Positions 1-64,000 of a stretch of 64,000 bases of DNA are shown one piece after another. The notes under the pieces are model-generated. The model ran no database searches and was not told the DNA's origin. It saw nothing but the letters and a program-made list of their open reading frames with translations. Source of the DNA: Mucilaginibacter phyllosphaerae (GTDB taxonomy: Bacteria > Bacteroidota > Bacteroidia > Sphingobacteriales > Sphingobacteriaceae); NCBI RefSeq assembly GCF_004378255.1, contig NZ_SNQG01000002.1, positions 248,001 to 312,000 of the forward strand. The letters run 5' to 3'. The number at the start of each line of letters is the position of its first letter. Position 1 is the first letter of the stretch. Position numbers and translations under genes: made by a program.

Positions 1-1
1 C

Positions 2-2188
<2,187 letters not shown>

Positions 2189-2276
2189 ACCTTTAAGTAG
2201 ATAAAAATACTTTTTATTGGTTTGATATTTAAAAACCGCTACATTTATAACCGTATCTATTACAGTTATAACCACC

Positions 2277-3815
2277 ATGAAGAAAATTTTATTTGCATTA
2301 TTGCTGCTTTGGCAGCTGGATGCTGCTGCGCAAAATACTGCAGGCATCACTATTACAGGTAATACAGGCCAAACCATTAGCAGGCATATTTACGGGCAGT
2401 TTGCCGAGCATCTGGGCCGTGGCATTTATGATGGTTTTTGGGTAGATAAAAATTTGCCCGTTGCCAAGCAAGACCGCATACGCCTGGATGTTGTTAACGC
2501 CTTAAAAAAAATAAAGATCCCCAACCTGCGCTGGCCGGGCGGCTGCTTTGCCGATGAATACCACTGGCGCGATGGTATTGGCCCGCGTGCCCAAAGGCCA
2601 AAAATGGTTAATACCAACTGGGGCGGTATTACCGAAGATAACAGCTTTGGCACCCACGAATTTTTGGCGCTGTGCAAGCTGCTGGATACCGAGCCGTATA
2701 TTGCCGGTAATGTGGGCAGCGGCACGGTAGAAGAAATGGCTAAATGGGTAGAGTACCTGAATTCTAACAGCAGCAGTACGGTTGTGCAGATGCGCAAGCA
2801 AAACGGGCACCCCGAACCTTATAAAGTTAGCTTTTGGGGCGTAGGTAACGAAAGCTGGGGCTGTGGCGGCGAAATGACCCCCGAATTTTATGCCGGCCAG
2901 TTTAGGCGCTATGCCACCTATGCAAGGAACTATCCCGGCTCGCCGCTAAAAAAGATAGCCAGCGGTGCCAATGCTTCTGATTACAACTGGACGGAAGTGT
3001 GTATGAAAAATATCCCTAATAATATGATGTGGGGATTATCTATGCATTATTATACCCTGCCAACCGGCGATTGGGGCAAAAAAGGATCGGCAACCAAGTT
3101 TAGCGAAGCCGAGTATTTTAGCACCATGGTTAACTGCCTTAAAATGGAAGAGCTGGTTAACAAACATTCGGCCATAATGGATAAGTACGACCCGGATAAA
3201 AAAGTGGCCCTGGTGGTAGATGAATGGGGGATATGGACAGACCCAGAGCCCGGCACCAACCCCGGCTTTTTATACCAGCAAAACAGCCTGCGCGATGCAC
3301 TGATAGCAGCAACCACGCTAAATATATTTAACAACCATTGCGACCGCGTTAAAATGGCCGAACTGGCCCAAACCATCAACGTATTGCAGGCGCTGATCCT
3401 GACGGAGAAAACCAAAATGCTGCTAACACCTACCTATCATATTTTTGATATGTATAAGGTGCACCAGGATGCAAAATACCTGGCTATAAAACTAAAATCG
3501 CCCGATTATGAGGTGAATGGTAAAAGTATCCCAGCTGTAAATGCCTCTGCCTCGCAGGATGCTACGGGCAAGATCCACATCTCGCTGGTAAACCTGGATG
3601 CCAATAAACCCGTAAGCATCAGTACACAGCTTAAGGATCTGGCCTGGTCATCGGTAAGCGGGCAAATATTAACATCTGCCAATATTACAGATATCAACAC
3701 ATTTAACCAGCCTGCAAAAGTACAGCTGAAAAACTTTGCCGGTGCAAAAAAGGATGGCAACAACCTGGTGGTAACCATCCCTGCAAAAGCCGTAGTTACG
3801 TTAGAGCTTAAGTAA
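2277..3815 (+). CDS. GH51 alpha-L-arabinofuranosidase, secreted
   Basis: Predicted to release terminal alpha-L-arabinofuranose from arabinan, arabinoxylan or arabinogalactan side chains. The 512-residue protein has a Sec signal peptide ([14 protein letters not shown], cleavage near AAAQ) and then the typical GH51 opening, with [20 protein letters not shown] and [15 protein letters not shown]. Catalytic residues of clan GH-A are visible: the acid/base Glu192 in VGNESWG and the nucleophile Glu316 in VVDEWGIW. The C-terminal 130 residues fit the beta-sandwich domain usual in the family. Full length for GH51. It stands alone between a sensor kinase and a long hairpin at 3851-3903. It may work with the GH127 beta-L-arabinofuranosidase far downstream, since both release L-arabinose; that link is inference. 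Confidence 0.93.
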
Positions 3816-3850
3816 ATTAAGTTCGCGGAACAAAAAAGGGCGTAAAAAGT

Positions 3851-3903
3851 AATCTCTTTAAACAGTTATACACCTTGCACAAAAGTGTTTGTTTAAAGAG
3901 ATT
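3851..3903. repeat. Long inverted repeat downstream of GH51
   Basis: AATCTCTTTAAAC at 3851-3863 is matched perfectly in reverse complement by GTTTAAAGAGATT at 3891-3903. A shorter ACAC/GTGT pair sits inside the 27-nt loop. It lies between two convergent genes (GH51 ending at 3815, small minus-strand gene ending at 3967), so a bidirectional transcription end is the simplest reading, although no strong T-tract follows. Confidence 0.6.
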
Positions 3904-3966
3904 GCTTCATACGATCGTAATGTTATACGAAAGCGTTAAGCCCATACCCTTATTTAAAAATGCTTA

Positions 3967-4128
3967 TCAGGTAGATTTTTTGGCTGGCGCAGCGGTGTTT
4001 CGCTCGGCCCTTTTTACCTCATCTTTTTCGCTTAAAGGCATTTCGGTCTCCAGGTCCTTATTTACCGTTTGGGTAGATTTTACTTCGGCCTTTTTTGAAG
4101 TTGCTGATTTATTATCTGATGCTGCCAT
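3967..4128 (-). CDS. Small Lys/Glu-rich hydrophilic protein, 53 aa
   Basis: Short minus-strand gene of 53 codons starting MAASDNKSATSKKAEV and ending TAAPAKKST. Support comes from an unusually good ribosome binding site for this genome: AGGAGGAATTAC just before the ATG. The protein is highly charged (many Lys and Glu), with no Cys, Trp, Phe or Tyr and no membrane segment, so it is probably cytoplasmic and largely disordered. I recognise no family. The opposite strand carries a longer open frame (3875-4135), but its composition is that of a shadow. The next gene upstream on this strand is the anti-sigma-like protein ending at 4248, 120 bp away. Confidence 0.6.
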   Translation of the reverse strand: MAASDNKSATSKKAEVKSTQTVNKDLETEMPLSEKDEVKRAERNTAAPAKKST

Positions 4129-4247
4129 AATGTAATTCCTCCTGTTAAAATAACTTACAGCATCTTAAAAGGTTTAAAAAACCTGCATTTTAACGTTTTT
4201 TAAAATCGCAGCAAAACCGAATACTTTGATGGAGCAGATGGCAGTAA

Positions 4248-4745
4248 TTACTTTTTTAACAGGCGCAGTTCTGTTTTTAATTCTTTAAGCTGCAGCTGTG
4301 CCTGCCTGTTCTCGAGGTAAAAGTAAATGGCACATCCCAAAAAGATCTTGCCCAGCACAAATACAGCGGCAAACACCCATTTCCATGCTTTATGCACTTT
4401 CATGTAATTGTTTTCGCTTTCTACCTCAATATATTGCGGGCCGGTACCGGGCTGGGTAAAGTTTTTATAATTGCTTTCGTCGCGGCCGGTAAACTGTTCG
4501 GGGTCGTTGTTCTCGCGGATGATCAGCTCGTTGATACTGCCGGATATTTTATCCCAGGTGCCTTCTGGCGGTGCTACGGCCATTTGTTGGGCAATAAGCT
4601 CCATATCTTTTTCCAGTTCCTGCAGGGCAATATTCACCTCTGGGTACGTGGCTTTCATGTATAGCAGTTCCTTTACCTCCTGGTCAGAGGCAGCGCCCGT
4701 AACATAGGCTTCTAATATGCCGCTGTTAATGTACTGCTGTATCAT
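4248..4745 (-). CDS. Anti-sigma-factor-like membrane protein
   Basis: A 165-residue protein with a cytoplasmic N-terminal half resembling Bacteroidota anti-sigma factors: AYVTGAASDQEVKELLYM (the YVxGxxSxxExxEVE type of opening) and a GTWDKISG segment. One membrane helix follows at about 122-142 (WVFAAVFVLGKIFLGCAIYF), then a short C-terminal coiled coil (NRQAQLQLKELKTELRLLKK). It lacks the long extracytoplasmic RskA-type domain. Its start overlaps the 3' end of the upstream sigma-like gene by 20 bp, which implies translational coupling and partner proteins. Predicted role: hold the divergent sigma factor at the inner membrane. The signal it senses is not evident. Confidence 0.6.
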   Translation of the reverse strand: MIQQYINSGILEAYVTGAASDQEVKELLYMKATYPEVNIALQELEKDMELIAQQMAVAPPEGTWDKISGSINELIIRENNDPEQFTGRDESNYKNFTQPGTGPQYIEVESENNYMKVHKAWKWVFAAVFVLGKIFLGCAIYFYLENRQAQLQLKELKTELRLLKK

Positions 4746-5226
4746 TACGGTAATTCCTGATAATTATAAACGATTCTCTTAGTAAAGCCCTGATCGTGTT
4801 TTCGGGTTTATTTAATTCTTCGGCCAGTTTAGCCGTATTTTTGCCGTGGTAATGTATGCCGCAAAAAACAAGCTGCTGCTCCTGGTTCATCAGGCTGATA
4901 AACTTATTGCCAGTGATGCCTTTTTTAGCACTTATCTCTGCCTGGTCGTTGCAGTTTTCAACCGTGTTTATAAATGATGAAAGTTTTTTCCGGGCCATTT
5001 GCTGTAAACGTAAAAACGCATTGGCGCCGGGTTTTAGTATCTCCTCAATATCCTGTGCTTTTAGTTCATTAAAAACTTCGGTAAGGTATTGTTCAGCAAG
5101 GGCTAACTCTTTAACAACTTCTTTAATATAGCCTAAAAGCAACGCACCATAGCTGATATATAAGCTATGTTTACTTTGCTTTAATACGGGTAATGAAGCT
5201 TCAGTGGATGTTAACTGCTGTTTCAA
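4726..5226 (-). CDS. Divergent ECF-type sigma factor (putative)
   Basis: A 166-residue protein with a weak sigma-70 signature: YGALLLGYIKEVVKELALAEQYLTEVF matches the sigma region 2 pattern of a helix, a hydrophobic GYI core and an AE-xxL-xEVF motif, and the C-terminus (HYHGKNTAKLAEELNKPENTIRALL, in two adjoining helices) fits the region 4 helix-turn-helix. The best start is TTG at 5226; an in-frame stop lies two codons upstream and there is no nearby ATG. It overlaps the anti-sigma-like gene by 20 bp. The DNA-melting aromatic and acidic residues of standard region 2 are eroded, so it could be a degenerate sigma factor or a regulator derived from one. The pairing with a membrane protein is the main support. 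Confidence 0.55.
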   Translation of the reverse strand: MKQQLTSTEASLPVLKQSKHSLYISYGALLLGYIKEVVKELALAEQYLTEVFNELKAQDIEEILKPGANAFLRLQQMARKKLSSFINTVENCNDQAEISAKKGITGNKFISLMNQEQQLVFCGIHYHGKNTAKLAEELNKPENTIRALLRESFIIIRNYRNDTAVH

Positions 5227-5575
5227 ATTTTATAATATTGTATTACGGTATCCAAAAGTACCTTAATTGTTTTTAAAGATATTCAAAAAAGGGTAAATAT
5301 TTAAGAAAAATTATTGCTTAAACAGCTATCCGGATAGCTTGGGCGGCTATTGTTAAATTACGTTAAATATCTGCGCCTGTTTAAATAGTGTGTAAACAAG
5401 CCGATAAAGTTTGTCAGATCATCACCGGTTAGGGGCAGGTAGCGCGCAATTATGTCAGGCTGAAACGTTGCCGTCTAAAAGGGACTTTTGGCTGGCAGAT
5501 TACCTGAATGCCTGTTACAAAAAGTACCAGGCACTGCCGCCAGATAAAAGGCAGCCACCAAAATTAACTGATTAA
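5227..5575. other. Intergenic stretch with a start-less open frame
   Basis: No supported gene. The plus-strand frame from 5408 to the TAA at 5573-5575 is open and encodes a protein-like tail (DFWLADYLNACYKKYQALPP) but has no ATG. The only start candidate is TTG at 5411. It could be a gene remnant or chance. The part nearest 5227 is AT-rich and should hold the promoter of the minus-strand sigma-like gene. Confidence 0.4.
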
Positions 5576-6049
5576 TTATTTGCCCATAAGTTTTACGCCG
5601 CTGCTATAGGCAAAGCTATCGTTAAAGGCATCGGTAATGTGGTTAACTACATCCGGCAATTTTGCGGCGTGTTTGCGCAGGTAGTAGCCGGCTATGCCGG
5701 TGGCCAATGCAGCTGCCCCGCCAATGAGCATCCCCTTAAACATGCTTTGCTTGTTTTTACGGAAGATGGCAGCCCCCGCAAAGGCGCCGGACGCCACATG
5801 CAGGCCCAATTGGTTCAGGTCCAGTTTGTCGCCTGCCACGGTATTTCTTTTTCTTTCTTTTTCTGCTGCGGATAGTAACGAGGTAGCGATTGTAGTAATG
5901 GGCGATTGTACCAACCGGATGATACCGAACGAGCTGGACTTATACCCGTTACTGTAATAGTTTGCTATTTTGGGCGCTGCGCTTGCCCGTACACCTGCCA
6001 CCGCACCTAAGCCCAAACTTTGCCAAACGGGTTTGCTGTTATTATGCAT
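5576..6049 (-). CDS. DUF4126-like small membrane protein
   Basis: A 157-residue hydrophobic and Gly/Ala-rich protein. The N-terminus (SLGLGAVAGVRASAAPKIA) resembles the opening of DUF4126 proteins, which carry a conserved small-residue membrane helix followed by a loop. Further hydrophobic segments lie at about 84-97 (LHVASGAFAGAAIF) and 104-125 (FKGMLIGGAAALATGIAGYYL). No catalytic motif is visible. An AGGA element precedes the ATG. It is monocistronic, with a terminator at 6106-6140 separating it from the lipid-transport operon upstream. The family assignment is from memory of the motif, and the function is unknown. Confidence 0.6.
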   Translation of the reverse strand: MHNNSKPVWQSLGLGAVAGVRASAAPKIANYYSNGYKSSSFGIIRLVQSPITTIATSLLSAAEKERKRNTVAGDKLDLNQLGLHVASGAFAGAAIFRKNKQSMFKGMLIGGAAALATGIAGYYLRKHAAKLPDVVNHITDAFNDSFAYSSGVKLMGK

Positions 6050-6105
6050 CTTGCTGTCCTGTTAAATATATCATACAGAACAGGTGGGGGCGTGGATGGT
6101 TTTAA

Positions 6106-6140
6106 CAAAAAAAAAGCGACAGGCATCCCCGTCGCTTTTT
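6106..6140 (-). terminator. Intrinsic terminator after mlaD
   Basis: AAAAAGCGAC (6111-6120) and GTCGCTTTTT (6131-6140) form a perfect 10-bp stem around a 10-nt loop. An A-run precedes the stem on the plus strand, giving a T-tract on the minus strand just past the mlaD stop. It would work in both directions. Confidence 0.85.
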
Positions 6141-6158
6141 GATAATTTGTAAGCAAAA

Positions 6159-7148
6159 TTACATGGCTTTTTTAATACTGTCCTGTTTGGCTTTTTCTTT
6201 CTTTTTGAAAAATCCGCGCAGCAAAAAGTTATGCTGAACCGCCTCCAGGTCATCATTTAACTTCACCGAACTTTGTTGCAGGTAATTAAGCGTGCTTTGC
6301 ACTTTTACGGCCGCTTTAGGGTCGTTTAAAAGTACTCCGAGGGCGTTATCCGTAGTGTTTAATTTGTTGCTTGCCTTATTCAGGTTATCGGTAAGGATGC
6401 TGGCATTATCGGCCGCTTCTTTTAGCCGGCCAACTGATGCGCGGATCCTGTTGAAGGTAACGGTATCAGTAAGCAGGTTATCGGCAAAGCCGCCTTTGGT
6501 ATTCATTTTATTGCTAAAGCTGTTTAACTGCGATGACATTCTGGCCGCGTTTTGCGTGGCTGCCTGCAGGTTGCGCATGGTTTGTTTTAACTGGTTGCCC
6601 ATAGTGCTATCGGCCAGTAGGGTGCCTACGGTGCCCTTGCCTGCTAAAATTTGTTTACTTAATTGCTTAAAATCAGTAGTAATAGCCAGCAGGTTTTGAT
6701 TGTTTTGCTGCAGGGTTTTCATCACATCATCGGTAGACAGGATCTTCTCTGATTGCAGCACATCGCCGTCCTGCACAATGGGTGCCTGCGGCGAACCACC
6801 ATCTATCACGATGATCTTGTTACCTATTAAACCATCGCTGCTGATGCGTGCGCCGGCATTACGGTGAATGTATTGCTGTGTGCTGGCATCAATACTCATT
6901 ACCACATCAACCTGCGAGGGGCCGGTGAAGTGGATGTTTTTGATAGTGCCCACCTTTACACCAGAGAACCAAACATTATTCCCTTTTTTAAGGCCCGACA
7001 CATCGTTGAATATCGAACTGATGTGAATGCTTTTTACAAAGGTTTTTTGTTGCCCGCCCAGGGTAAGCACGCCTATTACAAACACGGCTACGCCAAGTAA
7101 TACAAACACGCCAACTGTTATTGATTTTTTATTTTCTGCTGCATCCAT
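6159..7148 (-). CDS. mlaD: MlaD/MCE-domain substrate-binding protein of lipid ABC transporter
   Basis: Periplasmic, inner-membrane-anchored lipid-binding subunit of an Mla-type transporter. The 329 residues comprise a short cytoplasmic start, one membrane helix at about 9-30 (ITVGVFVLLGVAVFVIGVLT), one MCE domain at about 38-120 with the typical VSGLKKGNNVWFSGVKVGTI and the GLIGNKIIVIDGG segment, then a long helical tail rich in Asn, Gln and Ser (about 130-310) as in longer Bacteroidota MCE proteins. It is the third gene of mlaE-mlaF-mlaD, 17 bp after the ATPase gene. By family knowledge MCE proteins form hexameric rings that shuttle phospholipids between membranes; direction here is unknown. 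No mlaB or mlaC gene is nearby, which is common in this phylum. Confidence 0.9.
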   Translation of the reverse strand: MDAAENKKSITVGVFVLLGVAVFVIGVLTLGGQQKTFVKSIHISSIFNDVSGLKKGNNVWFSGVKVGTIKNIHFTGPSQVDVVMSIDASTQQYIHRNAGARISSDGLIGNKIIVIDGGSPQAPIVQDGDVLQSEKILSTDDVMKTLQQNNQNLLAITTDFKQLSKQILAGKGTVGTLLADSTMGNQLKQTMRNLQAATQNAARMSSQLNSFSNKMNTKGGFADNLLTDTVTFNRIRASVGRLKEAADNASILTDNLNKASNKLNTTDNALGVLLNDPKAAVKVQSTLNYLQQSSVKLNDDLEAVQHNFLLRGFFKKKEKAKQDSIKKAM

Positions 7149-7165
7149 ATATAGGGTACTAATAT

Positions 7166-7939
7166 CTATTGTATAAAATTATAATCGTAAAAAGGGGTAA
7201 CGCGCGGGTCGGTGGTTGCAAAAACCTCTTCAAATGCGCCCACACGCTGAAACTGGCCATCCAGCAGCATTGCAATCCGGTCGCCTGTCATTTTAGCGCA
7301 GGTTAGGTCATGCGTAATAATGATGGATGAGGTATTGTAACGTTCCTGTACTTCGTTTATCAATTCATTTATTTCGATGCACGTAATAGGGTCTAAACCG
7401 GCGGTCGGCTCATCATAAAGCATAATTTCGGGGTTCAGGATCAGCGTACGGGCAATACCAATACGCTTACGCTGGCCTCCGGATAACTCTGCCGGCATCT
7501 GGTTAATCGTTTGCGACAGGCCAACAGCTTCTAATACTTCTTGTACATTTTTGTCGATCTCTGCACGGGTAATGTTTTTACGGTTGCGCACCAGCGGGAA
7601 TTCCAGGTTTTTGCGCACCGTCATACTATCATACAGGGCGCTGTTCTGGAAAGAAAAGCCGATGCGGATCCGCAGCTCTTCCAGTTCACGCTCGGTAATA
7701 GTAGTTACCTCGTTGCCTAAAACTTCTATGGTGCCTGCATCAGGGCTTAACAGGCCCGAGATCAGCTTGATTAATACGGATTTACCTGTGCCCGAACGGC
7801 CAAGCACTACCAGGTTCTCGCCCTGGTAAAGGTCAAGATCGATACCGCGGAGCACGTCGTAATCTGCAAAGGATTTTTCAACGCCGCGCAGTTTTATCAC
7901 CCCGTTATTCCTGTCGATATTTGCCTTTTTCTTTTCCAT
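7166..7939 (-). CDS. mlaF: ABC transporter ATP-binding protein, MlaF type
   Basis: ATPase subunit of the lipid transporter, cytoplasmic face of the inner membrane. The 257 residues contain Walker A GRSGTGKSVLIK, Q-loop FSFQNSALYDSMTV, ABC signature LSGGQRKRIG, Walker B ILMYDEPTAGLD and switch His in IIITHDLTCA. The Lys/Arg-rich LSGGQRKRIG version of the signature and the NSALYDSMTV loop are characteristic of the MlaF/Ttg2A group. It is separated from the permease gene by only 3 bp and from mlaD by 17 bp, so the three genes are one operon. Confidence 0.93.
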   Translation of the reverse strand: MEKKKANIDRNNGVIKLRGVEKSFADYDVLRGIDLDLYQGENLVVLGRSGTGKSVLIKLISGLLSPDAGTIEVLGNEVTTITERELEELRIRIGFSFQNSALYDSMTVRKNLEFPLVRNRKNITRAEIDKNVQEVLEAVGLSQTINQMPAELSGGQRKRIGIARTLILNPEIMLYDEPTAGLDPITCIEINELINEVQERYNTSSIIITHDLTCAKMTGDRIAMLLDGQFQRVGAFEEVFATTDPRVTPFYDYNFIQ

Positions 7940-7942
7940 AAC

Positions 7943-8752
7943 TTAGCGGAACCATCCGGCTATCTGTACAATTAAAACCTCTTCAATAAATACTAAAAAC
8001 ATGGCGGTTACTACGGCGCCATTGGCCGCCTTACCCACACCCTCGGTACCCTTGGTTGAGTTATAGCCCTGGTAGCATCCTACGATGCCTATGGTAAAAC
8101 CAAATACGATGGCCTTGCTTAGTGATGCCCAAAAATCAACAAAGGTTAAGGGCTCAAAGGCTTGCTCCATAAAGGTGGCGTAGCTGGTGCCCTCGTTTTG
8201 GCTTACATTTAAATAGCCGCCCAATAAAGCTATAAAAGCGGTATAAGTGGCCAGCAGGGGTATGGTAATGGTAGTTGCAATAACACGCGTACAAACCAAA
8301 AATTTAAATGGTTTTGTGCCCGATACTTCCATGGCATCTATCTGCTCTGTCACCCGCATAGATCCCAGCTCGGCACCAATGCTGGAGCCTACCTTGCCGG
8401 CAGCAATCAGCGCCGTAACCAGCGGTGCAAGGGCTTTCATGATGGCGATGGAAACTAACGACGGCAGCCAGGATTCGGCACCGAAATTGGTTAACGAGGG
8501 GCGGCTTTGTTTCGTAAAAATAACCCCCACAATAAAGCCTGTTAACGAGATCAGCGTAAAAGAGCGCACCCCAACTTCGTAACACTGGCGCACTATCTCC
8601 CTGAATTCGTAAGGCGGTAAAAATACCTCTTTAAAAAAACGCAAAATAAAGGCATAGATCCTGTACAGCATCAAAAAGAAATCTGCCACCTTGCTTCTCG
8701 TTTTCGAGATGCGTGAGGGGGCAGGGCTGGTTGTATTATTTACGCTATCCAT
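7943..8752 (-). CDS. mlaE: ABC transporter permease, MlaE type
   Basis: Integral membrane permease of the Mla-type lipid transporter, first gene of the operon. I chose the ATG at 8752 over a TTG one codon upstream. The 269 residues show the MlaE layout: a cytoplasmic N-terminal interfacial helix, then about five hydrophobic segments, with the family motifs SLTGFIVGVIFTKQS, APLVTALIAAGKVGSSIGAELGSMRVTEQIDAMEV and a C-terminal TAMFLVFIEEVLIVQI. The EQIDAMEV coupling-helix region contacts the ATPase in known structures. Function by family: moving phospholipids between inner and outer membrane. Confidence 0.93.
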   Translation of the reverse strand: MDSVNNTTSPAPSRISKTRSKVADFFLMLYRIYAFILRFFKEVFLPPYEFREIVRQCYEVGVRSFTLISLTGFIVGVIFTKQSRPSLTNFGAESWLPSLVSIAIMKALAPLVTALIAAGKVGSSIGAELGSMRVTEQIDAMEVSGTKPFKFLVCTRVIATTITIPLLATYTAFIALLGGYLNVSQNEGTSYATFMEQAFEPLTFVDFWASLSKAIVFGFTIGIVGCYQGYNSTKGTEGVGKAANGAVVTAMFLVFIEEVLIVQIAGWFR

Positions 8753-9117
8753 CAATGGGGTAAAGGTATAACTAATGTAAGATATAGATAAAGTAAGGCC
8801 TTAAATTGTTTTAAAAGATATTCAGCCAAATGTAATAATTGCAAACGTTTTGGCTATATCTTTTTAAAATGCCTGTTTTTGAAATTTAAATCTCGTGGTT
8901 TTTTGCAATTAAAGTATCAGCAGCGTGCTGCCATAATGCAGGCTAAAACCGGTTAAACTACCGCCAGGCGCTGTAAAACAGGCATCAGGATTTGTAAAAA
9001 TAATATTATCGCATACTTTTTAATTTTGTTACTTTTGAGATACCAGTTATACTTACAAAAATCAAATATACCAGGCCTGCGTTTGTAACCGGCAAAGGCA
9101 TCGCAATATTATACTAC
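8753..9117. other. Divergent intergenic region between mlaE and the HTCS gene
   Basis: No gene seen in about 365 bp. It must hold divergent promoters. TAATTTTG at 9021-9028 matches the Bacteroidota -7 consensus TAnnTTTG and points toward the HTCS gene. The nearest TTTG (8991-8994) is 26 nt upstream, a little farther than ideal, so the promoter call is weak. Confidence 0.4.
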
Positions 9118-12100
9118 GTGGAGTGGAAACCAACTATCAGGGCAACGCTGTTTGCATTTTTGTTGCTGTTTATTACAGTTGCGGGCTTTGCGCAAAATAA
9201 CGAATTCCAATTCTCGCGCCTGGATATCACCAACGGGTTATCGCACAACCAGATCAATGCCATATTAAAAGATAATAAAGGTTATATGTGGTTTGGTACC
9301 TTATCGGGCCTTAATAAGTACGATGGCTATAAGTTTAAAGTTTACAAACATATAGAGGGCGATACCACCAGCCTGGACGACGACTTTATTGTAAGTATTG
9401 CAGAGGGCCCCGAAAGTAAGATCTGGATAGAAACACGTAACGGCTACAATATTTACGACCCCGTTACAGGCAGGTTTAGCCATGATATTAACGGATACCT
9501 TAAAAGGTTAAACATCCCCGCTGCCGGGCTAACTGCGGTTAAAAAAGACAGGTTCGGTAATTTTTGGTTCCTGAATGCCAATACGGGCTTATATAATTAC
9601 CGGCCATCTGCCAAAACAACAACACATATTAGTTATAAGGCCGGCAGCAGTACATCTATTTACAGCAATACCGTTGCCGATCTGTCGGTTGATGCCAGGG
9701 GCAATATATGGCTGGCCTACAATAAGGGCTTATTAGAGCGCATCAGCCCGGTAACGGGCCGGGTAAATTATCGCAGGCAATTAACCGCTTTGCCATTTGG
9801 TTTAAACACCGGTTACCGCATTTTTATTGACGGGCAGGACGATGTTTGGGCCTTTGTGCCCACTTATTCTTTAGGGGTATATTACATCAATGCTGCCTTA
9901 AACGTTTTCAGGCATTTGGATAAGGGCACCGGGCCCGGCGGGTTAAATACCAATGTAATATCAAACCTGATACAGGATGATGAGGGCCGCATTTGGATAG
10001 GTACCGACCATGGCGGTATAAACCTGCTGAATAAGCATGATTTTAGTGTGAAGTACATAACCAACCGCGAGGATGACATCAAAACCATCAGCCAGAACAG
10101 CCTGCTGTTGTATAAAGACGATACGGGCATTATTTGGGCCGGTACTTACAAACGAGGCATAAGCTATTATCACGAAAGCATTATCAAGTTCCCGCTTTAC
10201 ACGCATCACTTATCAGACCCCGGCAGCCTGAGCTTTAGCGATGTAAATAAGTTTATAGAGGATAAATACGGTAACCTGTGGCTGGGCACCAACGGCGGCG
10301 GTCTGGTTTATTTTAACCGTAAAAACGGCAGCTTTAAAAAGTACCTGCATGATGCCGGCAACCCCAACAGCCTTACCAATAATGTAATTGTAAGCATGTG
10401 CCTGGATCACGACCAAAAGCTATGGATAGGCACCTATTTTGGCGGGCTGGATTGCTTTGACGGCAAAACCTTTAAGCATTACCGCCACAACGAGGCCGAT
10501 CCGGGCAGCTTGTCTGAAGACAGGGTATGGTCTATACTGGAAGATTCGGATAATACGCTTTGGGTGGGCACATTATCCGGCGGCTTAAATAAGCTGAACC
10601 GTACCACAGATACTTTTAGCCATTATAAACTTGTGCCGGGCAATAACAACGCACTATACTCCAACTACGTATCGGCCTTGCTGGAAGACCGCCGCAAAAA
10701 CCTATGGATAGTAACATCATTCGGGGTAGATGTACTGAACAAGCAAACAGGGGCATTTAAGCATTACATACACGATGATAAGAACCCCAACAGCATTGTT
10801 AACAACAACACCAACAATATTACCGAAGACAGCCGGGGGCTGATATGGATAAGTACCCGCGAAGGCCTGAGCATACTTGACCCGGTAAAAAATAAATTTA
10901 CCAACCTTACACAAAAGAACGGGCTGCCCGATAACACGATTATCGAGATACGGGAGGATGATAGCCACAACATGTGGGCCAGCACGCCAAACGGGCTATC
11001 AAACATATTGGTAAGCCGGGGCAAGGATACGCTTGGCTTTAAGTTTATTAATTATAATGAACGGGATGGCTTGCAGGGGCGGGAGTTTGCCATGAATGCC
11101 AGCTACAAAACCCGCGGCGGCGAACTGATATTTGGCGGCGGCAACGGCTTTAACATCTTTAAGCCGGCAGATCTGCGGAATAGCAAGAATATCCCCAAAC
11201 TGGTTTTTACCGATTTCCAGGTGTTTAATAAAAGTATTGCCGTTGGCGAAAAAATTTATGGCGATGCCATATTACCCAAGGCAATTGATAACAACCCGCC
11301 GGTTAAATTAGAGCACAATGAGAATGTTTTTGGGATTGAATTTGCCGCGCTTAATTATTTTGATGCGGATAAGGTGAAGTTTGAATACATGATGGAGGGC
11401 TTTGACAAAAACTGGATAACTGCAGATAACCTTACCCGCAAGGTGGTTTACACCAATTTGGATGCCGGTAACTATACCTTTAAGGTGCGGGCATCCAACC
11501 CGGGCTTTTGGAGCAGCAAGCAAATAGCCATGCAGGTTACCATACTGCCGCCCTGGTGGAAAACCACCTGGGCCTATATTTTATATGCCCTGGCATTTGC
11601 AGGGGCTTTGTTTTATATCAGGCATCGCGGTATTCAAAAGTTACGCGCCCAGTTTTTGCTGGAGAAAGAACGCGAAGAAACCCAGCGACTGCATGATCTT
11701 GACCTGATGAAGATAAAATTCTTTACCAACGTAAGCCACGAGTTCCGTACGCCGCTGTCGCTTATTATGGCCCCTGTCGACAGGATCATTAAGCAAACCC
11801 GGGAGCCCGAGATCCAGAAACAGCTGTTGCTGGTTAACCGTAACGCCAAAAGGCTGCTTAACCTGGTAAACCAGCTGCTTGATTTCCGCAAGATGGAATA
11901 TCACGAACTAAAGCTGTATAGCAGCCCCGGCGATATTATTGGCTTTATACGCGAACTTTCCTATTCGTTTACCGATCTGGCCGAGCAAAAGGGCGTGCGG
12001 TTTGTGTTTGATACCGAAGCAGAAACATTCCATACCGCTTTTGATCATGATAAGATCGAGCGGATCATCTTCAATCTGCTCTCTAACGCCTATAAATTTA

Positions 12101-13269
12101 CTCAAACAGGCGGTGATGTAAGCGTATTGCTGGGTTTTAGCGATGATACGGATGCCACACAAAAGCACTTGGAGATAAAGGTAATGGATACCGGTATAGG
12201 CATCCGCAGGGATAAACTTGAGCGGATCTTTGAACCCTTTTTTCAGAACGATCTGCCGGGCTCTATGCTCAACCAGGGCAGCGGCATCGGCCTATCTATC
12301 ACCAAAGAGTTTGTGCGCCTGCATGGCGGCGAAATTACAGTGGAAAGCGAATTTGACCAGGGCAGCTGTTTTACCGTAATACTACCTTTGCAGCAGTTGG
12401 ATAAGGAACTGTTTACAGATACGCCCCTGCTGCTGGAGCATACAGAAGAATGCGTTTTTGAACTTGAGCCGGGCAAGGCTGCCCACATCCGCGAAACCCG
12501 CGACGGAAAAAAGCCAACCGTGCTGCTGGTAGAGGATAATGAGGATTTTAGATTTTATATTAAGGATAACTTAAAAGATCACTTTAATATTATTGAGGCC
12601 GAGAATGGCAAAAAAGGCTGGCAAAAAGCACTTGCACAGCACCCCAACTTAGTGGTAAGCGATATTGCCATGCCCGAAATGAGCGGGATAGACCTGTGTT
12701 TGAAAATTAAAAACGATACCCGCACATCGCATATCCCGGTGATACTGCTTACGGCGATGGCCGGCGAAGAGCAGCAGCTAAAAGGCCTGGGCACGGGCGC
12801 CAGCGATTACATGACCAAGCCGTTTAACTTTGAGATCCTGCTGTCTAAGATCAGGAATATTTTGAGCCAGCAGGAGTATATGCGCAAAACCTACCAAAAG
12901 CAGGTAGAGGCCATACCGACAGAAATGCACGTAGAATCGCCGGATGAGCTTTTTATCAAAAAAGTACTGGTGCTGATTGATAATAATATATCCAACCCCA
13001 ATTTTTCGGTAGAAGAATTAAGCAGCGATATGTGTGTAAGCCGTTATACACTGTATAAAAAAATACTGCAGATGACCGGTAAAACACCAAACGAGCTGGT
13101 GCGCCAGATGCGCCTTAAACGCGCGGCCCAGCTGCTGGAGACCGGGCACCTTACCATTTCGCAGATCTGCCATAAAATAGGCTTCAAAAGCCAGAAGTAT
13201 TTTGTAAAAACCTTTAAAGCAGAATACAATACCATCCCCTCAAAGTATATGGATACCGTGGAAGAGTAG
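9118..13269 (+). CDS. Hybrid two-component system regulator (HTCS) of the mannan locus
   Basis: One-protein sensor and transcription activator typical of polysaccharide utilisation loci. The start is GTG at 9118, directly before a signal peptide (RATLFAFLLLFITVAGFAQ). The order of parts in 1383 residues: periplasmic sensor of repeated Reg_prop blades (many copies of a GxIWIGT...GL pattern, about 30-690), Y_Y_Y domain (about 740-800), membrane helix (about 818-836), HisKA with His874 in VSHEFRTPL, HATPase with NLLSNAYKF, DTGIGI and GSGIGLSI, receiver with phospho-Asp1182 in VVSDIAMPEM, and an AraC-type helix-turn-helix over the last 100 residues (ISQICHKIGFKSQKYFVKTFK). By family, the sensor binds an oligosaccharide released from the target glycan. 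Its position just upstream of susC makes it the likely mannan activator. Confidence 0.95.
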   Translation: MEWKPTIRATLFAFLLLFITVAGFAQNNEFQFSRLDITNGLSHNQINAILKDNKGYMWFGTLSGLNKYDGYKFKVYKHIEGDTTSLDDDFIVSIAEGPESKIWIETRNGYNIYDPVTGRFSHDINGYLKRLNIPAAGLTAVKKDRFGNFWFLNANTGLYNYRPSAKTTTHISYKAGSSTSIYSNTVADLSVDARGNIWLAYNKGLLERISPVTGRVNYRRQLTALPFGLNTGYRIFIDGQDDVWAFVPTYSLGVYYINAALNVFRHLDKGTGPGGLNTNVISNLIQDDEGRIWIGTDHGGINLLNKHDFSVKYITNREDDIKTISQNSLLLYKDDTGIIWAGTYKRGISYYHESIIKFPLYTHHLSDPGSLSFSDVNKFIEDKYGNLWLGTNGGGLVYFNRKNGSFKKYLHDAGNPNSLTNNVIVSMCLDHDQKLWIGTYFGGLDCFDGKTFKHYRHNEADPGSLSEDRVWSILEDSDNTLWVGTLSGGLNKLNRTTDTFSHYKLVPGNNNALYSNYVSALLEDRRKNLWIVTSFGVDVLNKQTGAFKHYIHDDKNPNSIVNNNTNNITEDSRGLIWISTREGLSILDPVKNKFTNLTQKNGLPDNTIIEIREDDSHNMWASTPNGLSNILVSRGKDTLGFKFINYNERDGLQGREFAMNASYKTRGGELIFGGGNGFNIFKPADLRNSKNIPKLVFTDFQVFNKSIAVGEKIYGDAILPKAIDNNPPVKLEHNENVFGIEFAALNYFDADKVKFEYMMEGFDKNWITADNLTRKVVYTNLDAGNYTFKVRASNPGFWSSKQIAMQVTILPPWWKTTWAYILYALAFAGALFYIRHRGIQKLRAQFLLEKEREETQRLHDLDLMKIKFFTNVSHEFRTPLSLIMAPVDRIIKQTREPEIQKQLLLVNRNAKRLLNLVNQLLDFRKMEYHELKLYSSPGDIIGFIRELSYSFTDLAEQKGVRFVFDTEAETFHTAFDHDKIERIIFNLLSNAYKFTQTGGDVSVLLGFSDDTDATQKHLEIKVMDTGIGIRRDKLERIFEPFFQNDLPGSMLNQGSGIGLSITKEFVRLHGGEITVESEFDQGSCFTVILPLQQLDKELFTDTPLLLEHTEECVFELEPGKAAHIRETRDGKKPTVLLVEDNEDFRFYIKDNLKDHFNIIEAENGKKGWQKALAQHPNLVVSDIAMPEMSGIDLCLKIKNDTRTSHIPVILLTAMAGEEQQLKGLGTGASDYMTKPFNFEILLSKIRNILSQQEYMRKTYQKQVEAIPTEMHVESPDELFIKKVLVLIDNNISNPNFSVEELSSDMCVSRYTLYKKILQMTGKTPNELVRQMRLKRAAQLLETGHLTISQICHKIGFKSQKYFVKTFKAEYNTIPSKYMDTVEE

Positions 13270-13870
13270 GGTTAAGGCCGGGTTTGTTCGTACATTCCTG
13301 GTAACGTTATATCTTACATGGTTATTTGATCCTTACCGCTGTTGATGCCGTTGACCTTACCCGGCAACCGGTGTGCCTTTAAACCTGTTATCTGCTTGAT
13401 AATGATCCTTTGCAAATAATAACCTCATACAACGCATTGCAATGCAAAATTTAACACCTTAATTAGTTGAGGGGTAATACTATTCGGGCAGATTATAAAG
13501 TATCTAAAAGCCGTTTGCAGGTACACATTTGTAACCGATAGGTGTTAATTAGTAGTATTTTAACAAATAATTACTTGATTTTCAATTATTTATATAATAT
13601 TGACATTTGTGCCCCTATATATCCACAACAGGGCTTTTAATAGCATATAATTTTAACCTCAGAATAATCAATAATGCACCGGCAGCAATTACCCGTGCCC
13701 GATTATATAAACCAATTAACCAATTTTAATAACGTATTAAACAAGCCAGGTGTATTTATATACCTGCAATGCAGGTGGCAGCAGCGGCTTTGTGCGGCAT
13801 GGCACCCGGCTTTGCAAACGTGTAAACCAATTAAAACCAATATAAATAACCAAAAAACCAATCAATCATT
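13270..13870. promoter_or_regulatory. Long leader and control region of the susC operon
   Basis: 600 bp without a supported gene. It contains a perfect 12-bp palindrome GCATTGCAATGC (13434-13445). It also contains a near-consensus -7 box GACATTTG (13602-13609) with a T-rich -33 element about 19 nt upstream, and five copies of ACCAAT between 13711 and 13862. If that promoter is used, the untranslated leader is about 255 nt. A plus-strand open frame starting at 13674 overlaps the susC start in another frame and looks non-coding. Confidence 0.5.
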
Positions 13871-16800
13871 ATGGGAAAAATTCTACGAACAGTGTTGCTG
13901 TTTGCTTCCTTTTTTGTTTGTGCCGCAGCAATGGCGCAAAACGGGGGCACAGTGATCAGAGGAACAGTAACAGATGATACCGGCGCCCTGCCCGGAGTTA
14001 CCGTTTCTGTAAAAGATGCAACGGGCGTAGCAGTTACCGATATTAACGGTAACTATGCTATTACTGTTGCTGCAACTGCAAAGGTGCTTGTATTTAAGTT
14101 TATCGGCTTCGAAACGCAGGAAGCCGCGATAGACGGGCGCACAGTTATTAATGTGAAGCTTAAATCATCTACCACCTCCTTAAACGAGGTTGTGGCAATT
14201 GGTTACGGTGCGCAAAAAAGGCAGGATGTTAACGGTGCTATATCGTCTGTTACGGCCAAGGATATTCAGAATATCCCTCAAACAAGTATCGACCAAATGT
14301 TACAGGGAAAAGCTGCCGGTGTTACTATTACCAACGGTTCGGGTGCTCCGGGCAGTTCAGCTTCGGTGCACATAAGGGGTATCACATCGTTATCCGGTTC
14401 AAACGAACCTTTGTACGTAGTTGACGGTGTTTTTATTGGTGGTGCGGCTATCAGTACAAATACCAATCAAAATAACGGCGAAAATACCATTAGCCCGTTG
14501 AGTTATATCAACCCTAACGACATCGCATCTATCGATATATTAAAGGATGCGTCTGCAACAGCAATATACGGTAGCCGTGCCTCCAACGGCGTTATTATTA
14601 TTACCACTAAAAAAGGTAAAAATGGTTCTGTAAGTTTAAATTATGATGGATACTACGGTATTCAGGAGCAAGGCCGTTTTTTGAAGATGATGAATCTTCA
14701 GCAATATGCCAATATACAAAATGTAATTGCGGATGTAACAGGCGTTGGCCGCAGAGGTGAATTTGCAGACCCCAGCTTGCTTGGCCCGGGTACCGACTGG
14801 CAAAAAGCGATATTCAGAACAGCGCCGATGCAAAGTCATAACCTGTCTATAAGCGGGGGGACCGACAAAATGAATTATTATATATCCGGAGGTTACCTGC
14901 AACAGGATGGTACCATTATAGGGTCAAACTTTAAACGTTATTCTTTCCGTACCAATGCCGAAGGGAAATTGAAAGATTGGTTTACCCTTGGCTCCAGTAT
15001 GACATTGAACCGCACCGAACAAAATGTAGGGGCGAGTAATAACGGCGGTATAGTTTACTCGGCCTTGTTAAACTCTCCCGATCAGGCAGCCAGCAACCCC
15101 GATGGCAGTTATACTGTTTCGCCGGCATCATATGGTAGCGGCGCGTTTATTAGCCCGGTTGCCTTAGCCTTATTAAATACCAATAAAGTGGTGCGTAACA
15201 GTGTCAACGCAAATTTTTATAGTGACATACGCTTTAATAAAGATTTCACCTTCCGATCAGAGATTGGTGGCTATTATAATTTTTCAAAAAGTTTATTGTT
15301 TTTTCCATCTTTTACTATAACCTCGCCAACCAATCCGGGTAATATTTTTGGTAATCCAATAGCCAGTTTGAGTGAGTATTGGGATCAGGGTTTAGGCTGG
15401 AACTGGAAGGAGTTTTTAACCTACAATCATACCTTTGCAAAAAAGAACAATATAACTGCTACTGCCGGGTATGAATTGAATCAAGGTAATTACAATAGCA
15501 TAAGCGCCGGTACTAATACCTTTTTAACAAACGATTTACCAACCCTAAATCTCGGCGGGGCCAAAATACCAACAATTGGTGAAAATAAATCATCTAATAC
15601 ACTTCAGTCTTTTTATGCCCGCGCAATTTACAGCTACGATAATAAGTATAGTTTAACAACAACTATTCGTTCGGACAGGTCTTCAAATTTTGCACAAGGC
15701 CACCAGATAGGTTATTTCCCGTCTGCAGCTCTTGGATGGACAATTTCGAATGAACAGTTTATGGCTAACGCAAAAAACATTGTTGATAATATCAAGTTCA
15801 GGATCGGTTATGGTGAAGTTGGTAACCAGGATATTGGTGGATACCAATATGGTGCAGCCCTTAATCCATCCATCACTGGTTTAGGTACAGGGTTTAATGT
15901 TGATAAATATCCAAATTCCAACCTTACCTGGCAAACATCTAAGCAATTTGATATAGGGCTGGATTTCAGCTTATTTAATCGTGTTGATGCGGCTGTTGAC
16001 TGGTACAATAAAACATCATCTAAATTTCTTTTCCAGGCACCTTTACCAGAATATTTAACCGGCGGGCCTAACTATTTGGGAGGTATCAATCCACCTTATG
16101 TAAACGGTGGTGAGGTTAGCAACAAGGGTATTGAATTTAGCATAAATTCAAGGAATATTATGTCAAAGAATTTTACATGGAGTACTTCAGTAACATTTAC
16201 ACACTACACCAATAAAGTAGTATCTACTTACAACAATTCTCAAATAAATGCGCAGATCACTTCAGGATTTTTGCAAATTCCGGTTACCAAAACAGTAGTT
16301 GGTGGTTCTATTGGCGAATTTTATGGTTACACTGTTCAAGGTATTTTTAAAACTGAAGATCAGTTACAGAATGCACCTACACAATTTGGCCTGCCTAAAA
16401 GCAATACCCCTGGTACTGTTGGTTCAACATCTTTAGGAGACATTCAGTTTGTTGATATAAACCATGATAATAAAATCGATGCTAATGACATGAGCGCTAT
16501 TGGCAACCCTAACCCAAAGTTTACTTATGGTTTTACCAATAACTTTACTTACAAAGATTTTGACCTGTCTGTATTCATCTATGGGTCTTATGGTGGTAAA
16601 ATACTTAATTTTTTAAATTACAGCCTGCAAAGTTTGAATGGATTATACCAAAACCAACTTGCCGAAGCTTCAAATTTCTGGAGCCCTACAAATCCTGATT
16701 CAAACATACCGGCACCAAAAGGCGGTGTAAATCCAAATCTTAACATGTCTACCCGGTTTTTACAGAGTGCATCATTTTTAAGGTTTCAAAACGTACGTTT

Positions 16801-17014
16801 AGGGTATAACTTGCCTACAAGATTTGCTAAATATATTGCACTTAGTAACTTAAAAGTGTATTGCAGTGCACAAAACCTATTTGTAATAACCCCTTATAAA
16901 GGGCTTGATCCTGAAGTTGGTCAGCAAAATCAAAACGTGTTTTTAACGAATGTAGATCTGGGAAGATATCCATCACCACGGGTTATAACTTTTGGAATTA
17001 ACGCTAAGTTTTAA
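13871..17014 (+). CDS. susC: SusC/RagA-type TonB-linked outer membrane transporter
   Basis: Outer-membrane importer for oligosaccharides, TonB-dependent. The 1047 residues hold a signal peptide ending AAAMAQ, a CarboxypepD-reg-like domain (about 28-105; VIRGTVTDDTGALPGVTVSVK), a plug domain with LNEVVAIGYGAQKRQDVNGAISSV in two adjoining motifs, and the SusC signature PLYVVDGV followed by NPNDIASIDILKDASATAIYGSRASNGVI across the plug end. The rest is a 22-strand beta-barrel ending VITFGINAKF with the terminal Phe typical of outer-membrane proteins. It is followed after 20 bp by its SusD partner. The later genes indicate beta-mannan-derived oligosaccharides as cargo. Confidence 0.96.
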   Translation: MGKILRTVLLFASFFVCAAAMAQNGGTVIRGTVTDDTGALPGVTVSVKDATGVAVTDINGNYAITVAATAKVLVFKFIGFETQEAAIDGRTVINVKLKSSTTSLNEVVAIGYGAQKRQDVNGAISSVTAKDIQNIPQTSIDQMLQGKAAGVTITNGSGAPGSSASVHIRGITSLSGSNEPLYVVDGVFIGGAAISTNTNQNNGENTISPLSYINPNDIASIDILKDASATAIYGSRASNGVIIITTKKGKNGSVSLNYDGYYGIQEQGRFLKMMNLQQYANIQNVIADVTGVGRRGEFADPSLLGPGTDWQKAIFRTAPMQSHNLSISGGTDKMNYYISGGYLQQDGTIIGSNFKRYSFRTNAEGKLKDWFTLGSSMTLNRTEQNVGASNNGGIVYSALLNSPDQAASNPDGSYTVSPASYGSGAFISPVALALLNTNKVVRNSVNANFYSDIRFNKDFTFRSEIGGYYNFSKSLLFFPSFTITSPTNPGNIFGNPIASLSEYWDQGLGWNWKEFLTYNHTFAKKNNITATAGYELNQGNYNSISAGTNTFLTNDLPTLNLGGAKIPTIGENKSSNTLQSFYARAIYSYDNKYSLTTTIRSDRSSNFAQGHQIGYFPSAALGWTISNEQFMANAKNIVDNIKFRIGYGEVGNQDIGGYQYGAALNPSITGLGTGFNVDKYPNSNLTWQTSKQFDIGLDFSLFNRVDAAVDWYNKTSSKFLFQAPLPEYLTGGPNYLGGINPPYVNGGEVSNKGIEFSINSRNIMSKNFTWSTSVTFTHYTNKVVSTYNNSQINAQITSGFLQIPVTKTVVGGSIGEFYGYTVQGIFKTEDQLQNAPTQFGLPKSNTPGTVGSTSLGDIQFVDINHDNKIDANDMSAIGNPNPKFTYGFTNNFTYKDFDLSVFIYGSYGGKILNFLNYSLQSLNGLYQNQLAEASNFWSPTNPDSNIPAPKGGVNPNLNMSTRFLQSASFLRFQNVRLGYNLPTRFAKYIALSNLKVYCSAQNLFVITPYKGLDPEVGQQNQNVFLTNVDLGRYPSPRVITFGINAKF

Positions 17015-17034
17015 TCAACGATAAAAATATAGAA

Positions 17035-18702
17035 ATGAAAGCAAATACTAAATATTTAATAAGCATGGCTCTTATAGGGCTTATTACCATAACGGGATGC
17101 AAAAAAGAGTTTTTCAACAGGCCGCCCGAAAATGCTATAGCAATTGATAACTTTTATCAAACAGATCAGCAGGTATCAGCAACAACGCTTAACTTATATA
17201 ACTCATTATGGTTTAACTATTGCGGTAAAGCAGGCTGGGCAATTTGTGAAATGACCGGTGGAAACGGGCGCAGTTATTCAAGCGATGTAAGCGATTTTGG
17301 AAATCTGAACGGGGCTATAACCAACCTTAACTCGCAAAACGATGCTGCCTGGGGTTCCTTATGGACAGTTGTACAACAGGCTAATGCGCTAATTAACTTA
17401 ATGCCGTCAAGAGTAAGTTCCGGGGTAACGCCTGCTGTGCTGAATAATGCTTTGGGCGAGGCTCATTTTATGCGTGCCATGGCTTATTTTCATATTGTAA
17501 GGATATGGGGGCCTGTGCCTATTATCGAAAATGGCAGCGATTTCTTAAACGATTTCAAGGTAAATAGTAACAAGATAGAAGATATCTACAAATTCATGAT
17601 CAATGATTTAAAATTTGCAGAAGCGAATTGTACACCCATGATCAGGACCGGTTCAATAGCACAAGGCCATGTATCCAGTGGTTCAGCTTCGGCTTTACTT
17701 GCTAAAGTATATTTGTACATGCAGGATTATCCTAATGCACTTAAGGAAGCGCAATTGGTGATCAATAGCGGCGAATTTAAATTATATGGTATCGATCTTC
17801 CAAATAAAACCTATAATGATCTGTTTAAGACCATTAATAATAATAACGAGGAAAGCATTTGCCAGATACAATGGGCCGGCGGCGCAGCTTATGGACATGG
17901 AAACCCCATGCAAGCCTCATTAGCGATCAATGGTATTATTACAGGTACAGGCGACGGATATGCCGTGTTAGGCCCAACTATCGACTTGCAAAAATCTTAT
18001 GAAGCCGGCGATTTGCGGTTACATGCAACAATTATGCAGGCAGGAGACTTTTATCCGGAAATTAATGCGGCCACAGGAGGATACACCGTACCGGCAAATG
18101 TAAATGCACAGGGCGGAGGTGCCGGTGTTAAAAAGTATGTGGTAGGTACACCTGCTGATAATGGAGGCATCGGCGGTGCCCAGTCTGCGGCTAACAATAC
18201 TTACTTAATGCGGTATGCCGAAGTTTATTTAATTGCAGCTGAAGCTATTGTTGGTGATAACACCACCTCTACAGATCCTTTGGCATTAAGTTATATTAAC
18301 ACCATCAGGAAACGGGCAAATCTGGCACCTTTAACTATAATTAATCGCAATCGCATGGTACCCAATCCTAACTATGATGCTGTTTTTAACCCCGGTGTTC
18401 CTGCTACTATAATTAAGGATGATATTATAGATGAAAGAAGGCACGAGTTTGCTATAGAAAATGATTACTGGTTTGACCTTTGCCGTTTAGATGGATGGAA
18501 TAATATAATAAACAATCAACATCCGCGTGCAATTCAGATGATAGCCCAACAAGAGAGGGGTACATATGCGAATGACCGGAAAACGGTTTATTCTATACTG
18601 ATCACACCTAAAAGCACCGACTTTTTATTACCTATACCAATTGGTGAAACAACAGCCAACCCTAAATTATTAGAACCGCCTGTACCGTACACATTTAAAT
18701 AA
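17035..18702 (+). CDS. susD: SusD/RagB-type glycan-binding lipoprotein
   Basis: Surface lipoprotein that closes over the SusC barrel and captures glycan. The 555 residues start with a lipobox signal (LIGLITITGC, Cys at about 22) and KKEFFNRPPENAI. TPR-like helices follow (NALGEAHFMRAMAYFHIVRIWGPVPII, over two lines of sequence), then the conserved C-terminal part with YLMRYAEVYLIAAEA, DDIIDERRHEFAIENDYWFDLCR and a final LLPIPIGE. Those are the usual SusD landmarks. It lies 20 bp after susC and 8 bp before the binding protein gene, in one operon. Confidence 0.96.
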   Translation: MKANTKYLISMALIGLITITGCKKEFFNRPPENAIAIDNFYQTDQQVSATTLNLYNSLWFNYCGKAGWAICEMTGGNGRSYSSDVSDFGNLNGAITNLNSQNDAAWGSLWTVVQQANALINLMPSRVSSGVTPAVLNNALGEAHFMRAMAYFHIVRIWGPVPIIENGSDFLNDFKVNSNKIEDIYKFMINDLKFAEANCTPMIRTGSIAQGHVSSGSASALLAKVYLYMQDYPNALKEAQLVINSGEFKLYGIDLPNKTYNDLFKTINNNNEESICQIQWAGGAAYGHGNPMQASLAINGIITGTGDGYAVLGPTIDLQKSYEAGDLRLHATIMQAGDFYPEINAATGGYTVPANVNAQGGGAGVKKYVVGTPADNGGIGGAQSAANNTYLMRYAEVYLIAAEAIVGDNTTSTDPLALSYINTIRKRANLAPLTIINRNRMVPNPNYDAVFNPGVPATIIKDDIIDERRHEFAIENDYWFDLCRLDGWNNIINNQHPRAIQMIAQQERGTYANDRKTVYSILITPKSTDFLLPIPIGETTANPKLLEPPVPYTFK

Positions 18703-18710
18703 TTACAGTC

Positions 18711-19868
18711 ATGAAAAATTTAAAATCAATATATTTTTACTGCATATTATCGTTAATTACCATATCTATTCTTAGTTCGTGTAAAAAAAATGATAGCGGT
18801 AACGGCGCGCCTTCTATAACCAGGATTCGCACTGTTTTTCAAAGCAGCCAAACATCACAAGCTGTTGTGGCTTTTGATTCAACAACCACCCAGGGTAAAA
18901 TTGGCACCACTTATGCAATAGTGGGTAATAACCTTAGTACAACAAAATCTATCACTATCAACGGTGTTGCTGTATATTTCAATTCGGCGCTGGCTTCAAA
19001 TACCACGCTTCAGTTTTCATTGCCTAATACTACGCCTTACAGCAACTCTGGTACAAGTAATACACTTACTGTTGTTACTGCCTATGGGCAGGTAAGCACT
19101 CCTTTTATAATTGAACAGCCCATACCCGGCATAAGTACTGTTAGCCAGCTTGCAGGTAATGCCGGCGATATTATTACCATAACAGGTACAACTTTTGATG
19201 GCCTTACCGGTGTTTCATTTGGTACTACACCTGCTAAAGTGCTTACAAATACACCTACAGTAATAACTGTAGAGGTGCCTGCCGGGTTAAGTGCAGGGCG
19301 TATTTCGGTTACCACAGCTGCTACTAAAGGTGGTGGGATAGGTACAGGCCCAATTGTAACATCCGGAAAAAGCCAATTATCTAATAATGTTACATCTGAA
19401 AAACAAACCAGTGCCATATTTGGCTTTAACACGGCCATTTATGAAGACTCTTTTAAAAACGGCTGGAGTGATTACGGCTGGGGCGGAGGGCCATCAACTG
19501 ATACAAAAAATTTAAAAAGAGGAACTTCATCCAGAACTTACAGTTACACCGGTGGTTATGATGGGTATGTAATACAACCCGGTAGCGGCAATAGCGTTAA
19601 TGAAAATACAGCGATCAAATTTTCAATATTTGGTGGAAAAGGAACGAGCGGAAAGAAGATAAATTTAATACTCAATTACAACTTTAACGTTTCTGTGCAG
19701 CTTACGCTAACTGAAGGCAAATGGACAGATTATCAAATTCCGATAGCTAACTGGGCAGATGCAAGCAATCCGGCACCAGCATCCGTTGATGCGCTGGTTT
19801 TCCAGGAATTTAGTGGTAACGCGTCTACTTTTAGCATTGATGATATAGGGATAACCAATATAAAGTAA
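18711..19868 (+). CDS. Surface glycan-binding lipoprotein with IPT/TIG domains
   Basis: Third product of the susCD operon. A signal peptide with a lipobox (ITISILSSC, Cys at about 24) anchors it. Two tandem immunoglobulin-like IPT/TIG repeats lie at about 35-215 (GTTYAIVGNNLSTTKSITING and GDIITITGTTFDGLTGVSFG). A C-terminal beta-sandwich at about 245-385 (SWDxGW-like IYEDSFKNGWSDYGW, many aromatic residues, end TFSIDDIGITNIK) is the probable carbohydrate-binding module. Proteins in this position in Bacteroidota loci (SusE/F or SGBP) hold polysaccharide at the cell surface. There are no catalytic motifs. The exact module family cannot be named by eye. A strong hairpin follows. Confidence 0.85.
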   Translation: MKNLKSIYFYCILSLITISILSSCKKNDSGNGAPSITRIRTVFQSSQTSQAVVAFDSTTTQGKIGTTYAIVGNNLSTTKSITINGVAVYFNSALASNTTLQFSLPNTTPYSNSGTSNTLTVVTAYGQVSTPFIIEQPIPGISTVSQLAGNAGDIITITGTTFDGLTGVSFGTTPAKVLTNTPTVITVEVPAGLSAGRISVTTAATKGGGIGTGPIVTSGKSQLSNNVTSEKQTSAIFGFNTAIYEDSFKNGWSDYGWGGGPSTDTKNLKRGTSSRTYSYTGGYDGYVIQPGSGNSVNENTAIKFSIFGGKGTSGKKINLILNYNFNVSVQLTLTEGKWTDYQIPIANWADASNPAPASVDALVFQEFSGNASTFSIDDIGITNIK

Positions 19869-19877
19869 GTTGTTAAT

Positions 19878-19915
19878 ACGGTCATCGCTTTTAATACGGC
19901 GATGACCGTTTACTT
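19878..19915 (+). terminator. Intrinsic terminator after the susCD operon
   Basis: ACGGTCATCGC (19878-19888) and GCGATGACCGT (19899-19909) make a perfect 11-bp stem with a 10-nt loop, followed by a short T-rich tail. It lies just past the stop of the glycan-binding protein gene and separates susCD from the enzyme operon. Confidence 0.85.
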
Positions 19916-19950
19916 AAAGCGGCACATTATTTAAAGGTTAATTCATTATT

Positions 19951-20826
19951 ATGCCAAATAACGTTATGCGTGAGATAACACCGCTTACACCAAGCGATTG
20001 TTTCACTATTTTTTCGCGTGTAAAAAATAAGTTTGATTTCCCGCTTCATTATCATGACGAGTACGAGCTTAACCTGATCATTAACGCCAGCGGCGCCAAA
20101 AGGGTTGTGGGCGGTAATATCGAGGTGATTGATGATCTGGAACTGGTGCTGGTGGGGCCCAACCTTTACCATGCCTGGTTTACGCACCAATGTAAAAGCG
20201 ATGCGATCAACGAGGTTACCATACAGTTTCACAAAGATCTGTTTGATGAAAAATTTTTGCGCCGAAACCAGTTAAGTTTTGTAAAAAGCATGCTGGAGCG
20301 GTCGCAGCGCGGCATCGCTTTTTCTCACGAAACCATAGCTGCGTTAAAAGACAGGCTGTTATCATTAGATAAAAAGAATGGTTTTGACGGCGTGCTCGAA
20401 CTGCTGTCCATTTTGCATGATCTGTCGATATCGCGTAACATGAAAACGCTGTCGGACCCAAGCTTTACTACCGAAAAATTTTATTACAACAGCCGCCGGA
20501 TAGAAAAGGTATTTGAGTTTATGAATACCAATTACAACAAGCAGGTAAGCCTGGCCGAAGTAGCCCGGATAGCCAACATGCCCGAGGCATCGTTCAGCAG
20601 GTTTATTAAAAAACGCACCGGTAAAACTTTTATAGATAGTTTAAACGAAATAAGGCTTGGCCATGCCTCGCGCATGCTGATAGACAGCACCACCACCGTT
20701 GCCGAAATTGCCTATAAATGCGGATTTAACAACATCTCCAACTTCAACCGCATTTTTAAACGTAAAAAGTTTTGTATCCCTAAGGAGTTTAGGGAAACCT
20801 ACACCGGTAACCGCATATTTATATAG
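19951..20826 (+). CDS. AraC-family regulator with cupin sensor domain
   Basis: A 291-residue cytoplasmic transcription factor. The N-terminal half is a cupin-type ligand-binding fold (FDFPLHYHDEYELNLIINASGAKR and a VGPNLYHAWF strand). The C-terminal half is a double helix-turn-helix: SLAEVARIANMPEASFSRFIKKRTGKTF followed by TTVAEIAYKCGFNNISNFNRIFKRKK, both cited here in parts. It sits between the susCD operon and the symporter/enzyme operon, so it probably controls the latter, perhaps sensing a cytoplasmic disaccharide, in addition to the membrane-bound HTCS. This two-regulator arrangement is inference from position. Confidence 0.92.
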   Translation: MPNNVMREITPLTPSDCFTIFSRVKNKFDFPLHYHDEYELNLIINASGAKRVVGGNIEVIDDLELVLVGPNLYHAWFTHQCKSDAINEVTIQFHKDLFDEKFLRRNQLSFVKSMLERSQRGIAFSHETIAALKDRLLSLDKKNGFDGVLELLSILHDLSISRNMKTLSDPSFTTEKFYYNSRRIEKVFEFMNTNYNKQVSLAEVARIANMPEASFSRFIKKRTGKTFIDSLNEIRLGHASRMLIDSTTTVAEIAYKCGFNNISNFNRIFKRKKFCIPKEFRETYTGNRIFI

Positions 20827-20940
20827 TTTTTTTAAAGCCCGTTTGCCGTTATTAATGAATTTAAGGTTAGGATAGTATTACACGCCGGGCAGCCCCGGCA
20901 GCTATTTTAGCAGGTACAATTAACCACTATTTCCTATTAC

Positions 20941-22788
20941 ATGAGATTATCTCTTATCGATATTTCTATTATCGTGCTATACCTGTTAAGCACCATTTTT
21001 ATTGGTTTTTGGTACCGTAAAAAAGCAAGGCAGGATAAAGACAGCTACATGCTGGGCGGTAAAAGCCTGCCCTGGTATAAGCTGGGCTTAAGCGATGCAT
21101 CTGATATGTTTGATATCAGCGGTACCATGTGGATGGTAAGCCTTTGCTTTGTATATGGCATGAAAAGTATCTGGATCCCCTGGCTGTGGCCGGTATTTAA
21201 CCAGGTGTTTTTAATGATGTACCTGTCGCGCTGGCTGCGCCGTTCAAACGCTACCACAGGGGCCGAATGGCTGGCAACCAGGTTTGGCAAAACCGGCGCA
21301 GGTGTAACCAGTTCGCACCTGGTAGTTATTGCCTTTGCCTTGTTAAGCTGCCTGGGTTTTATGGCCTACGGCTTTATAGGCCTGGGTAAGTTCATCGAGA
21401 TCTTTATCCCCTGGGATCTGATAAAAGGTTATATCCCTTTTGATGTAGCGCCGCAATATGTACCGCATGTTTACGGTATCATATTTACGCTGTTTGCCAT
21501 GTTCTACTCCATATTAGGGGGCATGCACAGCATCGTAACCGGCGATATGATCAAATACGCCATCATGACGGTTGCCTGCATCTGGATAGGCTTTATAGCG
21601 GCAGGCCAGTTAAGCAGCCATCATTTAAACGTGCCGGGCGGCTGGTACAGTCCGTTTTTTGGCAAGCACCTGGGGCTAAACTGGTCGGGCATTATTACCG
21701 AGGTTAACCAGAAGATAGAAAGCGACGGCTACTCGCTGTTTGCCTACTTTTTTATGATGATGACCTTTAAAGGTTTTTTTGCTGCCCTGGCAGGCCCTGC
21801 GCCAAACTACGATATGCAAAAGATCTTATCTACCCGCTCGCCCGAGGAGGCCAGCAAAATGAATGGTTTTGTAAGCGTTATCCTGTTGCCTATCCGTTAT
21901 ACATTGATCATCAGCTTAACCACATTAGGGTTGATCTATTACCGCCAGATGAACCTGGCCGATGGCAGCGGCGCTATCGATTTTGAACGCATCCTGCCGG
22001 CAGTGATCAATAGCTTTTTACCCGTTGGGCTGGTAGGTTTACTGCTTGCCGGTTTGTTAGGCGCCTTTATGAGCACCTTTAGCGGTACCATGAATGCCGC
22101 CCAGGCTTATATTGTAAACGATATTTATATTAAATATGTAAACCCGGCTGCATCCACCAAAAAAATCATCGGTATGAATTACCTGGTGGGGATAGTGGTG
22201 GTAGCCGTAGGGGTAATACTCGGCTTTTTTGTAAAAGATATTAACAGCGTGCTGCAATGGATCGTATCTGCCCTGTATGGTGGTTATATAGCAGCTAATG
22301 TGCTTAAATGGCATTGGTGGCGCTTTAATGCCAGCGGCTTTTTCTGGGGGATGCTTGCCGGTATTATGGCAGCAATGGCGCTTTCGTTACTGGTAACGTT
22401 TAAGGTTATCCCCGAAGGGCAGCTTTTATACTGGTTCCCGGCGTTGTTTCTGGTGTCGCTGGCCGGGTCGGTCATCGGCTCGTATGCCACGCCGCCAACA
22501 GATGCCGCCGTGCTGCAATCCTTTTACACCAATGTAAGGCCCTGGGGGTTTTGGGAGCCGGTTAAGCAAATTGCGCTGGCTAACGATCCATCTTTTCAGC
22601 CCAATAAAAATTTTAAGCTAAATATGTTTAATGTGGTTGTAGGCACTATTGCACAATGCTGCCTAACCATATTGCCCATGTACCTGGTGCTTTGGCAAAA
22701 AACGCCATTGTTAATTACCATAGCCATTTTGGCGGTAATGATGCTGATACTGAAAAGAACCTGGTGGAACAAACTAAAAGAATATTAA
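20941..22788 (+). CDS. Sodium/solute symporter (SSS family), probable mannosyl-disaccharide importer
   Basis: A 615-residue polytopic inner-membrane protein with about 13-14 helices. SSS family features include the N-terminal IIVLYLLSTIFIGFWYRKKA, SYMLGGKSLPWYKLGLSDAS, a long core with LGGMHSIVTGDMIKYAIM, and LLGAFMSTFSGTMNAAQAYIVNDIY in the sodium-site helix. It is larger than classic SGLT-like bacterial proteins because of the C-terminal extension with two more helices. It is the first gene of a tight operon: the phosphorylase gene starts 9 bp later. In Bacteroides fragilis a sugar/cation symporter is likewise encoded with the mannanase, phosphorylase and epimerase genes, from memory. Cargo here is probably mannobiose-type disaccharides. 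Confidence 0.9.
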   Translation: MRLSLIDISIIVLYLLSTIFIGFWYRKKARQDKDSYMLGGKSLPWYKLGLSDASDMFDISGTMWMVSLCFVYGMKSIWIPWLWPVFNQVFLMMYLSRWLRRSNATTGAEWLATRFGKTGAGVTSSHLVVIAFALLSCLGFMAYGFIGLGKFIEIFIPWDLIKGYIPFDVAPQYVPHVYGIIFTLFAMFYSILGGMHSIVTGDMIKYAIMTVACIWIGFIAAGQLSSHHLNVPGGWYSPFFGKHLGLNWSGIITEVNQKIESDGYSLFAYFFMMMTFKGFFAALAGPAPNYDMQKILSTRSPEEASKMNGFVSVILLPIRYTLIISLTTLGLIYYRQMNLADGSGAIDFERILPAVINSFLPVGLVGLLLAGLLGAFMSTFSGTMNAAQAYIVNDIYIKYVNPAASTKKIIGMNYLVGIVVVAVGVILGFFVKDINSVLQWIVSALYGGYIAANVLKWHWWRFNASGFFWGMLAGIMAAMALSLLVTFKVIPEGQLLYWFPALFLVSLAGSVIGSYATPPTDAAVLQSFYTNVRPWGFWEPVKQIALANDPSFQPNKNFKLNMFNVVVGTIAQCCLTILPMYLVLWQKTPLLITIAILAVMMLILKRTWWNKLKEY

Positions 22789-22797
22789 GATAGATAA

Positions 22798-23985
22798 ATG
22801 ACACAGCAATTTAAAGACAGACTGGCCGCATTAGAGCAGGCATATACGCAGCTTATTCATATAAACAACGAGGTAGACGGGTTGGGCAACGGTATTTTTG
22901 ACCGTTACAAGCACCCGGTGATTACCGCGCAGCATGCGCCCATAACCTGGAAATACGACCTTGACCCTGCCACAAACCCCTACCTGATGGAGCGTTACAG
23001 TATCAACGCTGCCTTTAATGCAGGCGCCATAAAATTCAACAACAAATATGTAATGGTAGTAAGGGTAGAGGGTGCCGACCGTAAATCATTCTTCGCCGTG
23101 GCCGAAAGCCCTAACGGGATAGATCATTTTGAGTTTTGGGAACAACCCGTTACCATGCCCGAAACCGATGAGCCGGATACCAACCTGTACGATATGCGTT
23201 TAACCGCACATCAGGACGGCTGGATCTACGGACTGTTTTGCACCGAAAGGCGCGACCCCGAAGCGCCCGCGCATGACCAAAGCATGGCTATTGCAGCCTG
23301 TGGTATTGCCCGCACTAAGGATTTGCTTACCTGGGAGCGCCTGGCCGACCTGAAAACCAATTCGCCGCAGCAGCGCAACGTGGTTTTACACCCCGAATTT
23401 GTAAATGGTAAATACGCCCTTTACACCCGCCCGCAGGATGGTTTCATCAGCGCCGGTAAAGGCGGCGGCATTGGTTTCGGGCTTACTGACAGTATGGATA
23501 ATGCGGTGGTTGATCAGGAAACCATTATTGATAATAAACAATACCATACCGTTTACGAGGCCAAGAACGGGCAGGGCCCGGCACCCGTTAAAACAGAAAA
23601 AGGCTGGTTGCATTTGGCGCATGGCGTGCGCAATACGGCTGCCGGCCTGCGCTACACCCTGTATATGTTTATGACGGATCTGAACGACCTTACAAAGGTA
23701 ACCCATAAACCCGGTGGTTACTTTTTAGCGCCCGAGGGTGCCGAGCGTATTGGCGATGTATCAAACGTAGCCTTTTGCAACGGCTGGATAAAGGACGAGG
23801 ACGGCAAGGTGTTTATTTACTATGCCTCTTCAGACACCCGCATGCATGTGGCTACAACCACTATTGATAAACTGGTGGATTATGTGATGAACACCCCGGC
23901 AGACGGCCTGCGGTCGGCTGCATCTGTAAATGTTATCAACAGCATCGTTAATAAAAATAAAAGCCTTTTGGCCATACAATCATAA
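22798..23985 (+). CDS. GH130 4-O-beta-D-mannosyl-D-glucose phosphorylase
   Basis: Cytoplasmic inverting phosphorylase: mannosyl-beta-1,4-glucose plus phosphate gives alpha-mannose-1-phosphate and glucose. The 395 residues have no signal peptide and match GH130 subfamily 1 closely, with NPYLMERYSINAAFNAGAIK, VRVEGADRKSFFAVAESPNG, VYTRPQDGF-like YALYTRPQDGF, GGGIGFGL and IYYASSDTRMHVATTT. The catalytic Asp is Asp132 in LYDMRLTAH, within one residue of the B. fragilis enzyme as I remember it. Phosphate-binding Arg/His residues lie in RNVVLHPEF and HGVRN. It is translationally packed with its pathway partner, the 2-epimerase, which begins 3 bp downstream. Confidence 0.94.
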   Translation: MTQQFKDRLAALEQAYTQLIHINNEVDGLGNGIFDRYKHPVITAQHAPITWKYDLDPATNPYLMERYSINAAFNAGAIKFNNKYVMVVRVEGADRKSFFAVAESPNGIDHFEFWEQPVTMPETDEPDTNLYDMRLTAHQDGWIYGLFCTERRDPEAPAHDQSMAIAACGIARTKDLLTWERLADLKTNSPQQRNVVLHPEFVNGKYALYTRPQDGFISAGKGGGIGFGLTDSMDNAVVDQETIIDNKQYHTVYEAKNGQGPAPVKTEKGWLHLAHGVRNTAAGLRYTLYMFMTDLNDLTKVTHKPGGYFLAPEGAERIGDVSNVAFCNGWIKDEDGKVFIYYASSDTRMHVATTTIDKLVDYVMNTPADGLRSAASVNVINSIVNKNKSLLAIQS

Positions 23986-23988
23986 GCA

Positions 23989-25209
23989 ATGGAAACAATG
24001 GCCGGGCATACGATAAAAGATCAGCTGGAAACCTACCGCCAGCAACTGACCAGCGAACTGGCCAATATCCTGAATTATTGGATGGCCAATACGGTGGACG
24101 AGCAGCATGGTGGTTTTTACGGTAAAATAGATAACGATAATAACGTTATCCCGGCATCGCCCAAAGGTTCTGTTTTAAACGCCCGGATACTGTGGAGCTT
24201 CTCTGCCGCCTACAATCAAAACCCCGATGAGCGTTATCTGCAAATAGCAGCACGTGCTTACGCTTATATCATTAAATATTTTATGGATGCGGAGTATGGC
24301 GGCGTGTACTGGTCGGTTGATGATTTTGGGAACCCCTTAGATACCAAAAAGCAGGTTTACGCATCGGCATTTACCATTTATGCTTTAAGCGAATATTACA
24401 AGGCATCCGGCGTAGCCGAAGCAAAAAATAATGCGGTGGGCTTATATAAACTTTTGGTTGATAAAAGCTTTGACCGGGAGAAGACCGGTTACCTGGAAGC
24501 CTTTACCAAAGAATGGCAACCCATTGCCGACCTGCGCCTGAGTGCGAAGGATGCCAACGAGAAGAAAACGATGAATACCCACCTGCATGTGCTGGAAGCC
24601 TATACAACGCTTTACAGCATCTGGCCGGAGCAGGGATTATACAAACAGATACAAACGCTGATCCATAATTTTCTGGATCATATCATCGATAATAAAACCA
24701 GCCATTTGGTGCTGTTTTTTGATGAGGACTGGAATAAAAGATCGCAAACGGTATCCTACGGGCACGATGTAGAGGCAACCTGGCTGTTGCTGGAAGCCGC
24801 GGAGGCCATTGGTGATGATGAATTAATTGAAAAGGTGAAAAAGGTGTGTACCGCTATAACTGATGCCGTAAAAGAAGGCTTAGATGCAGATGGGGGCCTT
24901 TGGTACGAACTAGAACCTGCTGAAAAGCACCTGATAAAAGAAAAACACTGGTGGGTACAGGCCGAAGCAATGGTAGGCTTTTACAACACCTGGCAATTAA
25001 CTAATAAGGAGGAATACCTGGCTCTGTCGCTTCAAAACTGGGCCTTTGTTAAGCAGCATATATTAGATAAACAAAACGGCGAATGGTTTTGGGGTATTGA
25101 TGCCAATGGCGATGTAATGCAAACTGAAGATAAGGCCGGCATTTGGAAATGCCCATACCATAACAGCAGGGCCTGTATCGAAATAATTAAAAGGATAACC
25201 AAACAATAA
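23989..25209 (+). CDS. Cellobiose 2-epimerase (acting on mannobiose)
   Basis: Cytoplasmic epimerase of the AGE superfamily. It converts the reducing-end mannose of beta-1,4-mannobiose to glucose, making the substrate for the GH130 phosphorylase. The 406-residue (alpha/alpha)6 barrel shows the catalytic histidine set: THLHVLEAY (His198/His200), YGHDVEATWLLLEAA (His259) and CPYHNSRACIE (His391). The spacing agrees with that of Ruminococcus albus cellobiose 2-epimerase as I recall it. Also typical are NARILWSFSAAY and KHWWVQAEAMVGF. No signal peptide. It starts 3 bp after the phosphorylase and ends 4 bp before the next gene. An N-acylglucosamine 2-epimerase activity is the alternative, disfavoured by the context. 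Confidence 0.93.
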   Translation: METMAGHTIKDQLETYRQQLTSELANILNYWMANTVDEQHGGFYGKIDNDNNVIPASPKGSVLNARILWSFSAAYNQNPDERYLQIAARAYAYIIKYFMDAEYGGVYWSVDDFGNPLDTKKQVYASAFTIYALSEYYKASGVAEAKNNAVGLYKLLVDKSFDREKTGYLEAFTKEWQPIADLRLSAKDANEKKTMNTHLHVLEAYTTLYSIWPEQGLYKQIQTLIHNFLDHIIDNKTSHLVLFFDEDWNKRSQTVSYGHDVEATWLLLEAAEAIGDDELIEKVKKVCTAITDAVKEGLDADGGLWYELEPAEKHLIKEKHWWVQAEAMVGFYNTWQLTNKEEYLALSLQNWAFVKQHILDKQNGEWFWGIDANGDVMQTEDKAGIWKCPYHNSRACIEIIKRITKQ

Positions 25210-25213
25210 ACCT

Positions 25214-26980
25214 ATGAAAAAACATTTTTTAAAAACAGGTATGGCAACGGTGCTTGCCCTTGCCTTGCTGCAATCTTGTAAAAAAGATGGCGCGCCAAAA
25301 GGCGACGGCGGCACCGGCGGCGGTACGGGTGATGGCGGCACAACGGTAATTACCCCGCCCAATAACCCCGATCTGGCAGCTACGCAGGGCTTCTTTTTAG
25401 ATGGCTGGCAGGCAAAAACCTTTACGGCGCCGTCGGCAGCAACAGTGGCTAAACCCGCAGCAGGCAATATATCTGCCACGGTAGATGTAAGCCAGGTAAT
25501 AAGCAAGGTATCAAAAAACCTGTATGGCAACAATACCAACCCGTTTATGAGCCAGTATGTAGATCAGCCGGTGCTGATGCAGCAGATCACAGATCTGGCG
25601 CCTAATATCCTGCGTTTCCCGGGGGGGAGCTTATCTGATGTTTATTTTTGGAAAGGCAGCAATAAAGCCCCCGATGATGCACCTGCAAAATTGCTTAACA
25701 GCGGCGGCGTTGCCGGCGATGCCAACTACTGGTATGGTAATAATACCGCCAACTGGACATTCACCTTAGATAATTATTATAAAGTTTTACAGCAAACCAA
25801 CAGCACCGGGTTAATTACGGTTAACTATGGTTATGCACGCTATGGCACGGGCAGCAAACCTGCCGAAACGGCTGCACATTTGGCAGCCGACTGGGTGCGG
25901 TACGATAACGGCCGCACCAAATATTGGGAAATTGGTAACGAAAACTATGGCAATTGGGAAGCCGGTTACCGGATAGACCCGGCGGCTAACCAGGATAGGC
26001 AGCCTGCAACATTAACCGGCAGCCTGTACGGCGCACATTTTAAAATATTTGCCGATTCGATGCGGAAAGCCGCCACCGAGGTAGGGAATACCGGTATAAA
26101 AATAGGCATGGTTACTACCGAAGATGAGGAGAAGAACAACGCATCGGTAATTATCCAGAACTGGAATGCCAATGCCATGAAAGAAAGCGGCAGCTCGCCC
26201 GATTTTTATGTGGTGCATAATTATTACACCCCTTTTCAGCAAAATTCATCGCCCGAGGTGATCTTGGCAACACCGGCAAAGGTTACGGCCAATATGATGG
26301 CATGGGTAAAAACGTCTATCCAGAATGCAGGGGTGCCGCAAAAACCGGTAGCGCTTGATGAATGGAATATATTTGCTACAGGCTCCAAGCAAATGGTATC
26401 AAACATTGCCGGGGTGCATGCCGTAATGGTGCTGGGCGAATTATTAAAAAACCAGTACAGCATGGCCGCCCGCTGGGACCTGGCAAACGGCTGGGATAAT
26501 GGGGACGACCACGGGATGTTTAACAACAGTATGAACACCAGCAACCCCGAACCCGGCGCACCCGCCTGGAATGCAAGGCCTGCGTTTTACTACATGTATT
26601 TTTTTCAGAAATATTTTGGCGACAGGATGGTTAACTCAACCGTAACGGGCAGTACAGATATTATCAGCTATGGCTCGTCCTATCAATCTGGCCAGGCCGG
26701 GGTTGTATTGGTAAACAAAGGCAGTACTGATAAGGTAGTTACGGTTAATATTAAAAACTTTGCGGCAGGCAGCAAGTATTATTACTATGAATTAAAGGGC
26801 GGTACAGATAATGCAACTTTTTCGCGTAAAGTATATGTGAATGGTACCGGCCCGGCAGGCGTATCCGGCGGGCCTTCAAACTTTAAAACTATAGCGGCCA
26901 ACAGCGCGGCTATAGCCGGCGGTATTATTGTTAATGTACCCGCCTACGGAAGCCTGTTTTTAGTGGCAGAAGGAAAATAA
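25214..26980 (+). CDS. Clan GH-A glycoside hydrolase lipoprotein, family unresolved
   Basis: A 588-residue surface lipoprotein (LALALLQSCKKDG, Cys at about 22) with a Gly/Thr-rich linker (GDGGTGGGTGDGG) and then a TIM-barrel hydrolase. Clan GH-A catalytic motifs are present: acid/base Glu243 in WEIGNENYGNW and nucleophile Glu383 in ALDEWNIF. ILRFPGGSLSDVYFW recalls GH51 and GH39, and the C-terminal 110 residues are a beta-sandwich. It differs from the true GH51 at 2277: there is no GQFxEH opening and there is a lipoprotein tail. Being in the core of a mannan operon, it may be a beta-mannanase or exo-enzyme of an unusual family, or an arabinofuranosidase for side chains. I cannot settle the family by eye. 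Confidence 0.75.
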   Translation: MKKHFLKTGMATVLALALLQSCKKDGAPKGDGGTGGGTGDGGTTVITPPNNPDLAATQGFFLDGWQAKTFTAPSAATVAKPAAGNISATVDVSQVISKVSKNLYGNNTNPFMSQYVDQPVLMQQITDLAPNILRFPGGSLSDVYFWKGSNKAPDDAPAKLLNSGGVAGDANYWYGNNTANWTFTLDNYYKVLQQTNSTGLITVNYGYARYGTGSKPAETAAHLAADWVRYDNGRTKYWEIGNENYGNWEAGYRIDPAANQDRQPATLTGSLYGAHFKIFADSMRKAATEVGNTGIKIGMVTTEDEEKNNASVIIQNWNANAMKESGSSPDFYVVHNYYTPFQQNSSPEVILATPAKVTANMMAWVKTSIQNAGVPQKPVALDEWNIFATGSKQMVSNIAGVHAVMVLGELLKNQYSMAARWDLANGWDNGDDHGMFNNSMNTSNPEPGAPAWNARPAFYYMYFFQKYFGDRMVNSTVTGSTDIISYGSSYQSGQAGVVLVNKGSTDKVVTVNIKNFAAGSKYYYYELKGGTDNATFSRKVYVNGTGPAGVSGGPSNFKTIAANSAAIAGGIIVNVPAYGSLFLVAEGK

Positions 26981-26988
26981 TTAAGCAT

Positions 26989-28260
26989 ATGAAAGCACGA
27001 TTTATTATAAATAGTTGTTTAGCTGTTACAACACTGGTATGGTTTGGCAGCAAGGCATCGGCACAAACGCCGGATGGCGCCGCGCCGGTTACTGTAGAAA
27101 AAGTAAAGCTGGTAACAGGTAACCTGGCGCCAACCCCGCCTATGGGGTGGAATACCTGGAACACCTTCCAGACACGGATTGATGAACCCCTGTTAAAGGG
27201 GATGGTTGATGCGTATGTATCATCGGGCATGCGCGATGCGGGCTACCGTTATTTTGTTTTGGATGATGGCTGGATGACCATGGAGCGCGACAGCAACGGT
27301 AATTTAGTGGCCGACCCGAAAAAATTCCCTAACGGGATGAAAGCCTTTGCCGACTATGTGCACAGCAAAGGCTTAAAATTCGGGATCTATAACTGCGCAG
27401 GTAATAAAACCTGTGCAGGCTATCCCGGTACACGCGGGCACGAATACCAGGATGCCAGATTATACGCATCATGGGGTGTTGATTTTTTGAAGTATGATTG
27501 GTGCAATACCGATAGCTTGAACGCAAGGGAGGCATATATTACCATGAGCTCGGCTTTAAAGGAAACCGGCCGGCCCATATTGTTCAGCCTTTGCGAATGG
27601 GGTAACCACCAGCCCTGGCTTTGGGCCAAAGGCGTAGGCGAACAATACCGCACTACCGGCGATATTACGGCTAATTTTACTGCTGATAAGCACATGGGCA
27701 CCTGGAGCGCGCTAAGTGTGCTTACTATTTTAGATAAGCAGCCCGCCATCCGCAAGTATAACGGCCCAAACCACTGGAACGACCCGGATATGCTGGAGGT
27801 TGGCAACGGTATGAGCTACGCCGAAGATAAGGCCCATTTTTCGCTTTGGTGCATGCTGGCAGCCCCGCTTGCCGCCGGGAACGATCTGCGTAAGATGTCT
27901 GCTCAAACCCAAGCTATCCTAACCAATAAAGAAGTTATCGATATAGATCAGGACGAGCTGGGCATTGCAGCTTATCCCGTAAAATTAGCCGATAGCGTGC
28001 AGCTGTGGGTTAAGCCGCTTAAAAACAATCAGCTTGCTTTATGCTTTTTAAACAGGTCGTCATCAGTGCAAAAAATAAATATTAAATGGAGCGACCTGGA
28101 TATAACCAATGCAGAGGCGGGTAGCAGCATCAAGTTCGCCGAAAATAAATATGCCCTGCGCGATCTTTGGCTTAAAAAGAACGTAGGTACCACAAAGGCT
28201 GCGTTTAAACAGGATCTTCCGTCGCACGATGTGGTGATGCTGAAACTTACTAAATTATAA
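26989..28260 (+). CDS. GH27 alpha-galactosidase, secreted
   Basis: Removes alpha-1,6-galactose branches from galactomannan or galactoglucomannan, probably in the periplasm. The 423 residues have a signal peptide (NSCLAVTTLVWFGSKASAQ) and classic GH27 motifs: PPMGWNTWNTF, YFVLDDGWM, GLKFGIYNCAG. The nucleophile is Asp170 in LKYDWCN and the acid/base Asp265 in WNDPDMLEVGN. The C-terminal beta-sandwich is complete and ends VVMLKLTKL. It starts 8 bp after the preceding hydrolase gene and precedes the GH26 mannanase gene by 12 bp. The presence of an alpha-galactosidase is the main hint that the natural substrate is galactose-substituted. Confidence 0.95.
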   Translation: MKARFIINSCLAVTTLVWFGSKASAQTPDGAAPVTVEKVKLVTGNLAPTPPMGWNTWNTFQTRIDEPLLKGMVDAYVSSGMRDAGYRYFVLDDGWMTMERDSNGNLVADPKKFPNGMKAFADYVHSKGLKFGIYNCAGNKTCAGYPGTRGHEYQDARLYASWGVDFLKYDWCNTDSLNAREAYITMSSALKETGRPILFSLCEWGNHQPWLWAKGVGEQYRTTGDITANFTADKHMGTWSALSVLTILDKQPAIRKYNGPNHWNDPDMLEVGNGMSYAEDKAHFSLWCMLAAPLAAGNDLRKMSAQTQAILTNKEVIDIDQDELGIAAYPVKLADSVQLWVKPLKNNQLALCFLNRSSSVQKINIKWSDLDITNAEAGSSIKFAENKYALRDLWLKKNVGTTKAAFKQDLPSHDVVMLKLTKL

Positions 28261-28272
28261 CAGGCTATATAT

Positions 28273-29400
28273 ATGAAAAATATTTTTCGGTACGCTGTTA
28301 CTGCAATTCTGTTAACTTGCGGTATCCCGGTTATGGCACAATTGTATAATCCTTGCGACAGGCAGGCCACTTATGAAACCAAACAGCTGTTTTACAGTAT
28401 GCAGCGTTTGGTTGGGGCAGGCGCTATTTTTGGCCACCATGATGATACCGCCTACGGGGTGGGCTGGTGTTACGAGCCCAACCGGTCGGACGTGAAAAGC
28501 GTTACCGGTTCCTACCCGGCTATGTATGGTTGGGACCTGGCCAAGATAGAGCACGACAGCGCTAATGATATCAACGGCATCCCGTTCAAACTGCAAAAAA
28601 AGCTGGTGCGCGAGGCTTACGATCGTGGTGGTATCAATACTTTTTGCTGGCATATGGATAACCCAACAAACGGTAAAACCGCCTGGGATACTACCAACCG
28701 CAGTGTTAAAGAGTTATTACCGGGCGGCGCCTATCATGAGGTGTATGTAAAATGGCTGGAAAAAGGGGCCGATTATATGGCCGGCCTGAAAGGTGAAAAT
28801 GGCGAGCAGATCCCGATACTCTTCCGCCCGTTTCATGAGCTTACCGGTAACTGGTTTTGGTGGTGCGCCAATACCAGCACCCCCGAAGAGTTTATACAGC
28901 TTTGGCGTTTTACGGTTGATTATATGCGCAACACTAAAAAGCTGCACAACCTGCTGATTGTATTTTCGGTGGCTGATTTTAACAGCGAGGCCGATTTTAT
29001 GCTGCGCTACCCCGGTGATGCTTATGCCGATTTTATAGGCTTTGATAATTACTGCTATAAAAGCGTGCCCGATTACCAGGCCAAGCTGGATATGCGCCTG
29101 GGTATTTTAGATGTGGTTGCTGCCAAAACCCATAAGCTTGCCTGCCTGCCCGAAACCGGGTACGAGCAGATCCCGCAGGCCGACTGGTGGACCAAAGTTT
29201 TGCTGCCAACGCTTGCCAGGCATAAAACATCCTACGTAATGGCCTGGCGCAACGGCCGGCCCGACCATTATTATGTACCCTACCCCGGCCAGGTAAGCGA
29301 GGGTGATTTCAGGTCGTTTTTTGGTGATCCGAGGACGATTTTTGGTAACAGATTGGCGCCCTTAGCCGTGTATGGCCGGTACATGTCATCACAAAAATAA
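28273..29400 (+). CDS. GH26 endo-beta-1,4-mannanase
   Basis: Cleaves the beta-1,4-mannan backbone. The 375 residues contain a signal peptide (AVTAILLTCGIPVMAQ; no lipobox Cys at the end), followed by the GH26 barrel: MQRLVGAGAIFGHHDDTAYG, WHMDNP, the acid/base Glu189 in LFRPFHELTGNWFWW and the nucleophile Glu294 in CLPETGYEQIP. A characteristic end, YVMAWRNGRPDHYYVPYPG, is also present. In B. fragilis, ManA of the same family is encoded with the phosphorylase and epimerase (memory). It could give mannobiose, which then enters via the symporter. Last enzyme gene of the operon that starts at 20941. Confidence 0.95.
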   Translation: MKNIFRYAVTAILLTCGIPVMAQLYNPCDRQATYETKQLFYSMQRLVGAGAIFGHHDDTAYGVGWCYEPNRSDVKSVTGSYPAMYGWDLAKIEHDSANDINGIPFKLQKKLVREAYDRGGINTFCWHMDNPTNGKTAWDTTNRSVKELLPGGAYHEVYVKWLEKGADYMAGLKGENGEQIPILFRPFHELTGNWFWWCANTSTPEEFIQLWRFTVDYMRNTKKLHNLLIVFSVADFNSEADFMLRYPGDAYADFIGFDNYCYKSVPDYQAKLDMRLGILDVVAAKTHKLACLPETGYEQIPQADWWTKVLLPTLARHKTSYVMAWRNGRPDHYYVPYPGQVSEGDFRSFFGDPRTIFGNRLAPLAVYGRYMSSQK

Positions 29401-29469
29401 GCAGCTATACCCCGCTGAAATAAAACTTAATACCGGGCCGCCTGTTCTACCTATCCAAACAAATATATT

Positions 29470-29739
29470 ATGAATGCTTATCAGCAAAAGTGGTTGGATG
29501 TATTACAGGGGGCCGGCCTTAAGGATTGGAAGATAGAAGCACATGGCGATGATATCCATATAGATATGCCCCATGTAACCGATTTGAAATTGATAAGGGA
29601 TAACCTGCCCGCCACCCTGGGGGCTATCTCTTTGGATATCAGCCTGCCCCACGAACGGTTGAAGTTCATCTTTCATAACGGCTACGAAAATTTTGAGTAT
29701 GTGCTTAACCCAAACGCCGCCGATCTGAACAAGGAATAA
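29470..29739 (+). CDS. Small protein of unknown function at the end of the mannan operon
   Basis: An 89-residue soluble protein (MNAYQQKWLDVLQGAGL...) without signal peptide or membrane helix. It has an alternating pattern of charged and hydrophobic residues suggestive of a compact alpha/beta fold (KIEAHGDDIHIDMPH, then LGAISLDISLPHERLKFIFHNG). It lies 69 bp after the mannanase gene on the same strand and its stop touches the stop of the convergent MFS gene, with no spacer. Codon use looks like its neighbours. I recognise no family. Confidence 0.65.
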   Translation: MNAYQQKWLDVLQGAGLKDWKIEAHGDDIHIDMPHVTDLKLIRDNLPATLGAISLDISLPHERLKFIFHNGYENFEYVLNPNAADLNKE

Positions 29740-30888
29740 CTAAATTTTTGCCTTGGTAGAAAACACTGTTACGCAGATGCCCATTGCGGCTATCAGCATA
29801 AAAGAGGCCTTTAACGAAGCTATACCTGCTATAAAGCCAATAACCGGGGGGCCTACTAAAAAGCCCATAAACGCAATGGTAGATACCGCTGCTATAGCCA
29901 CACCGGGCGACATGGTGGTAGATTTGCCTGCTGCACTGTAAACCAGCGGCACTACCGATGATACCCCAAAACCTACCAGTAAAAAGCCAAAAATTGCTGT
30001 ATATAAGTAGGGGAATGCAACCGCAATAATTAACCCTGTTGCAGTAAGCATACCGCTTATTTGTAAGGTGCGTTTTAAGCCAAAGCGGTGCGAAAACTTA
30101 TCTGCTATAAAGCGGCCGGTAGCCATGGTGAACATAAATGCAGTATAGCCGGCGCCCATTAGGGCATTTTGCGCCAGTATAATCTTTTTAAAGTAAATAA
30201 CGCTCCAGTCAAACATGGCGCCTTCGCATATCATCGAGCAGAAGGCAATAAGGCCAAGCTTGATGAGGGAGTTATCGGGCATTACAAAAACGGGGCCTGT
30301 GCTGGCCGGCTTATCGTTTTTTAAGTAGCGCGTGGTAAATATAACCGTTACAATAACAATAGCCATGATGAGGCTGAAATGCTTAAACGGGATAACGTGG
30401 TTGCCTATCATAAACGTACCAATAGCCGCACCGGTAAAACCGGCCAGGCTCCATAACCCATGGAATGAAGCAAGGATTGGGCGCTGATAAAGCTCTTCGG
30501 CGGCAATGGCCTGGGTATTTACAGATATGTTTACCGCGTTGCTGGAAAACCCGAACACCAGTAAACAGGCAATTAATTGAATGGTATTTTGTGCGATACC
30601 AAGCGAGAGCAGGGATACCGCATATACTGTAAGGGCGGCAATGAGCAGGTTGCGGCTGCCAATGCGGGTAATTATCCAACCCGAAAAAGGAAGCGAGCAC
30701 ATTAAGCCAACCGGTAAGGCAAATAGCACACCACCAAGCGCAGCATCGCTTAAGTTAAGGTTTTGCTGAATGGTGGCAATGCGCGATGCCCAGCTGGCAA
30801 AGCACAAGCCGGTCATAAAAAACATTACACCAACTGCTATGCGCAGCGTGGTTCGTGGAAAATTGTAGGTTGGGGTAATTGCTTTCAA
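29740..30888 (-). CDS. MFS transporter, probable sugar or small-molecule permease
   Basis: A 12-helix major facilitator. The first helix is VGVMFFMTGLCFASWASRIA; the loop 2-3 motif is GWIITRIGSRNLL; the second-half counterpart is FIADKFSHRFGLKR. The layout resembles the YbjJ/FucP-like group, but cargo cannot be told. The open frame reaches TTG at 30930, yet those first codons fall inside a -7 promoter box and a palindrome, so I prefer the in-frame TTG at 30888 (LKAITPTYNF...). No ATG occurs before the first membrane helix. Converges with the 89-residue protein gene: stops at 29739 and 29740. Confidence 0.85.
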   Translation of the reverse strand: MKAITPTYNFPRTTLRIAVGVMFFMTGLCFASWASRIATIQQNLNLSDAALGGVLFALPVGLMCSLPFSGWIITRIGSRNLLIAALTVYAVSLLSLGIAQNTIQLIACLLVFGFSSNAVNISVNTQAIAAEELYQRPILASFHGLWSLAGFTGAAIGTFMIGNHVIPFKHFSLIMAIVIVTVIFTTRYLKNDKPASTGPVFVMPDNSLIKLGLIAFCSMICEGAMFDWSVIYFKKIILAQNALMGAGYTAFMFTMATGRFIADKFSHRFGLKRTLQISGMLTATGLIIAVAFPYLYTAIFGFLLVGFGVSSVVPLVYSAAGKSTTMSPGVAIAAVSTIAFMGFLVGPPVIGFIAGIASLKASFMLIAAMGICVTVFSTKAKI

Positions 30889-30900
30889 AGTAATGTCAAA

Positions 30901-30935
30901 TCTTAGTGTATTTATTACACTAAGATGCAAAAGTA
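30901..30935 (-). promoter_or_regulatory. Promoter -7 box with overlapping palindromic operator
   Basis: TCTTAGTGTA (30901-30910) and TACACTAAGA (30916-30925) form a perfect 10-bp inverted repeat with a 5-nt spacer. On the minus strand it lies directly downstream of TACTTTTG (30928-30935), an exact match to the TAnnTTTG box. The palindrome would therefore cover the transcription start of the MFS gene, a classical repressor position. The bound regulator is unknown; no regulator gene adjoins it. Confidence 0.65.
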
Positions 30936-30996
30936 CTATCTAAATATTAATTATTAAAATTAATACTAATAAACAATATATCAATAAACAGTTTGT

Positions 30997-31503
30997 TTAC
31001 ATGTTAATACTGAATGATCCCGAAATTTCTTTTTCGGTAAAATCGGTTAAATCTTTTACTTTACCTGTAAAAGTTCCTTTTACGGTTCCTTTTAAGCCGG
31101 TATTATCAGTTGTTTTAATCTCTGTAAAGGTAACTTTGCCTTCACCCAAAAGGTTTTTACCTATTGTAATGATATCGGCATTGAAGGTGCCTGTAGCCGA
31201 AGTTGCGGCAATTAGTGAAAAGGACGTGGCAGGGTCTAAACCACCGCCTATCTGTACACTGCCGTTTGGCGGGATTATCGATGCGGAAATTACCTGAAAA
31301 AAGCCGATAGTAAATTTTGTTGTTTTACCATCTAAAGTATAGCTGATACTGGTGCCGGAGCTTCCGCTGGTACTGCCCGGGGTAAGCGGTGTCCCGTCCG
31401 GGTTAAGCGGCGGATCGATCTTACAGCCTGTTACCGCAATGGCAAGAAATATGATCACAACAAGTTTTGAGTAGCATTTATTCATAAGGCCTACGGTATT
31501 CAT
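30997..31503 (-). CDS. Hypothetical lipoprotein
   Basis: A 168-residue exported lipoprotein. The signal (KLVVIIFLAIAVTGCK) carries a clear lipobox with Cys at about 27. If the second ATG at 31485 is used (MNKCYSKL), the signal peptide has a more usual length. After a Pro/Ser/Gly linker the mature part is beta-strand-rich, with regular KGTVKGTFTGKVKDL and EKEISGSFSINM, as in a small beta-sandwich or barrel. No enzyme motif and no family recognised. Monocistronic. Confidence 0.75.
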   Translation of the reverse strand: MNTVGLMNKCYSKLVVIIFLAIAVTGCKIDPPLNPDGTPLTPGSTSGSSGTSISYTLDGKTTKFTIGFFQVISASIIPPNGSVQIGGGLDPATSFSLIAATSATGTFNADIITIGKNLLGEGKVTFTEIKTTDNTGLKGTVKGTFTGKVKDLTDFTEKEISGSFSINM

Positions 31504-31577
31504 CGGGGTATAAAATTTACGTTTTATACGGCCTAAACCTGTATTAGGTTGGCTAATATTTAAAAGTTGCCTTTAAA

Positions 31578-32282
31578 TTAGCAATTGCTATCGGGTGTGC
31601 AGGCCGGGCCTTCAATAACGTTTAGTTGGGGGGTGCTTTTTTCTTCCTTCCATTCGCTGTAAGCGGTTTGCAGCGTTTGAGTAAATACCGGTACGGCCTG
31701 CGCCCCGGATACCCCATATTTACCGTTCACCACAAAAAATGGTACGCCTTGTATCCCTAAATATTGTGCTTCTGCAATATCATGTTTTACATCGTCTGCA
31801 TAAGCATCAGTATCCAATACCTGCCTGGTCTCTTCTGCATTTAGGCCAATGGCTTCGCCCAGTTCAACCAGGGTGTGGGTATCATCTACATTTTTACTAT
31901 CGGTAAAGTAAGCTTTAAACAGGGCTTCTTCTGCTGCATCGCCCAGGTTATGCTTTTTAGCCAGATGAGTAAAACGGTGGGCTTTAAAACTATTGGCTAC
32001 AACAGCGTTATCCATATGGTAGGTTAGCCCCACCTCGGCCGCCATTTCGGTAACGTGATTGTTCATTTGCCGGGCATAATCCAGCGTCCAGCCTTTGGCA
32101 TCGGCCAGGTATTGATTGATGTTGGCAGACGGGTCGGTAACCATGCCTGGGTTAAGCTGAAAGCTCTTCCATTCTATTTCCACTACATCCTTATGGGCAA
32201 ATTGCTGCAGGGCATCCTCAAAACGGCGTTTGCCAATGTAGCAAAACGGGCACATTACATCGCTCCAGATCTCGATCTTCAT
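31578..32282 (-). CDS. DsbA-family oxidoreductase, FrnE type
   Basis: A 234-residue cytoplasmic thioredoxin-fold protein of the FrnE/HCCA isomerase branch of the DsbA family. It begins KIEIWSDVMCPFCYIGKRRFE, with the redox motif CPFC. The helical insertion and the end strand with GIQGVPFFVVNGKYGVSGAQ (cis-Pro in GVPFF) are typical. It ends CTPDSNC, an additional Cys pair at the C-terminus that may help in redox or metal binding. No signal peptide. About 100 bp after the heavy-metal-binding lipoprotein gene, same strand, so it could be the tail of the metal cluster, but this is not certain. Likely oxidises or isomerises cytoplasmic disulfides. Confidence 0.9.
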   Translation of the reverse strand: MKIEIWSDVMCPFCYIGKRRFEDALQQFAHKDVVEIEWKSFQLNPGMVTDPSANINQYLADAKGWTLDYARQMNNHVTEMAAEVGLTYHMDNAVVANSFKAHRFTHLAKKHNLGDAAEEALFKAYFTDSKNVDDTHTLVELGEAIGLNAEETRQVLDTDAYADDVKHDIAEAQYLGIQGVPFFVVNGKYGVSGAQAVPVFTQTLQTAYSEWKEEKSTPQLNVIEGPACTPDSNC

Positions 32283-32384
32283 TGCTTTTAATTTTTACAA
32301 ACTTACAGCTATTGCTTGCCAATAGCTGTAAGTAAAGAGTCAATTTATTGCTTAAGTAATTGGCCGGATCAAAAACGCGGACGT

Positions 32385-32594
32385 TTATTTTTTTACCTCG
32401 TCCCGCTCCACCAGGTCCATACCGCATTTGCTGCACGTGCCGGGCTTATCTGATGTAACCTCCGGGTGCATGGTGCAATAGTATTTACCTTTTGGTTTAG
32501 CGGCTTCTTTGGTTTCTGTTTTAGGGGCGGTATTACAAGCAGCGGCCCCTGACAGCAGGCCCGCGAATGATAATATGATCAATGCTTTTTTCAT
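32385..32594 (-). CDS. Small lipoprotein with heavy-metal-binding domain (HMBD)
   Basis: A 69-residue lipoprotein. The signal ends with lipobox SGAAAC, and the mature part is mostly one metal-binding motif, YYCTMHPEV...GTCSKCGMDLV, in which the Cys, Met and His residues can bind copper or similar ions. The same motif occurs at the N-terminus of some CusB-like efflux proteins and P-type ATPases (PF19335, from memory). It begins 5 bp after the PepSY protein gene, thus in the same operon. Periplasmic or outer-membrane metal chaperone is the best guess. Confidence 0.88.
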   Translation of the reverse strand: MKKALIILSFAGLLSGAAACNTAPKTETKEAAKPKGKYYCTMHPEVTSDKPGTCSKCGMDLVERDEVKK

Positions 32595-32599
32595 GTTGA

Positions 32600-34030
32600 T
32601 TATTTGTTTTTAATAAAAGCGATAAAGCCGAACACTGATACCACAAACACACCCAGCGCGGCAAGCATGCTTACCACGTCGCGGATGTTTTTGCCGGCCC
32701 AGCTCATGCCGAAATATTTATGTAAAAATATAAAAGAAAGCCCTTCGGCGCGATCTATGCCGGCAACTTTTGTGGCCAGCTGCGATGTGGTGGTTTCTAT
32801 ATACCAGTTTTCGCCATTAGGGTAGGCTATCTTTTGTACAGGCAGGCGCTTATTAATAAAGCCATATTCGTTATCAAACTGGCGGATCTGGCTAACCTCG
32901 GTTTTACCATAAACTTGTTCGGGCGAATTAGTTGTATAATAAAAACTACTTAAATAAGCAGCATAAAGTTTATCACCATTTGCAAGCTGCCGGCCGCTTA
33001 CGGTGTTGAAATAACTTACATCCTTATTAAAATTGCTTACCTGGTAATATGTGCTATCGGCATAATTTACTAATCCAATACTTTTTAAGCTATCCACAGG
33101 TAATTGCAAGTTAGAATGGGATAGGTTGGTACGTTCGATAAGCTGACTGTACTGTTTTTCGATGGGTTTGTTACAGAGCTTAATTATAAGGTGGAATGCC
33201 CCGCTGATAATAAACGTTAGCATCACAAAAGACACAATGAGCCCCAGTTGCCTGTGGAAGCGGTGCACAAAGCGGGTATCCGTTTTTTTTGTTGCCTTAC
33301 GGTTATTGCTAATGGTTTTAAACTTTTTCCAGAAAAAACCATAAACAGTCAAACCACTTCCCAGCGATAAGGACATAATGCCTACAATAATCAGCAACAC
33401 TACCAGACGGAATTGCTCGCCGCCTATGGCTTCCAGAAAATCCCAGGTGTGTAGTTGCTCAAAAACAGTAAGCATGGCCTTGCGGATATTGTTGTTAAAT
33501 GTACCCATGCGGCTTTGTGCCGTTTCTACATACACATCCATACCATCTGCCCGGTCAAAAGCTATCTTCCAAACGGGCAACAGGTGGTTAATGGGCTGGT
33601 AGTGCGCATCAAAAGTTTTTTGCAAGGTGATGCTTTTTATTTTAGATGTACTATCCTGCGTAAAGTACCGCGCCAGGTAGGTGGCATACAGTTTATCGCC
33701 ATCTTTTAATACTTCGCCTGTATTTGCCGAATAGTAATTGCGGGTGCTATCTTTATCCAGTACCTGGTAGTAGGGCTTATTATTAAAGCCTATCAATCCA
33801 AAATTAATAAATGCTGTTATGGCATTTTTATCCAGCACCTGCTGAATAGATAGCGTTGGTTTTAAAAATAGCTGCCCGGGCTTATATGTTTCCCTTGCAA
33901 TAGTTGGCCTGAACCAATTGGACATGAACGGGTGCGAAAGGCCGCTCAAAGTCCACATCATCACAGGGATAAGGGCTGTTAAGCCCAATATCCTATGCCA
34001 TTTATAAAAGTTTTGTTTTGCTGTTGCCAT
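32600..34030 (-). CDS. PepSY-associated transmembrane protein
   Basis: About 476 residues from the ATG at 34030 (MATAKQNFYKWHRILGL). That start lies 1 bp past the stop of the TonB receptor gene; the frame is open farther up to 34105 but would then overlap the receptor gene, so I reject the longer version. The features are four membrane helices (about 14-35, 200-222, 285-305 and 450-472), His residues near the membrane (WHRILGL, RFHRQLGL) and two periplasmic PepSY-like modules of similar sequence (YYSANTGEVLKDGDKLYATYLARYF and YFNTVSGRQLANGDKLYAAYLSSFY, given in parts). Such proteins commonly pair with TonB receptors and may reduce metal or siderophore complexes; this role is inferred. Confidence 0.85.
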   Translation of the reverse strand: MATAKQNFYKWHRILGLTALIPVMMWTLSGLSHPFMSNWFRPTIARETYKPGQLFLKPTLSIQQVLDKNAITAFINFGLIGFNNKPYYQVLDKDSTRNYYSANTGEVLKDGDKLYATYLARYFTQDSTSKIKSITLQKTFDAHYQPINHLLPVWKIAFDRADGMDVYVETAQSRMGTFNNNIRKAMLTVFEQLHTWDFLEAIGGEQFRLVVLLIIVGIMSLSLGSGLTVYGFFWKKFKTISNNRKATKKTDTRFVHRFHRQLGLIVSFVMLTFIISGAFHLIIKLCNKPIEKQYSQLIERTNLSHSNLQLPVDSLKSIGLVNYADSTYYQVSNFNKDVSYFNTVSGRQLANGDKLYAAYLSSFYYTTNSPEQVYGKTEVSQIRQFDNEYGFINKRLPVQKIAYPNGENWYIETTTSQLATKVAGIDRAEGLSFIFLHKYFGMSWAGKNIRDVVSMLAALGVFVVSVFGFIAFIKNK

Positions 34031-34031
34031 A

Positions 34032-36380
34032 TTAGTGTTTTGCAAATGAATAGCTAATGCCCAAGGTGTAAACGCGCGGTGGTGCGGCGTTGTAAGTATC
34101 GCCATACTGGTTGCTGGTTACAGTTGTAGCATAAAGCTTATTGGTAACGTTAATAACGTTGAACCAGATACCCGCCCCTTTAAGCGGCCCGCTTTTTACA
34201 TCAAAGCCTGTGCGCACATTAAAAATATCGTAACCCGAATAGGTTTTGGTATTAGCCGGATTGGTAAAATATTTATTAATATGCTGCCACTCGCCCGCTA
34301 TCCTGAAACCATCTATATAAGCCGGTTTGTAAGTGATCTCGGAGTTGGCTATCCAGCTTGGGGCGTTGTTCATGCGGTTGCCGTTGTAAACCGTAACCGT
34401 ATTGGTACCGGTGCTGTAGTTGGTGCTTACTTCGTTATAATCTACATAAGTATGTTTAGCATTAGTACCGCTAAACCTAAAGCTTAATTCCTTAACCGGC
34501 GCATAGGCTACCGAATACTCTACACCACGGTGGCGGGTTGCACCGGCGTTTTGGTTTTGGGTAGTGTTATCAGGCAATAGCTGGCTGATGATCTCGTTAC
34601 GGCCTTCCAGATCATACAGGGTTACTTCTACATACATTTTTTTGTTGAATGCTGTGAACCAGCCGCCAGCTTCGTAGTTATTAAAGGTAGCCTGTTTTAA
34701 CGGGGTTAACTGGCGGGCACTATACAGGTCGCCGGTTTCCGGTGGTTGGAAACCTACGCTGTAGTTGGCGTATAAACCTTTGTTGTTGCCAAAGTTATAG
34801 GTAAGCCCCAGTTTAGGCGCCACGATGTTAAAATCGTTAGTTTCCTGCTGTTTGTATTTGCTGCCTGCGGTTATGCCATTATTAAAGTTATAATGGATCC
34901 GATCGTAACGTAAGCCCATCACAATGCGTAAGGGCTCGGCAGGTTTTAATTCGTACTGGGCATAGGCCGCGGTATTAAACAGCTTAATACGATAGTTATC
35001 AATGTAGTTACCTGTAGCTGTATAGCCGGTGTAATAGTTGTTAGCTACATCCTTTTGTATATTCAAAAACTTGGCGTAATAACTGCTGGGGCTGTTATCT
35101 ACATAAGCGCCTACAATTAACCGCGAGTGCAGAAAATCTATATCCTGCCTGTGTTGTGCCAGTAAACCCAGGCTATGAAAACTCTGGTCGTTCTCCTGCC
35201 CGTTAGAGCTTAGGTAATTACCCGCGTTATCCCTCACATCAGAGATAAAGTAACTGGGTAATTGCGCGGTAGAGTTATTACGGTAAAACAAAGTCAGGAA
35301 GGTGCTGCTTTTGTTGCCCCAGGCGTGCTCCAGTTTGGTGTTGGCCCTAAAGGCTTTCACTTTACGGTAAGTAAAACGCTGGTTGGCCCCGTAAGTGCGA
35401 CTGTAAAATTTAGCGCTATCCAAACTGCCCGGAGTTTGGGTGTTTAAATAATTATAGGCTACTGATGTGGTTAAACGGGTGGATGCATCAAAATCATAAG
35501 TGGTTTTAAAATTGCCCGAGTATTTGTCAAAGTCGGTATAGTCCTGCCATCCGTCGCGCTGTTTGGCTATGTAGCCGCCAACATAAAGGCCAAACTTACC
35601 TGCTGTAAAGCCACCATCGGCATCAACCCTGCGGTAATGGTAGTTATCGCCCTGTACAGATACATTGCCTGCATAGCCGGCGGGCGGGCCCTGTGTAATA
35701 AAGTTAATGGCGCCGCCAATAGCGTTACTGCCATAAAGGGATGATGCAGGGCCTTTAATTACCTCAATATCGCGCACACCGCTCATGTTGATCTCGTAAA
35801 GTGAGTTATGGTTAAAGATGCCGGTAGGGCGTATAGGCAGGCCATCTTCCATATATAGATATAACGCATTGTAAGTTATGGGCTGGCGAATGGCCATGGT
35901 ATGCTGTTCGTTCCCCAAATCTACCATGTAAACACCGGTTACCTTGTTTAGTAATTGGTAAAGTGCCGTTGCTTTGGTATCGTGTATCTGTGTAGCATTT
36001 ATTTTACTGATAGCGATGGGCGCATCCTGCCTGGCCTGGCGCTCGCGGCTGGCAGTTACTACCACCTGCTGCAGATCAATGGTAGAGGGTTCCAGGTTTA
36101 TTTCGATGGATGCTTTGCCGGTTACGGTATAAAGCTTATCGTTAAACCCTATCATGGCAAAGCGCAGCGTTTTAAGAGTATCGCTGGCTAATGTGAATTT
36201 ACCCTTGGCATTAGTAGTAGTAAGCAGTTTGCCTGTGTTGGGGTTGCTTATCATTACGCCGGGGATAGCCTCGTGCGTGCGTGCATCAGTAACAGTGCCT
36301 TGCAGATTACCCTGGCCAAGACAAAGGGCAGGGGTAAGGCAAAGTAATATCATGTAATATAATAGTGAATGTAATTTCAT
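34032..36380 (-). CDS. TonB-dependent receptor, metal or siderophore type
   Basis: A 782-residue outer-membrane receptor. It has a signal peptide (YYMILLCLTPALCLGQ), a CarboxypepD-reg-like domain at about 25-95 (GTVTDARTHEAIPGVMISNP), and a plug with LQQVVVTASRERQARQDAPIAI and VIKGPASSLYGSNAIGGAINFIT in consecutive motifs. The barrel ends RVYTLGISYSFAKH with penultimate aromatic residues. Unlike the SusC protein it has no SusD partner, and its neighbours are PepSY and heavy-metal-binding proteins, so the substrate is more likely a metal chelate (iron siderophore or copper) than a glycan. Four-gene operon with the Cys-motif protein upstream. Confidence 0.92.
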   Translation of the reverse strand: MKLHSLLYYMILLCLTPALCLGQGNLQGTVTDARTHEAIPGVMISNPNTGKLLTTTNAKGKFTLASDTLKTLRFAMIGFNDKLYTVTGKASIEINLEPSTIDLQQVVVTASRERQARQDAPIAISKINATQIHDTKATALYQLLNKVTGVYMVDLGNEQHTMAIRQPITYNALYLYMEDGLPIRPTGIFNHNSLYEINMSGVRDIEVIKGPASSLYGSNAIGGAINFITQGPPAGYAGNVSVQGDNYHYRRVDADGGFTAGKFGLYVGGYIAKQRDGWQDYTDFDKYSGNFKTTYDFDASTRLTTSVAYNYLNTQTPGSLDSAKFYSRTYGANQRFTYRKVKAFRANTKLEHAWGNKSSTFLTLFYRNNSTAQLPSYFISDVRDNAGNYLSSNGQENDQSFHSLGLLAQHRQDIDFLHSRLIVGAYVDNSPSSYYAKFLNIQKDVANNYYTGYTATGNYIDNYRIKLFNTAAYAQYELKPAEPLRIVMGLRYDRIHYNFNNGITAGSKYKQQETNDFNIVAPKLGLTYNFGNNKGLYANYSVGFQPPETGDLYSARQLTPLKQATFNNYEAGGWFTAFNKKMYVEVTLYDLEGRNEIISQLLPDNTTQNQNAGATRHRGVEYSVAYAPVKELSFRFSGTNAKHTYVDYNEVSTNYSTGTNTVTVYNGNRMNNAPSWIANSEITYKPAYIDGFRIAGEWQHINKYFTNPANTKTYSGYDIFNVRTGFDVKSGPLKGAGIWFNVINVTNKLYATTVTSNQYGDTYNAAPPRVYTLGISYSFAKH

Positions 36381-36507
36381 AAAAACGTGTAAGGGTACCT
36401 GCAGTAAAAATTGCGGGTATAAATAAATTACAGCTTATGCCAAAGCATAGCAGATAAGGGCCGTTAAGCCGGTATCAATACTGTATTAGATGAATTATTG
36501 GGCGTTT

Positions 36508-36879
36508 TTATGCCAGCCGGGGCGGCTGAAAAATGGTTGCCATTTGTTGCGGCAGTTGGATACGGTAATTAGGAACTTTAGTGACCGATAATAGTACCGC
36601 GTAAAACTTAACCGTTGCGGGCTGATTACAATTAGCCTCCTGGAAAAGGTTTTTTTGTGCCTGCCTGTCGTCGGTGTTTTGTTTTTCTTCGGCTTGTTTT
36701 ACTTTTTTCATAAAGTAGCACTTGCCGTTACAGTGCAGTTGCGGTTTATTACGGTTCTCGCAAAGTTTAGCTGCAATGTAGCCTTTGTTCAGCTCAAAAC
36801 CCGCGTAAACAAAAAAACGCGAGAAATTGGCCGATACTACGGATACAATTAATAAGTATGCGGTTAAACGTTGTAACAT
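36508..36879 (-). CDS. Conserved small Cys-motif protein of the metal cluster
   Basis: A 123-residue protein from the ATG at 36879 (MLQRLTAYLLIVSVV). The longer frame starts at TTG 36915 and is less likely. One N-terminal membrane or signal helix is followed by a distinctive motif with CENRNKPQLHCNGKCYFMKK, three Cys residues and His in a potential metal site, then a Lys/Glu/Gln-rich stretch and a basic C-terminus. I have seen this type of protein beside TonB receptors in Bacteroidota, but know no assigned function. It lies 127 bp upstream of the receptor gene. Exported metal-binding protein is the inference. Confidence 0.7.
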   Translation of the reverse strand: MLQRLTAYLLIVSVVSANFSRFFVYAGFELNKGYIAAKLCENRNKPQLHCNGKCYFMKKVKQAEEKQNTDDRQAQKNLFQEANCNQPATVKFYAVLLSVTKVPNYRIQLPQQMATIFQPPRLA

Positions 36880-36885
36880 TTGGCG

Positions 36886-36893
36886 CAAAGGTA
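36886..36893 (-). promoter_or_regulatory. Consensus -7 box abutting the start codon
   Basis: On the minus strand TACCTTTG matches TAnnTTTG exactly and is only 6 nt from the ATG at 36879. If used, the transcript would have almost no leader. Confidence 0.45.
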
Positions 36894-36935
36894 AGCGTTG
36901 TAAAGCATTTAACAAGCCTGTTATTTACATAACGC

Positions 36936-36963
36936 AAAAAAGCCCCACCGGGTTGGCAGGGCT
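36936..36963 (-). terminator. Intrinsic terminator after the secreted 120-residue protein
   Basis: Minus-strand RNA AGCCCUGCC...GGUGGGGCU folds into a nine-pair stem (two G-U pairs) followed by six U residues. It lies 30 bp past the stop of the gene at 36994-37356. Confidence 0.75.
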
Positions 36964-36993
36964 GTAAAATATTTAACGGGCAGGCAGATTATG

Positions 36994-37356
36994 TTATTTA
37001 ACTCTTTTTAAAGTGAAATGCGCAGGGTCTCCACTGATGCTTAAGTTCATCGAAACCGAATCCGGGTAAACTTTGCCTTTGTGCGGTACATCAAGGCCGT
37101 TAACATTTACGTTAAAAGTAAAGTCGTCACCTTTAATTTTACCATCTTCGATGTTTACATCACCCTGCGGCGACTGGGCCGTGCCGGTCAATTTTTCGCC
37201 ATCAACCTTAAAATCATAAGTAACCGGGAAGGTATTTCCGTCGCTCATGGTTAAATTACCGGTCCATTTTCCGTTAAGGTCGGCAAAAACTGCGGCTGCA
37301 AGGCATATCATAAAGCAGCAGGATAACAGGGCTGTACTAAAGATCTTTCTTTTCAT
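36994..37356 (-). CDS. Small secreted beta-strand protein, unknown function
   Basis: A 120-residue exported protein: signal peptide (TALLSCCFMICLAAAVFA) and a mature part of about 97 residues made of alternating strands (LNGKWTGNLTMSDGNTFPVTYDF, KLTGTAQSPQGDVNIEDGKIKG), recalling small lipocalin-like or calycin barrels in which GxW lies near the N-terminus. Relatives are sometimes labelled glycoside hydrolase in databases, but no catalytic residue is seen. Single gene with its own terminator. Confidence 0.7.
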   Translation of the reverse strand: MKRKIFSTALLSCCFMICLAAAVFADLNGKWTGNLTMSDGNTFPVTYDFKVDGEKLTGTAQSPQGDVNIEDGKIKGDDFTFNVNVNGLDVPHKGKVYPDSVSMNLSISGDPAHFTLKRVK

Positions 37357-37591
37357 AATAAGTATTAATTTATAGTCCTAATATAGGGTTATTATGTAAA
37401 TTAATCAGCAATATGATGTTAACAGAAAAATTTAAGTAATTAAAATAGCAGCGAGGCTCAACCTGCTTTTTTGCCATTAAAAAGGCAAATCAGTATCCGT
37501 TACTCAACTTATCTTATGATATTTTACCATGTTGCGTTATGTTGTTTGATTTATTATGGTAAAATATGGGCAATATCAGGTAAAAAATCAA

Positions 37592-37622
37592 TTTAAACAG
37601 AGATGATTATCTTGTACTTTTG
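37592..37622 (+). promoter_or_regulatory. Promoter of the GH127/hydroxyproline gene set
   Basis: TACTTTTG (37615-37622) is an exact TAnnTTTG -7 box. TTTA at 37592-37595 is a one-mismatch -33 element with a 19-nt spacer, the expected distance for the Bacteroidota housekeeping sigma factor. The ATG follows 27 bp later. Confidence 0.6.
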
Positions 37623-37649
37623 ATTTAACCATCATCAACAGGTGCAGCC

Positions 37650-39656
37650 ATGAGAAAGCTTTGTTTGATCCTTTTTATTTTTTGCAGTTTTTTTGCTTTA
37701 GCACAAAAGCAGGATTACCCTATACAGCCCGTGGCCTTTACCAATGTAAAGCTGACAGATCATTTCTGGACGTCGCGCATAGAGACCAACCGTACCGTAA
37801 CCATTCCGGCATCATTTGCCCGGTGTGAAAGTACCGGCAGGGTAAAAAACTTTCAGATGGCTGCAGAGCGTAAAGGTAAATTCTGCACCACCTACCCTTT
37901 TGATGATACCGATATTTACAAAACCATAGAAGGGGCATCTTATTCGCTCGCCCTGCATCCTGATAAGAAACTGGATGCTTATGTAGATTCGATGATAACT
38001 ATTGTAGGTAAAGCACAGGAAGCCGATGGTTATTTATACACCGCCCGTACGATAGACCCACTGCATGTAGGCGACTGGCTGGGTACCGAGCGTTGGGTAA
38101 AAGAGCAGGAAAACAGCCACGAGCTTTATAATGCAGGCCACATGTATGAAGGTGCCGTTGCGCATTTTATGGCAACCGGTAAACGTAATTTCTTAAACAT
38201 CGCCATCAAAAATGCCGATCTGTTAGTACGCACTTTTGGCCCTGGTAAAAGGCACGTAGCGCCGGGCCACGAGGTGGTAGAGATGGGCCTGGTAAAAATG
38301 TACCGCGTTACGGGTAAAAAAGAATACCTGGCCCTGGCCAAGTTTTTTATTGAAGAACGCGGACATAAAGAATATAATAAAAAAAGCAAAAACCCCTACG
38401 AAAATGGCGTTTACTGGCAGGATGATAAACCTGTAGTAGACCAGGACGAAGCCGAAGGCCACGCCGTGCGTGCCATGTACCTGTACTCGGGCATGGCAGA
38501 TGTGGCAGCCCTTACCGGTGATAAGGAATTCCTTACCGCTATTGATAAGATCTGGAACAACATGGTGGGCAAAAAAATGTATGTGCAGGGCAGCATTGGT
38601 GCCGTTGGCGATGGCGAGCGTTTCGGCGCTAACTATGAATTGCCAAACGCTACGGCTTATAATGAAACCTGCGCAGCCATTGGCAACGTGTTTTGGAACG
38701 AGCGTATGTTTTTGCTCCATGGCGAATCTAAATATATTGATGTGCTGGAGAAAACGCTTTATAACGGCCTGATATCGGGCGTTGGGCTGGATGGTAAATC
38801 GTTTTTTTATACCAATGCTATGCAGATCCAGGATGGGTTTAATCACCCGGATATCGAGCGCGAGCGCGCCGGCTGGTTCACCTGTTCTTGCTGCCCTACC
38901 AATGTAGTTAGGCTGATGCCTTCCATCCCCGGCTATATTTACGCCCAAAATGGTAATGATGTTTTTGTAAACCTATTCATCAGCGGTACAGGTAACCTTA
39001 AGGTAAATAACAAGGGCCTGCAAATAACTCAGCAAAATAATTATCCCTGGGATGGCGGGCTGCAATTTACTGTTAACCCGGCAGGCAGTATGGATATGAA
39101 TTTGAAATTGCGCATACCGGGCTGGGCGCAAAACCAGGCGGTACCTTCAGACTTATACAGCTACCAAACCGCACAGAACAAAAAAGTAGAAATAAAAGTG
39201 AACGGCAAAGCGGTTGACTATATAATTCAGAACGGCTATGCAGTTATCAGCAAAAAATGGAAAAAGGGCGATAAGGTAGAAATGAACCTGCCGATGGATG
39301 TGCAGCGTGTGGTGGCTAACGAAAAACTGGCCGAGGATAACAATAAGGTTGCCCTGCAGCGGGGCCCGGTTATGTACTGCGCCGAATGGAAAGATAATGA
39401 CGGTAAAGCGGCAAATATCATCATCCCGCAAAACACAATTTTTACCACCGCTTACAAACCCGAGCTGTTAAATGGTGTAACTGTTTTAACCGGCGATGTA
39501 AAAGCGGTACAGGTTGATAGTAGCGGGTTAAGCATCAGCACCCAAAACAAAACGCTAACGGCTATCCCATACTATTCGTGGGCAAATCGAGGCAAAGGCG
39601 AAATGACGGTGTGGTTTCCGCAGCAGGTAAAGTATGTAGAGTTGCTGACTAAGTAA
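37650..39656 (+). CDS. GH127 beta-L-arabinofuranosidase, secreted
   Basis: Predicted to cleave beta-L-arabinofuranosyl residues, the linkage found in plant hydroxyproline-bound arabino-oligosaccharides. The 668 residues have a signal peptide (LCLILFIFCSFFALAQ) and an (alpha/alpha)6 barrel. The unusual zinc-thiolate centre of GH127 is intact: Glu339 and Cys341 in NETCAAIGN, and Cys412, Cys414 and Cys415 in CSCCPTN. The middle Cys (414) corresponds to the nucleophile Cys417 of HypBA1 from Bifidobacterium longum, and the others to its E338, C340, C415 and C418, from memory. The C-terminal beta-sandwich is complete. It is followed at 123 bp by hydroxyproline catabolism genes, which strongly suits a hydroxyproline-arabinoside substrate. 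GH146 (same fold) is the main alternative. Confidence 0.9.
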   Translation: MRKLCLILFIFCSFFALAQKQDYPIQPVAFTNVKLTDHFWTSRIETNRTVTIPASFARCESTGRVKNFQMAAERKGKFCTTYPFDDTDIYKTIEGASYSLALHPDKKLDAYVDSMITIVGKAQEADGYLYTARTIDPLHVGDWLGTERWVKEQENSHELYNAGHMYEGAVAHFMATGKRNFLNIAIKNADLLVRTFGPGKRHVAPGHEVVEMGLVKMYRVTGKKEYLALAKFFIEERGHKEYNKKSKNPYENGVYWQDDKPVVDQDEAEGHAVRAMYLYSGMADVAALTGDKEFLTAIDKIWNNMVGKKMYVQGSIGAVGDGERFGANYELPNATAYNETCAAIGNVFWNERMFLLHGESKYIDVLEKTLYNGLISGVGLDGKSFFYTNAMQIQDGFNHPDIERERAGWFTCSCCPTNVVRLMPSIPGYIYAQNGNDVFVNLFISGTGNLKVNNKGLQITQQNNYPWDGGLQFTVNPAGSMDMNLKLRIPGWAQNQAVPSDLYSYQTAQNKKVEIKVNGKAVDYIIQNGYAVISKKWKKGDKVEMNLPMDVQRVVANEKLAEDNNKVALQRGPVMYCAEWKDNDGKAANIIIPQNTIFTTAYKPELLNGVTVLTGDVKAVQVDSSGLSISTQNKTLTAIPYYSWANRGKGEMTVWFPQQVKYVELLTK

Positions 39657-39660
39657 GTTG

Positions 39661-39692
39661 GCCCACCCAACTCCCCCAAAAGGAGAGGACTT
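39661..39692 (-). repeat. G-rich REP-like element, copy 1 (inverted)
   Basis: On the minus strand this reads AAGTCCTCTCCTTTTGGGGG followed by AGTTGGGTGGGC. It has the same build as the copies at 39738 and 43546: a C-run, a short loop, a G-run and a trailing GGGG block. It faces copy 2 across a 45-bp AT-rich spacer. Confidence 0.6.
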
Positions 39693-39737
39693 AAAAATCA
39701 CAGAGAAATAAATTAACATATTAACAATTAAAAAAAC

Positions 39738-39771
39738 AAGTCTCCCCTAACGGGGGAGATTTAGAGGGGGC
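39738..39771 (+). repeat. G-rich REP-like element, copy 2
   Basis: AAGTCTCCCCTAACGGGGGA followed by GATTTAGAGGGGGC. TCTCCCC and GGGGGAGA form a hairpin. It ends 7 bp before the ATG of the next gene, so its G-rich tail may also act as ribosome binding site. Confidence 0.65.
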
Positions 39772-39778
39772 TAATATT

Positions 39779-40726
39779 ATGAGCATAAATTGGAACGGGG
39801 TATTCCCGGCAGTAACAACCAAGTTTACAGAGAATGACGAGTTTGATTTTGATGCGTTCGATAAAAATATCGAAGCACAGTTAGAAGCCGGCGCAAGCGG
39901 AATTATCATTGGCGGCTCGCTGGGCGAAGCAAGCGTATTGAGCGATAGTGAGAAGATAGCATTATTACAACACACCGTAGAGGTGGTTGCTAAACGTGCC
40001 TATGTAATATTGAATATTGCCGAGCAAACCACCAAAGCCGCATTGCTTTGTGCCGAAAATGCCTTAAAATATGGTGCCGATGGTTTAATGATGCTGCCGC
40101 CTTTACGTTACCTGGCAGATGTAGAAGAAACCATAGCATACTTTGCAGCCGTTGCCAAAAGCACCGAATTGCCTATCATGATCTATAATAACCCTTACGA
40201 TTATAAAATTGAAGTTACCCTGGATATGTTTGAGGAACTTTCTCAGTACAAGAATATCCAGGCGGTAAAAGAGTCTACCCGTGATGTAAGCAACGTAACC
40301 CGTATGATCAACCGCTTTGGCGACAGGTTTGCCATACTTTGCGGTGTGGATACCCTGGCTTTAGAAAGCTTATTTATGGGCGCCCACGGTTGGGTGGCTG
40401 GTTTGGTTGATGCTTTTCCGCGCGAAACGGTATCTATTTTCCGTTTGGCAAAAGCAGGCCGTATGCAAGAGGCATTGGCTATTTACCGTTGGTTTTTACC
40501 CGTGCTGGAGCTGGATATCCACCCAAAACTGGTACAATATATTAAACTGGCCGAATCTGTTACCGGCCTGGGTACCGAAACCGTGCGTTTACCAAGAATG
40601 AAGATTACCGGCGATGAGCGCGACAGGGTTTTAGGTATTATTAACCACGCTGTAAAAAACCGCCCGGAATTACCTGCAGGTACCTGGGGTGTAGAAGCCG
40701 AAGTTGATGTAACCGGCGTAAGCTAA
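39779..40726 (+). CDS. DHDPS-family deaminase/lyase, probable pyrroline-4-hydroxy-2-carboxylate deaminase
   Basis: A 315-residue cytoplasmic TIM-barrel enzyme of the dihydrodipicolinate synthase/N-acetylneuraminate lyase family. The Schiff-base Lys164 is in QAVKESTRD, the catalytic Tyr136 in IMIYNNPYDYK, and the substrate-carboxylate loop is GGSLGEASVLSD (the GTTGE-type motif is altered to GSLGE). In this gene setting the reaction is probably deamination of delta-1-pyrroline-4-hydroxy-2-carboxylate to alpha-ketoglutarate semialdehyde, the third step of D-hydroxyproline breakdown. A true dapA would be expected near lysine genes and to carry the TTG motif. It precedes the semialdehyde dehydrogenase gene, giving the order of consecutive steps. 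Confidence 0.85.
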   Translation: MSINWNGVFPAVTTKFTENDEFDFDAFDKNIEAQLEAGASGIIIGGSLGEASVLSDSEKIALLQHTVEVVAKRAYVILNIAEQTTKAALLCAENALKYGADGLMMLPPLRYLADVEETIAYFAAVAKSTELPIMIYNNPYDYKIEVTLDMFEELSQYKNIQAVKESTRDVSNVTRMINRFGDRFAILCGVDTLALESLFMGAHGWVAGLVDAFPRETVSIFRLAKAGRMQEALAIYRWFLPVLELDIHPKLVQYIKLAESVTGLGTETVRLPRMKITGDERDRVLGIINHAVKNRPELPAGTWGVEAEVDVTGVS

Positions 40727-40816
40727 ACATATATTATATACGTTGTACTTAAGGCTTGCCGATGAATAGCTAAACAGTTAATGCATTTGCAGGCCTTTGG
40801 CAACAAAAAAAACACG

Positions 40817-42388
40817 ATGGAAACAAGGAATTTAATTGGTTATCAATACAGCAAAGGCGGCAAGGCATTCCATGCGGTAAACCCTGCAACAGGTGCCGAG
40901 ATCAAAACCGAATTTAATGCTGCCAGCACAGCTGATGCTGATAAAGCGATGCAATTAGCGGCTGAAGCATTTGAAACCTACAGCCTTACCGACCCTAAAA
41001 CAAAGGCGGCTTTTTTACGCAGTATTGCTGCCGAAATAAATAATATAGGCGATGCCCTGATAGAGCAGGCCATGGCCGAAAGCGGCCTGCCTGCCGCCCG
41101 TTTACTGGGCGAACGCGGCCGTACAACCGGCCAGCTGAACATGTATGCCGGCTTTATTGAGGAAGGTAGCTGGGTAGAGGCTGTGATAGACACCGCCATA
41201 CCAGATCGCCAGCCTTTGCCGCGTGCAGATATCCGCAAAATGATGGTGCCTGTTGGGCCGGCGGTAGTATTTGGTGCAAGTAATTTCCCTTTGGCATTTT
41301 CTGTAGCCGGTGGCGATACCTGTTCTGCCCTGGCAGCAGGCTGCCCGGTAATAGTTAAGGCGCATCCGGCACACCCGGGTACCAGCGCTTTAGTGGCCGA
41401 AGCCATTAAAAAAGCAGCCGAAGCAAACGGCCTGCCCCAAGGCGTATTTTCTATTTTATATGATGATGGTTACACCGTTGGCGAAGCCCTGGTAAAGCAT
41501 CCGCATACCAAAATTGTAACCTTTACCGGGTCGTTTAAAGGCGGTATGGCATTGGTTAAAATGGCGCAGGAGCGTGATGAGCCCATCCCGGTATTTGCCG
41601 AAATGGGCAGCATCAACCCTATTGTGTTACTACCCAAAGCTTTAGATAACCGCACGCAGGAGCTGGCTAATTTAGCCGCGGCTATAACTAATAATGCTGG
41701 CCAGTTTTGTACCCAGCCGGGCTTATTGCTGGCTATCAGATCTGCCGGCTTAGATAAGTTTAAAGCGGCATTGGCTGCGGCTATAACAGCTATAGACTCA
41801 TCTACCATGTTAACGCCGGGTATCTGTGCCAATTTCAACAAGCTGTCAACCGGTATGCTGGCTGATAAAGCAGTTAGCGTTATTGCCAAATCTGATAAAC
41901 TGGATACAAGTAAAGAAAACCAGGGAATACCGCTGGTTACAGCAATAAGTGCAGCTGCGTTTTTAGCTGATGATAAATTTAAAGAAGAGGTTTTTGGCCC
42001 ATACACCATGCTGGTTGTTGCAGACGATGAAGCGCAATTGGAAGCAGTGGTAAATTCATTACAGGGCCAGCTAACGGCATCTGTAATGGCCGAGAAAGAG
42101 GAGTTGGCACAGTATAAAAATATTACTAATAAACTGGCTAAAATATCTGGCAGGGTGATATTGAACGGACCGCCAACCGGTGTAGAGGTAGGCAATGCCA
42201 TACAGCATGGTGGCCCGTATCCGTCAACATCCGATAGCCGGTTTACATCGGTAGGTACAGGCGCTATCAAACGTTTTGTGCGCCCCGTATGCTGGCAAAA
42301 CTGGGAGAACGATCTGCTTCCGGATGAATTGAAAGATGGCAACCCGCTTAACATCTGGCGGTTGGTTAATGGTGAAATGGCTAAATAG
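40817..42388 (+). CDS. Alpha-ketoglutarate semialdehyde dehydrogenase
   Basis: Cytoplasmic NAD(P)-dependent aldehyde dehydrogenase that oxidises 2,5-dioxopentanoate to alpha-ketoglutarate, the last step of hydroxyproline breakdown (and of some pentose pathways). I start at the ATG at 40817 (METRNLIGYQYSKGG), which fits relatives better than the ATG 12 codons earlier. Features of the 523 residues: the NAD(P)-site FGASNFPLAFSVAGGDT and VTFTGSFKGG, the general base Glu in AEMGSINP, and the nucleophile Cys in NNAGQFCTQPG. The AEMGSINP and GQFCTQPG variants are typical of the ketoglutarate semialdehyde branch. No membrane segments. Confidence 0.92.
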   Translation: METRNLIGYQYSKGGKAFHAVNPATGAEIKTEFNAASTADADKAMQLAAEAFETYSLTDPKTKAAFLRSIAAEINNIGDALIEQAMAESGLPAARLLGERGRTTGQLNMYAGFIEEGSWVEAVIDTAIPDRQPLPRADIRKMMVPVGPAVVFGASNFPLAFSVAGGDTCSALAAGCPVIVKAHPAHPGTSALVAEAIKKAAEANGLPQGVFSILYDDGYTVGEALVKHPHTKIVTFTGSFKGGMALVKMAQERDEPIPVFAEMGSINPIVLLPKALDNRTQELANLAAAITNNAGQFCTQPGLLLAIRSAGLDKFKAALAAAITAIDSSTMLTPGICANFNKLSTGMLADKAVSVIAKSDKLDTSKENQGIPLVTAISAAAFLADDKFKEEVFGPYTMLVVADDEAQLEAVVNSLQGQLTASVMAEKEELAQYKNITNKLAKISGRVILNGPPTGVEVGNAIQHGGPYPSTSDSRFTSVGTGAIKRFVRPVCWQNWENDLLPDELKDGNPLNIWRLVNGEMAK

Positions 42389-42468
42389 AAAGCGCGGGGA
42401 GGGAGGAGCGAAGTGCGAAAAGTAAGACTACGCACCTCTTTATCCCACTCTCCACTCCAAAAAAACAA

Positions 42469-43470
42469 ATGAATAAAACATTTTTCTGTATAGATGCGCA
42501 TACCTGCGGCAACCCGGTAAGGCTGGTTGCAGGCGGCGGCCCCAATTTGGTGGGGAACAACATGAGCGAAAAGCGCCAGCACTTTTTAAAAGAGTACGAC
42601 TGGATCCGCAAGGGGCTGATGTTTGAACCACGGGGGCATGATATGATGTCGGGCAGTATTTTGTATCCGCCTCATAACCCGGAGAATGATGTGGCCGTGC
42701 TTTTTATCGAGACCAGCGGCTGCCTGCCCATGTGCGGGCATGGTACCATCGGCACCATTACTATTGCTATTGAGGAAGGTTTGATAACCCCAAAGGTGCC
42801 TGGCGTGGTACGTATGGAAGCGCCTGCGGGCCTGGTGCTGATAACCTACCGGCAGGAAGGTAAAAAAGTTAAATCGGTAAAGTTGGTAAATGTACCAAGT
42901 TACCTGGCTGCAGAAAACCTGGAGGTAGAATGCCCGGATCTGGGTATGATAACGGTGGATGTTAGCTATGGCGGTAATTTTTACGCCATTGTAGATCCGC
43001 AGGAAAACTTTAAGGGTTTAGAGAACCACACGGCAGATCAGCTGATCTCCTGGAGCCGTGTGTTACGCCAGCGGATAAACGAAAAATATACCTTCGTTCA
43101 TCCCGAAAACCCTACTATAAATGGCTGTTCGCATATCTTGTGGACAGGCGCAACCCTATCGCCGGAGGCTACTGCCCGCAACGCCGTTTTTTATGGTGAT
43201 AAAGCGATAGATAGGTCGCCCTGCGGCACAGGTACATCTGCCCGTATGGCGCAATGGCATGCTAAAGGCAAATTGAAGAAAGGCGATAAATTCATCCACG
43301 AAAGTATTATCGGCAGCCAGTTCATCGGCACGGTAGAAGATGAACTGACGCTGGGCGGTAAACCTGCCATGGTACCCGGTGTAGAGGGCTGGGCAAAAGT
43401 TTACGGCTACAATACCATCAAGATTGATGATGAGGATGACCCGTATGCGTTTGGGTTTCAGGTGATATAA
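42469..43470 (+). CDS. 4-hydroxyproline 2-epimerase (proline racemase family)
   Basis: A 333-residue cytoplasmic enzyme that interconverts trans-4-hydroxy-L-proline and cis-4-hydroxy-D-proline, without cofactor. The two acid/base cysteines are both present: Cys89 in MCGHGTIGT and Cys252 in DRSPCGTGTSARMA. Retention of both Cys residues argues against the trans-3-hydroxyproline dehydratases, which have Thr at the second position. The start FCIDAHTCGNPVRLVAGG is also classic. Its neighbours, a D-amino-acid dehydrogenase and the deaminase/dehydrogenase pair, make hydroxyproline rather than proline the substrate. The 80-bp leader is GA/CT-rich. Confidence 0.93.
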   Translation: MNKTFFCIDAHTCGNPVRLVAGGGPNLVGNNMSEKRQHFLKEYDWIRKGLMFEPRGHDMMSGSILYPPHNPENDVAVLFIETSGCLPMCGHGTIGTITIAIEEGLITPKVPGVVRMEAPAGLVLITYRQEGKKVKSVKLVNVPSYLAAENLEVECPDLGMITVDVSYGGNFYAIVDPQENFKGLENHTADQLISWSRVLRQRINEKYTFVHPENPTINGCSHILWTGATLSPEATARNAVFYGDKAIDRSPCGTGTSARMAQWHAKGKLKKGDKFIHESIIGSQFIGTVEDELTLGGKPAMVPGVEGWAKVYGYNTIKIDDEDDPYAFGFQVI

Positions 43471-43545
43471 ACCCCACCGGCCTTCCCTGAATGGTAGGGT
43501 AAGAAAGTAAAGTAGAAATAGAAAATAATTAAGTAATTAATCAAA

Positions 43546-43572
43546 AATTCCCCCTTCAGGGGGGCAGGGGGT
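43546..43572 (+). repeat. G-rich REP-like element, copy 3
   Basis: AATTCCCCCTTCAGGGGGGC followed by AGGGGGT and immediately by the ATG at 43573. C-run and G-run pair. Same build as the two copies near 39661-39771. The terminal G-run probably doubles as ribosome binding site. Confidence 0.6.
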
Positions 43573-44820
43573 ATGAGTAAAGCAATAATAATTGGTGGTG
43601 GTATCATAGGTTTATTTTCGGCCTATTACCTGAATAAATCTGGATGGGAAGTAGAGATACTGGAACAGGGCGACCTGAGCGACAATGCATCCTTTGGCAA
43701 TGCCGGGATGATCGTACCCAGCCACTTTATCCCGCTGGCAGCACCGGGTATGATAGAGCAGGGCATCAGGTGGATGTTTAATAGTAAAAGTCCATTTTAT
43801 GTAAAACCATCTTTAGATCCTGAGCTGATCGGCTGGGGATTTAAATTCCTGAAGGCGGCAAACAAGCATCATGTAGAGCGTTCGGCAGGTGCCCTGCGCG
43901 ATCTTTCTTTACTCAGTAAAAAACTTTACCAGGATTTAGAGGATGATGCCGATTTTGATTTCGGCTTTGCCGATAAGGGTATCCTGATGCTGTTTAAAAC
44001 GCCGAAATTTGAGGAGGAAGAACGCCATACAGCCGAAAAAGCAACTAACTTGGGTTTAGATGCGCAATACCTTACAGCTGATGAATGCCGTAAGCTGCAG
44101 CCGGATATCGAACTGGATGTGTTAGGCGCAGTGCACTATCACTGTGATGCGCATTTGCATCCTAATAAATTGATACCGGGCCTGGTTAAACATTTAGAAA
44201 AAGCGGGGGTAAAGATCCACCGCAATACACCGGTTACTGCTATGGAACATGCGGATGGTAAGGTAACGCAGATCATAAGCAAGGATAAAAGTTTTACCGG
44301 CGATAAATATGTACTGGCTGTGGGTGCATGGACACCTGCCATAGCTAAGCTATCCGGTTTAAAAGTACCGATGATGCCCGGCAAAGGCTATTCTTTTATG
44401 GTAGAAGAACCGCAAAGCCGCATGACCATCCCCTCACTGCTTTGCGAAGCAAGGGTATCTGTAACGCCTATGAGCGGGCAGATCCGTTTTGGCGGTACAA
44501 TGGAGATAGGTAAAATAAACCAGCAAATTAATATGAACCGGGTTGCCGGTATTGTAGAATCTATCCCTAAGTATTTCCCGGGCTTTGCACCTGCCTTGCC
44601 ACAGCAAAAAGATATCTGGTTTGGTTTCCGTCCATGCTCGCCTGATGGTTTACCCTACATCGGTGTATCTGATAAATATAAGAACCTGGCTGTTGCCACC
44701 GGGCACGGCATGATGGGTTTAAGCCTTGCACCCGCAACCGGTAAACTGATAGATGAGGTGCTGAACGAAGAAACGCCGTCAGCCGGGATCAGCCAGTTTG
44801 CCGCAGGGCGTTATAGTTAA
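43573..44820 (+). CDS. FAD-dependent D-hydroxyproline dehydrogenase (DadA family)
   Basis: A 415-residue flavoprotein of the D-amino-acid oxidase/dehydrogenase fold. FAD-binding Rossmann motif at the N-terminus (IIIGGGIIGLFSAYYLNKSGWEVEILEQ, in two parts with the second acidic residue E31 region). Further DAO-family parts are FGNAGMIVPSHFIPLA, the HYHCDAHLHPNKLIPG segment and a C-terminal flavin contact GHGMMGLSLAPATGKLIDE. Predicted reaction: cis-4-hydroxy-D-proline to delta-1-pyrroline-4-hydroxy-2-carboxylate with transfer of electrons to the respiratory chain. It follows the epimerase gene by 102 bp including the REP-like element, completing the pathway gene set. Confidence 0.92.
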   Translation: MSKAIIIGGGIIGLFSAYYLNKSGWEVEILEQGDLSDNASFGNAGMIVPSHFIPLAAPGMIEQGIRWMFNSKSPFYVKPSLDPELIGWGFKFLKAANKHHVERSAGALRDLSLLSKKLYQDLEDDADFDFGFADKGILMLFKTPKFEEEERHTAEKATNLGLDAQYLTADECRKLQPDIELDVLGAVHYHCDAHLHPNKLIPGLVKHLEKAGVKIHRNTPVTAMEHADGKVTQIISKDKSFTGDKYVLAVGAWTPAIAKLSGLKVPMMPGKGYSFMVEEPQSRMTIPSLLCEARVSVTPMSGQIRFGGTMEIGKINQQINMNRVAGIVESIPKYFPGFAPALPQQKDIWFGFRPCSPDGLPYIGVSDKYKNLAVATGHGMMGLSLAPATGKLIDEVLNEETPSAGISQFAAGRYS

Positions 44821-44825
44821 TTAAC

Positions 44826-44872
44826 GAATTATTGATTTAGTGATTTTTTATAAATCACTAAATCAATAATTC
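44826..44872. terminator. Perfect 20-bp inverted repeat between convergent genes
   Basis: 44826-44845 (GAATTATTGATTTAGTGATT) is the exact reverse complement of 44853-44872; one further A-T pair closes the loop. It lies 6 bp after the dehydrogenase stop and 10 bp before the stop of the convergent Rieske gene. Bidirectional termination is likely, though the stem is AT-rich and unusually long. Its right arm shares AATCAATAATTCAA with the sequence at 48957-48970. Confidence 0.7.
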
Positions 44873-44881
44873 AATCATCAG

Positions 44882-45328
44882 CTATGCTGTTACCGTTAAG
44901 GTGCTGCCGGTTACGGTTACCGTATATTTTTTAAGTGCAGCGGTTGCCGGCCCCTGCAATACGCCCCCGGATGTATTAAACTGGCTGCCATGATTAGGGC
45001 AAATGAATACCCCCTGGTTAGTGTTATAATTAATACCGGTACCTTCATGTGTGCAGGCTACCTGCACCGCTGTAAACGAGCCTGCTACCGCACCTGTTGC
45101 CAGGCGCACCAGTATGACACCGTTTGATATTTTAGAACTGCCCACCGTTTGCAATTCACTGTTCAGGTCTGCAGTGAATACGCTGCCGCTGCCTGTTACA
45201 GGCGGTTTTGTGCCGCTATCTCCCGGTGCCGGGTCGCTGCCCTTAGATCCGCAACCGATAATGCTGCAGCCGGCGCAAACCGCTGCCATACTGATGCCTA
45301 ATTTGGCTAAAAATTCTTGTCTTTCCAT
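44882..45328 (-). CDS. Rieske [2Fe-2S] lipoprotein
   Basis: A 148-residue exported protein: signal with Cys-rich SMAAVCAGCSIIGCG, of which one Cys probably takes a lipid, a Pro/Gly linker, then a Rieske domain with box 1 ACTHEGTG (CxH) and box 2 CPNHGSQFN (CxxH). The two boxes bind the iron-sulfur cluster via two Cys and two His. It ends LKKYTVTVTGSTLTVTA. Unlike the cytochrome bc Rieske protein it lacks the extra disulfide Cys residues. It follows YceI and DUF5777 genes in an operon with a sigma factor at the head. A periplasmic electron carrier is the probable role; donor and acceptor are unknown. Confidence 0.9.
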   Translation of the reverse strand: MERQEFLAKLGISMAAVCAGCSIIGCGSKGSDPAPGDSGTKPPVTGSGSVFTADLNSELQTVGSSKISNGVILVRLATGAVAGSFTAVQVACTHEGTGINYNTNQGVFICPNHGSQFNTSGGVLQGPATAALKKYTVTVTGSTLTVTA

Positions 45329-45339
45329 TGTGAGCGTAT

Positions 45340-46281
45340 TTAGTAGTTAGATTTATGTTTCCGGTTAAAATCAAAGATCCTGGAGATGGTAAAGCCCAGG
45401 CGGAACTGCCCTTTGCCCCAGCTCGATTCGGTATCGTTGATGTAGTTAAACTCTGATATAGCCTGCGCGTTGCTAAAGTTGATGGTGAAAACGTGGCCGC
45501 CGGTCTCTATCTCTATCCCTACCCCAAGCCCGTTATAAAATTTAGGATTAATGCTGTTGTTCCTGAAGCTGGAGAAGGGGTGCACATAATCTAACACCAG
45601 CCCCATTCGCTTGCTGAACTTTAACCGCCCGGCAGCCGACAGCGCAAAAATATTTTTCTCGTTACCGGCTATGAACGGGTAGGGCACATTATTTATCAGG
45701 TACATGGGGGATACCTGTAACGATAGGGCCCTTGAAAATTTACGCGCAAATACCGCCTGTGCCAGGTAGGAGAAACGGTTGGCGTAATAATCAAAAACAG
45801 TGGTGTTTACATGGTATGGCTTAAACCCCGTTTTGCCTATCAGGGTAACGGCTACAGGCATGCTGTCATCCGTTTTTTGATGCAGTATGTTATATTTTAA
45901 GCCCAGTTCCAGCAGCTGTTCAAATTTACTGCGGCCAAAATCAATGTTCAGGTTATCGATAAGGCCATACTCAAAGCCAATGTATATGTCTGATGAGTTA
46001 TCTAAGCCCCAGAGTGTTTTACCGCCGCCGTTGCTGCCGCCAATATCGCCAAAACGATGGATCACTAAGAAGTTGAGTTCGTTCTTTTTAACGGTTTCGG
46101 TAGTTTGCGATAATATCAGGCGGGTAGCCTTAAAGGTGGCAATAACCGGTTCGCCTTTCTGGGGTACGTTCAGCATTTTCATCAGCGAATCGGTGCTCGT
46201 GGCCGAATCTGTTTTGGCGGTTTGTGCCTTTAAAAGGCCTGCAGAAAATAATAGTGCAATCAGTAGTACAGATTTTTTCAT
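45340..46281 (-). CDS. DUF5777 beta-barrel protein
   Basis: A 313-residue exported protein, taken from the ATG at 46281 (MKKSVLLIALLFSAGLLKAQ; another ATG lies two codons upstream). The mature part begins with a short linker and then VIATFKATRLILSQTTETVKKNELNFLVIHRFG, with the strand-rich DIYIGFEYGLIDNLNIDFGRSKF typical of DUF5777, an outer-membrane-like barrel. It ends near KGQFRLGFTISRIFDF, which has the amphipathic final strand of barrel proteins. Located 11 bp after the YceI gene and 11 bp before the Rieske gene, suggesting one functional unit. Function unknown. Confidence 0.85.
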   Translation of the reverse strand: MKKSVLLIALLFSAGLLKAQTAKTDSATSTDSLMKMLNVPQKGEPVIATFKATRLILSQTTETVKKNELNFLVIHRFGDIGGSNGGGKTLWGLDNSSDIYIGFEYGLIDNLNIDFGRSKFEQLLELGLKYNILHQKTDDSMPVAVTLIGKTGFKPYHVNTTVFDYYANRFSYLAQAVFARKFSRALSLQVSPMYLINNVPYPFIAGNEKNIFALSAAGRLKFSKRMGLVLDYVHPFSSFRNNSINPKFYNGLGVGIEIETGGHVFTINFSNAQAISEFNYINDTESSWGKGQFRLGFTISRIFDFNRKHKSNY

Positions 46282-46298
46282 GATCATGGGATAAATGG

Positions 46299-46841
46299 TT
46301 ATTTGTAGGGGATATAAGCTGCGGTAACCTTAATTTTAATGTTCTCTGCAATGTTTTGGAATACCAGGGTAGGGATCTCTATCCGATGATCTTTACAGGC
46401 TACCATAAATTCTGAGGTAAGGCTGATGGCGCCATTGGCTACCATAAGTTTGCCTGTAATGCTGCGGTTTTGTTTTACGCCATGCACTTCAAATACGCCG
46501 GTTGCAGTTACGGGGTAGGTGCCGTTCCTGGTAAGGTCGGGTTTTTCTGTAAGCTTACCCTTAAAACTGGCCTGCGGGTATTTATCGCTCTCTAAATAAT
46601 TTTCGTTAAAATGTTCCTGCATCAGGGCCTTATCAAACTTAAAGGAGCGGATAGGAACGCTAAAGGCTACATCGCCGTTTGCAATGTTCAGTACCGATGT
46701 GCCTATGTCAGATCGTGCATCAATATCCTCTATGGGTGCCTTTGAATAAAGGCTTACTGCTGCATTTTTACAAACATAGATACCCTTCCCCGCCTGGTTT
46801 ACCGTGAACCAGGCAAGTAATATTACTGCTATATATTTCAT
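46299..46841 (-). CDS. YceI-family periplasmic protein
   Basis: A 180-residue exported lipocalin-like protein: signal peptide (YIAVILLAWFTVNQAG), then the YceI fold with SDIGTSVLNIANGDVAFSVPIRSF, FNENYLESDKYPQASFKG (the ESxKYPxAxF motif of the family) and YPVTATGVFEVHGVKQNRSI. By family it carries an isoprenoid-type ligand such as polyprenyl quinone in its barrel. The neighbours, Rieske and DUF5777 proteins, support a membrane redox role, which remains inference. The start is 8 bp from the stop of the upstream gene. Confidence 0.9.
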   Translation of the reverse strand: MKYIAVILLAWFTVNQAGKGIYVCKNAAVSLYSKAPIEDIDARSDIGTSVLNIANGDVAFSVPIRSFKFDKALMQEHFNENYLESDKYPQASFKGKLTEKPDLTRNGTYPVTATGVFEVHGVKQNRSITGKLMVANGAISLTSEFMVACKDHRIEIPTLVFQNIAENIKIKVTAAYIPYK

Positions 46842-46848
46842 GTTTTTG

Positions 46849-48132
46849 CTAAGGTTTTATTCCTGTATTAATATTCCATGATACGCCTACGGCAACCCCT
46901 GCCGATTTTAAGTTTACCTGCCCGTAGCCTATCCCAGTAAGCGGCAGTTTAAAATATGGCTGCACACCCAGCCCGAATTTTGAACTTATGGCACGCTGGT
47001 AAGTGGCGTTAAGGTTTAGCACGCCTAACAGGTGTTTATTACGGTTACGTATATTGTAGCTTGCGGGTCCGTCCGGGTAACCGCCGGCATAGTTGTATAT
47101 GTAATTTTCGCGCAGCATAAAGTAAGATGAGAGGCCTGTGCCCAGGCTGAATTTATTAGCACCCTTACTGTAAACCTGGTAGCCGATATTTAGGGGGATA
47201 TCCAGCACGGTGCAGCTTGCAGTAACGCTTTGCGGGTTGGTAGCAAACTTGTAGGCCGTTGCATAATTGGCAAACGGTGTCATGTAAGGTTTGTCGGCAT
47301 ATATGGCACCTGTGGTAACAGTAAACCTGCGCGATACACCCACGGTTAGTAAAAGCCCCGCATTGGTGCCCACCTTGTTTTGCGAAAAGCCCTGCACACT
47401 ATTAATATCCGGCGAGGCTATTAAGCTTAATGCAAACGTTGGCCTGAAAGCATACCCGGTTGACGGGAAACTTGCCTTGCCGGGCTTTTTATATGCAGGT
47501 TTAACATCATCAACCACAGATACCAGGGCAGGTTTTTTAGCCACGCCAGCAGTATCTATTGTATTACCGGCCAGCATGGTGGTACTATTAGTAGTGGTGG
47601 TATCTGCTTTAGCTATGGTATTTGCGGCTGTAGGGGTAATAATTGTATCGGGTACATTATTTTTTTGCGGATGCTGCGGCAGGTAACCAGGGGTACCTGT
47701 AACAATATGGCTGCCCGGTGCAGCAGTTACGGTGAATAACGAATTGTTTTTACGGCCTATATTACCCGCGCTTATCGCATTGTTATTATTTACCGAAAGC
47801 GCATTGTTTTTAGATACTGCCGGTTGCTGCACATGCAGGCTATACTTACCGGCGGTTTTATTTACCGGCTGTTTTTTATTGGCCGCCTGTTGTGTGTAGT
47901 TGCCGGGAATGGTGTTTGGCTTTAAATATAGCCAGCCAATAACCAGCAACAGCATAGCCGCAACAGCACAAAGTAATGGTATTAAACTGCGCCCGATGCT
48001 TTTGGGCTTATCCCTGTCAAGCATAGCCTCCATAGCTTCCCAATCCTGCTCACGGTATGATGCATTGTCGCCGGGGTCGCTAAGGCCGCGGCTAAACAAT
48101 TTATCAATACTATCTTCTTTTTCCTCTTTCAT
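46849..48132 (-). CDS. Anti-sigma-like membrane protein with C-terminal beta-barrel domain
   Basis: A 427-residue protein of unusual build. N-terminal about 45 residues are cytoplasmic and charged (KEDSIDKLFSRGLSDPGDNA, then WEAMEAMLDRDKP, a motif of Bacteroidota anti-sigma partners). One membrane helix follows at about 48-68 (SLIPLLCAVAAMLLLVIGWLYL), then a long Asn/Thr/Pro-rich linker (70-225), and finally a PorT/OmpA-like barrel region (about 226-427, e.g. FALSLIASPDINSVQGF and GVAVGVSWNINTG). The gene overlaps the sigma-factor stop codon by 4 bp, so the two are coupled. Probably senses an envelope signal for the sigma factor, perhaps spanning both membranes. Confidence 0.75.
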   Translation of the reverse strand: MKEEKEDSIDKLFSRGLSDPGDNASYREQDWEAMEAMLDRDKPKSIGRSLIPLLCAVAAMLLLVIGWLYLKPNTIPGNYTQQAANKKQPVNKTAGKYSLHVQQPAVSKNNALSVNNNNAISAGNIGRKNNSLFTVTAAPGSHIVTGTPGYLPQHPQKNNVPDTIITPTAANTIAKADTTTTNSTTMLAGNTIDTAGVAKKPALVSVVDDVKPAYKKPGKASFPSTGYAFRPTFALSLIASPDINSVQGFSQNKVGTNAGLLLTVGVSRRFTVTTGAIYADKPYMTPFANYATAYKFATNPQSVTASCTVLDIPLNIGYQVYSKGANKFSLGTGLSSYFMLRENYIYNYAGGYPDGPASYNIRNRNKHLLGVLNLNATYQRAISSKFGLGVQPYFKLPLTGIGYGQVNLKSAGVAVGVSWNINTGIKP

Positions 48133-48815
48133 CGTTTGGTTACGTTATTGATAAACGATACGGACAGGTTAGGGGTATGGTGTTGGTTTATAGATATGAT
48201 ATTATCATTTGCCTGCCGGTTAGCGGTGCCTGTTACCCGGTTGCTTTCGGCTATCATAAGCTTTAGTTTTTCGCGTGCCTTATGCAGGTTTGATTTTGAA
48301 GTGCCGGGGCTAATGTTAAGCATGTTACCTATCTCTTCATGCGTGTAACCCTCAATCGCAAATAAGTTAAAAATGGTGCGGTAGGCGCGGGGTAACTCAT
48401 TTATCATATTCAGCAATTCGTTGTAACCTAAATTTTTATCAGCATGTTCGCTATCATTAATGTGTTCGGCTTTGTCGAGTTCTTCTGTATAGGCAATTTT
48501 AAGGTTAGCACGGTAATAATCTATGGCAGTATTTACCATAATGCGGCCAAGCCAGGCTTTAAAAGGTTTGGCCGTATCAAATTTGGCCAGGTTTTTAAAT
48601 ACCTTATAAAATCCCTGGTTCATGATCTCCGAAGCCTCGTACCGGTTGTTAGCATATCTTAAACAAATGCCCATAGCAAACCCATAAAACGCTTTATACA
48701 GCAGCTTTTGACTCAGCCTGTCATCCTTTAAACAGCCATTTACCAGTTGATGTAGTTCTTCTTCGCCCATATCGGGTTGCCGGTTTGCCTTAAATTTTAC
48801 CTTATCTGCATACAT
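48129..48815 (-). CDS. ECF sigma factor (RNA polymerase sigma-70 family)
   Basis: A 228-residue sigma factor; I use the ATG at 48815, one codon after a possible GTG. Region 2 is clear (LLYKAFYGFAMGICLRYANNRYEASEIMNQGFYKVF and KPFKAWLGRIMVNTAIDYYR, quoted in parts). Region 4 reads NELPRAYRTIFNLFAIEGYTHEEIGNMLNISPGTSKSNLHKAREKLK in sequence, with the helix-turn-helix at EEIGNMLNISPGTSKS. A C-terminal tail of about 40 residues is unusual. It heads the operon with the membrane anti-sigma-like protein, YceI, DUF5777 and Rieske proteins, so it probably drives their own transcription. Confidence 0.93.
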   Translation of the reverse strand: MYADKVKFKANRQPDMGEEELHQLVNGCLKDDRLSQKLLYKAFYGFAMGICLRYANNRYEASEIMNQGFYKVFKNLAKFDTAKPFKAWLGRIMVNTAIDYYRANLKIAYTEELDKAEHINDSEHADKNLGYNELLNMINELPRAYRTIFNLFAIEGYTHEEIGNMLNISPGTSKSNLHKAREKLKLMIAESNRVTGTANRQANDNIISINQHHTPNLSVSFINNVTKR

Positions 48816-48988
48816 CACGATGGATGTTGCCTAAAGGTTGCCACGCAAACAAAAAAAAGTATTTAATTATCGATTTAATGCGTTATTGATTAAAATCCTG
48901 AAGAAATTTAATTATAATTAATGATATATATATATATAATCGAATGTCTGTCAATAAATCAATAATTCAATAAAACAGTAAGTGCCAA
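48816..48988. promoter_or_regulatory. AT-rich divergent control region
   Basis: Between the divergent sigma-factor and AraC genes. It contains the perfect palindrome TTAATTATAATTAA (48908-48921), a (AT)n tract at about 48924-48937 and AATCAATAATTCAA (48957-48970), which repeats the arm of the inverted repeat at 44826-44872. A regulatory role is inferred from position. Confidence 0.4.
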
Positions 48989-49876
48989 ATGAAAGTACTG
49001 CCTTTTACCATTCCTGTGCCGCCCGGTAAAACTATTATTGTGCAGCAGGAAGTGCTGCCGCATTTTTATCCGCACCTGCACCGCCATGCCGAGGTACAGA
49101 TAACCTGGATAAAAAAGGGAGAAGGTACCTTGCTGGCCGGGAACAGTATGCACCCGTTTAGTGCCGGCGATATTTTTATAATGGGGGCAAACCTGCCGCA
49201 TTTATTTAAAAGCGGCCCCGAGTACTTTGAGGATAACAGCCAACTTACCTCAGAAGCGCTGACTGTTTTTTTTGACCCTGCAGGCGAGCTTGCAGCTATG
49301 TTTAACCTGCTCGAAATGGGCCTGGTAAAATCGTTTTTTAACCAGGGGCAAGCCGGGTTTAAAATACCGCTTAGTTTAAGTGCCGCATTTATACGCTACA
49401 TTGCACAGATACAGCATAGCACAGGTGCGCTGCAAATAGCAACATTTGTAGAGATGCTGGGCGCCATGGCTGCCTTAGAAGATATGCAGCAACTATCGGC
49501 TGCAAATTTTGTACAACATATGACCGACCCCGAGGGTATGCGGATTGCATCGGTTTATAATTACATTATGCATAATTATGGCAGCACACTAACTTTAGAT
49601 GATGTGGCCCGCCAGGCACATTTAACCCCTAATGCCTTTTGCCGGTATTTTAAAAAGCATACCCGCGTTACATTCACTGCGTTTGTAAATAAGGTTAGGG
49701 TGGGCCATGCCTGCAAACTGCTGGCCAATGGCGATCTAAACAGTATTGCCGATGTTGCCTATAGTTGTGGCTTTAGCAGCATAACCAATTTTAATTATGT
49801 GTTTAAAAACATTGTAGGCAAGGCCCCGCGCGATTATTTGAACGATTACACCGGTACGGTTAAGGTAAATAATTAA
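48989..49876 (+). CDS. AraC-family regulator with cupin sensor domain
   Basis: A 295-residue cytoplasmic regulator. N-terminal cupin (LPHFYPHLHRHAEVQITWIKKGEGTLLAG and FSAGDIFIMGANLPHLF, in parts) supplies several His residues that may line a ligand or metal site. The C-terminal double helix-turn-helix has LTLDDVARQAHLTPNAFCRYFKKHT and LNSIADVAYSCGFSSITNFNYVFK. It resembles the AraC protein at 19951 in arrangement. In other Bacteroidota, such regulators accompany hydroxyproline genes; here that gene set ends 4 kb upstream with an unrelated operon between, so the link is open. Target unknown. Confidence 0.92.
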   Translation: MKVLPFTIPVPPGKTIIVQQEVLPHFYPHLHRHAEVQITWIKKGEGTLLAGNSMHPFSAGDIFIMGANLPHLFKSGPEYFEDNSQLTSEALTVFFDPAGELAAMFNLLEMGLVKSFFNQGQAGFKIPLSLSAAFIRYIAQIQHSTGALQIATFVEMLGAMAALEDMQQLSAANFVQHMTDPEGMRIASVYNYIMHNYGSTLTLDDVARQAHLTPNAFCRYFKKHTRVTFTAFVNKVRVGHACKLLANGDLNSIADVAYSCGFSSITNFNYVFKNIVGKAPRDYLNDYTGTVKVNN

Positions 49877-49898
49877 CAAAAAACACCTATATTTAAGA

Positions 49899-50630
49899 AT
49901 GAAGAAGCTTATATACCTGCTGATATTGCTGGCTGCCTGTAAAGGCCCCGATAAAAAAGCCGGCCCGGCTTTAAAAGTACCGGCAAAAACAACTGCAGCC
50001 GCTGATACAGCTTTTATAGTAAAAGAAAAGGGGAAGGATTTTTACCATGCCGTTTATATAGAGAAGGATAGAAATGCCAGGGTTTATAAAGCGTTACTCG
50101 ATTTTAAATATGACCATAACGACAGTGTCGCTTACAAGGCAAATTACAGGGTCCTCAAGATCCGTAACCGCAAGCCGCTTAAAAAATATGATCTGGAGGG
50201 TTTGCCAAATGATTGGTTGCCCCTTAATTTATATAAAGGCAAATATTATTTATATGCACCCTGTAACTGGGGCAATGCAGGTATAAGGCACTTAACCGAT
50301 AGCACGCTTAACTATTATAACGCCGATGGGCCCGACCCAAAGCCGATACTGGATTTTAAAAAGCAAACCGATCGTAAGTATAACCTGGTATCAATGCCGT
50401 TTTACCAGTTTGTACGGTCTTCAAATATCACTATTTATGTTATCGACCCTAAAAATTGGATAACCGTTTGGGAAGACAGGTCCTTACCTTTAGATTACAG
50501 GTATCGGCTGTTTGTGGCCAAAGAACATGCCGCCAGTTACGATATGATAGTTAACAATTGCAAAACAGAACGCACCCTTGAATTTGATTTTGAAAAGGTA
50601 AACTTTAAAAAACTGATCAAAGGGCTTTAA
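49899..50630 (+). CDS. Hypothetical lipoprotein, 243 aa
   Basis: A 243-residue lipoprotein with a very short signal (KKLIYLLILLAACKG; lipobox LAAC). The mature part is rich in Tyr, Asp and Lys (FYHAVYIEKDRNARVYKALLDF, PCNWGNAGIRHLTDST) and predicted mixed alpha/beta. No catalytic motif or known family. It begins 22 bp after the AraC gene, so the two may be cotranscribed. Its stop codon overlaps the stop of the convergent gene by 3 bp within TTAA. Confidence 0.7.
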   Translation: MKKLIYLLILLAACKGPDKKAGPALKVPAKTTAAADTAFIVKEKGKDFYHAVYIEKDRNARVYKALLDFKYDHNDSVAYKANYRVLKIRNRKPLKKYDLEGLPNDWLPLNLYKGKYYLYAPCNWGNAGIRHLTDSTLNYYNADGPDPKPILDFKKQTDRKYNLVSMPFYQFVRSSNITIYVIDPKNWITVWEDRSLPLDYRYRLFVAKEHAASYDMIVNNCKTERTLEFDFEKVNFKKLIKGL

Positions 50631-51529
50631 TTGCCCGGGGTCTGATAGTAATATATGGGCGCGTAAATACCCTCGCTGGTGGTGTAGTAACCTTTTCCAT
50701 CCGGGGTAAATGCAATAGCCTCGCCCTGCTTTTCCTGTTTGTAGGTTAGCTCGCGCGGGCTGCGTTGAAGGGTTTGCCATACAGGCTCATTTGCCTGCCG
50801 TTTCCAATAATAAACCTTCTCGTAGCTTTTTACCAGAATTTGTTGCCCATCGTGCGATATATCTGCCGCAGTTATCCATTTAAAAGGTTTTAAGCCTTTA
50901 AAAAACAGCCTGGCCCTAAACGTAAGCGTTACAGTATCATTGGCTTTATAATTAAGCGGTGTTGTATATACGCCAACACTATCACGGCGTTTGGTAATAA
51001 TGTAAAGCAGTTTCTGAATAGGGTCTATAGCCATAGCCTCGGCATCTTTAGGGCCGTCGGGATATTTTACGTTGAGTTGCACCGGCAGGATATGCATCAG
51101 GCTGTCTGTTGCCCATTTTTTGTTTTCCTGGGCGCGATAAACAACTATAAAGCTTCTGGATGAGCCGTTGTCGCCAATATCGCCAATGTAAACATAACTT
51201 TTGCCTTTAACAGGGCCGGGGCCAACGGCAATATCTTCGCAATCGCGCACGGGCCTGATGTGGTCGCCGCCAAAGTAGATGGTAGATTTTAGCTTGCCAT
51301 CGGCAGTAATGGCAAAAAAACGGCTGGTGTCGCCGCTGTCGTTATGGGCATAATAAATATCCGGGCTAATAGCCGATGCTGCCAACCCCGATGTTTCATC
51401 CATTTCTTTAGAGTATAAATGGCTTTCGGGCAGGTGCTTACTATCAATTAAGCGGTGCTTGGCATAGGCCGCTATGAATGCCAGGCATAATATGGGTACA
51501 AATATTTTTAAAGCCTTACTTTTAAACAT
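50627..51529 (-). CDS. Secreted beta-propeller-like protein
   Basis: A 300-residue exported protein: N-terminal signal or anchor helix (IFVPILCLAFIAAYA), then repeated strand units. Examples are METSGLAAS-like KEMDETSGLAAS, YYAHNDSGDTSRFFAITADGKL, VRDCEDIAVGPGPVKGKSYVYIGDIGDNG and YPDGPKDAEAMAIDPIQKLLYIITKR. The acidic DCEDIA and DAEAMA turns recall calcium-binding phytase-like or SdiA-regulated propellers, but the phosphate-binding residues of phytases are not evident. Periplasmic, function unknown. It starts 69 bp downstream of the desaturase stop with a bidirectional terminator between. Confidence 0.75.
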   Translation of the reverse strand: MFKSKALKIFVPILCLAFIAAYAKHRLIDSKHLPESHLYSKEMDETSGLAASAISPDIYYAHNDSGDTSRFFAITADGKLKSTIYFGGDHIRPVRDCEDIAVGPGPVKGKSYVYIGDIGDNGSSRSFIVVYRAQENKKWATDSLMHILPVQLNVKYPDGPKDAEAMAIDPIQKLLYIITKRRDSVGVYTTPLNYKANDTVTLTFRARLFFKGLKPFKWITAADISHDGQQILVKSYEKVYYWKRQANEPVWQTLQRSPRELTYKQEKQGEAIAFTPDGKGYYTTSEGIYAPIYYYQTPGN

Positions 51530-51544
51530 AACTTACCTATAAAC

Positions 51545-51579
51545 AAAAAACGGCCCATATTATTATGAGCCGTTTTTTT
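51545..51579. terminator. Bidirectional intrinsic terminator
   Basis: AAAAAACGGC (51545-51554) and GCCGTTTTTT (51569-51578) pair perfectly over 10 bp around a 14-nt loop, with T-tracts in either direction. It serves as the 3' end of the desaturase gene on the minus strand. Confidence 0.85.
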
Positions 51580-51597
51580 ATGCTTTTAAACTGACAA

Positions 51598-52626
51598 TTA
51601 TGCGTTTTGCGGGGCCATCTGGCCGTCTTTGGCAAAACTCATTTCAGCATCAGGTTTTGATACATCGGTAATAGCCACTTTACCACGCTCTTTACGCAGT
51701 ATCCGGTTAAATAACGAGATCTCCCTGTCAAACAAAAACTGGAAGAACAGCTTGGTCCACGAGGTATGGTAGTATAAGGTATCGTAATACTCGGGGGCTG
51801 TCTTTTTTATCTCCGGTAGCCTGTTCCAGGGGATAGAAGGAAAATCATGATGCTCGTTATGAAAACCTACGTTAAAAGCAACCGCATTAAAGTTACCGTA
51901 ATAGCTGTACGTTTCCTGCTCAACACTGTGGGTTAAGTAATGCTCCTGGATCCAGCGGGCGCCCAGTGGGTGCAAGCCTACCGAGAAGGAGAAGCTTAAC
52001 AGCAGGAAAGCTAAGGCATGCCATCCCATAAATTGATAAATAACAACAGTAAAGGCTATCTGCAGCACCCAGTTGGTCAGGATCCAGCCGTCAAAAGGAT
52101 GGATCTCGCGCAGGCGCGACAAGCGGAATAACTGAAACACCGGGAAAAACAGCAGCCACAAAGCTTTACCCAGGAACGAATTGCTGATCAGCTTTGCCTC
52201 CCAACGGTTTGGCAGATCGGCATCCAGCTCATGGATTCCCTGAAAAGAGTGGTGTTTGATATGATATTTTTCGAAAGAGATTGCGCTTGGCAGTATTTGC
52301 GGCAGGTTGGCAAACATAGATGCCCATCTGTTAGCGTTGCGGTTTTTAAACAACAGCTGATGGGTACACTCGTGGATCATTACAAACAGTGCGTGGTCTG
52401 CAAATGCGCCTAACAAATAGGCTGCACCAAATACCAGCCACCAAGACTGATCGCGCAGAAACCAGGCCAGTACTACCTGAAATGCCACCAGGCCAATTAT
52501 AGCCCAAATGGTTTTTGGGTTTTTTCCTATTAAATTCCTTAGCTGCGGAAACTGCTTCAGTATCTTTTTGGTTCTGATACGGTGCGGCTCTGATTCGCTG
52601 GAATAAACAAAATCCGTTTTTTTCAT
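51598..52626 (-). CDS. DES1-like sphingolipid delta-4 desaturase
   Basis: Membrane di-iron desaturase of 342 residues from the ATG at 52626; the frame is open for 30 more codons but relatives begin near this Met. It shows three His boxes, HECTH (85-89), HIKHH (122-126) and HNEHH (256-260), and four or more membrane helices. The similarity to eukaryotic dihydroceramide delta-4 desaturase (DES1/DEGS1) is striking from memory: an N-terminal EPHRIRTKKILKQFPQLRNL block like its lipid-desaturase N-domain, MFANLPQILPSAISFEKYH, GLHPLGARWIQEHYL and ETYSYYGNFNAVAFNVGFHN with HEHHDFPSIP following. General bacterial acyl desaturases do not carry this block order. Sphingobacteriaceae make sphingolipids, so a ceramide substrate is plausible. 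No sphingolipid gene adjoins it. Confidence 0.88.
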   Translation of the reverse strand: MKKTDFVYSSESEPHRIRTKKILKQFPQLRNLIGKNPKTIWAIIGLVAFQVVLAWFLRDQSWWLVFGAAYLLGAFADHALFVMIHECTHQLLFKNRNANRWASMFANLPQILPSAISFEKYHIKHHSFQGIHELDADLPNRWEAKLISNSFLGKALWLLFFPVFQLFRLSRLREIHPFDGWILTNWVLQIAFTVVIYQFMGWHALAFLLLSFSFSVGLHPLGARWIQEHYLTHSVEQETYSYYGNFNAVAFNVGFHNEHHDFPSIPWNRLPEIKKTAPEYYDTLYYHTSWTKLFFQFLFDREISLFNRILRKERGKVAITDVSKPDAEMSFAKDGQMAPQNA

Positions 52627-52977
52627 ATTAGGGTTAAAACGATGAAGATAAGAATAACGTGTTAAAAAATTGGTTTTATTGTGAAAATTCATCAAATTCT
52701 TAATAGAAATACCCATTGATGTTAACTATTGGGAAATTTATTTCTTTTGATGATTGTTAAATCGAATATCGTAATAATAAATTTAATTTGTAGTAATTTA
52801 AATCATTCGAATAAAATACGCCGTAATTTTAGCTATCTACTATACAACCTTTACTCGTATTACCGGTTATACCGTCACAATTGTTACATGCTGTAAATGT
52901 AACAATTATGAAATCTGTTCTGTTAATTCAAAGTTTTCGGGCAGCTTTGCCGTTCTGATCATAACCGAGGTAATTCC

Positions 52978-55443
52978 ATGCGATATTTTTTTATAATTCT
53001 GATACTGGCCGCATTAAACAGTAACGCACAAACGGCCGGTGATAAAGGTAAAATAACCGGCAAGGTTACAGACTCGGGCACCAGGCAACCGGTAGACTAT
53101 GCTACCGTATCGTTATTTAAGCAGGGCAGCACCAGCCCTTTCAACGGCATCAGCACCGACCCTAAGGGCGACTTTATTATAGGTAGCGTACCTGCCGGAG
53201 ATTACCGCCTTACCATTGACTTTTTGGGCTATAAGCGCTACACTGCAGAACATGTTATAGTGACCGATGGGGGTACGATGGCCCTGGGCATTATTTTACT
53301 GCAGCCGGTACAAAACCAGCTTAAGGGGGTAGAAATTGTTGCCAAAGCGCCGGTTATTGAAAACCGTATTGATAAAATGGTTTACAACGCCCAGAATGAC
53401 CTGACCGCCCAAAGTGGTGCCGCCATTGATGTGCTAAAAAAAGTGCCCCAGGTAACGGTTGATATTGATGGTAATGTAGAGTTGCAGGGAAACGCTAATA
53501 TCCGGTTTTTAATAAACGGCAAACCGAGCAGCATTTTTGGCGCAAGCCTTGCCGATGCCCTGCAGGCCATACCCGGCAGCCAGATAAAAAGTATTGAAGT
53601 GATAACCAGCCCCGGCGCTAAATATGATGCGGCAGGCACAGGGGGAATCATCAACATTATTTTAAAAGATAACAAGGTGCAGGGCATCAACGGCAGTGTT
53701 AACCTTACCGCAGCCACCCGCCAGGAGAATGGCTCTTTTAACCTGAATGCGCGGAAGGGAAACTTTGGGGTTAATGCATTTTTTAGCGGGAATGCCCAGC
53801 TTAATACCACTGTTTTAAACACCAACAACCGTACATCAACCGGCAGCAACGGCGATGTTACCCGCCTGTTTCAGCAAGGCAGCGCAGATACCAAGCGCAG
53901 CGGCTATCAATCGGGCTTAAACTTTAACTGGAGCATTACGCCAAAGGATGAATTAACCGCTTCTGTAGGGTTTGACCATTTTGGCAACCATAGCAACGGC
54001 ATTACCAGCCAGCAGCAAACGCTTAAAGATTTTACATCAGGCGACATATTATCAGATTTGATTAGCCTGCGCAATTCTGATAGCAGGTTTAGCGCCTACT
54101 CTACAGATCTGAGCCTGAGTTATAAAAAGAACTTTAAAAAGGAAGGGCAGGAACTGGACTTTTTAGTTACCACCAGTAACAGTAAAAACACCGCTAATTA
54201 CCTGCAGACACAGGATTATTTAAACGACCCCAGGGAAACAACAGGTATAAGGGGCAATAACCCGGGTAACGACCGTGAAACCAATATATCCATAGATTAT
54301 ACGCACCCCATCACCAAAACATTTACGATTGAAGGTGGCGCAAAAGCCGTAATTGAAGATCTGAAGAACACTACAGTTACCGATACCTTGTTAGGCGGCA
54401 ACTATGTAAATAACGCCGACCAAAGCTACACCTTTAATTATAAACGCAATATTTATGCGGCTTACCTTTCTACTTCATCATCCTTATTTAATAAGTTTTT
54501 AGATGTGAAACTTGGCCTGCGTAATGAATATACCACCACCAGTACCGATTTTAGCGGCGTTACCATCCCCGGTTACAATACGCTTGCGCCGTCGGCGGTT
54601 ATATCACATAAAATTGGTGGTACGCAAAGTATCAAGTTAAGCTACTCGTACCGTATAGAGCGCCCGGATTACGGCGAGATCAACCCGTTTTACAACATCA
54701 GCGACCCAAACAACATCAGCACCGGTAACCCAAACCTGAAGCCCGAAAAAAGTAACAGCTTTGAGTTGGGTTACAACAGATCGTTTAACAGCGGGGCTAA
54801 TTTTTATATCGGGAGTTTTTACAGGCACAATACGGATGATATACAACAATTTGCTGCCCGTTATGATGAGCTGGACATTAACGGCAAGGAATACACCAAC
54901 GTGCTGCTTACACAGCGGGCTAACCTGGGTATTCAGGCATCTTTGGGGGGTAACATTTTTATATCTGTGCCGGTTACCAGTAAACTGAATTTGCGCAGTA
55001 ATATGTTTTTAGTGCAGCGTACCAATAAAGCGCCTGGGATAGATTCTATAAAGGCTTTGCAATACCGTGTAAATTTAAATGCCAGCTACCAGTTTGCAGG
55101 TAATTTTATGGCCGAGGCATTTGGCAACTATAATTCATCAACCCGTACGTTGCAGGGTAACCGCCCAAAATTCTTTTTTTATACCATGGCCGTGCGTAAA
55201 CAGTTTTGGGATAAAAAGGCAAGTATAGGCCTGGTGGCCAACAATGCCTTTAGCCGGTATATTAACCAGGAATCGGTTACCAGGGGGCCGGGCTTTAACC
55301 AGTCAACCATCAGGCAGCTGCCGTTCCGTTCGTTTGGTATTACGCTGAGTTATAAGTTTGGTAAGCTGGAGTTTTCTAAAGAAAAAGAGAAGGAAGGCCA
55401 CGAAGAAAATGGCAATCTGCCTGCCGAATCTGCCGGGAGGTAA
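52978..55443 (+). CDS. Outer-membrane beta-barrel protein, TonB-receptor-like (OMP_b-brl_3)
   Basis: An 821-residue outer-membrane protein. Signal peptide (YFFIILILAALNSNAQ), CarboxypepD-reg-like domain at about 20-110 (ITGKVTDSGTRQPVDYATVSLF), a plug-like domain (VVAKAPVIENRIDKMVYN; AAIDVLKKVPQVTVDIDGNVELQG; SIEVITSPGAKYDAAGTGGIINIIL in parts) and a long barrel ending FGITLSYKFGKLEF. The DVLKKVPQV and DGNVxLQG pattern is that of the OMP_b-brl_3 family. There is no SusD partner or TonB-box operon companion. The C-terminal tail after the last strand is charged (KEKEKEGHEENG). Substrate unknown. The next gene starts 37-60 bp downstream. Confidence 0.88.
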   Translation: MRYFFIILILAALNSNAQTAGDKGKITGKVTDSGTRQPVDYATVSLFKQGSTSPFNGISTDPKGDFIIGSVPAGDYRLTIDFLGYKRYTAEHVIVTDGGTMALGIILLQPVQNQLKGVEIVAKAPVIENRIDKMVYNAQNDLTAQSGAAIDVLKKVPQVTVDIDGNVELQGNANIRFLINGKPSSIFGASLADALQAIPGSQIKSIEVITSPGAKYDAAGTGGIINIILKDNKVQGINGSVNLTAATRQENGSFNLNARKGNFGVNAFFSGNAQLNTTVLNTNNRTSTGSNGDVTRLFQQGSADTKRSGYQSGLNFNWSITPKDELTASVGFDHFGNHSNGITSQQQTLKDFTSGDILSDLISLRNSDSRFSAYSTDLSLSYKKNFKKEGQELDFLVTTSNSKNTANYLQTQDYLNDPRETTGIRGNNPGNDRETNISIDYTHPITKTFTIEGGAKAVIEDLKNTTVTDTLLGGNYVNNADQSYTFNYKRNIYAAYLSTSSSLFNKFLDVKLGLRNEYTTTSTDFSGVTIPGYNTLAPSAVISHKIGGTQSIKLSYSYRIERPDYGEINPFYNISDPNNISTGNPNLKPEKSNSFELGYNRSFNSGANFYIGSFYRHNTDDIQQFAARYDELDINGKEYTNVLLTQRANLGIQASLGGNIFISVPVTSKLNLRSNMFLVQRTNKAPGIDSIKALQYRVNLNASYQFAGNFMAEAFGNYNSSTRTLQGNRPKFFFYTMAVRKQFWDKKASIGLVANNAFSRYINQESVTRGPGFNQSTIRQLPFRSFGITLSYKFGKLEFSKEKEKEGHEENGNLPAESAGR

Positions 55444-55503
55444 TTTTAAAACAATTCTGCGTTATATAGTATTATTATAATGATATCAAAAAGCATTATC
55501 GTT

Positions 55504-55695
55504 ATGAATACTGCTGACAAACACTATAAATTCATAAACAGTAAGACTGGGTATGTAATTTACTACACATCGTTAAGTGCCTCCCATACTCCCGAAGAGC
55601 TGAAAGCCGAGCTGGATAAAATTAAATGCCAGGTTGCCATAAAAAACGGCATTTACCAGGGTACCGTTTACTGGGAAGAGCTAAAGGAATATTAG
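55504..55695 (+). CDS. Small conserved-looking protein, 63 aa
   Basis: A short cytoplasmic protein beginning MNTADKHYKFINSKTGYVIYYTSL; an in-frame ATG eight codons earlier (55480) is possible. It continues HTPEELKAELDKIKCQVAIKNGIYQG and ends TVYWEELKEY, an alpha/beta pattern with one helix and several strands. The composition (Tyr, Lys, Glu) is protein-like and it lies in the gap after the barrel gene on the same strand. I recognise no family. Confidence 0.6.
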   Translation: MNTADKHYKFINSKTGYVIYYTSLSASHTPEELKAELDKIKCQVAIKNGIYQGTVYWEELKEY

Positions 55696-55719
55696 CGGGT
55701 TGTAATTAGCCGCGGCTGT

Positions 55720-57372
55720 TTAGCGGCTGATAAGATATACCCGCGACAATACCTTGCTGCGTGTTGCGCTGTTGATAAATGCAGGCAATATGTTTTCTTG
55801 CGGATAATCAGTAAAGGCTTTAATTATCCTGAAACCGGCTTTGTTGCTTGCCAGCTCATCCAGCGACGCCTGGCTTGCAAAAAAGATTGCCTGCTTGTTT
55901 GCCGGGAATTTTTCAAAATCGGCTATCGCTACAAGATCAACCGGTTGGTTACAGTAAAACTGGAAGATGTTATTTGACGGCCTTAGCGTATAAATACGGG
56001 CATTTGTAAACTGCGGTTGGTTAATGTATTTACCCGCGCTTACCTGCCCGTTGTAGGATGCAATGGTGGGAAACATCACCGTGTTTAAATAGAAATTGGC
56101 AAAAAGCACGGCACAGCAGGTTAACAAAAATACCCTGTAGCCGGCTTGCTTTATTTTTATGATGATGAATGCCGCAAGCAGGCCAAACACGGCCAGATCA
56201 GTAATAAATAATAGGGGCGATGCCGGTTTTAAATAGATGTGGATGATGATCACCACTATCGGCAAGGTTATTACAAACAGCCAAAGTGCCACCCGCCTGT
56301 AGATCTCGCCAGCGCGGCTTAACTGCACAAAACAATATGGCGCCGTAATAATGGCAAACAGCGGGAACAGGATGTTGGTATAAAACGGCAGCTGAAAACG
56401 CGAAAGGGAAAATAATGCCAGTAAAAGTAAGCCGCCGCTTAAGGTATAATACTCTGGCAGGGCAACCTTATGCCATATCTTTTTAATGCTTTTATAAACC
56501 GAGTAGTAAAACAGCAGGCACCAGGGCAAAAACGCCCACAGCAGGGTATGTAAAAAAAAGAAAACATCGCCCGATGCCTTTTGCTTGATAGGGCCGTTAT
56601 TGGCAAACCGCCCAAACTGGCTATCCCACAAAAACCAGCGGATCCCGCTTACCTGGTGTCTGTCGAAAACCAGCTTCTCGGGGTGCAGGTCAAACTGAAT
56701 GTAAAGGGCGTAAAACTCCGGCAGGGTAAAAATAAAGGTGAGCACATACAGCAGCAGCCATTTACCGTAAAACAGGTGTAAAAACTTTTTTTGAAATAGC
56801 TGCTGGCCCAGCAAGCCGCCGTATATCACTACAATTACAAACACGCCTTTGGTCATGATGGCGCAGGCGGTAAGCAGCGCAGCCGGCAGCAGGTGTTTAA
56901 ATGCAGTTTTATCACTATAGCGGCTGATATGATAAATGCTGCCGATAATTAAGGCCATCAGGTAAGGCTCGGCCCGTACATCCAGGTTTGATAGCAGGAT
57001 GTGCTGTGCCGTCATCAGTATTAAAACCGCGGTAAGCGCAATTTCTTTGGTGTAAAAGCGGCGGGCAAAAAGGTAGGTATAAAGCAAGCCCAGCAAAAAA
57101 AACAGCAGGGCAGGCAGCCTGTATGCCCAAACACTAATGCCCAATAACTTAAAGCTGACAGCCGTAGTCCAAAACGGGAAATGCGGCTTATCCAGCCAGT
57201 CGCGGTTATAGCTAAAAAGCTGCAGCAGGTCATTGCGGTGCACCATGCTTTTGGCAATGGCAGCATACAAGCCCTGGTCGTCGGTAAAAAAATCGGTTGT
57301 GATGCCGGCAAAACTAACCAGCAGCGCCAGTGCAAATATCAGCAGGTAAAAAGGTTTGTAATTGTTGGTCAT
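55720..57372 (-). CDS. GT39/ArnT-like glycosyltransferase, paralog A
   Basis: A 550-residue polytopic membrane enzyme from the ATG at 57372. The family uses polyprenyl-phosphate sugars to modify lipids or proteins on the outer face of the inner membrane. The catalytic region near the first helix is seen as TDDQGLYAAIAKSMV, with the acidic pair in the place of the DE/DD motif, then DWLDKPHFPFW. LDVRAEPYLMALI and CAIMTKG follow in later loops. About 12 membrane helices precede a periplasmic C-terminal domain of about 130 residues. It is clearly related to the gene at 61204 (see its entry) in the opposite orientation. Acceptor and sugar unknown. Confidence 0.87.
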   Translation of the reverse strand: MTNNYKPFYLLIFALALLVSFAGITTDFFTDDQGLYAAIAKSMVHRNDLLQLFSYNRDWLDKPHFPFWTTAVSFKLLGISVWAYRLPALLFFLLGLLYTYLFARRFYTKEIALTAVLILMTAQHILLSNLDVRAEPYLMALIIGSIYHISRYSDKTAFKHLLPAALLTACAIMTKGVFVIVVIYGGLLGQQLFQKKFLHLFYGKWLLLYVLTFIFTLPEFYALYIQFDLHPEKLVFDRHQVSGIRWFLWDSQFGRFANNGPIKQKASGDVFFFLHTLLWAFLPWCLLFYYSVYKSIKKIWHKVALPEYYTLSGGLLLLALFSLSRFQLPFYTNILFPLFAIITAPYCFVQLSRAGEIYRRVALWLFVITLPIVVIIIHIYLKPASPLLFITDLAVFGLLAAFIIIKIKQAGYRVFLLTCCAVLFANFYLNTVMFPTIASYNGQVSAGKYINQPQFTNARIYTLRPSNNIFQFYCNQPVDLVAIADFEKFPANKQAIFFASQASLDELASNKAGFRIIKAFTDYPQENILPAFINSATRSKVLSRVYLISR

Positions 57373-57426
57373 CACTGGCCACAAATATAGCTTTAATGGT
57401 ATCTAAATTTTATGGCTGCAAAGCAC

Positions 57427-57455
57427 AAAAAAACCCCTGCCCGCAAGGGCAGAGG
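57427..57455 (-). terminator. Minus-strand terminator with no gene upstream
   Basis: Minus-strand RNA has CUGCCC (57452-57447) and GGGCAG (57442-57437) in a stem with tetraloop UUGC and outer pairs, followed by seven U residues. It lies 55 bp before the ATG of the GT39 gene, so it is either a leader attenuator or the 3' end of a small RNA. Confidence 0.6.
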
Positions 57456-57637
57456 CCAAAAACTCACAACAATTGTTTAAACCTCTCGGTCTATTCCTAA
57501 CTGCAATGTGAATTCAGCTTATATAACACGCTGTATGGGTGAAAGTTTTATGAGTTGCGGCCGGCATAATAATTTTTTTAGATGTTGTAAGTTTATCGGC
57601 TATCTTTATTGCCATAAACTATCTTATATCCATCATC

Positions 57638-58153
57638 ATGAAAAAAACAATTCATTTAAAGGCAGCAATGCTGTTTGCATTTGCTATGCTGTTTACAGCC
57701 GTTACTTTTGCCCAGGATAAACCTGTACCAAGCCCGCGCGATAGCGTTAGTGCAAAAATAGGCGCTTCAACCGTAACTATAAACTACGGCAGCCCCGCTG
57801 TTAAAGGCCGTAAAGTATATGGCGAATTAGTGCCATTTGATAAAGTATGGCGCGCCGGTGCAAACGAGGCTACCACATTTACCACAACTAAAGATATTAT
57901 GGTACAGGGTAAAAAACTACCTGCAGGTACTTACGGTTTTTTTGTGATCCCGACTGCTACCAGCTGGACGATTATATTTAACAAAGTGGCCAAGCAATGG
58001 GGCGCTTATAAATATGATGAGGCGCAGGATGCTTTAAGGGTAACCGCAAAGGCAGTAAAATCAAAAATGAGCGAGCGTTTGGTTTACAAAATAAATAGTA
58101 AAGGCTTTTCTTTAAACTGGGATACATTGTCGGTACCGGTTATGATAAAGTAA
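57638..58153 (+). CDS. DUF2911 secreted protein
   Basis: A 171-residue exported protein: signal peptide (LFAFAMLFTAVTFAQ) and one DUF2911 domain, with SPRDSVSAKIGASTVTINYGSPAVKGRKVYGELVPFDKVWRAGANEATTF as the family hallmark (quoted only by position, 30-80), KKLPAGTYGFFVIP and VPVMIK at the end. These small beta-rich proteins are common in Bacteroidota, periplasmic, and of unknown function. TATCTTTA at 57601-57608 is a one-mismatch -7 box 30 bp before the ATG. Own terminator downstream. Confidence 0.88.
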   Translation: MKKTIHLKAAMLFAFAMLFTAVTFAQDKPVPSPRDSVSAKIGASTVTINYGSPAVKGRKVYGELVPFDKVWRAGANEATTFTTTKDIMVQGKKLPAGTYGFFVIPTATSWTIIFNKVAKQWGAYKYDEAQDALRVTAKAVKSKMSERLVYKINSKGFSLNWDTLSVPVMIK

Positions 58154-58174
58154 TTTTTAATAACTTTTTGTTTA

Positions 58175-58202
58175 GAACCCCGGTTTATGCCGGGGTTTTT
58201 TG
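58175..58202 (+). terminator. Intrinsic terminator after the DUF2911 gene
   Basis: AACCCCGG (58176-58183) and CCGGGGTT (58190-58197) pair around TTTATG, followed by a T-run. Strong rho-independent terminator 23 bp after the stop codon. Confidence 0.9.
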
Positions 58203-58265
58203 TTGCGTTTTATTTAGCGATAGGGAATTTCAGCATTTGCTTTAAACAGTATATTTACCGCAGTG

Positions 58266-59348
58266 ATGCAGCAGCAAAAAATCAGAAAAACCCTGGCCCG
58301 GCAGTGCCTTATTATATTGGGTATTATACTGGCTATAAATTTGTTACTGGTATTTTCTGATCATCCGCAGATGATAGAAAAATATTACTCGCAGGGTTTT
58401 TACCCGGTTATTTGCCAGATACTGCACCCCGCTTTTAATTGGCTGCCCTTTAGTTTTGGCGATGTTGCTTACCTGCTTGTAATCGGTTATCTTATTTACG
58501 CGCTGATAAGGCTGGTATCGCTATGCTTTAAAAAACAGTTTTTAAGAGCCGGCATTTTTACTGCCCGCATCATAACAGGCGTAATGGCCGGCATCTTTAT
58601 ATTTTATCTTTTTTGGGGATTAAACTATTTTCGCCCCCCGGCAGGCGAGCGTTTAAACCTGCGCGACAGTACCTACACCAAAGCCGAATTGCAACGGGTT
58701 ACCAATTTGCTTATCGACAGCGCAAATGCCACCCGCGCAAGGGTAACCGGTGCCGATCTGAAGCAAAATAACGATTCGATATACGGCACAGCCTTTAAAG
58801 CGGTAGTTAAACTTTCGGCTACGTCAAAAGATTTTAGTACCTACAGCCCGCGCATCAAACCCTCGCTGCTTACGCCTTTGCTAAACTACATTGGTACATC
58901 CGGTTATTACAACCCTTTTACCGGCGAAGCGCAAATGAACTACCAGATGCCTGTGTTTAACCGCCCTTTTGTGGCCTGCCACGAAATGAGCCACCAGATG
59001 GGGTACGGTGCCGAAGATGAGGCCAACTTTGTGGGCTTTTTAGCCGCAACCGGTACTACCGACAGGCTGCTGCGCTACTCGGCGTATAACCTGGCCGTGA
59101 ATGAATTTATGCATACCGCGCGCTACACAGATACGGTGATGTTTAAACAACTTAAACAGCGCATTTCTCCGGCCGTGCTTGCCGATTTTAAAACCGAGCG
59201 CCTGTACTGGTTATCTTACCAAAATAAGATAGATACCATTACCAGTGTTTTTTATGATTACTTTTTAAAGGCGAATAACCAGCCCCAGGGCCTTGAAACC
59301 TACAACCGAATGGTATTACTGGTGATGGCAATGTATAGGGGGAAGTGA
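58266..59348 (+). CDS. DUF3810 membrane protein with HExxH metalloprotease motif
   Basis: A 360-residue protein from the ATG at 58266 (a GTG lies one codon earlier). Three membrane helices occupy the first 125 residues (LIILGIILAINLLLVF, FGDVAYLLVIGYLIYALIRL, TGVMAGIFIFYLFWGLNYF). The large remainder is a zinc-protease-like domain with CHEMSHQMG, in which the two His and Glu fit HExxH plus a third-ligand Glu in AEDEANFVGF. This is the arrangement of DUF3810. The protease domain should face the periplasm. Substrate unknown, but such proteins may process envelope proteins. Confidence 0.87.
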   Translation: MQQQKIRKTLARQCLIILGIILAINLLLVFSDHPQMIEKYYSQGFYPVICQILHPAFNWLPFSFGDVAYLLVIGYLIYALIRLVSLCFKKQFLRAGIFTARIITGVMAGIFIFYLFWGLNYFRPPAGERLNLRDSTYTKAELQRVTNLLIDSANATRARVTGADLKQNNDSIYGTAFKAVVKLSATSKDFSTYSPRIKPSLLTPLLNYIGTSGYYNPFTGEAQMNYQMPVFNRPFVACHEMSHQMGYGAEDEANFVGFLAATGTTDRLLRYSAYNLAVNEFMHTARYTDTVMFKQLKQRISPAVLADFKTERLYWLSYQNKIDTITSVFYDYFLKANNQPQGLETYNRMVLLVMAMYRGK

Positions 59349-59822
59349 GTGGTAAGTGGTGAATAGTGAGTGGTTGATTGCTTAAAGACCATCGGTAATA
59401 TCTATTATCATCAGTGTAATGCGGATAAAAAAAATGCGTTCCGTATCTCACCCCGGAACGCAAGCAACATCATCTCTCAAATAATGCTGATCAACTAAAC
59501 CTCAGATAACCTGTTTGTTTATCCAAGCTCTTTATAATAACCATTGCGGTTTTTATTTCTAATCTGTTATTTATCTGTAAGTTAAATACAAAAGGCATCG
59601 ACCTGTAAATAATTGTCAAATATACATCTAACAACTTAAAACATAAAACTATATTGTGATAGCGCAGAAAAAAACGGAAGTTTTTTAAATGCCGACAATA
59701 CCGTATGTTTTATTGATATATGGACTGGATATTGTATGATTTGTTACAGCAAATTCAAACACAAACTTGCTATAAACGGTTTCAAACCAAAAAATAATAT
59801 ATATTTGTTTACCACGTAATAA
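59349..59822. other. 474-bp gene-free region with a candidate small RNA
   Basis: No protein gene is supported. It begins with a GT-rich run of GTGAGTGG-like units (59344-59377) and then the minus-strand transcript unit described at 59427-59612. Near the right end TATATTTG (59800-59807) is an exact -7 box for the plus-strand gene starting at 59823. Confidence 0.5.
59427..59612 (-). ncRNA. Candidate small RNA
   Basis: A promoter/terminator pair without a protein gene. On the minus strand TATATTTG (59617-59624) is an exact -7 box, with a TTTT -33 element about 20 nt farther up. About 150 nt later a 9-bp hairpin UGCGUUCCG/CGGAACGCA (arms 59454-59462 and 59435-59443) is followed by eight U residues (59434-59427). 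Expected transcript about 185 nt. It contains smaller possible hairpins such as AACCGCAAUGGUU. Nothing in the plus-strand neighbours needs this terminator. Family unknown; size would also suit a 6S-like RNA, but I see no firm match. Confidence 0.5.
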
Positions 59823-60308
59823 ATGAAAAAGTTTTGTTTGATAGTTTTACTGTTTTGCTTTGCTGTAAGTGCCCATGCGCAAAGTATCTCTTTTTTTGAC
59901 CTGACCAATCTGACTAACCTGACCGACGGACAGGCGCATACCTATCTTACCCTGGGGGATGTTTTTAAACATCAGTACCTGGAAGAAAAAGACGGTAAAA
60001 AGATAGAGCACTTCCGATCCAGATCTGCAAAGGTTAAAGAGCAAAATATTACCATTGGCGAGAGTACCCGCCTATCCAACGGTACCGTTTTGCGTACCGT
60101 TACCTATGATACCCGCGATCCGCAGCATATTGTTAACCTGATAGCCCAGGCGCGGCGCGCTAAACTGGTTATGAAATTCCAGGGGCAGGATAAGCTTAAT
60201 AACATCTACAAATTCGATAACGAGTTTTACTTTATCACCATGACCATCAGCACTACCGAAAACAAAGGCCAGGTGGTGATCCATCAAAAAGAATTTGTGG
60301 GTTATTAA
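59823..60308 (+). CDS. Secreted protein of unknown function, 161 aa
   Basis: Signal peptide (KKFCLIVLLFCFAVSAHAQ) followed by a 140-residue mature domain: SISFFDLTNLTNLTDGQAHTYL, then a stretch of mixed strands and helices with FKHQYLEEKDGKKIEHF and QHIVNLIAQARRAKL. No Cys in the mature part, no lipobox, no enzyme motif. I recognise no family. A consensus -7 box lies 16-23 bp before the ATG, so the leader is extremely short. Its stop is 12 bp from the stop of the convergent gene. Confidence 0.75.
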   Translation: MKKFCLIVLLFCFAVSAHAQSISFFDLTNLTNLTDGQAHTYLTLGDVFKHQYLEEKDGKKIEHFRSRSAKVKEQNITIGESTRLSNGTVLRTVTYDTRDPQHIVNLIAQARRAKLVMKFQGQDKLNNIYKFDNEFYFITMTISTTENKGQVVIHQKEFVGY

Positions 60309-60320
60309 CTAAAGCGCGGT

Positions 60321-61052
60321 TTATTTACCTATCATGGCCGGGTTAAACACGCTTTTTGCTATAGGTTTATTGGCCTGTATATCATGGTAAATTTCGGTTT
60401 GTAAAAGCTTGTCGTTCATGTAAAATTTGCAAAGCGTTTCGCTCCAGGCGCCTTCTATCATTTTGTGCTCTTCAAAGGTAGCTTCCATTTTGCCGTTTGT
60501 ATCAAATTTAAAATAACGTAAGGCCACAAGCTTATCCTTATCTATCCATAATTGGTTTAGCTTTTCGTCATCAGTTGCCGTACCAAGTACATATACAGGT
60601 TTGCCTTTCCACATACTTTCATGCGCCTTAGAAAGGTCAAAATGTAACTCGTTAAAATGAGTCATCACCTGGTCAAGGGGTTTAAAATACATCCCGCCTA
60701 AAAAAAATATCAGTTCATTCTCGTCTTTAGCGGCACGTACCACTTTGTTGTTACGAAAGATGTAAGAAGAATCTCCGCGGTATATCACCCCGTTGCCACT
60801 TTTATCGTCAAAATCTATCCTCAGCATATCCGGGTAAACAATGCGCTCATGCCAAACATCAGTTTTTACCAAAGTATCGTTACGATAACGGCCGGTGGTT
60901 TGGGTAAAAGTTAAGGATGTATGCCATTTATTATGATAGCGGCCATACATCTTTTTAATAATATCTGCAGATGTTAACTGCTTTGGTAAAGTAAAACCCC
61001 ATACAGATAGTAATGTGATAACAGAGGTAATGATAGATAATAAGTACTTCAT
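60321..61052 (-). CDS. LolA/LolB-fold-like outer-membrane lipid protein (putative)
   Basis: A 243-residue exported protein: signal peptide (YLLSIITSVITLLSVWGFT), then a half-barrel-like sequence with ADIIKKMYGRYHNKWHTSLTFTQTTGRY, MLRIDFDDKSGNGVIYRGDSSYIFRNNKVV and LNQLWIDKDKLVALRYFKFD (in parts). The pattern of an N-terminal helix followed by strands that describe a substrate-loss assay-like RGDS/FRN repeat is that of the LolA-type fold. No lipobox. Name of the domain family uncertain; a role in carrying lipids or lipoproteins is only suggested by fold. Confidence 0.7.
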   Translation of the reverse strand: MKYLLSIITSVITLLSVWGFTLPKQLTSADIIKKMYGRYHNKWHTSLTFTQTTGRYRNDTLVKTDVWHERIVYPDMLRIDFDDKSGNGVIYRGDSSYIFRNNKVVRAAKDENELIFFLGGMYFKPLDQVMTHFNELHFDLSKAHESMWKGKPVYVLGTATDDEKLNQLWIDKDKLVALRYFKFDTNGKMEATFEEHKMIEGAWSETLCKFYMNDKLLQTEIYHDIQANKPIAKSVFNPAMIGK

Positions 61053-61203
61053 AGCAGCTATATTAATTAGTTGCTATAAATTTAAATATTAAATCTATTT
61101 TAAAAAATATGTTGTTATGGCGTAACCCATGCGCTTTAATTGGGCTTAACCACTTTAATAATTTGCTTTTACACGCAAATTATCTCATTAACTTTACCCC
61201 CGA

Positions 61204-62874
61204 ATGAACCAGCAGCAGGCAGATCAAAAAACTAAGTGGCTTTATCTATTAATAGGTTTGGCCGTGCTGCTTAATTTTACGGGCTTGTTTATCCCCATAC
61301 TGGCGCCTGATGGTACCTTATATGCCGTTATTGCCAAAACCATGGTGCAGCGTAACGATTATGTGCAGCTGTTTGTACACAATGCCGACTGGCTGGATAA
61401 GCCTCACTTTCCGTTTTGGGTAACGGCTATGTTTTTTAAGTTTTTTGGCTTTACTACCTGGGCTTATAAACTGCCGGGTATTTTGTTTATGCTGATGGGC
61501 GCAGGATACACTTATTTGCTGGCAAAGGCGCTTTATACCAGGCAAATTGCGCTATGGTCGGTATTGATACTGCTTACCGCGCAGCATATTATACTATCAA
61601 ATAATGATGTACGGGCTGAGCCTTATCTTACCGGGCTTGTTATAGCATCGGTGTATCACTTTTATAAAGCTTACACCGGGGGCAATTTTGGGCAGCTTGT
61701 TTTGGCATGCCTTTTTACCGCCTGCGCTATCATGACTAAGGGGATGTTTGCGCTGGTGCCCATAGGCGGCGCCATTGCCGGGCACCTGGTTATTACCCGG
61801 CAATGGAAACAGCTTTTTAACCTGCGCTGGCTGCTGGCCGCCGTGCTGATATTGATTTTTATTTTACCCGAAATTTATTGCCTGTACCAACAGTTTGATG
61901 CGCATCCGGATAAAGTTGTTTTTGGCAGGCAGGGCGTATCCGGCATCAAATTCTTTTTTTGGGATAGCCAGTTTGGCCGTTTTTTTAATACCGGCCCCAT
62001 TAAAGGGCATGGCGATCCGTCCTTTTTTGTGCATACTACTCTTTGGGCTTTTTTACCCTGGTCGTTAATACTGTTTGCAGCTATATGGCACTTTATTCAA
62101 ACAGGTATTAAAAATGTACAAAAACACGAATGGCTTTGCATCAGCGGGGCTTTGTTAACCTTCGCGCTGTTCTCGGCATCTAAGTTTCAGCTGCCGCATT
62201 ATCTCAATATCGTGTTCCCGTTCTTTGCTATCCTAACGGCGCAGTACCTGGTTGGGCTACAGCCGGGGCGTACCATCAAAACGATACGCGCTGTACAAAT
62301 TGGCCTGGTAGTGCTTTTACTTTTGGTGATAGCAGCCTTACATTACTTTTTTAGGCCAACCCAGTTTAGATGGGATAACGGTGCTACCCTGCTGATATGG
62401 CTGGGCTTGTTGGTTTTTTTACCCGGTAACTTTGCCGGTACCGATTTCAGGCAAACCGCCTTCCGTACATTGATTGCCGCCTTTGTGGTTAACCTGTATC
62501 TTAACCTGGTTTTCTACCCGTCGTTACTAAAGTACCAGGCAGGCAGCGAGGCCGCAGTTTGGATAAACGGGCACAACCCGCAAAAACTGCCCGTAGTGCA
62601 AAGCTGGGAAGATGCCAATTACCCTATGGAATTTTACCTGAACCAGCCTGTAAACCTAATTGCCGAAGATGGCAGCGGTAAACTGCCTGCACCGCCTTTT
62701 ATATTTTATGGTACTGCTACAGTAGCCGCATCTTTTAGCGCCAAAGGCTATCAGGTAGCGCATCTGGCATCGTTTCAGCGTTATTGGGTATCACGTTTAA
62801 AACCTGCCTTCCTCAACCAGGCTACACGCAGCAGGCAGGTAACGGAAATGGAAGTAATCAGGGTAACTAAATAA
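61204..62874 (+). CDS. GT39/ArnT-like glycosyltransferase, paralog B
   Basis: A 556-residue polytopic membrane enzyme of the same type as the gene at 55720-57372. Shared landmarks are DGTLYAVIAKTMVQRND (compare DQGLYAAIAKSMVHRND), NADWLDKPHFPFW, LTAQHIILSNNDVRAEPYL and CAIMTKGMFA. In this copy the first acidic motif reads APDGT rather than TDDQG, so one of the acidic pair is altered, which may change catalysis. A promoter-like TAACTTTA lies at 61189-61196 just upstream of the ATG. It converges with the phospholipase gene and overlaps it by 8 bp. Confidence 0.87.
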   Translation: MNQQQADQKTKWLYLLIGLAVLLNFTGLFIPILAPDGTLYAVIAKTMVQRNDYVQLFVHNADWLDKPHFPFWVTAMFFKFFGFTTWAYKLPGILFMLMGAGYTYLLAKALYTRQIALWSVLILLTAQHIILSNNDVRAEPYLTGLVIASVYHFYKAYTGGNFGQLVLACLFTACAIMTKGMFALVPIGGAIAGHLVITRQWKQLFNLRWLLAAVLILIFILPEIYCLYQQFDAHPDKVVFGRQGVSGIKFFFWDSQFGRFFNTGPIKGHGDPSFFVHTTLWAFLPWSLILFAAIWHFIQTGIKNVQKHEWLCISGALLTFALFSASKFQLPHYLNIVFPFFAILTAQYLVGLQPGRTIKTIRAVQIGLVVLLLLVIAALHYFFRPTQFRWDNGATLLIWLGLLVFLPGNFAGTDFRQTAFRTLIAAFVVNLYLNLVFYPSLLKYQAGSEAAVWINGHNPQKLPVVQSWEDANYPMEFYLNQPVNLIAEDGSGKLPAPPFIFYGTATVAASFSAKGYQVAHLASFQRYWVSRLKPAFLNQATRSRQVTEMEVIRVTK

Positions 62875-64000
62875 CCCTGCCCATTAGCGGGTCTGTTAAG
62901 CCTGCCTGCCCGGTTTCTACCCGGCCGGCGTAGCGTTTTTCAAAATCGCCAAAACCTTTTACTTTGATGCTGAAATCGTACCAGTTATGGCTCTTGCCCA
63001 GATCCAGCCGGATGGTTTGCGGTGCAAAGCTTTCCGGCTGTACTGTTAACTGTTTAGTGCCGGTTTTGTAAGAATTATCGGTAACCTCAACCGTTAGCGG
63101 CGTTTTGCCGCCTTTAAGCCAAAAGTTAAGCATTACATTGCCGTTTAGTGTTTTACCCGCTGTTTGATACGTAAATTCCATACCCAGGCCGGGGTCATTA
63201 CTGTTGCCTTTAAATGCGCGGTAAAAACCGTTTGGCCCGTAGGTGCGCAGGTGGTAGCTGCTGTTTTCAAATTCATTAAGCGGCCATGCGTCTGTCAGTG
63301 TATCGCCTGCTTTGGCGGCGTAGCTCCAGGTACGCACGGCTTCCATTTTTTGCGGATCGTTGAATGAGGCGTACCTGCCGGGTGCATAAACGTTAAACGG
63401 TACACCAATTGCCTTGTCGCCAAAAACCTTATTACCGGCTTTAAATTTTACCTCGAATGCGGTTTTATCCTCGTTTAAGCTGCCATCGGCATACAACTCA
63501 TAGGGCAGGGCGCAGGCTGGTTTGGTGCCCGGTTCCTGTTTAGGCAGGTAGGGCGATGCAGCAGGGCTTTGTTTAATAGCCGCAACTTCATCTACCGAAA
63601 AGGCTTTGTAGCCGGATGGCAATTGTTTAAACTGCGCTTTATGGATGCCTTCCAGCAGATCGTTCTTTTTTAAGGGGGCGGGCTTTGCAAATTTCTCGCC
63701 GTTATAAGGGCGAAACACCGATGTCAGGTCGCCGCAAACGGTGCGCCGCCAGTCGCTGATGTTGTGTTCCTTTATTTTTTTGCCTGTTTTTTTGGCCAGA
63801 AAAGTTTCCAGAAATTGCAGGGTAGAGGTATGGTCAAAAACTTCAGAATTTACATACCCGCCGCGGCTCCAGGGCGAGGCGATTACCATCGGTACCCGGT
63901 ACCCTAAACCAATCGGGCTTTCGCGTTCGTAACTGTTCGGGAAATTTTTGCGTTCCTGTTCCTGCTCCATGGTTACAAACTCTACGCGGGTATCTATCCC
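62867..64000 (-). CDS. Phosphocholine-type phospholipase C, C-terminal part (partial)
   Basis: The frame is open to the window end (…GIDTRVEFVTMEQEQE), so the N-terminal catalytic half lies outside. About 377 codons are visible. The first 60 residues belong to the phosphoesterase domain: GLGYRVPMVIASPWSRGGYVNSEVFDHTS in two motifs, with the SPWSRGG and FDHTS blocks conserved in non-haemolytic PLC and acid phosphatase AcpA relatives, and SDWRRTVCGDLTSVF. The rest is two beta-sandwich domains of the type found at the C-terminus of phosphocholine-specific PLC. Secreted or periplasmic in relatives. Could release diacylglycerol or ceramide from phospho-head groups. Confidence 0.88.
   Translation of the reverse strand, partial: GIDTRVEFVTMEQEQERKNFPNSYERESPIGLGYRVPMVIASPWSRGGYVNSEVFDHTSTLQFLETFLAKKTGKKIKEHNISDWRRTVCGDLTSVFRPYNGEKFAKPAPLKKNDLLEGIHKAQFKQLPSGYKAFSVDEVAAIKQSPAASPYLPKQEPGTKPACALPYELYADGSLNEDKTAFEVKFKAGNKVFGDKAIGVPFNVYAPGRYASFNDPQKMEAVRTWSYAAKAGDTLTDAWPLNEFENSSYHLRTYGPNGFYRAFKGNSNDPGLGMEFTYQTAGKTLNGNVMLNFWLKGGKTPLTVEVTDNSYKTGTKQLTVQPESFAPQTIRLDLGKSHNWYDFSIKVKGFGDFEKRYAGRVETGQAGLTDPLMGRVI

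Follow-up and report, generated by a model that had tools for sequence, protein, structure and literature searches.

The window analysed here, a 64,000-nucleotide stretch of the Mucilaginibacter phyllosphaerae genome, carries a gene for a membrane desaturase of the family that includes the eukaryotic dihydroceramide delta-4 desaturases (DES). Read on the plus strand, the interval 51598-52626 contains many stops, and the real open reading frame lies on the minus strand. An alternative upstream ATG would extend the protein from 342 to 372 residues; the shorter form is preferred, since relatives align from a start of the MKKTDF type. The features of the gene, in the order of its translation, are as follows.

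51598..52626, minus strand: DES-family membrane desaturase gene (P0001), 342 aa, from frame, Pfam and BLASTP
52513..52620, minus strand: Lipid_DES N-terminal domain (PF08557), residues 3-38, 44.0 bits with a Pfam cut-off of 23
52360..52374, minus strand: first His box, H85-ECT-H89, from alignments
52249..52263, minus strand: second His box, H122-IK-HH126, from alignments
51952..51957, minus strand: R224-W225, the sign of bacterial clade A; vertebrates and clade B have His-Phe here (alignment)
51895..51915, minus strand: ETYSYYG block, residues 238-244, common to vertebrate DES (alignment)
51847..51861, minus strand: third His box, H256-NE-HH260, with N257 as in DES1-named proteins; DES2-named proteins have M or V

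It had been suggested in an earlier note on this DNA that the protein is a homologue of DEGS1 with its N-terminal domain, carrying three His boxes and the motifs GLHP, EHY and ETYSYYG in that order, and this has been confirmed in all parts: every element is present in the 342-residue frame, with GLHP at residues 217-220, EHY at 228-230 and NVGFHNEHHDFPSIP at 252-266, and a profile search recovered the Lipid_DES domain, the absence of which would have counted against the proposal. FA_desaturase (PF00487) is recognised in the same protein at 96.8 bits (Pfam cut-off 29.7), and a vertebrate DES1 used as a control (P0122) scored 95.1 bits for this domain and 74.4 bits for Lipid_DES. Nine vertebrate DES1/DES2 proteins align along its full length: BLASTP gave 34.7-38.8% identity in stretches of 312-322 residues (E 1e-69 to 7e-80). 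The histidines of the His boxes are invariant in a 65-row alignment and also among 60 sequences including vertebrates; the latter set (61 aligned, one truncated row omitted) holds 45 invariant positions across both bacterial clades and vertebrates. In the genome as a whole, four genes carry PF00487 (five matches) and Lipid_DES occurs at one place, the window gene. One other desaturase-like protein of the same genome was compared and resembles it weakly (24% identity over 207 residues; in the reverse direction, a 22-residue piece).

PF00487 is common to ordinary desaturases and hydroxylases acting on fatty-acid or phospholipid chains, and an enzyme of that kind would suit the two DES-carrying genomes, described below, in which neither base-forming enzyme was found at the thresholds used. 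However, such an identity is highly improbable for the window protein in view of the Lipid_DES score, the full-length resemblance to DES and the family models: of the NCBIfam equivalogs, the three with any match gave 21-26 bits with cut-offs of 350-500, among them the bacterial acyl desaturase model DesA (NF052548) with 24 bits and a cut-off of 500. The expectation that the protein falls outside the ordinary acyl-lipid desaturases is supported by these models; the root of the tree discussed below is unusable.

The gene had also been said to stand alone, which holds with regard to the genes compared. Among 435 open reading frames of 39 DES loci (up to about 6-7 kb per side), none matched the genome's serine palmitoyltransferase (SPT), its homologue of the cysteate enzyme or the GNAT protein next to SPT at E 1e-5. 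No lipid operon was found around DES, and apart from DES itself a single neighbour cluster (C1) was common to three families (6 genomes, 39 loci). Its same-strand neighbour directly downstream (50627-51529, minus strand) encodes a predicted protein of 300 residues that has no Pfam match and whose homologue adjoins DES in all five loci of the genus compared. An inverted repeat is visible by eye 3' of DES, yet the scan reported no terminator there.

Residues of the desaturase and hydroxylase types

The family includes vertebrate proteins named delta(4)-desaturase/C4-monooxygenase DES2, and some relatives of the window protein are labelled "sphingolipid 4-desaturase/C4-monooxygenase" by JGI, which could point to a C4-hydroxylase or a DES2-like bifunctional enzyme forming 4-hydroxylated (phyto) bases. 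The residues of two His boxes speak against it. The third box was read in at least 120 listed matches (34 without a usable name were left uncounted: 20 with N, 11 with M and 3 with T). Of the vertebrate proteins named DES1, 44 of 46 have N directly behind its first His (P0169 and P0191 do not), and all 40 named DES2 have M or V there, none of them N. The M or V that precedes EHHD in DES2 is replaced in the window protein by N257, a residue that is not known to set the activity, and N is likewise found in 121/121 sequences of the window and close-relative list, in 120/120 of the clade B list (matches listed in both cases) and in 38/38 genome loci. The second residue of the first box is D in 40/40 DES2-named and E in 42/46 DES1-named proteins (one has D, three were unread). 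The window protein shares this E with 34 of the 38 genome loci, and the weak spot of this second marker is that three bacterial loci have D (one is unread). Taken together, N257 and the first-box E favour a plain desaturase, and hydroxylation is accordingly a distinctly improbable function, with the qualification that N and E may be merely the ancestral state.

Spread of the family and its tree

A sample of 395 genomes from the whole phylum included 39 with Lipid_DES above its cut-off, and the class draw 19 among 237; the 14 control genomes had none. Among named genomes, 220 stretches match the query peptides and 207 encode a relative; the best 80 of these 207 show 72-95% identity, and 74 of them are titled Mucilaginibacter. 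A tree was built from 62 rows, i.e. the 38 loci less one truncated, 13 further bacterial proteins, nine vertebrate proteins, the window protein and two outgroup rows. It contains a bacterial clade A of 34 rows that includes the window protein (support 92/86), a bacterial clade B of 17 rows (99/94) and a vertebrate group of nine (100/100). Eukaryotes are represented by these nine vertebrates only, the named rows among the at least 120 listed matches being all vertebrate. The outgroup is set apart from all DES rows (95/95), but both of its branches have a length of 10, which means that they are saturated; the root is therefore unusable, and the tree is read neither for the oldest of the three DES groups nor for an ancient transfer in either direction. 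A recent transfer from a eukaryote, a question raised by the isolated position of the gene, is not supported in view of its ordinary base composition (GC 0.464, compared with 0.446 for the whole window), its spread among Mucilaginibacter and its placement in a bacterial clade apart from the vertebrates.

The two bacterial clades are distinguished at position 224, which is Arg in 121/121 listed close relatives (including the window protein) and in 34/34 clade A proteins, and His in 120/120 listed and 4/4 clade B proteins. His is also present in 106 of the 120 listed matches of the eukaryote search, the remaining 14 having no visible motif. Because R224 replaces a His that is fixed in clade B and vertebrates, the activity could differ. 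As a separate observation, the clade B proteins of loci L154-L157 (f24 genomes) are nearer to the best vertebrate DES (45-49% identity) than to the window protein (43-44%), and four other genomes of that family carry a clade A DES instead.

Long-chain-base enzymes and their co-occurrence with DES

The genome does encode SPT elsewhere, as the earlier note had proposed to check: the gene at G000:C6:357946-359127 (L115:1369-2583) scores 749.6 bits for NF047600 (cut-off 640) and 616 bits against the SPT structures 8guh and 3a2b. Directly after it lies a GNAT-family protein (L115:2615-3763; 29.1 bits, cut-off 20.7) that could be an N-acyltransferase and is a candidate bacterial ceramide synthase. 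A cysteate fatty acyltransferase homologue at G000:C10:624079-625308 (L120) scores 547 bits to 28eh, a named cysteate-C-fatty acyltransferase, 546 bits to 7u7h and 225 bits to SPT; no curated family model matched it and its activity is a predicted one. Judged by gene content, sphingolipids and sulfonolipids are both predicted products of the organism. According to a passage of PMC11211663, the sulfonolipid pathway of Chryseobacterium begins with cysteate synthase and cysteate fatty acyltransferase; the same source mentions tests of six bacterial versions and describes the enzymes of sulfonolipid biosynthesis as largely unknown. In sulfonolipids, according to a passage of PMC3463246, the sphingoid base bears a sulfonic acid at C1 instead of the hydroxyl. 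As the substitution concerns C1, the C4-C5 region should be alike in both lipids, making ceramide-type and sulfonolipid bases both plausible substrates.

Co-occurrence was assessed in 300 genomes of the class (98 within the phylum draw and 237 of the class draw, 202 of them new), including 26 DES carriers; counts were tallied by hand from listings and then tested statistically. SPT was defined as a match above the NF047600 cut-off. For the cysteate enzyme the limit was E <= 5e-163 in the first draw, where matches in the rest of the class have E values between 1e-67 and 1e-75, and 1e-110 in the second. DES is present in 10 of 15 genomes with both enzymes, in none of nine with SPT only, in 14 of 254 with the cysteate enzyme only and in 2 of 22 with neither. 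It is associated with SPT (10/24 versus 16/276, p 4e-6, a naive test that ignores kinship) and not with the cysteate enzyme (24/269 versus 2/31, p 1.0, kinship likewise ignored). Kinship does weigh on the former result: five of the ten carriers of DES and SPT are from the window's genus, and omission of four of these five shifted the p value of the first-draw SPT association from 0.0003 to 0.03. In total, 16 of the 26 carriers have no SPT above the cut-off, one of which (G413) has an SPT-like protein of 505 bits. Two of the 26, G561 (99% complete) and G594 (68% complete), have neither enzyme at these thresholds, which leaves room for a substrate outside both pathways. G510, a congener of G561, has the cysteate enzyme. 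In other classes, the 25 DES carriers, like most genomes there, have an SPT-like enzyme under the cut-off (E 3e-143 to 4e-158), and NF047600 was the best family for all six such proteins scanned, from twenty fetched. In 17 of these 25 carriers, all with a clade A DES, the SPT-like enzyme is present and the best match to the cysteate enzyme does not surpass E 3e-69.

Ceramide need not be the substrate, since the window's own genome has a cysteate-enzyme homologue and 14 of the 26 class carriers have the cysteate enzyme and no SPT above the cut-off. Pressed further, i.e. to an N-acylcapnine delta-4 desaturase for which ceramide is no substrate, this argument can draw on the far better score of that homologue to 28eh than to SPT, on the lack of DES in SPT-only genomes and on the Arg that clade A has where vertebrate DES have His. 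A restriction to sulfonolipids is nonetheless unlikely, given that DES tracks SPT rather than the cysteate enzyme and that the 17 carriers of other classes have clade A proteins in the apparent absence of a cysteate enzyme.

Proposed function and comparison with known systems

The protein has both domains, the His boxes and a full-length resemblance to DES, and its genome has SPT and a cysteate-enzyme homologue. With a probability of roughly 0.7, the gene encodes a DES-family desaturase, predicted to be O2-dependent and to act at the delta-4 position of N-acylated long-chain bases. The enzyme would i) use O2 at a predicted di-iron centre; ii) introduce a double bond, presumably trans, between C4 and C5 of these bases; and iii) accept as substrate probably dihydroceramide and possibly the sulfonolipid N-acylcapnine. 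Several observations count against this assignment: 16 of the 26 class carriers have no SPT above the cut-off, two have neither enzyme at the thresholds used (G561, at 99% completeness, being the more serious case), none of the nine SPT-only genomes of the class has DES, and no base-forming gene adjoins it in the 39 loci. The gene is settled in its genus and most likely serves to place a 4,5 double bond in the long-chain bases of the cell. More tentatively, and with the odds rather against it, the Arg-Trp clade of Bacteroidota may be an ancient separate branch of ceramide desaturases whose products include both sphingosine-like ceramides and 4,5-unsaturated sulfonolipids; it would then supply the missing capnine-lipid desaturase, and the sphingosine double bond would not be a eukaryotic speciality.

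Bacterial sphingolipids are usually regarded as saturated. A search of open-licence papers found no report of a characterised bacterial delta-4 sphingolipid desaturase or of a delta-4 base measured in Mucilaginibacter. Should the enzyme prove active, the sphingosine-type double bond would be a product of these bacteria too, and the unsaturated ceramides of a soil or host sample could not be assigned to eukaryotes unchecked; the gene is a candidate for unsaturated sulfonolipids too. The waters of the Black Sea are oxygen-free at depth, so an O2-dependent DES is not the obvious source of the ceramides reported from them. These have one double-bond equivalent in the base, are attributed to bacteria and constitute about half of the ceramide structures, as stated in a passage of PMC11334938; the word "desaturase" is absent from that paper. 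The existence of bacterial DES clades also turns the origin of the eukaryotic enzyme into a testable question.

The closest known proteins are those of Mucilaginibacter named "sphingolipid delta-4 desaturase" by JGI and "fatty acid desaturase" by NCBI (74-91% identity, at least 120 rows), which belong to the same family. No difference from the JGI-labelled relatives was found and the window gene belongs among them; the former label is already in use for close relatives. Clade B, with Balneolaceae, Saprospiraceae, Reichenbachiella and Ignavibacteria among its named rows, has the same domains and His boxes and shares 40-46% identity with the window protein (17 rows compared), but is separate from its clade, has the vertebrate His at position 224 and is closer to the best of the nine vertebrate DES (44-50% identity) than clade A is (36-42%). 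Vertebrate DES1/DEGS1 and DES2/DEGS2 share with the window protein both domains, the three His boxes, the ETYSYYG block and the 45 invariant residues, and DES1-named proteins also the third-box N. They differ in having His-Phe in place of R224-W225 and Leu in place of Gln129. The window protein, for its part, has a predicted activity in the lipid context of a bacterium that also encodes SPT and a homologue of the cysteate enzyme.
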